From: Bacteroidota bacterium
GTDB lineage: Bacteria; Bacteroidota; Bacteroidia; Chitinophagales; Saprospiraceae
Direction: 5' to 3'
NCBI GenBank assembly: GCA_009908745.1
Contig: JAAAOU010000104.1
Coordinates: 1 to 35,646, forward strand
DNA: 35,646 nucleotides
Every line of letters starts with the position of its first letter. The first letter of the stretch is position 1. The position numbers were made by a program, and so were the translations under genes. Positions 1 through 35,646 of this stretch are shown piece after piece. The notes below the pieces were generated by a model that saw only the letters and a list, made by a program, of their open reading frames with translations, was not told the origin of the DNA and did no database searches.

Positions 1-2371
1 CGCTGCCTGCCGGGTTGCCGTCTAATGTCCATTCTATGGCCGCGCTGATGCTGTCCGGGGTGATAGCCGCCGTCAGCGTCGTGCTGTCGCCCACGCAAAT
101 CGTGTCTGCGACTGTAGTTACATTCACAGTAAAATCATCTTCGATGATATTTACAGCGACCGTATCATAAACCGTATTGCATAAGCCAGCCGCTTCGATT
201 ACATATTGACTATTACTGTCTGGACTAACTTGGATGGAATCTTGCTGCCCTAAGCTATTGGCCTCGTCTCCCAGCAGGAACCAATTTAGGGTAGTCGTAG
301 GCAGATCAGGGGCGACAACAGCAGAAAGCGTCACCGGCTCCCCCCTGCAAACCGTCGTGTCTTCCGGGAAAACCGTAATCGCAATTTCTTCGCCAATAAG
401 AGCTGGCTGAAAGAAGACCGTATCCGTACACCCTTGAACAGTTTGAGCGACTACATAGAATGTACTGCTCGATTCCGTGGCGAATAGCTCAAATTCATTG
501 TTGTTATCACCATCGACAAGCTGCCCGTTTTGGAACCAATTTATGCTGTCTACTTGCACGTTTGCAGAGGTACTAGCCGTAATGGTAGTGCTCTCTGCTC
601 CGCAAAGCAATGTATCCCCTGATACGGAAAGCCCTATTTCTGGCAGGATTTCTACCCGGATCGTGTCTTCCAATTCGATGCATGCTCCATCTGTAATAGT
701 GACAAAGTAGGTAGCTGATTCATCGATTGTTGCTGTAGGCGTAGGTAAAGTTGGGTCATCTAGCTTGTCAGCGGGAGACCACTGGTAATCCAGGTTATTA
801 TCAATGACAGAAGGCTGCAATTGTACCTGAATGAGGCTATCCGGGCAGACCTCCTGTACCAATCGGGTCCCACCTGTAAGTATGGAATCCCCCTCCACCT
901 CAACAGTTGTACCTATGGGGCAGCCATTAGCATCTTCTACTTTCACACGATAACTCCCAGGGTTCAGGTCAGGAAGCAACTGTCCGACCTGTAGGCTGAC
1001 CGTATCGTTTACGGTGACTTGATACGGCGGGGTGCCGCCCTCGACGTAGGGGACGGAAATAGCCCCCGCGGTAATGCCGCTAGGTTCACAAACCGCATCC
1101 CTAACTTCCACTTGTACATTTAAAGGGTCAGGATCGTCAATGGTAAACTGGAATGTACAGATACAGCTATCTTGAATACTTAGGCGGCGGACTACATAGT
1201 TACCCGGCTCTAACTGCAACAACAAAGTCTGATCACCATTCACCTCCCCTAAGAGGTCTGCGCTGTTGATCTGCCTTACTTCGTAGCGTTCGTGTGCGGG
1301 GCTGGTGCCCAGAAACTCAATAATACCTTCCCCCCCTGGACAGGCTGGATCGGTTACGGTCCAAGGGCCAGGCAGACAGTCAATAGCAGAAAGCGCAACG
1401 GTATCCGTCTCTTCGCATCTCCAAGCATCTTCTACCTCTACCGTGAAGGTACCAGAGAACAAGTCGGAAAAAGTATAAGAGCTGGCACTCGTCGTTACGG
1501 TCGTCGCCGGATTATCATTCAGGGTAATCGTATAAGGAGACACGCCACCAAAGATATTTACGGTGATACTACCGTCAGTTTCTCCACAATCCGAAGGGCC
1601 TTCTGTGTCCAAGGTTATACCAAACCCACCTTCGTCTTCGAACACGTCGATATCAATGACACTCACACAACCTGCATCGTCGGTAACGACCACCGTATTG
1701 GAACCGGGCATTAAGTTGTTGAGCGTGGTTGTCCCCGCTGCGTTCAAGGTCGTACTCAGCCCTGACCACTCGATGGTATAAGGGGGCGTTCCTTCCGTGA
1801 CAGTCAGTTCTGCTTTACCATTTTGCTCCGCGCAGTTGGTGGACTTTTTCACTTCGGCTTGCAGCTCTGGCCCATCCACTGTCTCCACAATCACATCAGT
1901 GGTGATAAAGCAGTCTTGATACCAAGGGTTATCCGTTTGGCCGGTAGTCACGGTTACGGTGTAGACCCCTGGGGCCAATCCTTCTGCCGTAGCTGTGTTG
2001 CTGATACCTCCTGGCCAGCTATAGCCAAATGTAGTCCCTTCCGGAAATCCTACGGGGATAACCTCCGCTTTACCATCCGCCTGGCCACAATTGGCTCTGA
2101 CAACGATCCAATCCAGCTCAAAATCAGGGCAATGGAGCTCACAGGCGATGGGGATGATTTCCGGTTTGACGGTGTCAGGTGCCACGCTGAGCAGCATAGG
2201 TATACCACGGGCAGCAGCAGTAGTTATTGTTGCTGGCATGGCCCCTTCATCGGAGTGGGCTTCGGGGCGGCTGTGAAAAGAAGCCTCCGCTGACAACGGC
2301 AAGAGCATGCCAATTAACAGCAAAGCAGCAAGTATATTGTTGTAAGCCATTGCTAATCTTTTTCGATTCAT
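1..2371 (-). CDS. SprB-repeat surface protein, 5' part only (probable T9SS cargo)
   Basis: The frame is open from ATG 2371 to the window edge (790 codons), so the 3' end is missing. The N-terminus is a signal peptide (MNRKRLAMAYNNILAALLLI, then ending in SAEA). After it come several tandem modules of about 80-90 residues of the SprB-repeat kind, recognisable by C-x-x-x-x-G-x-A/I and 'GTPPYTIEWSG', 'GGVSPYTITLND' and 'GGTPPYQVTVND' motifs (roughly residues 85, 180, 260 and 415), followed by Ig/PKD-like modules (for example around residues 500-780). SprB-type proteins are long cell-surface adhesins exported by T9SS and usually end in a gliding-motility-associated C-terminal domain; that end would lie outside the window, so the T9SS cargo role is inference. 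Its ATG overlaps the TGA of the upstream OmpA-like gene (ATGA), indicating translational coupling. Pairing with a PorP/SprF-like gene just upstream fits the known cargo-partner arrangement. Confidence 0.8.
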   Translation of the reverse strand, partial: MNRKRLAMAYNNILAALLLIGMLLPLSAEASFHSRPEAHSDEGAMPATITTAAARGIPMLLSVAPDTVKPEIIPIACELHCPDFELDWIVVRANCGQADGKAEVIPVGFPEGTTFGYSWPGGISNTATAEGLAPGVYTVTVTTGQTDNPWYQDCFITTDVIVETVDGPELQAEVKKSTNCAEQNGKAELTVTEGTPPYTIEWSGLSTTLNAAGTTTLNNLMPGSNTVVVTDDAGCVSVIDIDVFEDEGGFGITLDTEGPSDCGETDGSITVNIFGGVSPYTITLNDNPATTVTTSASSYTFSDLFSGTFTVEVEDAWRCEETDTVALSAIDCLPGPWTVTDPACPGGEGIIEFLGTSPAHERYEVRQINSADLLGEVNGDQTLLLQLEPGNYVVRRLSIQDSCICTFQFTIDDPDPLNVQVEVRDAVCEPSGITAGAISVPYVEGGTPPYQVTVNDTVSLQVGQLLPDLNPGSYRVKVEDANGCPIGTTVEVEGDSILTGGTRLVQEVCPDSLIQVQLQPSVIDNNLDYQWSPADKLDDPTLPTPTATIDESATYFVTITDGACIELEDTIRVEILPEIGLSVSGDTLLCGAESTTITASTSANVQVDSINWFQNGQLVDGDNNNEFELFATESSSTFYVVAQTVQGCTDTVFFQPALIGEEIAITVFPEDTTVCRGEPVTLSAVVAPDLPTTTLNWFLLGDEANSLGQQDSIQVSPDSNSQYVIEAAGLCNTVYDTVAVNIIEDDFTVNVTTVADTICVGDSTTLTAAITPDSISAAIEWTLDGNPAGS

Positions 2372-5229
2372 TGTCTGGGGTTTTTACTGCTTAAGCTATC
2401 GTCCTGTTTCGAAACAGGCGCACATCCTTTGCCTAAGTCGAATACCGAAAGATCAGGGGGTTCTTGTTCTGTAATACTGACCGAGAGTTCCACTTTACGG
2501 TCCGATGCGGCAGCGACGCTGTACCGGGTATTGATCAACATATCGTCGAAATAGCGGACGGTGCCTTTGGGCTCGCCGGAAGGTTGAGGTACGACTTTGA
2601 TACGTCTTCCTACGCCCTTGGGCCTGCGTTTCTGTAGTTTATTCAATTCACTCGTATCGAGGTAATCGCCCAATCGTCGGACGGAGCCTTCTTCGTCCTC
2701 GAGTGTTATGTCTTGCAAAAACTCCGTAATACACTGGATGCGGCGCACGGCGAGACTATCGTTATAAGTCGAATTACCGTGTGTACTACACATACCTCGG
2801 ATATTGATTTCTATGGTTTGGTCAGGCGGCAAGCGGTCAAGCGCCCGCAGCAAGTCTCTGCCAAAGTCGGTAAGTTCACCTAAGCCATTGTCCACTTCGC
2901 GCTGAAAGAAGTCTTCGGCTGCTTCTATGGCGTCATTTTTGGTAGTAATCGTATTGATTATAGACCGCAAATCATCACCATCGGCTCTGCTGTCAGGTTC
3001 CTGCTTTGTGCTGTCTGCTTTGAAATTATTGGGATTGGTGTATAAGGCTTGCCGACCAAGGTAGAAATTGGTGGTTTCCTCTAAGCTTTTCGTAGTGACG
3101 CTGATTCTGTAGCCGTCCCGCTCCGGCTTGTCGTTGTCGAAGTACATATTGGCGGAGAACTGGCTCTTGGCCAGCAATGGAACGGGCACCTCCGCTCTGC
3201 ACACCTTTTGGCAAGCCTTCATGGGAAATACCATATTCTCCAATTCTACCGAGTAGAGGTAGTAGGTATTATCGCTCAAATCGAGAATGTTCCGGTTAGT
3301 ATCCACTTCCACGCCGACGTTTACAACCTCGCCGTAGGGCACACGGAAGATGCTGGAGTCGGGGGCGGCGGCCTCAATCAACTGGTTTTGCCGCGTGCGA
3401 ACGAATGGTTCTGCAATACGCTCCTCGCGGAATGTCTGAATCACCTCCTCTGTAAATTCATTGGGTGCCGGTGGCCTTGGCGGCTCAGGAACGAGCTTCA
3501 GTTCCAAGAAGTCGGGATACTGGGCAAAATCTACCGCTGCGGTCAACGCTTCCCCGTATTGGTCTTCCGACAAATCGATGAGCACAGTAGAGTCCTGTTG
3601 CGCTAAGCCCTCTGTGGCGGCATGAACCCGGTATTTGCGAAAGCGCTTGGCCGGCAGGGTGAGGGTGCTCTGACTGCTGCTGATGGTGGTATCGAGTACG
3701 GTGGTCGTAGCACCACAGATCGTGACATCTTCCACCGTGATGCTGGTACCAGCTACCCCGTATGGCTTGGTCTCGCACTGCGCAAGGTCCAGCTGGATTT
3801 CCCGATCGATATTGCGTTCTAAGACGTATATATCTTGGCAGCAGGCGTTGAGGGAGTCCACAAACCGCATAGATTGGGGGCGGTCGGAGGAAAAATAGAC
3901 TTTACTGCCATCAGGCACGGTGAAGTAATACATATCGTTGTAACCAGAATTTAGTGGCGCACCAGCGTTTTTGGGGGCTTGCCAATCTCCGTTTTCCCAT
4001 TGACTGCTGAATAAGTCGTGTTGGCCGTAGCCGCCGGGCCGGTCAGAGCTAAAGAACAGCTCGCCGGTCAAGCTGTAGAAGAATGGGCTTTGCTCCTGCC
4101 ATTGAGTATTGACAGGCTTTCCCAGGTTTTGCACTGGGCCTACGGTACCCGACTGCGCATCAAAGGGGCTCCGCCAGATGTCGAGGCCGCCTTTGGAGCC
4201 TTCGCGGTTGGACGAGAAGTAGAGCCATTCCTGGCCGTCGCAGTCTTGCATAAAAACAGGCTGCTTGTGAGTAACGTCTTCCTCCGGGTTGTTTAGGGCT
4301 AGCGGTGCAGGGGTGCCCCATTCTCCACTGGGCAGCAGCTGGCGTTTGTACAGTGCACAGACGATTTCGTTTTTCCTGAGTTCACAACCCGTGAATATCA
4401 TCCATTGCCCGTTGCCGCTGATGGCCCGGTGGTTGGTGTATCGATTCGCCTGGTTGTACATCTCGTTTTCCGGTAACTGCCGTACGCTGATGGCAGAATC
4501 ACCGTAAACCGCTTCCAAGTTCCTGGAATAAACCGTGGATTGCCTACGCTCTTTTCTGGGGTAACGCAGCGACGAGAAATAGAGCGTACTGTCTTCCCAT
4601 ACGGGGGCAAAGTCAGAATAACGCGAATTGATCTGCGCATCCGGGATGCGGTAGATGGTATCATAGGGTAAGCTCGCATCGTTTTTCAGGGCAAAGGCGC
4701 AGTTTTCCAAGCCGGCCTCCACACCTAGCCGGTATTGTTCGCGGTAGTCGGCGTCTTGGTGTATCTGCTGCAGCAGGTTGGCGTCAAGCTTTTGAAAAGT
4801 GGCTTGGGCCCGCCGGTAAAGGGAGTCTGCTTCGCTTTTTGCCAGGGATTCGTTTCCTGCCTGTACGAGCTGAGTTTGCGCCAGGTGGTAGACCGCCCGG
4901 GCGTAGACGGAGTCCACGTTATTATCCGCTTCTGATTGCTTGATGACAGAACGGTAAACGGAGTCCGCCCGCTCGAAGTAATTAAAACGCTGGGCGGCCA
5001 GGCCGTACTGTAGTTTCAGGTAACGTTTGCTGCGGTCCTTGCTGTAAAAGCGCTCCTCTTCCTGAAGAACAGTCTCGTAACAGCGGAAAGCCGCGTAGTA
5101 ATCCCGAGACTCAAAAGCTTCATCTCCCACTTCCAGTACCTTGTACAAGGACTGGCCGGAGACGGAAACTGCTGACCCCAACAGGGCAAACAAGGAAACA
5201 ATTGCTGTGATTCTCATTTTCTTCCACAT
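2368..5229 (-). CDS. TPR / PD40 / OmpA-like envelope protein
   Basis: A 953-residue exported protein. Signal peptide at residues 1-25 (ending AVSVSGQ), TPR-like helices at about 28-190, a PD40/WD40-like beta-propeller at about 200-470 with repeated 'LYFSSNREGSKGG' and 'LFFSSDRPGGYG' blades, a small carboxypeptidase-regulatory-like beta domain near 485-570, and a C-terminal OmpA-like domain at about 770-910. Such proteins anchor outer-membrane or T9SS assemblies to peptidoglycan; PorE of T9SS has a comparable domain order. The OmpA motif reads 'IRGMCSTHGNSTYNDSLAVR', so the Asp that normally binds diaminopimelate is Ser815 while the partner Arg (R830) is kept. It lies between a porP-like gene and an SprB-repeat gene on the same strand and overlaps the latter by 4 bp. 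ATG 5229 is used; ATG at residue 5 is possible. Exact role is inferred from architecture and context. Confidence 0.85.
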   Translation of the reverse strand: MWKKMRITAIVSLFALLGSAVSVSGQSLYKVLEVGDEAFESRDYYAAFRCYETVLQEEERFYSKDRSKRYLKLQYGLAAQRFNYFERADSVYRSVIKQSEADNNVDSVYARAVYHLAQTQLVQAGNESLAKSEADSLYRRAQATFQKLDANLLQQIHQDADYREQYRLGVEAGLENCAFALKNDASLPYDTIYRIPDAQINSRYSDFAPVWEDSTLYFSSLRYPRKERRQSTVYSRNLEAVYGDSAISVRQLPENEMYNQANRYTNHRAISGNGQWMIFTGCELRKNEIVCALYKRQLLPSGEWGTPAPLALNNPEEDVTHKQPVFMQDCDGQEWLYFSSNREGSKGGLDIWRSPFDAQSGTVGPVQNLGKPVNTQWQEQSPFFYSLTGELFFSSDRPGGYGQHDLFSSQWENGDWQAPKNAGAPLNSGYNDMYYFTVPDGSKVYFSSDRPQSMRFVDSLNACCQDIYVLERNIDREIQLDLAQCETKPYGVAGTSITVEDVTICGATTTVLDTTISSSQSTLTLPAKRFRKYRVHAATEGLAQQDSTVLIDLSEDQYGEALTAAVDFAQYPDFLELKLVPEPPRPPAPNEFTEEVIQTFREERIAEPFVRTRQNQLIEAAAPDSSIFRVPYGEVVNVGVEVDTNRNILDLSDNTYYLYSVELENMVFPMKACQKVCRAEVPVPLLAKSQFSANMYFDNDKPERDGYRISVTTKSLEETTNFYLGRQALYTNPNNFKADSTKQEPDSRADGDDLRSIINTITTKNDAIEAAEDFFQREVDNGLGELTDFGRDLLRALDRLPPDQTIEINIRGMCSTHGNSTYNDSLAVRRIQCITEFLQDITLEDEEGSVRRLGDYLDTSELNKLQKRRPKGVGRRIKVVPQPSGEPKGTVRYFDDMLINTRYSVAAASDRKVELSVSITEQEPPDLSVFDLGKGCAPVSKQDDSLSSKNPRQ

Positions 5230-5283
5230 TTAGCCTTGAGCAGAATTGGGCATCCCGCTAAAGGCGCTAAAAGTTATAAGCCA

Positions 5284-5332
5284 GCAGAAAAAGTGGTAGG
5301 TTGTCAATCGCGGGGGATAGCACTTTTTCTGC
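5284..5332. other. 12-bp perfect inverted repeat between porP-like and OmpA-like genes
   Basis: GCAGAAAAAGTG (5284-5295) and CACTTTTTCTGC (5321-5332) are exact inverted copies with a 25-nt loop. It lies in the 226-bp spacer 5230-5455 between two genes of the same direction. It could be an RNA stem that attenuates or processes the transcript, or a protein-binding site. There is no U-run after the stem, so I do not call it a terminator. I see no exact TAnnTTTG element for the OmpA-like gene in this spacer. Confidence 0.5.
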
Positions 5333-5455
5333 ATCGGTTTTTAGTCGCTTATTATTCTCATGATCGACGCAGACTATGCCATGCTGCAAAACAGAAGGAT
5401 GACGTAGTTCGTGGTGCGTTTTTGTGTGTATGCCCAATGGGTACTGATGTAGTCA

Positions 5456-6538
5456 TTATAGCAATGGGCAGAAATACTTGTCCACGCATACGGCGTTCAA
5501 GCTGTAGCGGAAAACCATCTCAAAACCGCCCCGGTAACGGGTGGCGGCTTGAAACTCCGAGATATTCAGGTCATAAGAAATCCCTGCGAAGAAGTCACTG
5601 TATTGCAAGCCTACGGCAGGAAATACTCCGTCCCCTAGCTGTTCGTTAAAGCGATACCCACAACTCAATTCCAGCGCCACTTGACGGCCGGGCACATCGC
5701 GCAGGTACACGCGGCCTCCAAAATGGGTCAGGAACTCTCTGTAGACGCCTTGGAACTGGAAGTTGAGGTTTCCGAAAACATCGAGGCTGGAATTGCCGAT
5801 TTCGCGGTTCCACATCAAGTAGGGGCTAAACCGCATTGGCAACTGCTCCTCCCTTTCCTCTTCGAAGGCTTGGTTCGGCTGGTTGAGGTGGAAAACGCCA
5901 ATGCCAATATCTATCCAAGAGCGGTCGCTAAAATCATTTACGATTTCGCAGCCCTTATAATTTTGTATCCGGATATTGAAGCCGGCGCTTAGGTCCCCAA
6001 AGGTATTAGAATTCTTTAGCAGGGAGCTTGGTTCCATGGTAGGCAAGTTCGGGTTTCCAGTGCCAGTCTCGGGGTCATACTGGGCATCAAATAGGAGGCG
6101 CTCCGCGTTGAAGTCCCGCCGGGCGACCCCTTGCTGGGCACCCAGGGTCAGGAAAAGCCAACGTTCTTTTTTACGGCTGATGTTTCCCAGCAGCTGGGTG
6201 TAGGAGGCCGCGAGATTGAGGTTGGTGTTGCGCAGTTCAGCCCGGCCCGCTTCATCGTAGTGGAAGGAGCCGCCTACCGCCCAGAAACCACTGCGGTCAG
6301 GTTCGCGGTTGGCCAGTTTGGCATCCGCACTAGCGCTGAACGTTTGATAGCCGACTGGCACACTATTCCATTGGGAACGTGCATTAGCATGGGCACGAAA
6401 AACTCCCCTAAACACACCCGTTAAGCCGGGGCTGGTCGTAGATGGGGAATACCCAAACTGGGAGTAGTGAATGTCTTGGGCCCGTAAGCAAGGGGCTAAA
6501 CACACTACCAACAACCAGATGTAGTATACTTTATTCAA
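5456..6538 (-). CDS. PorP/SprF-family outer-membrane protein
   Basis: Recognised by the N-terminal signature of the mature protein, 'QDIHYSQFGYSPSTTSPGLT', followed by 'RAHANARSQWNSVPVGYQTF', which is the typical opening of PorP/SprF barrels, and by alternating beta-strands ending in a barrel-like C-terminus. Family members sit in the outer membrane and partner with T9SS cargo that has a type-B C-terminal signal. No in-frame ATG exists; the frame is open upstream to a stop at 6650-6652. I place the start at TTG 6538 because it gives a clean signal peptide (MNKVYYIWLLVVCLAPCLRA-Q); TTG 6565 would add nine residues. It is first in the minus-strand run porP-like, OmpA-like, SprB-like, and a good promoter lies about 130 bp upstream. 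Length about 360 residues, slightly long for the family. Confidence 0.88.
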   Translation of the reverse strand: MNKVYYIWLLVVCLAPCLRAQDIHYSQFGYSPSTTSPGLTGVFRGVFRAHANARSQWNSVPVGYQTFSASADAKLANREPDRSGFWAVGGSFHYDEAGRAELRNTNLNLAASYTQLLGNISRKKERWLFLTLGAQQGVARRDFNAERLLFDAQYDPETGTGNPNLPTMEPSSLLKNSNTFGDLSAGFNIRIQNYKGCEIVNDFSDRSWIDIGIGVFHLNQPNQAFEEEREEQLPMRFSPYLMWNREIGNSSLDVFGNLNFQFQGVYREFLTHFGGRVYLRDVPGRQVALELSCGYRFNEQLGDGVFPAVGLQYSDFFAGISYDLNISEFQAATRYRGGFEMVFRYSLNAVCVDKYFCPLL

Positions 6539-6565
6539 AATCAACTGGTTTTGACAATTGTACAA

Positions 6566-7554
6566 TAATAGAGGGCAAAGAGCGTACGAAAACGCTTTTG
6601 TTCCTACTTTGTCAGGAAGAGGGGGAGGTTTTGTAATGTAGAGTAGTTGCTATGATCACCTATACTTTGTCAAATATAGGGAAAAGAAAACGAAAAAATC
6701 AACTCTCTTATCAGTCATATTGCATTTTTTTGAAATACTACGCTAAAAGTAATAAAAGGGCGGTACCCCTCAATGTATAAGGGCTTACCCGTTTTTTATG
6801 AATTTGTGCATTTGCTTTACGCGTAGTTGACGCAACGCTGTGGATAGCCTATCGCTTCCAAATACGGCTGTGGATATAATATGTTACGGAATTAAGAGGA
6901 AAAAATACAGCTCATACCACTTTTTTGTCGGCTGATTGCAATCTCTGCCAAAAAGTGCCTATATTTAGGTCGGTCAAGGTAATATTGATAGCCGTTCCTA
7001 ATTTTCTGGCTCCAGATGTAACAAAACACAAGGAGGTGCCGTTAATTGGATCATAATTCCCAAAACAACAATCACATTCAATTTTACTTTGATCGCCAGC
7101 GATGGCAAAACGGCACCGAAAAAGACCAACGTCTCCCCCGAGGCTATGGTGTATGGCTACCCAAGCCTACTACATCTGTACTTGAGCCTTTTCTACCGTC
7201 CCGTTTTTTCCAATCGCATCCTGAAGCAGCTTCTTAATGAGCGGGCTAATCCCCATGATGAAAGAACGCTGCAACGTCTAGATATGATTTTTTTTAAATT
7301 GAGTTTGTGTTTATTAGAAAAAAAACCATATCTTAGCGTCGTGCTAAGTAGCCTTCCCAAGCTAGTTGGCACAGGTTTTGGAGCGAAAGCTATCAAAATC
7401 AGTTATCCCATAATTTGTTGCTCTTCGTTTGGCGCCTCATTTGGCGAGGATGGAGCAAGCTTGGCACTAGCAGCTTCCCACTGCCGCAAAGCAAAATCCA
7501 CCCTGGTTGACTGAGATTAAAGACATCAGTTTTTCCAACTTCAAACTGCAAGGC
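6566..7554. other. gene-poor gap between divergent genes
   Basis: This nearly 1-kb stretch is more AT-rich than its surroundings and has no gene I can support. It holds the porP-like promoter (6671-6702), a stem made of CACTTTTTTG (6918-6927) and CAAAAAGTG (6949-6957), and two near-matches to a DnaA box (TGTGGATA at 6839 and 6869). A frame on the plus strand is open from 7002 to 7514 without an ATG near its beginning; it starts with a protein-like stretch (WIIIPKTTITFNFTLIASDG) but then becomes unremarkable, so it may be a decayed gene fragment. Confidence 0.4.
6671..6702 (-). promoter_or_regulatory. predicted promoter of the porP-like gene
   Basis: On the minus strand TTG (6702-6700), a 21-bp spacer and TATATTTG (6678-6671) match the Bacteroidota -33/-7 consensus TTG-N19..21-TAnnTTTG exactly. 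Transcription should start near 6667, leaving a leader of about 130 nt before TTG 6538. Confidence 0.6.
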
Positions 7555-8562
7555 GTGAAACGAGTAACATTATTTATCATCGCTGCACTGTCGCTTCTAC
7601 AGCTCGGTGCGCAACAAACAGACCGCATCTTCGTGAAGCCGGATGGCAACGGAGATGGCTCTTCTTGGTCATCACCACTTGGTGACCTGCATCAAGCATT
7701 GGCTATGGCTGCGCCAAACTCAGGTACTGAGATTTGGGTAGCGACCGGTGTATACCTTACTACTTCAGGCACTGACCGTAGCCTGTCTTTCCAAATCCCT
7801 AGCGGCATCAAGCTTTACGGTGGCTTTGCCGGACACGAGCAGTCGATTGAGGCTCGCAATATAGAGCATCACCCGACTAAGCTAAGTGGCGAAATAGGCA
7901 TGCCCACTGTAGACGATAATGCCTACACGGTGGTCTATACGAAAAATGCCTCGGAATCTACCCTTATTGATGGCTTCATCATCACCGGCGGCTCGGCGAA
8001 CAAAAAGCTGCCCAATGATCTGGTGACGCCGGAAGTAAGCGGTGCTGGCTGGTACAATATTGCTACGCATGGCACATCTAATCCTACCATCCGCAAGTGC
8101 AAGTTTATCGACAATAACGCCCGCGAGGGTGCTGGCTTCTTCAATCTGGCCGACGGGGGCGAAGCAAGCCCAAGCATAGAGAAATGCCAGTTTATCCGCA
8201 ACATCGCCCGCTTGGATGGAGGTGCTGTATACAACGGTTCTTTCGGTGGCACAAGCACCCCTCGCATCAGCAAGTGCCGTTTCGAGTATAATGTAGCTAC
8301 CTACGGAGCCGGCATACTCAATAAAGCAACTAGCGGCAAAGTCATGACGCTGGTGAAAAGCTGCCAGTTTGTTTCTAACCAAGCCCACTTCCGCGGCGCT
8401 GGTATCTACAACGACTTTTACGGCGAGGGGACTTCAAAATCAATTATGGTGGGCTGCATTTTCGACAAGAACAGCTCTTCAACTGGCGACCCGGTAAGTA
8501 GCCGTTCCAACAGCTACGAGGGTGGCAACGGAGTGGACAACATCAGCCGTAAGGGCTACTAA
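7555..8562 (+). CDS. secreted right-handed beta-helix protein
   Basis: A 335-residue protein with a Sec signal peptide (MKRVTLFIIAALSLLQLGAQ). It opens with 'IFVKPDGNGDGSSWSSPLGD', the usual beginning of parallel beta-helix (DUF1565/polymorphic-outer-membrane-like) proteins, then 'YGGFAGHE' and 'TLIDGFIITGG', followed by at least four coils of about 33 residues each of the type K-C-x-F-x-x-N-x-A-x-x-G-A-G-x-x-N. The frame has no ATG; GTG 7555 is chosen because it starts the signal peptide precisely, whereas TTG 7507 would add 16 hydrophilic residues. There is no T9SS C-terminal domain; the chain ends in 'VDNISRKGY'. A strong terminator follows, so it is a single-gene unit. It may bind or cleave polysaccharide or act as a surface protein; the sequence does not decide this. 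Confidence 0.75.
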   Translation: MKRVTLFIIAALSLLQLGAQQTDRIFVKPDGNGDGSSWSSPLGDLHQALAMAAPNSGTEIWVATGVYLTTSGTDRSLSFQIPSGIKLYGGFAGHEQSIEARNIEHHPTKLSGEIGMPTVDDNAYTVVYTKNASESTLIDGFIITGGSANKKLPNDLVTPEVSGAGWYNIATHGTSNPTIRKCKFIDNNAREGAGFFNLADGGEASPSIEKCQFIRNIARLDGGAVYNGSFGGTSTPRISKCRFEYNVATYGAGILNKATSGKVMTLVKSCQFVSNQAHFRGAGIYNDFYGEGTSKSIMVGCIFDKNSSSTGDPVSSRSNSYEGGNGVDNISRKGY

Positions 8563-8607
8563 ACGGCACGCGCTAGCAAACGCAGATACTCAGACGCTTT
8601 TCAGTTT

Positions 8608-8646
8608 AAAACAGGCAACTTCCGATCAAAGGAAGTTGCCTGTTTT
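8608..8646 (+). terminator. strong rho-independent terminator after the beta-helix gene
   Basis: A perfect 16-bp stem (8608-8623 with 8631-8646), loop GATCAAA, the right arm ending in TTTT and followed by ATTTTA. It lies 46 bp after the stop codon of the beta-helix gene. The A-run on the left arm could let it work in the other direction too. Confidence 0.85.
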
Positions 8647-9026
8647 ATTTTACGGCGGGCCGGCAAAACCGTAAATAACGAAAAGCGCAGTGGCTTCAGC
8701 CAGTACTCCTTACCTACAAAATTGACTCCAAGGGCAACATCTCAAATAAAATTGCGTACTTATAAAAAATAGCTTTATATGCTAGAACCATATATAGCTC
8801 TTTGTGAAACACCTCGCCTAGCTTCGGCCTAGGCGTACCAAAAACCGGTCATCCATGAATCGCTATGTATACCACCTACCAGCTATAGGGGGTCCTGTCC
8901 TACGTATCCTGCCCCCCCGATGCTTCCCTTCGCTCAAGAGCCCTGCCAGCACGAACAGTACGACACTATCGGCGGCAGCTCCGGCCAAGTTGTCTTTTGA
9001 TTATCGAGCCCAATAAATGGAATCCT
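8647..9026. other. intergenic leader of the MORN-caspase gene
   Basis: No gene seen. An AT-rich tract at 8745-8805 could hold a promoter (TAGCTTTA at 8770-8777 is one base from TAnnTTTG), but the spacing to the nearest TTG is only 15 bp. At 8815-8835 there is a small hairpin, CGCCTAG paired with CTAGGCG around a TTCG core, without a U-run after it. No clear ribosome-binding site precedes ATG 9027. Confidence 0.4.
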
Positions 9027-10937
9027 ATGAGCAACTACATCATTTGGCTCAGCCTAGCCATACTGCTGGGGCTGCCCCAAACAGCAAATGCGCAAAGCTG
9101 TATTGAAGGTGACTGCGTAAACGGACAAGGCACATTAGTACGAGCGGACGGTATCAAGTATGTCGGACAGTTCAAAAACGGCAAATTTCATGGTATAGGT
9201 ATCTGCTACTGGCCGGATGGCGGCCGCTACCAAGGCGAATGGGAAGCGGGTTACCCCCACGGTCAAGGCTCCCGCCTGTTAGGTAATGGCATGCGGCAAA
9301 TCGGCCGCTTCGAGCGGGGCCGCTTCCTAGGCACCCCTGACGAGCCTACCTTTACCGAAAAAGGAGGAGGCGATGACCAAGGCTGTATATCCGGAAATTG
9401 CTACGACGGCTTAGGCGTTTTCATTTTTGGCAATGGCGCCATCTACACCGGAACGTTTGACCGTGGCGAAATAAACGGCCAAGGCATATGCCACTACCCC
9501 GATGGCAGCAAATACGAAGGGGAGTGGGAAAACGCCCTGCCCCACGGTAGCGGCAAAATGACAGGCCCTAGTGGGCAAGAGGAATCTGGGCGGTGGTACA
9601 GGGGGCAGCTCGTCCGGACATCCTCTGCTGCTCCTTCTTCTAACGCAGTGCCGGCACGGCAAACCGGATGCCTATCGGGCAACTGTACAGAAGGCCGGGG
9701 TACCAAATCGTACCAAGACGGCAGCCGCTACGAAGGAAGCTTCAAAGACCACCAACCCCACGGTGAGGGGGTATTCCACTACCCGAATGGCGACAGATAC
9801 GAGGGCCATTTCCGACAAGGCATGCCACATGGCAAAGGCACGATGCACTACGCTGATGGCCAAGTACAGCAAGGGCATTGGATAGATGGCGAGTTTGTAG
9901 GCCGGCAAGCAAAAGCCCGCAAAGGCTGCATTGACGGCGACTGTGAAAATGGCAATGGCACCTACATCTTTTCGGATGGCAACAAATACGTCGGCCACTT
10001 CCAAAATGGCTTGCCCCACGGCAGGGGGACTGTATTTTACCAAGACGGCCGCCGCTACGAAGGGGAAATGGCTAATGGTTACCTCAACGGTTACGGCACT
10101 TTATTCACGAAGAACGGCCGCCAAATTTCCGGCTACTGGAAAGACGGCGTGTACCAGCCCGAACGGCAGGTGCAATCCCCTGCCCCCGAGCGGGAAGACG
10201 AGCCGGAAGCTCCTGACCTGCAGGTGTGGGCGGTCATTATTGGGGTAGCCGACTACAACCATATGCGGGTACTGCGCTACCCGGACGATGACGCCTACCG
10301 TATGTACGCTTTCCTCAAGAGCCCCGAGGGCGGCGCATTAGACGATGAGCACATCAAAATATTAGTAGACGAGGAGGCGACGCTCTCCAATATCAAGCGC
10401 GTAACCAGCGACGTCTTCGGCAAAGCGGGCCCCAATGACCTGATCATGCTGTACTTTTCGGGCCACGGCGTGCCCGGTGCCTTCCTGCCCGCTGACTTCA
10501 TGGGGGGCACGCGCAATCAGCTACTCCACGAAGACCTGATGGCTATTCTGCGCCGCAGCCGGGCCAAGCACAAGCTCTTTCTAGCGGATGCTTGCCACTC
10601 TGGCAGTATGCTGACGGCAAGAGGGGGGCGGCCACGGGAAGCGAAGAATCAGGCGTTTTTCAAAAAACTGTATGCTACCGCGCCGAGTACCGCGTTCATT
10701 GTATCCTCCAAGTCCAATGAGATTTCCGTAGAGTCGAGCGGCCTGCGGCAGGGGGTGTTCAGCCATTTTCTCATACGCGGGCTGAAAGGGGAAGCAGACG
10801 CCAACCGCGACCGCTACGTGGACGTTACGGAACTGTACCAATACGTGCGCTATAATGTCCGGGAATACACCGGCAACAAACAATCGCCTCTGATAGAGGG
10901 CCAATATGACCCCAACATGCCGGTCTCGGTACGCTAG
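9027..10937 (+). CDS. secreted MORN-repeat protein with C-terminal caspase-like (C14) peptidase
   Basis: A 636-residue protein. ATG 9027 begins a signal peptide (MSNYIIWLSLAILLGLPQTA-NAQ); the longer TTG start at 8997 was rejected. Residues 25-395 form four blocks of 86-95 residues, each opening with C-[IL]-x-G-[DN]-C (at 25, 120, 215 and 301) and holding about three MORN repeats such as 'YEGEWENALPHGSGKM' and 'YVGHFQNGLPHGRGT'. Residues 402-636 are a caspase/metacaspase fold starting 'VWAVIIGVADYN', with catalytic His480 in 'YFSGHG' and Cys523 in 'DACHSG', so it should be active. The domain ends 'QSPLIEGQYDPNMP', typical of bacterial C14 proteins. MORN repeats bind lipids or proteins, so I infer targeting of an exported protease, perhaps to membrane. 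The PLP enzyme gene follows after 28 bp. Substrate unknown. Confidence 0.88.
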   Translation: MSNYIIWLSLAILLGLPQTANAQSCIEGDCVNGQGTLVRADGIKYVGQFKNGKFHGIGICYWPDGGRYQGEWEAGYPHGQGSRLLGNGMRQIGRFERGRFLGTPDEPTFTEKGGGDDQGCISGNCYDGLGVFIFGNGAIYTGTFDRGEINGQGICHYPDGSKYEGEWENALPHGSGKMTGPSGQEESGRWYRGQLVRTSSAAPSSNAVPARQTGCLSGNCTEGRGTKSYQDGSRYEGSFKDHQPHGEGVFHYPNGDRYEGHFRQGMPHGKGTMHYADGQVQQGHWIDGEFVGRQAKARKGCIDGDCENGNGTYIFSDGNKYVGHFQNGLPHGRGTVFYQDGRRYEGEMANGYLNGYGTLFTKNGRQISGYWKDGVYQPERQVQSPAPEREDEPEAPDLQVWAVIIGVADYNHMRVLRYPDDDAYRMYAFLKSPEGGALDDEHIKILVDEEATLSNIKRVTSDVFGKAGPNDLIMLYFSGHGVPGAFLPADFMGGTRNQLLHEDLMAILRRSRAKHKLFLADACHSGSMLTARGGRPREAKNQAFFKKLYATAPSTAFIVSSKSNEISVESSGLRQGVFSHFLIRGLKGEADANRDRYVDVTELYQYVRYNVREYTGNKQSPLIEGQYDPNMPVSVR

Positions 10938-10965
10938 CTAAGTAAGCCAACGCCAACGTTTCGCT

Positions 10966-11937
10966 ATGAGCCAACTCGACAAGCTATTCCAACATGCCCC
11001 TAGCCCGATGGAACGGCTCCCCGTGCCGGAAGCGACAGACCGTGGCCTATCGCTCTTCGTCAAGCGCGACGACTTGCTGCGTTTGGGGCCAGGATTAGCT
11101 TTGTGTGGCAACAAGTGGCGAAAGCTGCAGTACAACCTGCAAGCCGCTAAAGATCAGGGACACACCCGCCTGCTTACTTTCGGTGGGGCCTATTCCAACC
11201 ATATCGCTGCCGTGGCAGCGGCAGGTGCGCAATTTGATGTTGAGACGATCGGCATCATCCGTGGCGAGCGGGTGCCAGGCCTGAATCCGACCCTGCGGTT
11301 GGCGGAGTCCTGTGGTATGCAGTTGGTATTCGTCAGCCGTTCGGATTACCGGAAGCGGCACGAAGACGGCTATTTGCACAAGCTGCAACAATCCTACGGC
11401 CCGGCTTACCTCTTGCCAGAGGGCGGCACCAACCTATTGGCACTACGCGGCTGCATGGCTATACCGCGGGAGGTGAGGCTACAGCTTACCCCGCCTCCGG
11501 ACTACTACGCCCTGAGCGTGGGTACAGGCGGAACGATGGCAGGATTGATCGCTGGCCTGGACGAACCTGCCCGTGTCATTGGCTTCTCCGCTTTAAAAGG
11601 CGATTTTCTCGAGGAAGAAGTCGCCAAATGGGTAGGACGGGCACCTGCCAACCGCAACCAAACACCGCCTTGGAGCATACAATCCCACTACCACTTCGGC
11701 GGATACGCCAAGCATCAACCGGCACTGCTGCATTTCATTCAAAATATCTACCAGCAATACGGCATCGTGCTCGACCCCATCTACACGGGCAAGATGCTGT
11801 ACGGCCTACTCGACTTGATCCGGAAAGACTACTTCCCGCGGGGTAGCCGGATCGTGGCGGTACACACCGGCGGCTTGCAAGGAATTGCGGGGTTCAACGA
11901 GCGTTTTGGGGGGCTATTGGACTTAGAACTTGTTTAA
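10966..11937 (+). CDS. ACC deaminase / D-cysteine desulfhydrase family PLP enzyme
   Basis: A 323-residue fold-type II PLP enzyme. 'LFVKRDDLLRLGPG' and 'CGNKWRKL' mark the family, with Lys50 as the expected Schiff-base lysine; 'TFGGAYSNHIAAVAAAG' is the substrate/carboxylate loop and 'SVGTGGTMAGL' the phosphate-binding glycine loop. Members either open 1-aminocyclopropane-1-carboxylate to ammonia and 2-oxobutyrate or degrade D-cysteine to pyruvate, sulfide and ammonia; I cannot separate the two by eye, and Bacteroidota members of this short type are mostly of unproven substrate. It starts 28 bp after the MORN-caspase stop and may be co-transcribed, though no functional link is obvious. It meets the PD40/SPOR gene tail to tail. 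Confidence 0.85.
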   Translation: MSQLDKLFQHAPSPMERLPVPEATDRGLSLFVKRDDLLRLGPGLALCGNKWRKLQYNLQAAKDQGHTRLLTFGGAYSNHIAAVAAAGAQFDVETIGIIRGERVPGLNPTLRLAESCGMQLVFVSRSDYRKRHEDGYLHKLQQSYGPAYLLPEGGTNLLALRGCMAIPREVRLQLTPPPDYYALSVGTGGTMAGLIAGLDEPARVIGFSALKGDFLEEEVAKWVGRAPANRNQTPPWSIQSHYHFGGYAKHQPALLHFIQNIYQQYGIVLDPIYTGKMLYGLLDLIRKDYFPRGSRIVAVHTGGLQGIAGFNERFGGLLDLELV

Positions 11938-11982
11938 GGGCTGCTCTTGCCGAATCTTGCTTTGGGCTTTCGCATAGAATAT

Positions 11983-12016
11983 GTATGCTGCTGACCTATC
12001 TTGGCCAGCAGCATAC
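11983..12016. terminator. stem-loop between convergent genes
   Basis: GTATGCTGCTG (11983-11993) pairs exactly with CAGCAGCATAC (12006-12016), and a few more pairs extend inward. It lies between the stop codons of the PLP enzyme (plus) and the PD40/SPOR gene (minus), the expected place for a shared terminator, but there is no U-run on either side, so termination is an inference. Confidence 0.45.
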
Positions 12017-12023
12017 CCACAGT

Positions 12024-14087
12024 TTACTGCCGGACCTTGCCATATCGTTCACCGTTGATATACTCTACGATGTAGGCACTGCTGTAACCAGCGGCACTGG
12101 CTTTTTCCAGCGCCCGGTTCGCGGCCTGCAAGCTGGCGAAATCAGCCAAAAGCACCCGGTATAGATCACGGGCGAGGATAAATTCCGTTTGCAACGCGCC
12201 TATATCCTGTACATCACTAAAGCGTTCTTCTTGATAGTTGCTCACTGCTGCGAGCTGAATTTTGTAGTAAGTGCCTTCGTGCCTTGGGGCGGTCGTACGG
12301 TATTCATACACATCGTTCGGGTTGCGGCTGCGGGCAATATAGGGCGATACCGGCTGAAGGTTGAAGCCCGTTGCTGACGGGTTTCTATTATCATTGTTCG
12401 GGGTAGTGGCAGGTTGTTTGCCCGGAGGTGCAGGGTAGGTGTCATCGCGATATGTTGGCTGGCCCTGATTCTCGTTTTCAGGCGGGGAAGGCGGGCTGTC
12501 ATCGGCTTGTGCTCCCGTTTCGGGCTGCAAGAACAAAGGCTGCCCGTAGGAATAAGTATTGGGGTCGTTGGCGGCGAATTCATAAGAACCGGGGGCATAG
12601 CCGTAGGCATCCACTTGTACCCGGAAGCGGCGGTTAGGCAGTATTTCAAATGCATAGTTGCCATCTTCAAAGTCTTGGCTGATCAACTCGGATTCCCGGC
12701 CGTCCTCAAAACGTTGGAATAGGCGAACGCTGATGGCCCCAATGGGGTCGCCAGTATTGCGGTCGTAGACATTGCCCTTTACCATCACCCGCCGGCCACC
12801 TACGGCGAATTCCAAGACATCATCGTGGGTCGTTTCGGTCTTTTGGCCAGCAAACACCCGGTTGGAAGCCAAGAAGCCTCCGGTGCGGGAAGGGTTTAGG
12901 GCATAGTAGTAATCGTCGGAACTGGAATTGACCGGCATTCCCAGGTTCTCGGGTTTCGACCAGCTCACCTCATCGCCAGTAGACTTGAATACGTCGAATC
13001 CGCCTATGGAAACATGGCCGTTGGAGCTGAAGTACAGGGTTTGGTCTTCCCGGTTGTAAAAAGGCGTGACTTCATCCCCCAGCGTATTTACTACCGGGCC
13101 GAGGTTGACCGGGAAGTCGAAGTCATTGTCGTCTTTACCCAGGTCACGCGTGGCGTACCATAAGTCCATACCGCCGCGGCCGTCCCCCCGGTTGGAAGAG
13201 AAGTACAAGATTTCCAGTCCCCGTTGATGCACCACGTAAGGGTGGGTAGCGGTTGCCCCTTCCTGATTGATATAGTTGGGCAAGCGCTCGGGCTGCGACC
13301 AAATAGCCCCTACCCGTTTGGTGACGAAAATCTCACAGCGGGTTTTCACCGTGTTCCAAGGCTCCTCCGTATCGCTGCATACGGTGAAGTACAGCCGGCT
13401 GCCATCGGGTGCCATAGCGCTGTTGCAGAAATGCCCAGATTGGACTACGGGGAAATTCCGGGGTGTTTCCCCATCCTGCCAACGGTTGTTTTCCCGTTTG
13501 GAGACGTAAATACGGGCGCGGTCACCAACGTTGGAGGAGTAGTACAACTCATTTTCGGATATCGGGAAGGGCGCAAAATCCTCTTCATCGGAATTCACTG
13601 TTTCGCCGGGGCGCAGCATTTCGATATCGCGGTTAGCGCGGGCGGGGGCTTCTTGGCCCAATTGGCAGCCTTTGACCTCCGTGCGTATAATGTCTTCGAG
13701 TATGTCTTTGCCGTCGCCTGTGTAATTTTCCAAGAACTGGTCAAACGCTTCGATAGCGCGGTCGTACTGCCCGTCTTGTTTGAGGCAACGGGCAAACTTC
13801 AGGCCGACCAGCGGGAAATCATCGTTCATATCCTTGATAGACCGGTAAGCCTCCACTGCTTTGCGGTAAGCGCGCAGGGTGTAGTAAATTTCGCCGGCTT
13901 GGTAGGTCAGGTCTTCTTTGCGCCGTTTTTTGCTGAAAGCTTCCGCGTATTTGTCGGCGGCTTCCATCAGTTCGCCTTCTTCGTAGGCGGCTTCCGCCTG
14001 TTTTCTCAGCTTCCGCCAGCTTTGTGCTTGGCTCAAGCTTACGATGCCGATAGTCAGCGCTATGAGTAGGGCTATTTTCTTTGTCAT
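12024..14087 (-). CDS. TPR / PD40 / carboxypeptidase-regulatory / SPOR-like envelope protein
   Basis: A 687-residue exported protein: signal peptide (MTKKIALLIALTIGIVSLSQ-AQ), TPR-like helices at about 25-150, PD40 beta-propeller blades at about 170-430 ('LYFSSNRGDGRGGMDLWYA', 'LYFSSNGHVSIGGFDVFKST'), a carboxypeptidase-regulatory-like domain at about 445-525 ('VKGNVYDRNTGDPIGAISVR'), a Pro/Gln/Asn-rich linker at 535-600, and a C-terminal domain that fits SPOR ('YYKIQLAAVSNYQEERFSD', then 'LYRVLLADFASLQAANRAL' and 'AGYSSAYIVEY'). The domain order resembles the T9SS anchor PorE except that the wall-binding OmpA module is replaced by SPOR, which binds peptidoglycan stripped of stem peptides. 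It is the last gene of the bamD run, 17 bp after purN. A cell-envelope anchoring role is inferred. Confidence 0.82.
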   Translation of the reverse strand: MTKKIALLIALTIGIVSLSQAQSWRKLRKQAEAAYEEGELMEAADKYAEAFSKKRRKEDLTYQAGEIYYTLRAYRKAVEAYRSIKDMNDDFPLVGLKFARCLKQDGQYDRAIEAFDQFLENYTGDGKDILEDIIRTEVKGCQLGQEAPARANRDIEMLRPGETVNSDEEDFAPFPISENELYYSSNVGDRARIYVSKRENNRWQDGETPRNFPVVQSGHFCNSAMAPDGSRLYFTVCSDTEEPWNTVKTRCEIFVTKRVGAIWSQPERLPNYINQEGATATHPYVVHQRGLEILYFSSNRGDGRGGMDLWYATRDLGKDDNDFDFPVNLGPVVNTLGDEVTPFYNREDQTLYFSSNGHVSIGGFDVFKSTGDEVSWSKPENLGMPVNSSSDDYYYALNPSRTGGFLASNRVFAGQKTETTHDDVLEFAVGGRRVMVKGNVYDRNTGDPIGAISVRLFQRFEDGRESELISQDFEDGNYAFEILPNRRFRVQVDAYGYAPGSYEFAANDPNTYSYGQPLFLQPETGAQADDSPPSPPENENQGQPTYRDDTYPAPPGKQPATTPNNDNRNPSATGFNLQPVSPYIARSRNPNDVYEYRTTAPRHEGTYYKIQLAAVSNYQEERFSDVQDIGALQTEFILARDLYRVLLADFASLQAANRALEKASAAGYSSAYIVEYINGERYGKVRQ

Positions 14088-14104
14088 ATTGGGGATGTAT
14101 TTAA

Positions 14105-14686
14105 TTAATTGGTTGTTGATCGCTCTGTCAGCAGCTTTTCCACCACAGGGGCAAGATGTTCGTGTTCAAGCTGCCTCACTTTGCGGGCGATATCCTCGGG
14201 CTGATCCGATGCATCGACCGGGCAGCGGGCTTGAAAAATAATGCCCCCCTCGTCGTATTCCGGAGTCACCCAATGAATGGTAATGCCACTTTCTTTTTCG
14301 CCAGCATCTTTCACGGCTTGGTGTACATGCTTGCCGTACATGCCTTTGCCCCCAAATTTGGGCAACAGCGCCGGGTGGATATTAACCATACGTTGCGGGT
14401 AAGCCGCTATAAGATAAGCCGGCACTAGCCACAGAAAGCCTGCCAGCACTATGAAACGGATGCCCTTGGCCTTCAGCTCGTCTAGAAGTGCTGTCGTCCC
14501 GTAAAAGGAGCTGCGGGTGATGACCGTAGTATCAACGCCAGCCGCTGTTGCTTTTTCCAGTACAGGAGCGGCCGCTTTATTGGAAACGACTAAGCTCACC
14601 TCAATCTGCGGGTGCCCTTGAAAATACTCGATGATTTTCTGGGCGTTACTGCCTGTACCAGAAGCAAAGATGGCGATTTTTTCCAT
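14105..14686 (-). CDS. purN: phosphoribosylglycinamide formyltransferase
   Basis: Transfers a formyl group from 10-formyl-tetrahydrofolate to glycinamide ribonucleotide in purine synthesis. The N-terminal 'IAIFASGTGSNAQKII' is the phosphoribosyl-binding loop; the catalytic triad is visible as Asn and His in 'VNIHPALLPKFGGKGMYG' and Asp in 'TPEYDEGGIIFQ'. About 193 residues, the usual length for the single-domain enzyme. ATG 14686 starts MEKIAIFASG and lies just after the upstream stop (14690-14688); the longer TTG start would overlap it. Its position among envelope genes appears to be a matter of operon packing. Confidence 0.93.
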   Translation of the reverse strand: MEKIAIFASGTGSNAQKIIEYFQGHPQIEVSLVVSNKAAAPVLEKATAAGVDTTVITRSSFYGTTALLDELKAKGIRFIVLAGFLWLVPAYLIAAYPQRMVNIHPALLPKFGGKGMYGKHVHQAVKDAGEKESGITIHWVTPEYDEGGIIFQARCPVDASDQPEDIARKVRQLEHEHLAPVVEKLLTERSTTN

Positions 14687-14687
14687 A

Positions 14688-16322
14688 TCATTTTTCAAAA
14701 GTCAGCTCGCCGAAGCGGTAAAAACGCCCCCGCTCTCCGTAGAGGACCATCCGCCGGCTACCTACCTGCCGGCAGATTTTGGGCCGGGCGATGATACCCG
14801 CTTGTTGATTGCTGAGCAGCGGGAACATAGACAACTCGCCATCTTTACGCAATTCAGCGATGGCGATGACCGAACGGCGGGGGTTATAGTTGTATAGCTG
14901 TGTGCTGCCGTCGCTTTCAAAGTTGCGGCTATTGTCGTTGAAAACAAAATATAAGCGGTCTTTTACGACCGCCATCGAATAAGAAGAAAAGTAGCCGCCA
15001 TCGTTTATCGTACGCTGGTACTTGGGTATGCGGCTAGCCCACTCTATAGAGCCATCGGGCCGGATGTTGACGACGATGATGTCATTATAATGAAAAATAA
15101 AGTCCGTTTGGTTGTTGAGCATAGGGTCATTCCACATGAAGGGGTCCCCCCAGAAGAAGGGGTTGCGCTGAAAACGCTGGAATTGCTCGGTGACGTAGTA
15201 TTGCTCTGCCACGAGTACCGCGCCACCGTCGGAGCGCAAAATCAGCCGGTCCAAGGAATAACGAAACAATTCTGCCTCCCGCTGCTCATCGTTTCGCTGC
15301 TCTGCCCGTTGCGCCCGGCGCACTCCACCCCCGCTCAGCCCCTGCGCCCGGAAACCAAAGTCAAACTCTTTGAAGTTGACGTTGTAGACTTTACGGCTTT
15401 CCAGGTTGATGCGGAAGAAGCAGGTGCCCTTGGCCCCATCCGCCGCTTGCTCGGAATAGAAGCCGGCGCAGACGAGCTCGCCGTCGTTGCCCCGCCGGAA
15501 GGTCAGGTCGGAAATAAACTTATCCCCTACTTCTACGCGGTATTCTTGCTTGTCTTGGCCATTGTTGACATAGGCCAGTATGTTGTACTTATAATTAGGT
15601 GCCCCCGCCCGGCTTTCCCGCCGGCCATTGAGGTATTGGCGCCCGAGCAGGTAAACATTGCCTTCGTCATCCAACCGATAGTCCTCCACCTCGAATTGGC
15701 GTTCGTTGTAAGGCAATATGACCTTCTTGTCCCAAATGGGTTGCATTTGGTCGTCGAACACATGCAGCGAAAAACGCTCGGGCTCCTTGTTGCGGCTATC
15801 GAGTTGGCTGTAGATGAGCACCTTGCTGCTATCTTGCGAGACCAGGAGGTTGAAATTACCGGGCCGGCCTTCGTTGGCGGCGGGTACCTGTGAGACTTTC
15901 GTCAGTTGGCGGGAAGGCAGCAGCTTGTTGTTCAGGGTTTGGTAGAAAAGGTAATTGATTTTCTGCGCCTCGTTGAGGAAACTCGTGAAGAAATAGAAAC
16001 GGCCGCCGATTTTCACTACATCCTGGAAAGCCCGTCGTTTGCCTTTGTATTTGAGCTCTAGGCGCTGGGAGCGTACTAGTTTTTGCTTTGCGTTGTACTG
16101 CTCGATGAACACTTTGGGGTAGGAAAAAGTGCTGGCCGGGCGCTGCCGGAGCACATAGTAGGCGTCAGGGGTCACTTCTACCACTTTAGTCACCCGCGAA
16201 CCCCGCGATTCGGAATATTTTGCCCCCCATTCTAGCTCGGCGGGCGCATCATCCCACTGCGCCCAAAGCCAAACCGGGCTCAGCAGCAATGACAAGCTGA
16301 ATAAGAAAAGTTTGACGTGCAT
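14688..16322 (-). CDS. secreted protein of unknown function, probably beta-propeller-like
   Basis: I do not recognise the family. The 544-residue chain has a signal peptide (MHVKLFLFSLSLLLSPVWLW-AQ) and is rich in short alternating beta-strands with Asp-Gly turns ('YRLDDEGNVYLLGRQYLNG', 'RLILRSDGGAVLVAEQYYV', 'NIRPDGSIEWASRIPK', 'AVVKDRLYFVFND'), which suggests a propeller of outer-membrane or surface type. A charged R/E/Q-rich segment lies near residues 330-350. ATG 16322 is chosen over ATG 16349 because GGGAGGA lies six bases ahead of it, an unusually good Shine-Dalgarno for this phylum, and because it starts the signal peptide. It lies 42 bp after porD and 1 bp before purN. In many relatives recN follows porD; here this gene holds that slot. 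Confidence 0.75.
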   Translation of the reverse strand: MHVKLFLFSLSLLLSPVWLWAQWDDAPAELEWGAKYSESRGSRVTKVVEVTPDAYYVLRQRPASTFSYPKVFIEQYNAKQKLVRSQRLELKYKGKRRAFQDVVKIGGRFYFFTSFLNEAQKINYLFYQTLNNKLLPSRQLTKVSQVPAANEGRPGNFNLLVSQDSSKVLIYSQLDSRNKEPERFSLHVFDDQMQPIWDKKVILPYNERQFEVEDYRLDDEGNVYLLGRQYLNGRRESRAGAPNYKYNILAYVNNGQDKQEYRVEVGDKFISDLTFRRGNDGELVCAGFYSEQAADGAKGTCFFRINLESRKVYNVNFKEFDFGFRAQGLSGGGVRRAQRAEQRNDEQREAELFRYSLDRLILRSDGGAVLVAEQYYVTEQFQRFQRNPFFWGDPFMWNDPMLNNQTDFIFHYNDIIVVNIRPDGSIEWASRIPKYQRTINDGGYFSSYSMAVVKDRLYFVFNDNSRNFESDGSTQLYNYNPRRSVIAIAELRKDGELSMFPLLSNQQAGIIARPKICRQVGSRRMVLYGERGRFYRFGELTFEK

Positions 16323-16364
16323 GTAATTCCTCCCTTTGATAGTCCCCATGGAAATATATATTCG

Positions 16365-17267
16365 CTACTTGATGGTATTGTACTCCGTAGAGTTGGCGGC
16401 GTCAATATTAGACATGATATTGACGACTTTGTTCTTCTGCTGCGGGGTACCTTTTTTGAAAATCTCTACGATCTCGTTAGACTTTGTATCCGAAAAAATC
16501 TGGATAATCATAGCGTTGGGGTAGTCATTGTCCACGGTGCGCACCCGTTCTAGGGCATCCACCATGATGGCCCGGCAGCTAGCGGGGTCAGTGGCGGCAA
16601 GGTCCAGCCCTTGCCGGTGGTAATCGTACCAGGCCTGCCGTAGTTCGCGCACCCGCGGAGAAAGGATGTTCTCGATGAAAAAGTACCGGCTCGTATTACC
16701 GTCGATGGCGCGCCAGCCGGCATGGGCGGCTGCGGCAGATTCGGGCACGGTATTGACGATATCCCAGGCTTTTTGGAAATGGGGCTCCCCGCCGAATGGA
16801 GAAAAGCTGTCGTAGTCCATCCCCAGCACCATGTAGGCATAGAAGCCCAAGACAGCGGAGAGGTTGTCGTTGTAACGGTTGTCACTAAATTGTATAGGCT
16901 GGTACTGCTCGTAGTTGAAGGTCACACCGCCGTCGATGTAGTTGAGCAGGGGCGTCTCGTAATCGGTGCCGTAGACTGGCCGGGTCACCTGCACGCCGAA
17001 GTCTGCCTCGAAGGAAATTGGCGAGAGTTCCTTCTGTAGCGTGATATAGATGGTGGTTTTGATCCGTTCTTCGGGCAGGAACTCGTCATCGGTCCATTTG
17101 CGGTTGTTCATGAACTCTTGCACCTCGTTCTTCAGGGTTTCAAATACTTTAGGGTCTGCCTGTTGCAGTTTCTGGGTATTCACCCGTACGGTCACATCCA
17201 GCTCCTGTGCTGAGAGTGGGGAAAAGCAAACCCAAACCGCTAACAAACAAAGGGCTGTAAACTTCAT
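16365..17267 (-). CDS. porD: DUF4835 family, T9SS-associated protein PorD
   Basis: A 300-residue exported protein with signal peptide MKFTALCLLAVWVCFSPLSA-Q and family signatures 'ELDVTVRVNTQKLQQADPKV', 'LKNEVQEFMNNRKWT', 'RPVYGTDYETPLLNYID' and 'YMVLGMDYDSFSPFGG'. DUF4835 proteins are annotated as PorD, required for T9SS function in Porphyromonas, though their biochemical role is not settled. ATG 17267 overlaps the coaBC stop as ATGA; the longer TTG start is rejected. The order bamD, rpoZ, coaBC, porD is, to my knowledge, widely kept in Bacteroidota, and supports the call. Confidence 0.88.
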   Translation of the reverse strand: MKFTALCLLAVWVCFSPLSAQELDVTVRVNTQKLQQADPKVFETLKNEVQEFMNNRKWTDDEFLPEERIKTTIYITLQKELSPISFEADFGVQVTRPVYGTDYETPLLNYIDGGVTFNYEQYQPIQFSDNRYNDNLSAVLGFYAYMVLGMDYDSFSPFGGEPHFQKAWDIVNTVPESAAAAHAGWRAIDGNTSRYFFIENILSPRVRELRQAWYDYHRQGLDLAATDPASCRAIMVDALERVRTVDNDYPNAMIIQIFSDTKSNEIVEIFKKGTPQQKNKVVNIMSNIDAANSTEYNTIK

Positions 17268-18481
17268 AATCCATCTTTTTTCCAAGCAGCGAGCTCTTGC
17301 AGTTCATCCAGTATGTCAGCTGCCACTTCTCGTTTAGGTTTTAACTCAAAACTACGCTTCTTATTGTCTTTGCGCAACAAGCTGACCTTGTTCGTATCGT
17401 GCTGGAAGCCGGCGCCTTCGTCCTCCAGGGTATTGAGGACGATGAGGTCCATGTTTTTCCGTTCGAGTTTGCGCAAGGCATTGGCTTCCGCATCTTGGGT
17501 CTCTAGGGCGAAGCCGACGGTATACTGCCCGGCTGTTTTGCGCTGCCCGAGATCGGCGGCGATGTCGGGGTTTTTCACCAAGTCCAACGAAAGGGCCTCG
17601 GCTGATTTTTTGATTTTTTGCTCGGCGGGCTGCGCCGGCCGGTAGTCCGCTACGGCGGCGGAGAAGATGGCGGCATCACAACCTGGGAAAACCGACAGCG
17701 CCGCTTCGTGCATTTCGCCAGCCGTCTGCACCCGTTGCAGTTCAATACGGGGGTGCTGCGTTGCAAGGGCGGAAGGGCCGAGTACGAGGTGGACCTGCGC
17801 GCCCCGGGCGGCAGCTTCCTCCGCTAGGGCGATGCCCATTTTGCCGGTGGAATGGTTGCCGATAAAGCGCACGGGATCAATAGGCTCGTGCGTAGGGCCA
17901 GCGGTGATGAGTATGCGGCGGCCGTGCAGCGTGTCAGCTTTGCGGAAGTAACGGCCCAGCGTGGAAACGATGGCTTCGGGCTCGGCCATGCGCCCTGCCC
18001 CTACCAGTCCGCTAGCGAGTTCGCCGGTACCCACTTCAATCAGGTAGTTGCCGAAAAGACGAAGCCTTTCAACGTTTTCTGCCGTGCTTGGGTGCGTCCA
18101 CATATCCAAGTCCATAGCGGGTGCAAAAAATACGGGACAACGGGCTGACAAATAGGTAGCTGTAATGATATTATCGCAAATACCGTGGGCCATTTTGGCC
18201 AGTGTATTGGCGGTGAGCGGCGCCACGACCATGGCGTCGGCCCACAGGCCCAGCTCCACGTGGCTATTCCAGCTTTCTTCCGATGTGACTTGGGTATAAA
18301 CGGGCCGTTTAGAAAGGGTAGAGAGCGTCAAAGGGCTTATAAATTGAGTGCTGCCCGGCGTCATAAGGACCTGAACTTCCGCCCCGGCTTTGATGAACAG
18401 GCGCGTCAGCATAGCGGCTTTGTAAGCGGCTATGCTGCCTGTAATACCCAGGATGATACGCTTGCCCTGTAGATTAGCCAT
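17264..18481 (-). CDS. coaBC: bifunctional phosphopantothenoylcysteine decarboxylase / phosphopantothenate-cysteine ligase
   Basis: Makes 4'-phosphopantetheine for coenzyme A: the C-terminal CoaB half joins phosphopantothenate to cysteine, the N-terminal flavin-dependent CoaC half decarboxylates it. CoaC spans about 1-185 with 'ILGITGSIAAYKA', catalytic His74 in 'NSHVELGLWADAMVVAPL' and 'TANTLAKMAHG'; CoaB spans about 190-400 with 'ITAGPTHEPIDPVRFIGNHS' and 'TGKMG'. Two CoaC sites differ from the textbook form: PAMN reads PAMD ('FFAPAMDLDMW') and the substrate-flap ACG reads ASG ('ELASGLVGAGRMAEP'). Length 405 is normal. Its stop overlaps porD by ATGA and it starts 30 bp after rpoZ. Confidence 0.93.
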   Translation of the reverse strand: MANLQGKRIILGITGSIAAYKAAMLTRLFIKAGAEVQVLMTPGSTQFISPLTLSTLSKRPVYTQVTSEESWNSHVELGLWADAMVVAPLTANTLAKMAHGICDNIITATYLSARCPVFFAPAMDLDMWTHPSTAENVERLRLFGNYLIEVGTGELASGLVGAGRMAEPEAIVSTLGRYFRKADTLHGRRILITAGPTHEPIDPVRFIGNHSTGKMGIALAEEAAARGAQVHLVLGPSALATQHPRIELQRVQTAGEMHEAALSVFPGCDAAIFSAAVADYRPAQPAEQKIKKSAEALSLDLVKNPDIAADLGQRKTAGQYTVGFALETQDAEANALRKLERKNMDLIVLNTLEDEGAGFQHDTNKVSLLRKDNKKRSFELKPKREVAADILDELQELAAWKKDGL

Positions 18482-18511
18482 AGTGCCTACAGCGGATTGG
18501 GAGAACTTATT

Positions 18512-18859
18512 TTAAAGCTCTTCGTCTTCTTCTTCTCGCTTGTTGTAGCGGTGGTATAACTCTCCGTTCAGGTATTCTTCTGTGGCGATAACCACCGGGT
18601 TGGGCAGCCGCTCGTAGAACTTGGAGATTTCGATCTGCTCTTTGTTCTCGCTCACTTCCTCGATAGCATCTGTTGTCACCGCAAACTCTTCGAGTTTTTG
18701 GTGCAACTCGTGCTTGAGGTCTACGGACAGCTGCTTAGAGCGCTTGGTAATGATGGCCAGCGCTTCGTAAACATTGCCCGTGTTCGAAGCTAAATTGTCA
18801 ATGTCTCTCGCCTTTACGTTAGGATCTAACCCCTGTACTTTCGTTTTGATATCTGACAT
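18512..18859 (-). CDS. rpoZ: RNA polymerase omega subunit, Rpb6 type
   Basis: A 115-residue omega/Rpb6 family protein that helps assemble RNA polymerase. The core 'DNLASNTGNVYEALAIITKR' followed by 'SKQLSVDLKHELHQKLEEF' is the Bacteroidota version, and the C-terminus is acidic (KREEEDEEL). Its ATG at 18859 lies inside bamD: the two frames overlap by 41 nt, which suggests coupled translation. It is second in the bamD run and is followed by coaBC after 30 bp. Confidence 0.9.
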   Translation of the reverse strand: MSDIKTKVQGLDPNVKARDIDNLASNTGNVYEALAIITKRSKQLSVDLKHELHQKLEEFAVTTDAIEEVSENKEQIEISKFYERLPNPVVIATEEYLNGELYHRYNKREEEDEEL

Positions 18860-19658
18860 CTTCTAGTTGATTTAATGCATCGCGTGACTTATCCAGCATT
18901 TGCTGCACTTCATCCCGGTAGCGGCTTTCGTCGTAGCGTGCCAAGAATTCTTGCGCCAATTCGATGGCTTCTTTGTAGCGTGGGAACTGCTTTTCCACGA
19001 AACTGTTTTCCGCCAGCAAAAAAGCCGATCGGATGACCATGTACCGGATATTTTCCACGTTATCGGAGTCGGGGAAATCTTTCAGTACATTTTCAAAGGA
19101 CTGTATGGCAGCTTGGTATTCCCGCAGGTTAAAGTACAGCTCCGCGGCTTTGTAAGCTTTGAGCTCCAGCTTGGCGCGCATAGCGTCGATAAGCTGGTTG
19201 CACTGCTGTACTTTGTCGCTGTTGGGATAAGTATTGACAAATAATTGTAATTGGTCAATCGCTTTTCGTGTGTAGGACTGATCGAGGCGGAAGGAGGGCG
19301 ACAGCTGGTAGTTGGCGTAAGCTGCCATAAAATCCGCTTCCTGCCGATAGTCGCTGGTCGCATAGGTGTTGGAGAAGTTGTTGAAATAGTAGGACGCCAG
19401 TATGTACTGCTGCAAATAGTAGTAAGTGTAGGCGTACTTAAAGTAAATCTCCTCGGCTTCTTGCTTGCCCCGGAAGCTGCTGATGATGATCTCAAACAGC
19501 GTTTGTGCTTTTTGATATTCCTCATTTTCGTAGTACTGCAGGGCTTTTTCGTAGATGCGGTTGACGTTTCCGCTGGAGCGGACTTTCTCAAACTCGCTCT
19601 TGCAAGCCGTGCTGAGTACCACAAGACTGACCAAGGCAATTAAGACTGTGTTTTTCAT
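18819..19658 (-). CDS. bamD: outer-membrane assembly lipoprotein BamD
   Basis: A 279-residue lipoprotein of the BAM complex, which inserts beta-barrels into the outer membrane. The signal peptide ends in a lipobox LSTAC with Cys19. The rest is TPR helices: 'RIYEKALQYYENEEYQKAQ', 'YYLQQYILASYYFNNFSNTY' (the 'SYYFNNFSNTY' motif is typical of Bacteroidota BamD) and 'FNLREYQAAIQSFENVLKDF'. It is the first gene of a seven-gene minus-strand run with T9SS and metabolic genes. The predicted transcription start is almost at its ATG. Its last 13 codons overlap rpoZ. Confidence 0.92.
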   Translation of the reverse strand: MKNTVLIALVSLVVLSTACKSEFEKVRSSGNVNRIYEKALQYYENEEYQKAQTLFEIIISSFRGKQEAEEIYFKYAYTYYYLQQYILASYYFNNFSNTYATSDYRQEADFMAAYANYQLSPSFRLDQSYTRKAIDQLQLFVNTYPNSDKVQQCNQLIDAMRAKLELKAYKAAELYFNLREYQAAIQSFENVLKDFPDSDNVENIRYMVIRSAFLLAENSFVEKQFPRYKEAIELAQEFLARYDESRYRDEVQQMLDKSRDALNQLEDVRYQNESTGVRS

Positions 19659-19665
19659 AAGGGTG

Positions 19666-19696
19666 CAAAATTACGGAAATTAATCCAATAGTTCAA
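19666..19696 (-). promoter_or_regulatory. predicted near-leaderless promoter of the bamD run
   Basis: On the minus strand TTG (19696-19694), 20 bp, then TAATTTTG (19673-19666): an exact match to the Bacteroidota consensus. The -7 element ends only 8 bp before ATG 19658, so transcription should begin within a few bases of the start codon, giving a leader of almost no length. Confidence 0.65.
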
Positions 19697-19815
19697 GCCC
19701 TACCATTACAGTAGAGGCCGGGAAAAGGATAAAGGTTGGTTGGCAGCAAGCATTATTTTCGTGGAACGGGGAAAGATAGTGGGCTTTTTGTCCAATAACC
19801 GCTAATTTAGGCCCT

Positions 19816-20751
19816 ATGGAGCGGATCGAGCAATTCCGGCTATACTACAACCACACCATCCACCCCGAGCTGATGCGCATGGAGCGCAAACGGTTGCGCC
19901 TTATACGCTTGCTAGCCGCCTCGGCGGTGCTGATTCTAGGCTTACTGCTGTTTGAGTTGTACATCGACTTGGCGGCGCTCACCTTATTTCTGCTCCTTCC
20001 TATAGCCTTGTATATTGCGTATTTGCTGTACCGCATACAGCAATTTAAGCTTACCTTCAAGCCCAACGTGATGCGGTTGATCCTCGACTTTATAGACGAC
20101 GGGGTAAACTTTGACCCCTCCCACCCGCTGCGGTATGACGCCAAAGGCCGCATCGACAAGCAGCGTTTCCTAGCCAGCCAGATTTTCAAAACCCAGCCGG
20201 CCGTTTACCAAGGCGAGGACCTGATCTGGGGCAAAGTACGCGAAATGCGCTTCGAGATGTGCGAGTTGACCGTAGAGGAGGTATCGCCGGTAGGAACAGG
20301 CCTGCAAATGGTATTCGACGGGGTTTTCCTACACGCGACTTTCCCGGAAGACGCCGTGGGCCGCATCATCATCTGGCCGCGCCGCTACCGTACGCGCCTG
20401 TTTGGGGCCATCAAGGAGTTCACCTGGCAGGAAGGGGAAAACAAGGACGATGAGATCATGAATGACGCTTTCCGGGATGCCTTCATGACTTACGCCACCA
20501 AAAGCACGCACGTGATCGGCTTGCTTTCTGAGACGATGCAAAACGCACTCGTGCAGTATCGCCAACAGTCCGGCAAGGAAATCTTCATTTCTTTCATCGA
20601 CCGGGAGATATACGCGGCCGTCACCGAGGAGAAGGACTTGCTGGAACCCCACATCTTCCGCTCCAACCTGAGCTTTGAGCTGGTGAAAGAGTTCTTCGAA
20701 GACATCAACCTGCTGTTGCAAATTGCCGAGGACTTCGACAAAACCCACTGA
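19816..20751 (+). CDS. DUF3137 family membrane protein
   Basis: A 311-residue protein with a charged N-terminus, two closely spaced transmembrane helices at about 31-50 and 53-72 ('LAASAVLILGLLLFELYI', 'ALTLFLLLPIALYIAYLLY'), and a cytosolic domain with the DUF3137 pattern 'GEDLIWGKVREMRFEMCELT', 'VFDGVFLHATFP' and a C-terminal 'EIFISFIDREIYAAV' block. The family has no established function. TAATTTAG lies 9 bp before the ATG, one base from the -7 consensus, again implying a very short leader. The gene is divergent from bamD and meets the universal stress protein gene tail to tail with 1 bp between them and no terminator. Confidence 0.8.
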   Translation: MERIEQFRLYYNHTIHPELMRMERKRLRLIRLLAASAVLILGLLLFELYIDLAALTLFLLLPIALYIAYLLYRIQQFKLTFKPNVMRLILDFIDDGVNFDPSHPLRYDAKGRIDKQRFLASQIFKTQPAVYQGEDLIWGKVREMRFEMCELTVEEVSPVGTGLQMVFDGVFLHATFPEDAVGRIIIWPRRYRTRLFGAIKEFTWQEGENKDDEIMNDAFRDAFMTYATKSTHVIGLLSETMQNALVQYRQQSGKEIFISFIDREIYAAVTEEKDLLEPHIFRSNLSFELVKEFFEDINLLLQIAEDFDKTH

Positions 20752-20752
20752 G

Positions 20753-21559
20753 TCACCCATCCTTCAATACCAGCAAGGGCACTGGGCTGTCGAACACCTC
20801 CTTGGTAGTGGCACTGACGTGAAAAACCTCTTCCAAGAAGCCTCGAGGTCGGCGCAGCATGCAGAGCAGGCTGGCATGAGTGTCTTTCACAAAGCTGTTG
20901 ATACTGGCGTTGATTTCCTCCCGGTCAAGTTCGTAGTGGAAGGAGTGCTCCACTTCCTCGAGATAGAGGTCGATGCTCGGGTCAATACCATCCTGATCGA
21001 AGTCGAGCGCCTGATGGAAAACCCGCACGGGAGCTTGCATTCTTTTTGCCAACTGCAGCAAAGGCTTTATCACCCCCGCGTGGGCAATGCCTTCATCGTC
21101 TACGGCAAACACGATCTGGGTTATTGGCTGGTAGGTAAACCCTTCCGGAATAGCGAGCACCGGGGTTTGCGCCTCTTTGATCACCGAGTTGGTTATGCTG
21201 CCGAGGAAGATTTCGGCCAAGCCGGTGGCTCCTTGCGTACCCATGACAATCAGATCGTATTCCTGCTTGTCGGCCAACTCAGCGATAAGATGAGTGGTAT
21301 CCCCCCTTAAGATTTGGGTGTCGATCTGGCGCCCCGTTTTCAGTTTGGGTTCCACCTGCTTGACGGCCGCCAAAGCCTGTTCGGCGGCATCCTTTTTGAC
21401 AAAAGACTCTACGGAGACGAACATGCCGGAAGTACTGCTCACCGTGTAGGTATGCAGCAGGGTGACTTGGCTATCGAAATGATTAGCAAGGGAAACGGCG
21501 TACGACAACGCATTGAAAGCATTATCGGAAAAGTCGGTAGGCACTAGGATCTTGTTCAT
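20753..21559 (-). CDS. tandem universal stress protein (two Usp domains)
   Basis: 268 residues with two Usp domains, 1-145 and 150-268. The first opens 'MNKILVPTDFSDNAFNALSY' and carries an intact ATP-binding motif G-2X-G-9X-G-S within 'VMGTQGATGLAEIFLGS'. The second starts 'ITQIVFAVDDEG' and ends 'VPLLVLKDG' but lacks a full glycine motif. Such proteins respond to starvation, hypoxia or redox stress. It is transcribed away from the FixL-like kinase gene, and the shared 123-bp region holds two FNR-spaced palindromes, so I infer control by the neighbouring CRP-type response regulator. Confidence 0.88.
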   Translation of the reverse strand: MNKILVPTDFSDNAFNALSYAVSLANHFDSQVTLLHTYTVSSTSGMFVSVESFVKKDAAEQALAAVKQVEPKLKTGRQIDTQILRGDTTHLIAELADKQEYDLIVMGTQGATGLAEIFLGSITNSVIKEAQTPVLAIPEGFTYQPITQIVFAVDDEGIAHAGVIKPLLQLAKRMQAPVRVFHQALDFDQDGIDPSIDLYLEEVEHSFHYELDREEINASINSFVKDTHASLLCMLRRPRGFLEEVFHVSATTKEVFDSPVPLLVLKDG

Positions 21560-21615
21560 GTTGTTGTTGCTTGGCTTGTGCTTTTACAAATTCGCCTCTA
21601 CGCGCAAACCGCAAG

Positions 21616-21629
21616 ATGACAATAATCAA
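21616..21629. promoter_or_regulatory. FNR/CRP-like operator 1 (ATGAC-AATA-ATCAA)
   Basis: Half-sites ATGAC and ATCAA with a 4-bp spacer, the geometry of FNR-class sites. It lies about 40 bp upstream of a possible imperfect -7 (GAATTTG, ending 21587) for the minus-strand stress gene. Centre-to-centre distance to operator 2 is 23 bp. It overlaps the alternative TAAGTTTG element. Confidence 0.45.
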
Positions 21630-21634
21630 ACTTA
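21627..21634 (-). promoter_or_regulatory. possible -7 element for the universal stress gene
   Basis: TAAGTTTG on the minus strand matches TAnnTTTG exactly, but no TTG is found 17-23 bp upstream; the -33 region is occupied by the second palindrome. Transcription would start near 21623, inside operator 1, giving a leader of about 65 nt. It would suit repression, or the gene may instead use the imperfect element nearer its ATG. Confidence 0.4.
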
Positions 21635-21638
21635 GGGG

Positions 21639-21652
21639 GTGACTTTTGTCAT
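21639..21652. promoter_or_regulatory. FNR/CRP-like operator 2 (GTGAC-TTTT-GTCAT)
   Basis: A perfect TGAC-N4-GTCA palindrome between the divergent stress and kinase genes. Its centre (21645.5) is about 41 bp upstream of the start expected from TAACTTCG (21676-21683), which is one base from the -7 consensus for the plus-strand kinase gene; that is the classic class II activator position. The same palindrome recurs at 26809-26822. Confidence 0.5.
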
Positions 21653-21682
21653 CGCCTGAGTGGCCGCCCGTCTTCTAACTTC

Positions 21683-23434
21683 GTGGGCAATATTGTCTAT
21701 TACGGACTGTCGCATTTGCCAACAATTATTCAAGATTTGAGCTCGTTTGACCAAAACAACAGGAATGGTACCGATGCTGCCTCGCAGTTAGAAGCTATTA
21801 TCGAAACGGCTACCGATGGCATCATCACCATTAATGAGAGCGGGGTCATAGAACTCGTCAACCCCGCTGCGGCACAGCTGTTTGGCTACAGCCAAGAGGA
21901 ACTGCTCGGCCGCAGCATCAATCAGCTTATGCCCTCCCCGCACGCGCAGCAACACGACAATTACCTGCAGCGGTACATGCAGACCGGGGAGGCCCGCATC
22001 ATCGGCATAGGCCGGGAAGTGAAAGGCAAAAAGAAGGACGGCACGCTTTTCCCCATCCGCCTGAGTATAAGCGAAGTGCCTACGAAGCAAGGCAAACGGC
22101 TATTCACGGGCATCGTGCACGACTTGACGCAGCAGAAGCAGACGGAACACGCGCTTAAAGTAGAAAAGGACCGCGCCCAGCGCTACTTGGATATTGCCAA
22201 CACCGTCATCGTAGCGATTGACCGGGAAGGCAAAGTGCAGCTGCTGAACGAAGAAGGCTGCCGCATGCTGGAGGTGGAAGAGGCCGAAGTGCTCGGGCGG
22301 GACTGGATACCGTTCGCGGTGCCGCCGCAGTATCAAGAGGAAATGCAAGTTGTTTTCAAAGCCCTGCTACAGGGGCGCAGTATCGACTATTACGAAAACC
22401 ACCTGCAGTCCAAATCTGGCAAACAGTACCTCGTTGCCTGGCACAATTCCGTGCTGCGGGGTGACGACGGGCAAATCATAGCCACCCTCAGCTCCGGCAT
22501 CGACATCACGGCGCAGCGCAAAGCCGAGGAGCACATCAGCCAGCTGAATACCGAGCTGGAAAAGCGGGTAGAGGCGCGGACCGACGAGCTTTCCGAAGTC
22601 GTCAACAAGCTGCTGTCCATCAACAAACAGCTCAAACACGAAATCTCCGAACGCGAAGCCGCCGAAGCCGCCCTGCGCCAAAACGAGCAGCAGCTCAAGT
22701 CCTCGCTGGAAAAGGAAAAAGAGCTCAACGCCCTCAAGTCCCGCTTTGTCTCTATGGCGTCGCACGAGTTCCGGACCCCGCTGAGCACCATACTGTCCTC
22801 TGCGGACCTGATTGAAGCCTATGAGCAAGTGGAGCAGCAAGCCAAGCGGGTGCGGCATACTAAACGCATTAAGTCCTCTGTGGCCAACCTGACGAGCATC
22901 CTCAATGACTTTCTGTCCCTCAGCAAACTGGAGGAAGGGAATATTGCGGCCCAATTCACCCACTTCTGGCTCCCCGAAGTATGGGCCGAAGTGCACGAAG
23001 GCGTACAAGGGCTCCGCAAGAGCGGGCAGGACATCCGCATCAGCGGCCTGGAAAAGGTAGACCACGAGCTGTACACCGACAAACGCATGCTGCGCAATAT
23101 CTTTTACAATTTACTGTCCAATGCCCTGAAGTATTCCGAAGAGAACAGCCCGGTGGATTGCCGGCTGTCCCTAGAAGACGATGAGTTGCACATAGAGATA
23201 CAAGACTACGGCATAGGCATACCGGAAGAAGAGCAGCAGCATTTGTTCACCCGCTTCTTCCGCGCCCATAATGTCGAAAACATTCAGGGGACCGGCCTAG
23301 GCCTCAATATTGTAAAAGGCTACACCGAGCTTATGGGCGGCCAGGTCGAACTGCAAAGCCAATTGGGCGAGGGCACCACGGTACGCATCACGCTGCCCAC
23401 CCGCGCCGAAGCCCTTATACATGAACCAAATTAA
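21683..23434 (+). CDS. sensor histidine kinase with FixL-like heme PAS domain
   Basis: A soluble 583-residue kinase. PAS1 spans about 34-150 and follows FixL closely: 'LFGYSQEELLGRSINQLMPS', then H91 in 'QQHDNYLQRYMQTGEARIIG', R97 and R111 in 'GIGREVKG', and 'KKDGTLFPIRLSISEV'. These match, without gaps, the FixL heme-ligand His200 and Arg206/Arg220. PAS2 spans about 165-275, a coiled coil 280-345, HisKA about 350-415 with His361 in 'SMASHEFRTPLS', and the ATPase about 465-575 with 'NLLSNALKYS', 'DYGIGIP' and 'GTGLGLNIVKGY'. There are no membrane segments. I infer an oxygen or redox sensor that phosphorylates the REC-CRP regulator 12 bp downstream. The start is uncertain: GTG 21683 is the longest; in-frame TTG at 21716 or 21737 would keep all domains and would fit better if transcription starts near 21687. 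Confidence 0.88.
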   Translation: MGNIVYYGLSHLPTIIQDLSSFDQNNRNGTDAASQLEAIIETATDGIITINESGVIELVNPAAAQLFGYSQEELLGRSINQLMPSPHAQQHDNYLQRYMQTGEARIIGIGREVKGKKKDGTLFPIRLSISEVPTKQGKRLFTGIVHDLTQQKQTEHALKVEKDRAQRYLDIANTVIVAIDREGKVQLLNEEGCRMLEVEEAEVLGRDWIPFAVPPQYQEEMQVVFKALLQGRSIDYYENHLQSKSGKQYLVAWHNSVLRGDDGQIIATLSSGIDITAQRKAEEHISQLNTELEKRVEARTDELSEVVNKLLSINKQLKHEISEREAAEAALRQNEQQLKSSLEKEKELNALKSRFVSMASHEFRTPLSTILSSADLIEAYEQVEQQAKRVRHTKRIKSSVANLTSILNDFLSLSKLEEGNIAAQFTHFWLPEVWAEVHEGVQGLRKSGQDIRISGLEKVDHELYTDKRMLRNIFYNLLSNALKYSEENSPVDCRLSLEDDELHIEIQDYGIGIPEEEQQHLFTRFFRAHNVENIQGTGLGLNIVKGYTELMGGQVELQSQLGEGTTVRITLPTRAEALIHEPN

Positions 23435-23446
23435 CAACAAGCACTG

Positions 23447-24493
23447 ATGATGAAAAAGATACTCGTAGTTGAAGACAACGCCGAAGTACGCGAAAACCTG
23501 GAGGAAATATTGGAGCTTTCGGGCTACGAAGTCGTGACGGCCGAAGACGGAAAGGTGGGGGTGGAAAAAGCTTTGAAAAACCCACCGGACCTGATCCTTT
23601 GCGATGTCATGATGCCACAGCTCGACGGCTTTGGCGTGCTCAACATCCTCAGCAAGAAAAGCGCTACCGCTAATGTACCTTTCGTTTTCCTCACCGCCAA
23701 GACGGAGAAGAGCGACCTGCGCCGGGGGATGAACCTCGGAGCGGACGACTACGTCACCAAGCCTTTCTACAAGGACGAGCTGCTAGACGTGATTGACACC
23801 CGCCTCAAAAAGAGCGAGAAGCTGCGCAAGCAGTTTGACAAGACCGATCAGGGGCTTTCCGCATTCATCAACGAAGCCAAAGGCTACGAAGAACTGCAAA
23901 AATTGCCCAACGAACGCAAAATCAAGCACTACAAGCGCCGGGATATCATCTTTGAAGAAGGCGACTACCCCCGCTACCTGTACTTCGTCAAATCGGGCAA
24001 AGTAAAGATTTTCAAAACCAACGAAGACGGCAAGGAATACATCATCGACATCAACAAAACGGGCGATTTTTTCGGTTACCTGGACCTCATCAAGCACGAC
24101 AAGTACACCGAGTCTGCCGCCGCTATGGAGGAGACCGAGATCAGCCTAATCCCCAAGGAGGATTTTGTGAAGCTGCTCAACGCCAACCGCGACGTGGCCT
24201 CGCAGTTGATCAAAATGCTGGCGGATAATGTCTCGGAAAAAGAAGAACAGCTGCTGAACTTAGCCTACAACTCCGTACGCCGCCGGGTAGCCGACGCCAT
24301 ACTGCTGCTGAGCCAAAAGCAGGAAGACGGCTCCATCAGCATCCTGCGCGATGACCTGGCGCGGATTGTGGGCACTGCCAAGGAGAGCGTTATCCGGATG
24401 CTGACGGAGTTCAAAGAGGACGGCTACATCAAAGTGGTGGACGGGGCGATTTATATTGAGGATGCGGAGGGGCTGGAGAACATGCATGCCTGA
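23447..24493 (+). CDS. response regulator: receiver domain fused to CRP/FNR-type DNA-binding protein
   Basis: 348 residues. The receiver spans 1-125 with acidic pocket E9/D10, phospho-acceptor D53 in 'LILCDVMMPQLDGF', Thr in 'FLTAKT' and Lys in 'DDYVTKPF'. A cyclic-nucleotide-binding-like domain spans about 155-265 ('IIFEEGDYPRYLYFVKSGKV', 'GDFFGYLDLI'), but where cAMP receptors have R-S-A it reads T-E-S-A, so it probably binds no cAMP. A winged helix lies at about 280-345; recognition-helix residues E313 and R317 in 'GTAKESVIRMLTEF' match the Glu/Arg that read TGA half-sites in CRP and FNR. ATG 23447 or the next codon. Phosphorylation by the upstream kinase presumably replaces the small-molecule signal. 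No terminator seen before the convergent TonB receptor. Confidence 0.92.
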   Translation: MMKKILVVEDNAEVRENLEEILELSGYEVVTAEDGKVGVEKALKNPPDLILCDVMMPQLDGFGVLNILSKKSATANVPFVFLTAKTEKSDLRRGMNLGADDYVTKPFYKDELLDVIDTRLKKSEKLRKQFDKTDQGLSAFINEAKGYEELQKLPNERKIKHYKRRDIIFEEGDYPRYLYFVKSGKVKIFKTNEDGKEYIIDINKTGDFFGYLDLIKHDKYTESAAAMEETEISLIPKEDFVKLLNANRDVASQLIKMLADNVSEKEEQLLNLAYNSVRRRVADAILLLSQKQEDGSISILRDDLARIVGTAKESVIRMLTEFKEDGYIKVVDGAIYIEDAEGLENMHA

Positions 24494-24563
24494 TAGGCAG
24501 CTGCTCAGCAACCATGCTTTACACTTTCATCCGACAAAGACGGAATCAGGCCGAACGTACCTC

Positions 24564-26387
24564 CTACTCAAACCGATAACTAAACCCGGCCCGCACCCAT
24601 CGGCCGGGCATGGTCACCAAATTGGTTTCCCGGTAGGTGATATCAAGCAGGTTGCTGGCTTCGGCAAAGATTTGCAATTGGCCGTGCCGGTACTGCAGCT
24701 TGGTGTCTACCAAATAATAATCCTCCATACTCACCCGGCTGGTATAGCGGAACACGACGGAATGAAACAGGCGGTTCCCAATGCGGTATTCCAGGCCAGC
24801 GACCAGCTGATGGTCCAGGTTTTCCAAAGCATAACGCGAGATCACCCCCTCGTTTTCCAGCAATTCAGCATCGATGTACGTATAGCCCAGCCGCAGCCGC
24901 CGAAGCACGGTGTTGGCATCAAGCAATACGGGTAAGAACACCTCCCCGTTCAGCTCTACCCCCTGCGCATCCACTTCGCTTAGGTTGAAAGGTTGCCACT
25001 GCAACGTATCGGCTTCCCGCGTCCAGTCGATCAGGTCAAAGCCGCGGCGGAAGAAGTAGCTGGCCTGCACATTGGCCCCGCGGAAGTTCATCTTGGCGCC
25101 CGCTTCGTAGGCAAAAGCTTGCTCCGGTTGGAGGTTGGGGTTACCCAAATTGGCGGGGTCTTCGTAGTACAGGTCCGTAAAAGTAGGTACCCGGTAAGTA
25201 TAGCCGACATTGGCAAACAGCTTGAGCTGCTCGTTGACGCGCATACCCAGATCGATACCTGGGAAGACCTGCGTGTCGAAATCAGAGAAGTGGTTGACGG
25301 ACAAGCCCGGGGTGACATCCAACAGCCCGTCCATCAGTGAAAAACGGTGCTCTAGGAACAAGCTGGCCCGGATGCGCTCCCGATGGCCCAGAATGTTGCT
25401 GCGCAGGCTCACGCTGGCCGCTTCCAGCCCCAGCCCGGTAGTGCCCCATGCGTTTTCGTTGCTAGCGTGCACCTCCAGCCCTACCGTGTTGCCGATGTGC
25501 ATATTGCGGTAGAGCGAAGGGTTGCGGCGCACGAAGATGTATTCATCCTGGTTGCGGCGCCAGAAAAGCCGGGGGTTGAGCCGCCAGTTGCCCGCTTCGT
25601 ACTCGTAGTTGAGGGCGGCGATGCTCGTTTGTACCTCCTCGTACTGATCGCGGGCGTCGGGGCTGGCGTAGAAGCCGTTCGCGCCAAAGCGGCGGTCCGT
25701 ATAGCCCGCCATGAAGCGGAGTTTGTGCCTTCCCTGCTCGTAGCTGTTCTGATAGAAAAGGTTGGTGATATCATAATCCGTATTGTAGCGGTAGCCCTCG
25801 GAAAAGTCTTTGCTGAAGGAGACATACTGTGAGAAATCGCCTTTTGGGAAAGCTGCTGAGAACTGAATGCCACCCAGCGTATGCTGCCCGCCCTGCGCCG
25901 CGACTTTGAAGAACTGCTCCTCCGGCGTTTTCGTGACGATATTGATCGCCCCGGTGAAAGCATTTTGGCCGTAGATGCGTGCACCGGGCCCTTTCAGCAC
26001 CTCGATACGCTCTACGTTTTCCAGGTCTACTGGCAGGTTCATCATATGGTGGCCGGTCTGCGGGTCGTTCATTTTGATGCCGTTGACCAGCACCAAGGTC
26101 TGATCGAATGTCCCCCCACGGATACTCACGTCAGCCTGCACGCCATTGGCGCCACGCTGCCGTACATCCACACCCGCCACATAAAGAAGCAGCTCGTTGA
26201 CGCTCTGCACGGGCAACGCTTTTATCTGTTGGGCGGTAAGCACATTCACCGTACGGGAAACTTCCGAAAAAGGGAGCTCCAGGCGGTTCTCTTTGATCAC
26301 TACTCCGGGCAGGTTGTAGCTCGTATCCACCTGTGCCGTAGCCAGCATACTGCCCATCAGAATCACGATTGACCATAGATACTTCAT
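24564..26387 (-). CDS. TonB-dependent outer-membrane receptor
   Basis: 607 residues with signal peptide MKYLWSIVILMGSMLATAQ. The plug domain spans about 25-150 with 'LPVQSVNELLLYVAGVDVRQ', 'DVSIRGGTFDQTLVLVNGIK', 'ERIEVLKGPGARIYGQNAFT' and 'GAINIVTKTP'. The barrel fills the rest, with FTDLYYEDPANLGNPNLQPE and a C-terminus in alternating aromatic residues (RAGFSYRFE). At this length and with this plug it resembles BtuB-like cobalamin or siderophore receptors, but I see no cobalamin riboswitch in the 370 bp upstream, and no lipoprotein partner, so the substrate is unknown. ATG 26387 is preferred to the TTG ten codons earlier. It lacks the N-terminal carboxypeptidase-regulatory domain of SusC-type receptors. 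Confidence 0.9.
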   Translation of the reverse strand: MKYLWSIVILMGSMLATAQVDTSYNLPGVVIKENRLELPFSEVSRTVNVLTAQQIKALPVQSVNELLLYVAGVDVRQRGANGVQADVSIRGGTFDQTLVLVNGIKMNDPQTGHHMMNLPVDLENVERIEVLKGPGARIYGQNAFTGAINIVTKTPEEQFFKVAAQGGQHTLGGIQFSAAFPKGDFSQYVSFSKDFSEGYRYNTDYDITNLFYQNSYEQGRHKLRFMAGYTDRRFGANGFYASPDARDQYEEVQTSIAALNYEYEAGNWRLNPRLFWRRNQDEYIFVRRNPSLYRNMHIGNTVGLEVHASNENAWGTTGLGLEAASVSLRSNILGHRERIRASLFLEHRFSLMDGLLDVTPGLSVNHFSDFDTQVFPGIDLGMRVNEQLKLFANVGYTYRVPTFTDLYYEDPANLGNPNLQPEQAFAYEAGAKMNFRGANVQASYFFRRGFDLIDWTREADTLQWQPFNLSEVDAQGVELNGEVFLPVLLDANTVLRRLRLGYTYIDAELLENEGVISRYALENLDHQLVAGLEYRIGNRLFHSVVFRYTSRVSMEDYYLVDTKLQYRHGQLQIFAEASNLLDITYRETNLVTMPGRWVRAGFSYRFE

Positions 26388-26400
26388 CGTCAGGCGTTTT

Positions 26401-26432
26401 TTGTTATCCGGCTGCAAAGCACTGTAATTTTG
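26401..26432 (+). promoter_or_regulatory. orphan plus-strand promoter match
   Basis: TTG, 21 bp, TAATTTTG: an exact consensus match pointing away from the TonB receptor into about 380 bp where no plus-strand gene is recognisable. Coordinates may be off by one because of a T-run. It could drive a short RNA ending at the 26516-26542 stem, or be a chance match. Confidence 0.3.
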
Positions 26433-26515
26433 GTGAAATACGCCACGCGAATTCGGTAGGATTTGTCAGCGATATGTTAGAAAGCAATGGGAGGCAAGCC
26501 ATAGGGGCAAAAAGT

Positions 26516-26542
26516 AAAGCCCTCCGCTGGCGGAAGGGCTTT
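26516..26542 (-). terminator. terminator downstream of the small membrane protein
   Basis: AAAGCCC-TCCGC pairs with GCGGA-GGGCTTT with one bulged A. On the minus strand the stem is followed by ACTTTTTG, a usable U-run; on the plus strand there is none. It lies about 57 bp after the stop of the 53-residue minus-strand gene. A weaker stem (GCGC/CTAG/ACAC arms) lies immediately between them. Confidence 0.6.
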
Positions 26543-26598
26543 GCTCAAAAAACCGATAACACTAAATTTATTTTTACGCGCTACTAGCACACCGTGTA

Positions 26599-26760
26599 CT
26601 AGGCGCTTTGGTGCTCTCTTTCGGAGCCAGCAGTTGCTCTGCCGCGGTCTAAGTAGAAGAAGTATAGCAGTGTCGCTGTAGAAAGTATAAGCAACCACCA
26701 CTGTGCCGAAATGCCGGCCAACAATCCTACCAAGATCAGCAAAAAGTACCGCTGTATCAT
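26599..26760 (-). CDS. small membrane protein, 53 residues
   Basis: ATG 26760 begins MIQRYFLLILVGLLAGISAQ, followed by WWLLILSTATLLYFFYLDRG and a short polar tail (RATAGSEREHQSA). Two transmembrane helices with a very short turn and a cytosolic tail are predicted by eye. I recognise no family. What supports a real gene is its context: an exact TAnnTTTG element 19 bp before the ATG, an FNR-like palindrome at the class II distance from it, and terminators on both sides, so it is an independent, probably regulated unit. The longer frame beginning at 26832 would run through the promoter and is rejected. It may be a redox- or oxygen-responsive membrane peptide; this is inference. Confidence 0.55.
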   Translation of the reverse strand: MIQRYFLLILVGLLAGISAQWWLLILSTATLLYFFYLDRGRATAGSEREHQSA

Positions 26761-26778
26761 TAAATATTGAATTTGTGC

Positions 26779-26786
26779 CAAAGGTA
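26779..26786 (-). promoter_or_regulatory. -7 element of the small membrane protein gene
   Basis: TACCTTTG on the minus strand is an exact TAnnTTTG. No proper TTG lies at the -33 distance (only TTTTC), as expected of an activator-dependent promoter. Start predicted near 26774, leader about 14 nt. Confidence 0.5.
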
Positions 26787-26808
26787 GAAGGCCGCCCGTG
26801 ATACGAAA

Positions 26809-26822
26809 ATGACATTTGTCAA
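26809..26822. promoter_or_regulatory. FNR/CRP-like operator 3 (ATGAC-ATTT-GTCAA)
   Basis: A perfect TGAC-N4-GTCA palindrome with a further A on the right half, the best FNR-like match of the three. Its centre is about 41 bp upstream of the transcription start predicted for the small membrane protein, the class II activator position, and it takes the place of the missing -33 element. It shares its core with operators 1 and 2 at the kinase/stress-protein locus. Confidence 0.5.
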
Positions 26823-26830
26823 TCTGGCAC

Positions 26831-26866
26831 AAAAAACCCGTTGGGCAGCGGGGCTCAACGGGTTTT
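26831..26866 (-). terminator. terminator of the thioredoxin/TPR gene
   Basis: A 14-bp stem (26833-26846 with 26853-26866, one G-T pair) with loop AGCGGG. On the minus strand it runs into TTTTTTG, so it should stop transcripts arriving from the thioredoxin gene before they reach the small-protein promoter. It may also work weakly in the other direction. Confidence 0.6.
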
Positions 26867-27034
26867 CTAGTGGCTCAAGTTCTAAGTCTCTGATAATTAA
26901 GCTGCCGGAATTTTGTTCGCTGATGAAGCCTGGAAACGTAGGCGTAGCCGAAGCTACGGCGAGGCTTTCAGGTTACATCAGCGGGCAAAAGGCCAAGGCT
27001 TGGATTGTCAAGGATTTAGGACTTGAGCCACCAG
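26867..27034. repeat. 168-nt long imperfect hairpin (palindromic element or structured RNA)
   Basis: The whole stretch folds back around a centre at 26950/26951 in essentially one register. Outer arm GTGGCTCAAGTTCTAAGTC (26870-26888) pairs with 27013-27031; middle arm CGCTGATG (26918-26925) with CATCAGCG (26976-26983); the tip is CGTAGC-CGAA-GCTACG. Only small internal loops interrupt it, mainly near 26902-26910/26991-26999. About a dozen mispairs are G-T when read as plus-strand RNA, against about five A-C, so the plus-strand transcript folds better. It lies between the thioredoxin gene stop and its terminator. It may be a MITE-like palindromic repeat, or a non-coding RNA. I recognise no Rfam family in it. 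Confidence 0.7.
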
Positions 27035-27065
27035 TATACTCAAATGAGTTAGCTAATCACAAAGA

Positions 27066-27842
27066 CTAATACAGCACCATATCAAATTTACGGCGGTACG
27101 TTTTCGTCAGTGGATGCTGCGCCCCCCACAATTGGAAGAGGGCAATAGCGACGCGCCGGGGCAAGTCTTTGTGGTACCCCTTGTCAATGGCGGCGGCGTC
27201 GATGATGTGCTGTATGGCTTTTTCGCGATCGCGCTGGCGCATGGCATCTTGCGCTTTTGCTACCAATGCGCCTACCTTCGTAGTCTCATCGGCTTCGTCT
27301 TGCATGAATTCGGCCACAGCCTTTACGGCTTCGGCTTGTTCTGACAACGGGTCCCCCAATTTGATGGGCGCGACCAGCGCAATAGCACGCTCTGGGTTTT
27401 TCAGTACCAGCGCCCTGGCCAGAGCAATACGGGCATCCTTCATGTCCGGATACTGGGCGACGAAGGCTTCTAGCTCCGTCAAGTCGCCATCGCCGTCTAG
27501 GCGTTCCAGGATCAATTCCAACGTTTCTTTGCGCCCGTCGGGCAGGTTGTTGTCGAGCCAGCGCTCAATCTGTACGCGCGGCAAAGCCCCGGCGAACTCG
27601 CTGATGACGTCCCCTTTGTAAAACAGTTTCACATTTGGGATACTGCGGATACCGTACTGTGCCGCCAAGCTTTGCTCCTCTTCGGTATTGACTTTGACGA
27701 GTGCCCAGCGGTCGGCATGCTCTTCCGCCAATTGCTCTATCGTGGGGCCTAAGACCCGGCAAGGGCCACACCAAGGGGCCCAGAAATCTACAACGACCGG
27801 TTTTTCGTGGCTACGGTCTATGACTTCTTTTTTGAAATCCAT
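27066..27842 (-). CDS. thioredoxin-domain protein with TPR tail (CnoX/YbbN-like)
   Basis: 258 residues. Residues 1-108 are a thioredoxin fold with an intact WCGPC site (Cys25, Cys28) in 'VDFWAPWCGPCRVLGP' and the cis-Pro in 'IRSIPNVKLFYKG'. Residues 115-258 are helical repeats ending 'HPLTKTYRRKFDMVLY', which is the standard end of the CnoX/YbbN co-chaperone family. E. coli CnoX has lost redox activity; this protein keeps both cysteines, so it should be an active oxidoreductase as well as a holdase. It is cytosolic (no signal peptide), a single-gene unit divergent from truA. Confidence 0.88.
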   Translation of the reverse strand: MDFKKEVIDRSHEKPVVVDFWAPWCGPCRVLGPTIEQLAEEHADRWALVKVNTEEEQSLAAQYGIRSIPNVKLFYKGDVISEFAGALPRVQIERWLDNNLPDGRKETLELILERLDGDGDLTELEAFVAQYPDMKDARIALARALVLKNPERAIALVAPIKLGDPLSEQAEAVKAVAEFMQDEADETTKVGALVAKAQDAMRQRDREKAIQHIIDAAAIDKGYHKDLPRRVAIALFQLWGAQHPLTKTYRRKFDMVLY

Positions 27843-27978
27843 CGCAATGGTATTAATGTTTGTTTGGGGAATGTTATTCTATTGCTATACATCAGATTGA
27901 GGTGCAAAGTTTAGAGTGTATTAGGGGGGCCTCATTCAGCGGACTTTTATTATCATTGCAGCCTTAAAAGCAACCCAT

Positions 27979-28728
27979 ATGCGCTACTTCGCAGAATTGG
28001 CCTACAACGGCGCCGCTTACCACGGTTGGCAGTCCCAGCCGCGGCAAGTCAGTGTGCAGTCTACCATAGAGCAAGCGCTGAGCACCTTGCTCAACCGGCC
28101 TACCGGGGTGGTGGGCTGCGGCCGGACCGATGCTGGCGTGCATGCTTTGCAGTACTTTTTGCATTTCGACTGCGAAGGGGAACTGCCACCGGCTTTCCGG
28201 CAACGCATCAACAAATTCCTGCCCAAAGATATTGCTATTTATCGTTTTATCCCCGTTTCTGACAGCGCGCACGCCCGCTTTGACGCCAGCCACCGTGCTT
28301 ATGAGTACCGGATTGACTTTCGGAAAAACCCTTTTGGCGTTGGCACGCGCTATTACTACCCCTACCCCACTCTGCCCGACCGGCCCCTTATGCAGCAAGC
28401 CGCTGATTTATTGATGGGATACGAGGCGTTCTACCCGTTTTGCAAGTCCAATACCGACGTAAAAACCATGCGCTGCGACCTCCGGCAGGCAAAATGGGAA
28501 GGGCAGCCAGAAGACGGACACATGCGCTTCCACGTGGCCGCCGACCGTTTTTTGCGAGGTATGATACGCTTGATGGTCGGGGCTTGCCTGAATATTGGTA
28601 CCGGCAAACTACCGTTAGCCGCGCTGCGGGAAGCCATGGACAAACAACAGCGGCTGACCCGCAGCTGGAGCGCCCCGCCCGACGGCCTTTACCTGAAAGA
28701 CATCCGTTACCCCTTTATTTCGCAATAA
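27979..28728 (+). CDS. truA: tRNA pseudouridine(38-40) synthase
   Basis: 249 residues, normal length. Catalytic Asp51 is in 'VGCGRTDAGVHA'; the N-terminal 'YFAELAYNGAAYHGWQSQP' and the later 'HRAYEYRI' and 'FLRGMIRLMVG' motifs are those of TruA. It modifies uridines 38-40 in the anticodon stem-loop of many tRNAs. Divergent from the thioredoxin gene; TATCATTG about 25 bp upstream is one base from a -7 element. No obvious terminator follows in the 160-bp AT-rich spacer. Confidence 0.95.
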   Translation: MRYFAELAYNGAAYHGWQSQPRQVSVQSTIEQALSTLLNRPTGVVGCGRTDAGVHALQYFLHFDCEGELPPAFRQRINKFLPKDIAIYRFIPVSDSAHARFDASHRAYEYRIDFRKNPFGVGTRYYYPYPTLPDRPLMQQAADLLMGYEAFYPFCKSNTDVKTMRCDLRQAKWEGQPEDGHMRFHVAADRFLRGMIRLMVGACLNIGTGKLPLAALREAMDKQQRLTRSWSAPPDGLYLKDIRYPFISQ

Positions 28729-28804
28729 CCCCCCTCCTTTAAAGGACGTACATTGTTTCTATCGCTAAAAAAAGGCTATTCAATTAAAACATTTATTAAC
28801 TTAA

Positions 28805-28835
28805 TTGGATTCTAGGTATAGAATAGCTACTTTTC
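28805..28835 (+). promoter_or_regulatory. possible promoter of the AT-hook protein gene
   Basis: TTG (28805-28807), 20 bp, TACTTTTC (28828-28835), one base from TAnnTTTG, within an AT-rich tract. Transcription would start near 28840, about 50 nt before ATG 28890. Confidence 0.35.
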
Positions 28836-28889
28836 AAGCTATTGCTATGTTTTATCTATTACGATCATACCAAAAACAGCGACGCAACA

Positions 28890-29567
28890 ATGGAGTACAC
28901 ACAGTTATCACCTCTAGAAATCAGGGACCTGATTAATCAGTACCGATCCGACTTGAGGAAATTGCATTTTAAAACCGTCAAGACACAGGCTATTATAAAA
29001 GAATTGGAACAGTACGTCACCGAGGCCGAGGAAGCGTTAGCTATAGAAGAAGCTAAGATTCAAGAGCTGCCCGCCGCACCGGCCGTGCAAGTGGCCAAAG
29101 AGCCCGAAGAAGGAGCCGACAAACCATCCGCGGCCTCCAAACCAAAAACAAGCACGAAAAAGAAGCCGGGCCCCAAACCTGGCAAAGCGAAAAGCAAGAA
29201 ACAAACTAGCAAGCGCAGCCCTGGCCGCCCACCAAAAAAGAAAAAAGAAAAAGCAGCTCCCCCCAAAGGCAAACGCGGCCGCCCTGCTGGCAAATTGTCA
29301 GAATGGGATAACCTCGTGCTGCAAAGCCTGAAAGACAAAAAGAAAGTCCTAACCACTTCTGATTTCGCCAAAATAGCTGTGGAAGACCCAAGCATCAAGT
29401 CGGGAGAAGCTCAGATTAAAGTTAAACTCAACCGGGCTTTGCACAAACTTGCCAATAATAAGAATCTGCTATCTAAAGTAGACTATTCCGGCCGTGGCTT
29501 TGCCTACGCGCTGAAAGACTGGATGGATAGTAAAGGGAAATTGCCCAAAAAATACGAGCGCAAGTAA
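28890..29567 (+). CDS. AT-hook / histone-H1-like DNA-binding protein
   Basis: 225 residues in three parts. Residues 1-60 are helical and probably coiled coil ('LSPLEIRDLINQYRSDLRKL', 'TQAIIKELEQYVTEAEEALA'). Residues 75-150 are a Lys/Pro/Ala-rich linker with AT-hook-type cores 'RSPGRPPKKKKEK' and 'GKRGRPAGK' and the related 'KKPGPKPGK'. Residues 150-225 look like a small winged-helix-like domain ('VLTTSDFAKIAVEDPSIK', 'KVKLNRALHKLANNKNLLSK'). AT-hooks bind the minor groove of AT-rich DNA, and the K/P/A tract resembles eukaryotic H1 tails, so a nucleoid-associated or regulatory role is inferred. ATG 28890 is preferred to TTG 28842. A bidirectional terminator follows at once. Confidence 0.8.
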   Translation: MEYTQLSPLEIRDLINQYRSDLRKLHFKTVKTQAIIKELEQYVTEAEEALAIEEAKIQELPAAPAVQVAKEPEEGADKPSAASKPKTSTKKKPGPKPGKAKSKKQTSKRSPGRPPKKKKEKAAPPKGKRGRPAGKLSEWDNLVLQSLKDKKKVLTTSDFAKIAVEDPSIKSGEAQIKVKLNRALHKLANNKNLLSKVDYSGRGFAYALKDWMDSKGKLPKKYERK

Positions 29568-29572
29568 AAACG

Positions 29573-29614
29573 AAAGCCCTGCGGCACGAAATACGGTCGC
29601 AGGGCTTTGTTTTC
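29573..29614. terminator. bidirectional terminator
   Basis: AAAGCCCTGCG (29573-29583) pairs exactly with CGCAGGGCTTT (29598-29608). It is followed by GTTTT on the plus strand and by CGTTTTT on the minus strand, serving both the AT-hook gene and the convergent DUF202 gene. Confidence 0.8.
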
Positions 29615-29669
29615 CTAAAAAGTAGTTTGGTAAAACAAACATACAGGCTTTTGAGCTAAGATGCAATGC

Positions 29670-29930
29670 CTATTGGTAATACTTCCGGATTTGCCGGCGT
29701 ATGTATACCAACCGCCCTGCTCCTACCGCTAATATCACGGGGGACAAAAACAACAAAAACCACCCCAACGGCCGGATTTCCTCCAGGGCCGCCATCTCCA
29801 AAATAGCAAAGCCGGCACTCAAGAATACAACAGCAGTGCGGAAATAAGCCAGAAAAGTCCGCTCATTAGCCAGACGGGTACGTTCGATTGCCAAAATATC
29901 CCTTGTTATTAGAGGTGCTTTTTCGCTCAT
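29670..29930 (-). CDS. DUF202 family small membrane protein
   Basis: 86 residues from ATG 29930. The signature 'ERTRLANERTFLAYFRTAV' is that of DUF202, followed by two transmembrane helices ('VFLSAGFAILEMAAL' and 'GWFLLFLSPVILAVGAGRLV') and a basic tail (YIRRQIRKYYQ). Function unknown; the domain also occurs in polyphosphate-linked VTC proteins. The longer TTG start adds 11 residues of no clear value. A single-gene unit with a shared terminator. Confidence 0.82.
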   Translation of the reverse strand: MSEKAPLITRDILAIERTRLANERTFLAYFRTAVVFLSAGFAILEMAALEEIRPLGWFLLFLSPVILAVGAGRLVYIRRQIRKYYQ

Positions 29931-30276
29931 GCTTTTTGATGCAAAAGTCTGTATTCCTGCCAAATAGAAAAAGGCAGTAGATCACAGAACCCAAAAAAAT
30001 CCCGCCGATTCTCTTGCATCTTTCAAAAATGCCGCCTACATTGCCCGCTCAAATGACGACGAACAAGCCACATATCATCTTATCATCACGCTTGCTGCCC
30101 GTACAGGCAATAGCTCGTCGCCGCTTCCTGCGTCGCCCATAGGGGCGTCTGTATCAACATATCACCCATCGTGGCGGGTTACCGACCCTGCCTAACCGCT
30201 TCCCTACCAAGAAAACCGGATTGCCATTATTGAATTGAACGCAGCCCTAGCTGCCCTCAACACATCCGTTGACGCT
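29931..30276. other. intergenic region upstream of the arginine operon
   Basis: About 345 bp without a gene. It must hold the start signals of the operon, but I find neither an exact TAnnTTTG nor a convincing ArgR box. There is a small hairpin CGCCC-ATAG-GGGCG near 30133-30146 and a GCC/GGC stem near 30096-30110; neither is followed by a U-run. Confidence 0.35.
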
Positions 30277-30858
30277 ATGAAGTTTGAAATCCTCAACGCC
30301 GACGCTTCCCACGAAGCCTTTGCCGAAGAAATCTGCCAACAATATGCCGAATCTGCCCGCGATCGGGGTACCGGCATCGCGCAGCGGCAGCCGGCCTACA
30401 TCCGCACGAAAATCCAAAACGGCAACGCTATTATCGCCCTGCAAGACGGCCAGGTAGCCGGCTTCTGCTACATCGAGGTATGGAGCCACGAGCGCTACGT
30501 CGCCAACTCCGGCCTCATCGTTTTCCCGCAGTACCGGCAGCACGGGCTGGCCCGGCAGATCAAAGCCAAAGCCTTCGAGCTGTCGCGCACGAAGTACCCC
30601 CACGCCAAACTGTTCGGCATCACCACAAGCATGGCGGTCATGCGCATCAACTCCGACCTCGGCTACCGGCCGGTCACTTTCTCGGAGCTCACGCAGGATG
30701 ATGCCTTCTGGGCGGGCTGCAAGTCTTGCCCCAACTATGACATCCTGGAGCGCAATCAGCGCCGGATGTGCCTGTGTACGGCTATGCTCGCGCCTTCCCA
30801 AGAGGAGGCAGACGCCATGGCCTATGATCTGAGCAACCTGATTGTCAACCAACGTTAA
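30277..30858 (+). CDS. GNAT acetyltransferase at the head of the arginine operon (candidate N-acylglutamate synthase)
   Basis: 193 residues. The acetyl-CoA loop is in 'GLIVFPQYRQHGLARQIKAK' (Q-x-x-x-H-G-L-A form of R/Q-x-x-G-x-G/A); 'AIIALQDGQVAGFCYIEVW' is the preceding strand pair. The C-terminus has five Cys in 'WAGCKSCPNYDILERNQRRM' plus 'CLC', perhaps a metal site or the arginine-feedback region. It starts the operon 14 bp before argG. Bacteroidota often lack a classical ArgA or ArgJ, and a GNAT in this position is the likely first enzyme of the pathway; that assignment is inferred from position. ATG 30277 is chosen over TTG 30235. Confidence 0.8.
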   Translation: MKFEILNADASHEAFAEEICQQYAESARDRGTGIAQRQPAYIRTKIQNGNAIIALQDGQVAGFCYIEVWSHERYVANSGLIVFPQYRQHGLARQIKAKAFELSRTKYPHAKLFGITTSMAVMRINSDLGYRPVTFSELTQDDAFWAGCKSCPNYDILERNQRRMCLCTAMLAPSQEEADAMAYDLSNLIVNQR

Positions 30859-30872
30859 ACCCTTCAATACAC

Positions 30873-32084
30873 ATGAGCCAACCACCCAAAGTCGTCCTCG
30901 CCTACAGCGGCGGCCTCGATACTTCTTTTTGCGTCAAGCACCTGACCGCCGATAAAGGCATGGAAGTGCACGCCCTTACGGTAAATACCGGCGGCTTCTC
31001 CGCGGAGGAGCTGGAAGCGCTGGAGCAAAAAGCCCTGCAGCTCGGCGCGGCATCCTACAAAGCCGTGGATGCTCTGCCTACTTACTACGACCGATGCCTG
31101 CGCTACCTGATTTACGGCAACGTACTCCGCAATAACACCTACCCTTTGAGCGTAAGCGCGGAGCGTATGTTTCAGGCGCTGGAAACGGTTAAATATGCCA
31201 ACAGCTTGGGCGCGGATGCGGTAGCCCACGGCAGTACCGGCGCAGGCAATGATCAGGTGCGCTTTGACCTGGTCTTTGAGGTGCTGGGCAACGACCTGCA
31301 GGTCATCACGCCTATACGCGATGGGCAGCTGTCCCGGCAGGAAGAAATCGATTACCTGAAAAAGCATGGCATCGACTGGCCTTGGGAAAAAGCGAAGTAC
31401 TCCATCAATCAGGGCGTGTGGGGCACAAGCGTGGGCGGCGCGGAAACCCTGACGTCCCACCAAACCTTGCCGGAAGAGGCCTACCCCAGCCCGCTTACGC
31501 AAACGGAGCCGCAGGAGGTTACACTGCATTTTGACAAAGGTGAGCTCACCGGGCTGGACGGGCACCTCTACGATCATCCCTTGCAGGCCATACAAGCCTT
31601 GCAGGAAAAAGCAGCCCCCTACGCCATCGGCCGCGACGTGCACGTGGGCGATACCATCATCGGCATCAAGGGGCGGGTTGGTTTTGAAGCGGCTGCCCCG
31701 CTTATCATCATTAAGGCGCATCATTTGCTGGAAAAACATACGCTCACCAAGTGGCAGCAGTACTGGAAAGAGCAGCTGGCCAACTGGTACGGCATGCTGC
31801 TGCACGAGGGGCAACTGCTGGAGCCGGTGATGCGGAATATTGAAACCTTCCTTACGGAAACACAAGCAACAGTAACCGGCACGGTGACCGTCAAACTGCA
31901 CCCCTACCGCTTCGAGCTTATCGGCATAGCGTCTGATTATGACCTGATGAACAGCGGCTTCGGGCAATACGGCGAGATGAACAAAGCCTGGAGCGGGGAG
32001 GATGTCAAAGGCTTCACCAAAATCCTGTCGACCAACCTGAAAATCCACCATTTCGTACAGCAAAACGCACCGAAAGATGATTAA
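30873..32084 (+). CDS. argG: argininosuccinate synthase
   Basis: 403 residues, normal length. The ATP pyrophosphatase loop is 'VVLAYSGGLDTSFCVKHL' near residues 7-24; 'NNTYPLSVSAERMFQALE' and 'AVAHGSTGAGNDQVRFDL' are the citrulline/aspartate-binding segments, and 'KYSINQGVWGTSVGG' follows. It joins citrulline and aspartate with ATP to argininosuccinate. It overlaps argC by 8 bp, so the two are translated together. Confidence 0.96.
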   Translation: MSQPPKVVLAYSGGLDTSFCVKHLTADKGMEVHALTVNTGGFSAEELEALEQKALQLGAASYKAVDALPTYYDRCLRYLIYGNVLRNNTYPLSVSAERMFQALETVKYANSLGADAVAHGSTGAGNDQVRFDLVFEVLGNDLQVITPIRDGQLSRQEEIDYLKKHGIDWPWEKAKYSINQGVWGTSVGGAETLTSHQTLPEEAYPSPLTQTEPQEVTLHFDKGELTGLDGHLYDHPLQAIQALQEKAAPYAIGRDVHVGDTIIGIKGRVGFEAAAPLIIIKAHHLLEKHTLTKWQQYWKEQLANWYGMLLHEGQLLEPVMRNIETFLTETQATVTGTVTVKLHPYRFELIGIASDYDLMNSGFGQYGEMNKAWSGEDVKGFTKILSTNLKIHHFVQQNAPKDD

Positions 32085-33045
32085 CGCAGGTATTGTGGGC
32101 GGAGCGGGCTATGCGGCCGGGGAACTGCTCCGCATCCTGATCAATCACCCGGACACCGAGATTGCCTGGGTGCAAAGCAATAGTCAGGCGGGCAAGCCAA
32201 TCACTGCCGTACATACCAGCCTGCTGGGCGATACTTACCTCGACTTTCAGGCGGAAGCTGACTATGGCAGTGTGGATGTACTGTTTCTGTGTATGGGGCA
32301 CGGGCGCTCGGCCAGCTTCCTTTCGGAAAATGAAGTGCCGGAGGAGGTCCGCATCATCGACCTGAGCACCGACTTCCGGGCGGAAAGCGAAGACCATGAT
32401 TTTGTATACGGCCTGCCCGAACTGCAGCGCGGGCGCATCCGCTCGGCGACGCGTATCGCTAGTCCGGGCTGCTTTGCCACGGCGATCCAACTGGCGCTGT
32501 TGCCCCTGGCTAAAAACGGCTTGCTGGAAGACCATGTGCATATTCACGCCGTCACAGGCTCCACCGGGGCAGGGCAAGCACCGACTCCTACTACCCATTT
32601 CAGCTGGCGCAACAACAATATTTCCATTTACAAAGCCTTCCGGCATCAGCATTTGCAGGAAATTGGGCAGAGCGTACGCATGTTGCAGCCCGATTTTGAT
32701 ATGGACATCAACTTCCTGCCGCTGCGGGGTAATTTCCCCAGAGGCATTTACGCAAGTACTTACCTCTATACCGACCTGAAAGCGGAAAAGGCGACAGAGC
32801 TGTTCGAAGAGTTTTACGCGGACGCTCCCTTCGTATTCTGTTCGCCCGCCAATCCAGACCTCAAACAGGTGGTGAATACGAACAAAGGCATCGTCTACCT
32901 CGACTGGCACGAAGGGAAGCTCCTCATCGTCAGCATGATCGACAACCTGCTCAAGGGCGCATCCGGGCAGGCGGTACAAAATATGAACCTGCTGTTTGGG
33001 CTGGACGAAGCGGCCGGCCTGCGGCTCAAACCCTCTCAATTCTAA
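32077..33045 (+). CDS. argC: N-acetyl-gamma-glutamyl-phosphate reductase
   Basis: 322 residues. The NADP-binding loop is 'AGIVGGAGYAAGELLRILIN' and catalytic Cys132 is in 'IASPGCFATAIQLALLPL'; 'HAVTGSTGAGQAPTPTTHF' is the substrate segment. It reduces acylglutamyl phosphate to the semialdehyde, the third step of the pathway. Overlaps argG by 8 bp and is followed by argF' after 5 bp; no argD lies between them. Confidence 0.95.
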   Translation: MINAGIVGGAGYAAGELLRILINHPDTEIAWVQSNSQAGKPITAVHTSLLGDTYLDFQAEADYGSVDVLFLCMGHGRSASFLSENEVPEEVRIIDLSTDFRAESEDHDFVYGLPELQRGRIRSATRIASPGCFATAIQLALLPLAKNGLLEDHVHIHAVTGSTGAGQAPTPTTHFSWRNNNISIYKAFRHQHLQEIGQSVRMLQPDFDMDINFLPLRGNFPRGIYASTYLYTDLKAEKATELFEEFYADAPFVFCSPANPDLKQVVNTNKGIVYLDWHEGKLLIVSMIDNLLKGASGQAVQNMNLLFGLDEAAGLRLKPSQF

Positions 33046-33050
33046 GCCCT

Positions 33051-33998
33051 ATGCAGCATTTCACCTCCGTACACGATGTAGCGGCCCCGGCAGCACTGGT
33101 TCAAAGTGCCCTGGCGCTCAAGCAAAGCCCGCCGGAAGACCTGCTTTCCATTGGGCGGCACAAGACGATGGTGCTCTTGTTTTTCAACCCCAGCCTGCGT
33201 ACCCGCCTGAGCACGCAGAAAGCCGGGCTCAGCCTCGGGATGCAGGTGATGGTGCACAACGCCGGTCAGGGCTGGCAACTAGAGTTTGAGGATGGGGCCA
33301 TTATGAATGCCGATAAGGCAGAACATGTGAAGGAAGCGGCGGGTGTCATCAGTCAGTACGCGGATATTATCGGTGTGCGCACCTTCCCCAGCCTGACAGA
33401 CCGCGAGCGCGATTATCAGGATTTTATCCTGGAGCAATTCAAAACGCATGCGAAAGTGCCGGTCCTCAGCCTGGAATCGGCCATCCGCCACCCGCTGCAG
33501 TCCCTGGCCGACTGGGTGACGATAGCTGAGCACCACCCGGCCCACCGCCCAAAGGTAGTGCTGAGCTGGGCGCCTCACCCCAAAGCGCTGCCACAGGCCG
33601 TCGCCAATTCCTTCCTGGAGTGGATGCGGGTATCCGATGTGGACCTCTGCCTGACCCAGCCCGAAGGCTATGAGCTGGCTCCGGAGTTTGTGGGTGACAC
33701 ACCAGTGGTTTACGATCAGAAAAAGGCGTTCGAGGGAGCCGACTTTGTATACGTCAAAAACTGGTCGCCCTACCATGCCTATGGGCAAGTGCAAAACCAG
33801 GATGCCAGCTGGATGATCACCCCCGAAAAGATGGCGGTGACCAATAACGGCCGCTTTATGCACTGCCTGCCGGTGCGCCGCAATGTAGTAGTAGCGGATG
33901 CGGTTATTGATAGCCCGCGCGCTCTGCATATTGAGCAAAGCAACAACCGGACCTGGGCGGCGATGGCGGTGATTAAAGAATTGCTGGCCTCGTCATAA
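33051..33998 (+). CDS. argF': N-acyl-ornithine carbamoyltransferase (acetyl or succinyl)
   Basis: 315 residues. The carbamoyl-phosphate loop is 'FFNPSLRTRLSTQKAGLSLG' (S48-L-R-T-R), with H147-P-L-Q150 and 'MHCLPVRRNVVV'. The segment 'GQGWQLEFEDGAIMNADKAE' is typical of the acyl-ornithine enzymes, not of ordinary ornithine carbamoyltransferase. These enzymes transfer carbamoyl to N-acetyl- or N-succinyl-ornithine. The residue reported to set specificity (Pro90 in Bacteroides succinyl enzyme, Glu in Xanthomonas acetyl enzyme, from memory) is Ala90 here, so the acyl group is unresolved. Lies 5 bp after argC. Confidence 0.92.
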   Translation: MQHFTSVHDVAAPAALVQSALALKQSPPEDLLSIGRHKTMVLLFFNPSLRTRLSTQKAGLSLGMQVMVHNAGQGWQLEFEDGAIMNADKAEHVKEAAGVISQYADIIGVRTFPSLTDRERDYQDFILEQFKTHAKVPVLSLESAIRHPLQSLADWVTIAEHHPAHRPKVVLSWAPHPKALPQAVANSFLEWMRVSDVDLCLTQPEGYELAPEFVGDTPVVYDQKKAFEGADFVYVKNWSPYHAYGQVQNQDASWMITPEKMAVTNNGRFMHCLPVRRNVVVADAVIDSPRALHIEQSNNRTWAAMAVIKELLASS

Positions 33999-34025
33999 TT
34001 CCGCAAAAAGCGTTAAATTGAGAGC

Positions 34026-34886
34026 ATGAGTGAGCGCCGCACACATATTAGATTTGACTGGGCCATCAAACGTATACTGAGGGACAAAGCTAACTTCAGT
34101 ATACTGGAAGGCTTTTTGTCGGAGCTGACTGGCGAAGACATTCATATCGAGGCGGTGCTTGAAAGCGAGGGGAATGCGGAAGTGTCGGATGCAAAATTCA
34201 ACCGGGTTGACCTTCTTGTTCGTAATGCGCAGGGAGAGCTCATTATTATCGAAGTGCAGAACTCCCACGAGCTGGACTATTTTCTGCGTATCCTGTTTGG
34301 CATTTCTAAAGCGATTACCGAATACCTGAGGGAAGGCGCACCTTATTCCGAGATCAAGAAAATCATTTCCGTCAATATCATTTATTTTAATCTTGGGCAG
34401 GGAGAAGATTATGTGTACAAGGGCTCCACTTCATTCCGGGGCCTGCATAAAAACGACCTTTTGAAGCTTTCGCCAAGTCAACAGAAACTCTTTGGCAAGG
34501 AAAGCATCGAGCAGTTGTATCCGGAAATCTACCTTATTAAAGTTAATCAATTTGATGATTTAGCCCGGGATAGCCTGGATGAGTGGATTTACTTTTTCAA
34601 AAACAGTGAGATCAAGCCCGGCTTTAAAGCAAAGGGATTGCAGGAAGCTCAGGAGAAGCTGAATATTGCTAACATGGACAAGTCGGAGTACCAGTCCTAT
34701 CAGCGCTACCTCGATGAGCTTCACTATCAGGCAAGCATAGCTGAAACCCTTAAGTTTGAGGCGGAAGAAAAAGCCCGGCAAACCAGCACTTACCAAATTG
34801 CAAAACGCATGAAGGCCAGCGGCGAACCGCTCGAAAAAATCAAGCTGTACACTGGTCTTTCTGATGAAGAAATACAGCAACTTTAA
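34026..34886 (+). CDS. Rpn-family recombination-promoting nuclease / PD-(D/E)XK transposase-like protein
   Basis: 286 residues. The opening 'FDWAIKRILRDKANFSILEG' and the nuclease core D62 in 'FNRVDLLVRNAQGELIIIEV' with E76 and Q78 (E-V-Q) are those of the Rpn/PDDEXK_2 family; the catalytic residues are intact. The C-terminal 100 residues are helical and charged, ending in 'KIKLYTGLSDEEIQQL', the usual tail. Rpn proteins are DNA nucleases that promote RecA-independent recombination and often multiply in genomes. It sits between argF' (27 bp) and argB (15 bp), in operon orientation, and looks more AT-rich than its neighbours, which points to later insertion. No terminal repeats were found. Confidence 0.88.
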   Translation: MSERRTHIRFDWAIKRILRDKANFSILEGFLSELTGEDIHIEAVLESEGNAEVSDAKFNRVDLLVRNAQGELIIIEVQNSHELDYFLRILFGISKAITEYLREGAPYSEIKKIISVNIIYFNLGQGEDYVYKGSTSFRGLHKNDLLKLSPSQQKLFGKESIEQLYPEIYLIKVNQFDDLARDSLDEWIYFFKNSEIKPGFKAKGLQEAQEKLNIANMDKSEYQSYQRYLDELHYQASIAETLKFEAEEKARQTSTYQIAKRMKASGEPLEKIKLYTGLSDEEIQQL

Positions 34887-34901
34887 TTGTCCACGCCCAA
34901 C

Positions 34902-35646
34902 ATGTCCAAACTCACCGTACTAAAAATCGGAGGAGCCCTGCTACAGCAGCCCGACGCCCTCAGCGACTGCCTAGATTACTTCCACGAGCTGCCGGGGCAT
35001 AAAATCTTGGTACACGGCGGAGGGCGGCGCGCCAGCCAAGTCAGCAAAGCCCTGGGCATCACCCCGCGTATGCACGAAGGCCGCCGCCTTACCGACGAGG
35101 CCACGCTTGAGGTGGTGACGATGGTGTACGCCGGCCTGGAAAACAAGCGCACCGTCGCCCAACTGCAGGCCCTCGGCTGCCCGGCCATTGGGCTGAGCGG
35201 GGCGGATGGGAATATCATCCTTTCGGAAAAACGGCGGGGCGGGGCTGTGGACTACGGCTATGCAGGGGATGTGGTCAGTGTGCAGTCGGAGCAGCTACGG
35301 GCCTTGTTGGAGGTCGGCTTAGTGCCCGTCTGCTGTGCCATCACCCACGATGGGCAAGGGCAACTGCTTAACACGAATGCGGATACGATTGCCGCTTCCC
35401 TTGCTGCCGGGCTCGCACCCATGTACGATGTAGAACTACAGTACTGCTTTGAGCAGCCCGGCGTGATGCGGGATATCAAAGACCCGGCATCGCTCATCCC
35501 GTCCTTAAATCCAGATAGCTACGCTGCCTACCGGGCAGAGAATGTGATCGTAGATGGTATGGTGCCAAAGCTGGATAATGCCTTTCTGGCGGTGCAGGCA
35601 GGGGCGAAGCGGGCGGTGATTGCGGATTTGGGGGGGTTGAGGGCGG
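34902..35646 (+). CDS. argB: acetylglutamate kinase, 3' end cut by the window
   Basis: 248 codons are present and the frame is open at the edge. 'LTVLKIGGALL' is the phosphate-binding N-terminus of the amino-acid kinase fold; 'KILVHGGGRRASQVSKALG' binds the acylglutamate; 'AIGLSGADGNIILSEKR' and 'LNTNADTIAASLAAGLAP' are further family motifs. It phosphorylates N-acylglutamate, the second step of arginine synthesis. ATG 34902 lies 15 bp after the Rpn-type gene, so its expression depends on read-through across that gene. Confidence 0.93.
   Translation, partial: MSKLTVLKIGGALLQQPDALSDCLDYFHELPGHKILVHGGGRRASQVSKALGITPRMHEGRRLTDEATLEVVTMVYAGLENKRTVAQLQALGCPAIGLSGADGNIILSEKRRGGAVDYGYAGDVVSVQSEQLRALLEVGLVPVCCAITHDGQGQLLNTNADTIAASLAAGLAPMYDVELQYCFEQPGVMRDIKDPASLIPSLNPDSYAAYRAENVIVDGMVPKLDNAFLAVQAGAKRAVIADLGGLRA

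Follow-up and report, generated by a model that had tools for sequence, protein, structure and literature searches.

A putative FixL-like heme-PAS kinase and a receiver-CRP fusion regulator as a candidate low-oxygen switch in Bacteroidota

A FixL-like kinase and the fused regulator encoded next to it would form a low-oxygen two-component switch acting directly on its target genes, a reading that we hold with a probability of roughly 0.7. The kinase would be a soluble heme-PAS protein, and the regulator joins a FixJ-like receiver to a FixK/FNR-like activator. At low oxygen, the deoxy-heme kinase would phosphorylate Asp53 of the regulator, and the receivers would then help two CRP-type dimers to sit side by side on operator boxes 22–23 bp apart, centered near −41.5 and −63.5. 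Genes for cbb3 oxidase, heme synthesis and Usp/CBS proteins would thereby be activated, together with the kinase-regulator operon itself, and a separate fixK step would be skipped. The phosphotransfer, the cooperativity and the sign of regulation are what we infer from the sequences.

The window, that is, the whole stretch of 35,646 nucleotides analyzed, carries both open reading frames of the pair on the plus strand. The kinase, its receiver-CRP partner and the divergent Usp gene reported in the initial annotation are thus all present, as judged from the open reading frames and Pfam domains. A search of Rfam at gathering thresholds gave no matches within the window. The relevant features are:

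20753–21559, minus strand: universal stress protein (usp) gene, divergent, a proposed target (Pfam Usp, 1.3e-36; composite operator in common)
21587–21594, minus strand: candidate usp −7 box CGAATTTG, differing from TAnnTTTG at two positions and separated from box 1 by 22 bp (weak alone)
21617–21628, no strand assigned: putative operator box 1 TGACAATAATCA (tandem partner 23 bp away)
21640–21651, no strand assigned: putative operator box 2 TGACTTTTGTCA (same box in the genome's own ccoNO promoter)
21676–21683, plus strand: candidate kinase −7 box TAACTTCG, one mismatch, 24 bp from box 2 (promoter scan)
21683–23434, plus strand: PAS-PAS-HisKA-HATPase histidine kinase, annotated with a GTG start (ORF, Pfam)
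21785–22156, plus strand: PAS1, putative FixL-like heme PAS domain, His91 codon at 21953–21955 (Pfam, PDB sequence and fold matches)
22187–22492, plus strand: PAS2, an ordinary PAS domain (PAS search of the own genome)
22736–23404, plus strand: HisKA and HATPase_c (Pfam)
23447–24493, plus strand: receiver-CRP/FNR response regulator, 348 aa (ORF, Pfam, alignment)
23459–23794, plus strand: receiver domain, phospho-acceptor Asp53 at 23603–23605 (Pfam; invariant in 60/60)
23924–24187, plus strand: cNMP-binding fold without the cAMP-binding Arg (Pfam, alignment)
24284–24481, plus strand: Crp-type HTH, Glu313 and Arg317 invariant (Pfam, alignment)
26779–26786, minus strand: exact −7 box TACCTTTG, at the canonical 23 bp from TGACATTTGTCA (promoter scan)
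26810–26821, no strand assigned: single box TGACATTTGTCA, possibly a further target (box search)

The kinase consists of two PAS domains, HisKA and HATPase_c (Pfam), with no transmembrane-like stretch in a crude check. PAS1 (residues 35–158) had been described as FixL-like, and heme PAS domains are indeed its closest relatives, nearer than any non-heme PAS, both by sequence and by predicted fold. The top PDB sequence match is the heme PAS domain of FixL (116 bits, 1.1e-32), followed by that of DosP (best 65.6) and another heme PAS (46.7); LOV and other PAS domains score at most 36.7. The best 29 PDB matches to the predicted fold are all heme PAS domains (20 FixL, 8 DosP/Ec DOS and 1 FG214), and LOV domains begin at rank 30. 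The alignment also confirms that His91, Arg97 and Arg111 fall at the exact spacing of FixL His200, Arg206 and Arg220. We infer that PAS1 binds heme and that the signal is O2. Among 52 aligned PAS domains (that of the window and those of 51 linked kinases), the heme His (His200 column) is kept in 50 and the Arg220 column in 39. The expected conservation of H91 therefore held, but strict FixL likeness was limited to 18 of the 52. The remaining 34 constitute a second subtype that keeps Arg220 in 21 cases and Arg206 in one, so that heme may not be general. The annotated GTG start of the kinase is overlapped by its likely −7 box (21676–21683), and the true start is therefore probably TTG 21716 or 21737, in which case the residue numbers used in the initial annotation would drop by 11 or 18.

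The regulator is made up of Response_reg, cNMP_binding and HTH_Crp_2 domains (Pfam), in agreement with the earlier statement that the partner is of the receiver-CRP/FNR type rather than a FixJ. No LuxR/GerE HTH was found in it, HTH_Crp_2 and Crp being the only HTH matches in Pfam. All 60 aligned regulators have Asp10, Asp53 and Lys105 in the receiver, and all 60 have Glu313 and Arg317, which we take to be the recognition-helix Glu and Arg of the CRP superfamily. With columns placed by eye, Tyr211 and Glu222 occupy the places of the cAMP-binding Glu/Arg pocket of CRP. Glu222 (E or D in 57/60) replaces the cAMP-binding Arg, presumably CRP Arg82 if the numbering, role and by-eye alignment are as we assume, and the reported loss of the key Arg thus stands on that column assignment. 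The regulator has no N-terminal Cys cluster; its one Cys in 348 residues, C52, lies within the receiver. Its predicted structure is of low confidence (pLDDT 74, pTM 0.40).

Where would such a regulator act? On sequence evidence, the newly described composite operator is a pair of TGAY-N4-RTCA boxes, usually 22 bp apart, to which the fusion regulator presumably binds. Across 500 intergenic stretches, TGAT-N4-ATCA was found 82 times (4.2 expected) and TGAC-N4-GTCA 31 times (0.7 expected). Perfect box pairs were found 25 times at a start-to-start distance of 22 bp and four times at 23 bp, with no more than four at any other distance. A Bacteroidota −7 box (consensus used: TAnnTTTG) lies 23 bp beyond the operator, which places the box centers near −41.5 and −63.5. 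With up to one mismatch, this box occurs at a gap of 23 in 109 of 404 site-orientations, compared to a mean of 5.2 per position and a highest value of 20 in a reversed-word control. A second set of arrays, selected by the tandem pattern alone, gave 37 of 38 arrays outside open reading frames; on the 76 sides, a −7 box was seen 27 times at a gap of 23, compared to a mean of 0.96 per position.

The array of the window lies between the kinase and usp genes. An array is also found upstream of ccoNO in the same genome, where no −7 box within one mismatch was found, and at the genome's hemN a single perfect box lies 45 bp upstream of TACTTTTG, i.e., in the distal place. The single box at 26810–26821 has no tandem partner within two mismatches. 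The base beside TGA also covaries with residue 316 of the regulator: half-sites have C or G there in the ratio 78/24 when the residue is Ile and 10/54 when it is Ser or Thr, a relationship that is only suggestive since there are just two independent contrasts.

The regulator was found in 56 of 395 genomes of the phylum, every one within the class of the window. Sixty loci (9–14 kb each) were fetched; one of these (L061), in which the ORF picker missed the regulator, was kept for box and distance counts but left out of gene-based counts, which refer to 59. In 52 of these, the gene immediately preceding the regulator, in the same orientation, encodes a related kinase; in the other seven, no kinase precedes it in this way. 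Within the 9–14 kb, raw counts gave cco-labelled genes in 23/59 loci (17 with CcoN/NO/P/G/H), hemN in 12/59 and Usp in 21/59. (Labels are from BLAST to 19 reference proteins, those for CcoI and CcoS being the least specific.) A perfect box at the operon front is absent in 26/59 loci. In a contig scan, eight of the 80 loci listed had full-length regulator matches, all in Bacteroidota, and most others matched the receiver only. On pHsw1 of Hymenobacter swuensis, the pair is close to truncated hemoglobins, ccoS and ccoN, and box pairs 23 bp apart precede the ATPase-ccoS genes and ccoN; in H. psoromatis, the pair is two genes away from cytochrome bd genes.

Across the phylum, array and regulator tend to occur together, also where a Cys-type FNR is lacking. 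Fisher's test gives 2e-23 for the phylum and 2e-6 for the class, values that overstate independence because the genomes are related. The tandem operators might nevertheless belong to other CRP/FNR proteins, chiefly stand-alone Cys-type FNR (hand-picked stand-alone matches at ≤1e-30 starting at query residue ≤7), the fusion being a mere neighbor. Arrays are indeed present in 10 of 47 FNR-positive, regulator-negative genomes. At least two arrays are present in four regulator-negative genomes, all four of which encode a stand-alone CRP/FNR relative bearing N-terminal Cys; the fusion therefore has no exclusive claim to the array. Cys were read in the stand-alone relatives L145–L155, and N-terminal Cys pairs are present in L145–L152 and absent from L153–L155 (three genomes, one array each). 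Moreover, the CRP part is 30–43% identical among the relatives compared. However, arrays are commonest in genomes with the regulator and without a Cys-type FNR (28/35, with 3.09 per genome, the highest value), against 11/21 with both and 16/292 with neither; 17 of the 56 regulator-positive genomes lack an exact array. The genome of the window itself shows no Cys-type FNR: at 1e-30 only the regulator itself was matched, and an N-terminal Cys cluster is absent from the four further CRP-like proteins that were read among five matches. Together with the covariation at residue 316, limited as it is to two contrasts, this makes ownership by other CRP/FNR proteins distinctly improbable. Strict mutual exclusion of the fusion and Cys-type FNR was ruled out, since 21 of 395 genomes have both.

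A somewhat less improbable, though still unlikely, alternative is that the heme PAS reports NO, CO, redox state or heme, and that the regulator runs a wider Usp/CBS/Hsp20 stress program that includes cbb3 among its members. Of the 46 first genes downstream of arrays, those of the Usp family are the most frequent (7/46), CBS, flavodoxin, Hsp20 and YceI genes are found there too, and some heme PAS domains sense redox or other ligands, according to the accessible part of PMC13060918. On the other hand, cbb3, CcoI-type ATPase, ferrochelatase and glutamyl-tRNA reductase genes also adjoin arrays, and PAS1 keeps the distal Arg of FixL. It is hardly credible, finally, that this is an ordinary two-component pair whose resemblance to FixL reflects what PAS domains have in general, with no heme involved. 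FixL-like PAS stretches do occur in 830 plasmid records from many genera and, among the plasmid records listed, even in one GGDEF phosphodiesterase. But the 29 top structural matches are all heme PAS, only PAS1 and one other (at C360) of the 13 PAS matches in the genome align fully to FixL with the His, and such a pair would leave the operators, the synteny and the cbb3 linkage to be explained.

In rhizobia, the phosphate-receiving and DNA-binding parts are two separate proteins, FixJ and FixK. The system proposed here shares with FixL-FixJ-FixK a FixL-type heme PAS kinase, FNR/FixK-type operators and cbb3 (fixNOP), fixGHI-like and hemN targets, but would have no separate fixK step, the receiver and CRP-type activator being one protein; it also differs in the tandem operator, the Usp/CBS targets, the lack of a LuxR-type HTH and its occurrence in Bacteroidota. 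The kinase has the HisKA and HATPase_c core of FixL, with His200 and Arg220 at FixL spacing, but is flanked by a receiver-CRP protein instead of a FixJ (receiver plus LuxR-type HTH). The regulator has the cNMP-binding fold and Crp HTH of FixK/FNR, with the recognition-helix Glu and Arg, but carries an N-terminal receiver, unlike those stand-alone one-component proteins. Fnr (4Fe-4S), including stand-alone Cys-bearing forms, has a related CRP/HTH domain and the same array in some genomes, but neither receiver nor kinase, O2 presumably being read by its own cluster, to judge from the Cys pattern. In the hFixL-FxkR-FixK system of Rhizobium leguminosarum, a heme kinase likewise leads to a CRP-family activator of fixNOQP, but FixK is separate and its expression is induced via FxkR (PMC7888657, accessible part). 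NmpRSTU of Myxococcus xanthus also links a heme-based kinase to cbb3 and hemN in hypoxia, but through a globin sensor, a multi-protein relay and an NtrC-type output (PMC11841059, accessible part).

The shortened cascade put forward in the initial annotation is supported by the tandem FNR/FixK-type box arrays that precede the genome's own cbb3 operon and the kinase/usp genes, and that track the regulator; at the level of sequence, the same can be said of that interpretation overall. A bolder proposal, to which we would give slightly less than even odds, is that a fused FixJ-FixK with a heme-PAS kinase serves aerobic Bacteroidia generally as a master switch for microaerobic conditions, working via phosphorylation-driven pairs of CRP dimers on the −41.5/−63.5 double operator. 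In some lineages it would occupy the position on this operator that Fe-S FNR has in others, the sensor having moved from the Fe-S cluster of the activator to the heme of the kinase with no rewriting of operators.

In Flavobacterium psychrophilum, cbb3 and heme synthesis go up at low O2, and the accessible part of that report names no regulator for the response (PMC9723704). The titles and abstract openings of the papers listed, from a literature with subscription journals largely outside it, describe no receiver-CRP fusion or Bacteroidota FixL-type kinase. If the low-oxygen switch is real, it would be a two-protein cascade merged into one protein and would provide a candidate low-oxygen regulator, with a predicted regulon, for much of the aerobic Bacteroidota. 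Its operator could be read by eye, the switching of cbb3 respiration in these bacteria would become testable, and the pair would offer a system for studying phosphorylation-driven pairing of CRP-type dimers.

The kinase and regulator genes lie in tandem, with a gene for a universal stress protein (Usp) diverging from them and a proposed operator, two tandem TGAY-N4-RTCA boxes (hereafter an array), between usp and the kinase gene:

20753-21559, minus strand: usp, divergent from the kinase
21617: array box 1, TGACAATAATCA, 23 bp from box 2
21640: array box 2, TGACTTTTGTCA, 23 bp from box 1
21683-23434, plus strand: histidine kinase, PAS-PAS-HisKA-HATPase
23447-24493, plus strand: response regulator, Response_reg, cNMP_binding and HTH_Crp_2

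The initial annotation had described a FixL-like kinase beside a receiver-CRP fusion, and this observation stands in domain searches and PDB matches; its reading of the pair as a possible oxygen-to-regulon switch is supported. The regulator belongs neither with FixJ nor with the stand-alone FixK/FNR proteins. Its receiver residues Asp10, Asp53 and Lys105 are invariant in 60/60 aligned regulators, as are Glu313 and Arg317 of the HTH.

Is the first PAS domain (PAS1) a heme PAS? In a sequence search of the PDB, it scored 116 bits against the FixL heme PAS, 65.6 bits at best against DosP, 46.7 bits against the heme PAS 10jx (FG214) and at most 36.7 bits against LOV and other PAS domains. An AlphaFold2 model built on a seven-row alignment (pLDDT 86.5) places His91, the counterpart of FixL His200, in a long helix (slice residues 61-77, protein residues 85-101). 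The top 29 Foldseek matches of this model in the PDB are exclusively heme PAS domains (20 FixL, 8 DosP/Ec DOS, 1 FG214), and LOV domains start at rank 30. Thus, both sequence and predicted fold place PAS1 nearest to heme rather than non-heme PAS domains. The heme His is also conserved in orthologs, being present in 50 of the 52 PAS rows (the window and 51 others) obtained by aligning the kinases to the FixL PAS; the exceptions are Tyr in locus L071 and Leu in L052. No row came from L049, where the kinase is divergent, or from L079.

These rows fall into two subtypes. The FixL-like subtype has 18 members including the window (His in 18, Arg220 in 18, Arg206 in 9; FixL numbering), and the second has 34 (32, 21 and 1, respectively). 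The latter carries the pattern H..H...F...R.MG.GRDL (for example, in loci L040, L043 and L045) and is a putative heme PAS; for one member, a PDB search hit 14 different sequences, every one of them a FixL, DosP/Ec DOS or FG214 entry. On a tree of the 60 regulators, the FixL-like label requires three changes, versus 15.5 after shuffling. The window's own genome has a second kinase with a FixL-like PAS (HDGYLDNY...IIGVGREV) on contig C360 (4556-6541, plus strand, 661 aa), near a lone receiver (3680-4045, minus strand; 47% like the regulator's own) and one unpaired TGAY-N4-RTCA box (position 4415). Cross-talk with this second set, or its use as a phosphate sink, is possible.

With presence called at E ≤ 1e-60 to the window protein, the regulator was found in 56 of the 395 phylum genomes sampled, and all 56 belong to the window's class (98 genomes). 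Sixty matches (all except the window's own) were fetched, and 59 were analyzed gene by gene. In 52/59 loci, the regulator gene is immediately preceded, in the same orientation, by a gene whose kinase product matches that of the window (>150 bits); the two ORFs overlap in 33 of these 52. Neighbors were labeled by BLAST against reference proteins mostly named by NCBIfam or Pfam (Usp by match to the window's Usp): cco genes occur in 23/59 loci (17 with CcoN/NO/P/G/H), hemN in 12/59 and Usp in 21/59. On Hymenobacter swuensis plasmid pHsw1, genes near the pair encode truncated hemoglobins and a heavy-metal ATPase, and ccoS and ccoN are also close by; pairs of boxes at 23-bp spacing precede the ATPase (8895/8918) and ccoN (11610/11633). 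The two hemoglobins beside the pair (7092-8287) are of group III, and one has a single TGAY-N4-RTCA box upstream, at 7586. On an H. psoromatis plasmid, the pair is two genes away from cytochrome bd genes; on a Runella rosea plasmid, no neighbors of these kinds occur within the stretch viewed. All three plasmid records annotate the regulator merely as "response regulator" or "transcriptional regulator."

What might the regulator bind? Among dyads in the intergenic DNA of the fetched loci (500 stretches, 109 kb), the strongest enrichment was seen for TGAT-N4-ATCA (82 versus 4.2 expected after first-order Markov shuffling) and TGAC-N4-GTCA (31 versus 0.7), the FNR/FixK-type box. A perfect box lies at -300 to +60 of the operon's first gene in 33/59 loci (0 when the motif was read backward, 1.6 in shuffles). 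When the 60 loci were pooled with the window and the cbb3 locus of its genome, perfect boxes were paired start to start at 22 bp (25 pairs) or 23 bp (4 pairs), and no further spacing up to 120 occurred more than 4 times; with one mismatch tolerated in the partner, there were 76 pairs at 22 bp and at most 9 elsewhere. The Bacteroidota -7 box is given as TAnnTTTG, at -12 to -5, in PMC9723704. With at most one mismatch, this word occurs 23 bp from the box in 109 of 404 site-orientations and 45 bp away, at the distal place, in 47 (mean 5.2 per position; maxima for the reversed word, 20 at gap 0 and 17 at gap 26), so the box centers would lie at about -41.5 and -63.5. In the window, a candidate -7 box overlaps the GTG, which suggests that the true kinase start is TTG 21716 or 21737. 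Across the 59 loci, the base beside TGA tracks regulator residue 316 (C where it is Ile, G where it is Ser or Thr), a pattern suggestive of protein-DNA co-change, with only two independent contrasts.

The window's own genome has five exact arrays and four one-mismatch arrays at 23-bp spacing. The array of the ccoNO promoter (the FixO of this gene is a Pfam match) consists of TGACCATTATCA and TGACTTTTGTCA, 23 bp apart. Other arrays precede:

a CBS-Usp operon
a Usp gene, then a CBS gene
a rhodanese-MBL gene with a divergent GMC oxidoreductase
an sdhC-looking gene (by eye; no Pfam match)
a TonB-like gene

Among the nine arrays inspected, one had no clear target and another was inside an ORF. For hemN, a single perfect box stands at the distal place, 45 bp before TACTTTTG. 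Allowing two mismatches yields 21 arrays versus 8 in the backward control, so the weaker ones are partly due to chance. No stand-alone FNR with an N-terminal Cys was found in this genome. Within the window, an ORF for a small membrane-protein-like product (26599-26760, minus strand, 53 aa, MIQRYFLL...) is downstream of a box at 26810 and of an exact TACCTTTG box spaced the canonical 23 bp from it; this ORF is likely a further target.

An independent set comprised all those among the listed arrays that came from regulator-positive genomes without a Cys-type FNR, apart from arrays in previously examined loci or in the window's own genome. Of these 38 arrays, 37 were outside ORFs, and their 76 sides had 27 -7 boxes at gap 23 (mean 0.96 per position). 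The arrays at loci L289, L291 and L302 presumably serve two divergent genes, since they have a gap-23 -7 box on both sides; the window array likely does the same. Pfam families in 46 first genes, chosen by hand whether or not a -7 box was present, included Usp (7), P-type ATPase (4), CBS (3), CcoNO (2), flavodoxin (2) and single instances of ferrochelatase, glutamyl-tRNA reductase, Hsp20 and others, among the 25 of 38 families listed. One array accounts for both ferrochelatase and glutamyl-tRNA reductase: their genes stand on either side of it, and it lacks a -7 box anywhere from gap 18 to gap 29.

Arrays with exact boxes separated by 10 or 11 bp occur in 65/395 genomes, versus 2/395 for the backward control. 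In counts that ignore relatedness, they are found in 39/56 regulator-positive versus 26/339 regulator-negative genomes (at least two arrays, 28/56 versus 4/339; window's class only, 39/56 versus 9/42). Counted likewise without regard to relatedness, arrays occur in 28/35 genomes with the regulator and no stand-alone FNR (3.09 per genome), 11/21 with both (1.38), 10/47 with FNR only (0.45) and 16/292 with neither (0.05). In the four regulator-negative genomes with at least two arrays, there are stand-alone CRP/FNR relatives whose N-terminal Cys residues follow an FNR-like pattern; thus, the array is common to two protein designs, with most arrays accompanying the fusion. Loci L145-L152, from genomes with the array but without the fusion, encode stand-alone CRP/FNR proteins bearing N-terminal Cys pairs.

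By analogy with FixL, loss of O2 from the heme would activate the kinase, which would then phosphorylate Asp53 of the regulator. The receivers would join, steadying two neighboring CRP dimers, of which the near one would sit at the class II place, and transcription would rise. In this scheme, the pair would work similarly to FixLJ-FixK. Since an array lies upstream of the kinase-regulator operon, the operon probably activates itself. The proposal that fusing receiver and CRP-type activator shortens the cascade by a step gains support, at the level of sequence, from the arrays before the organism's own ccoNO and between kinase and usp, and from array numbers that track the regulator.
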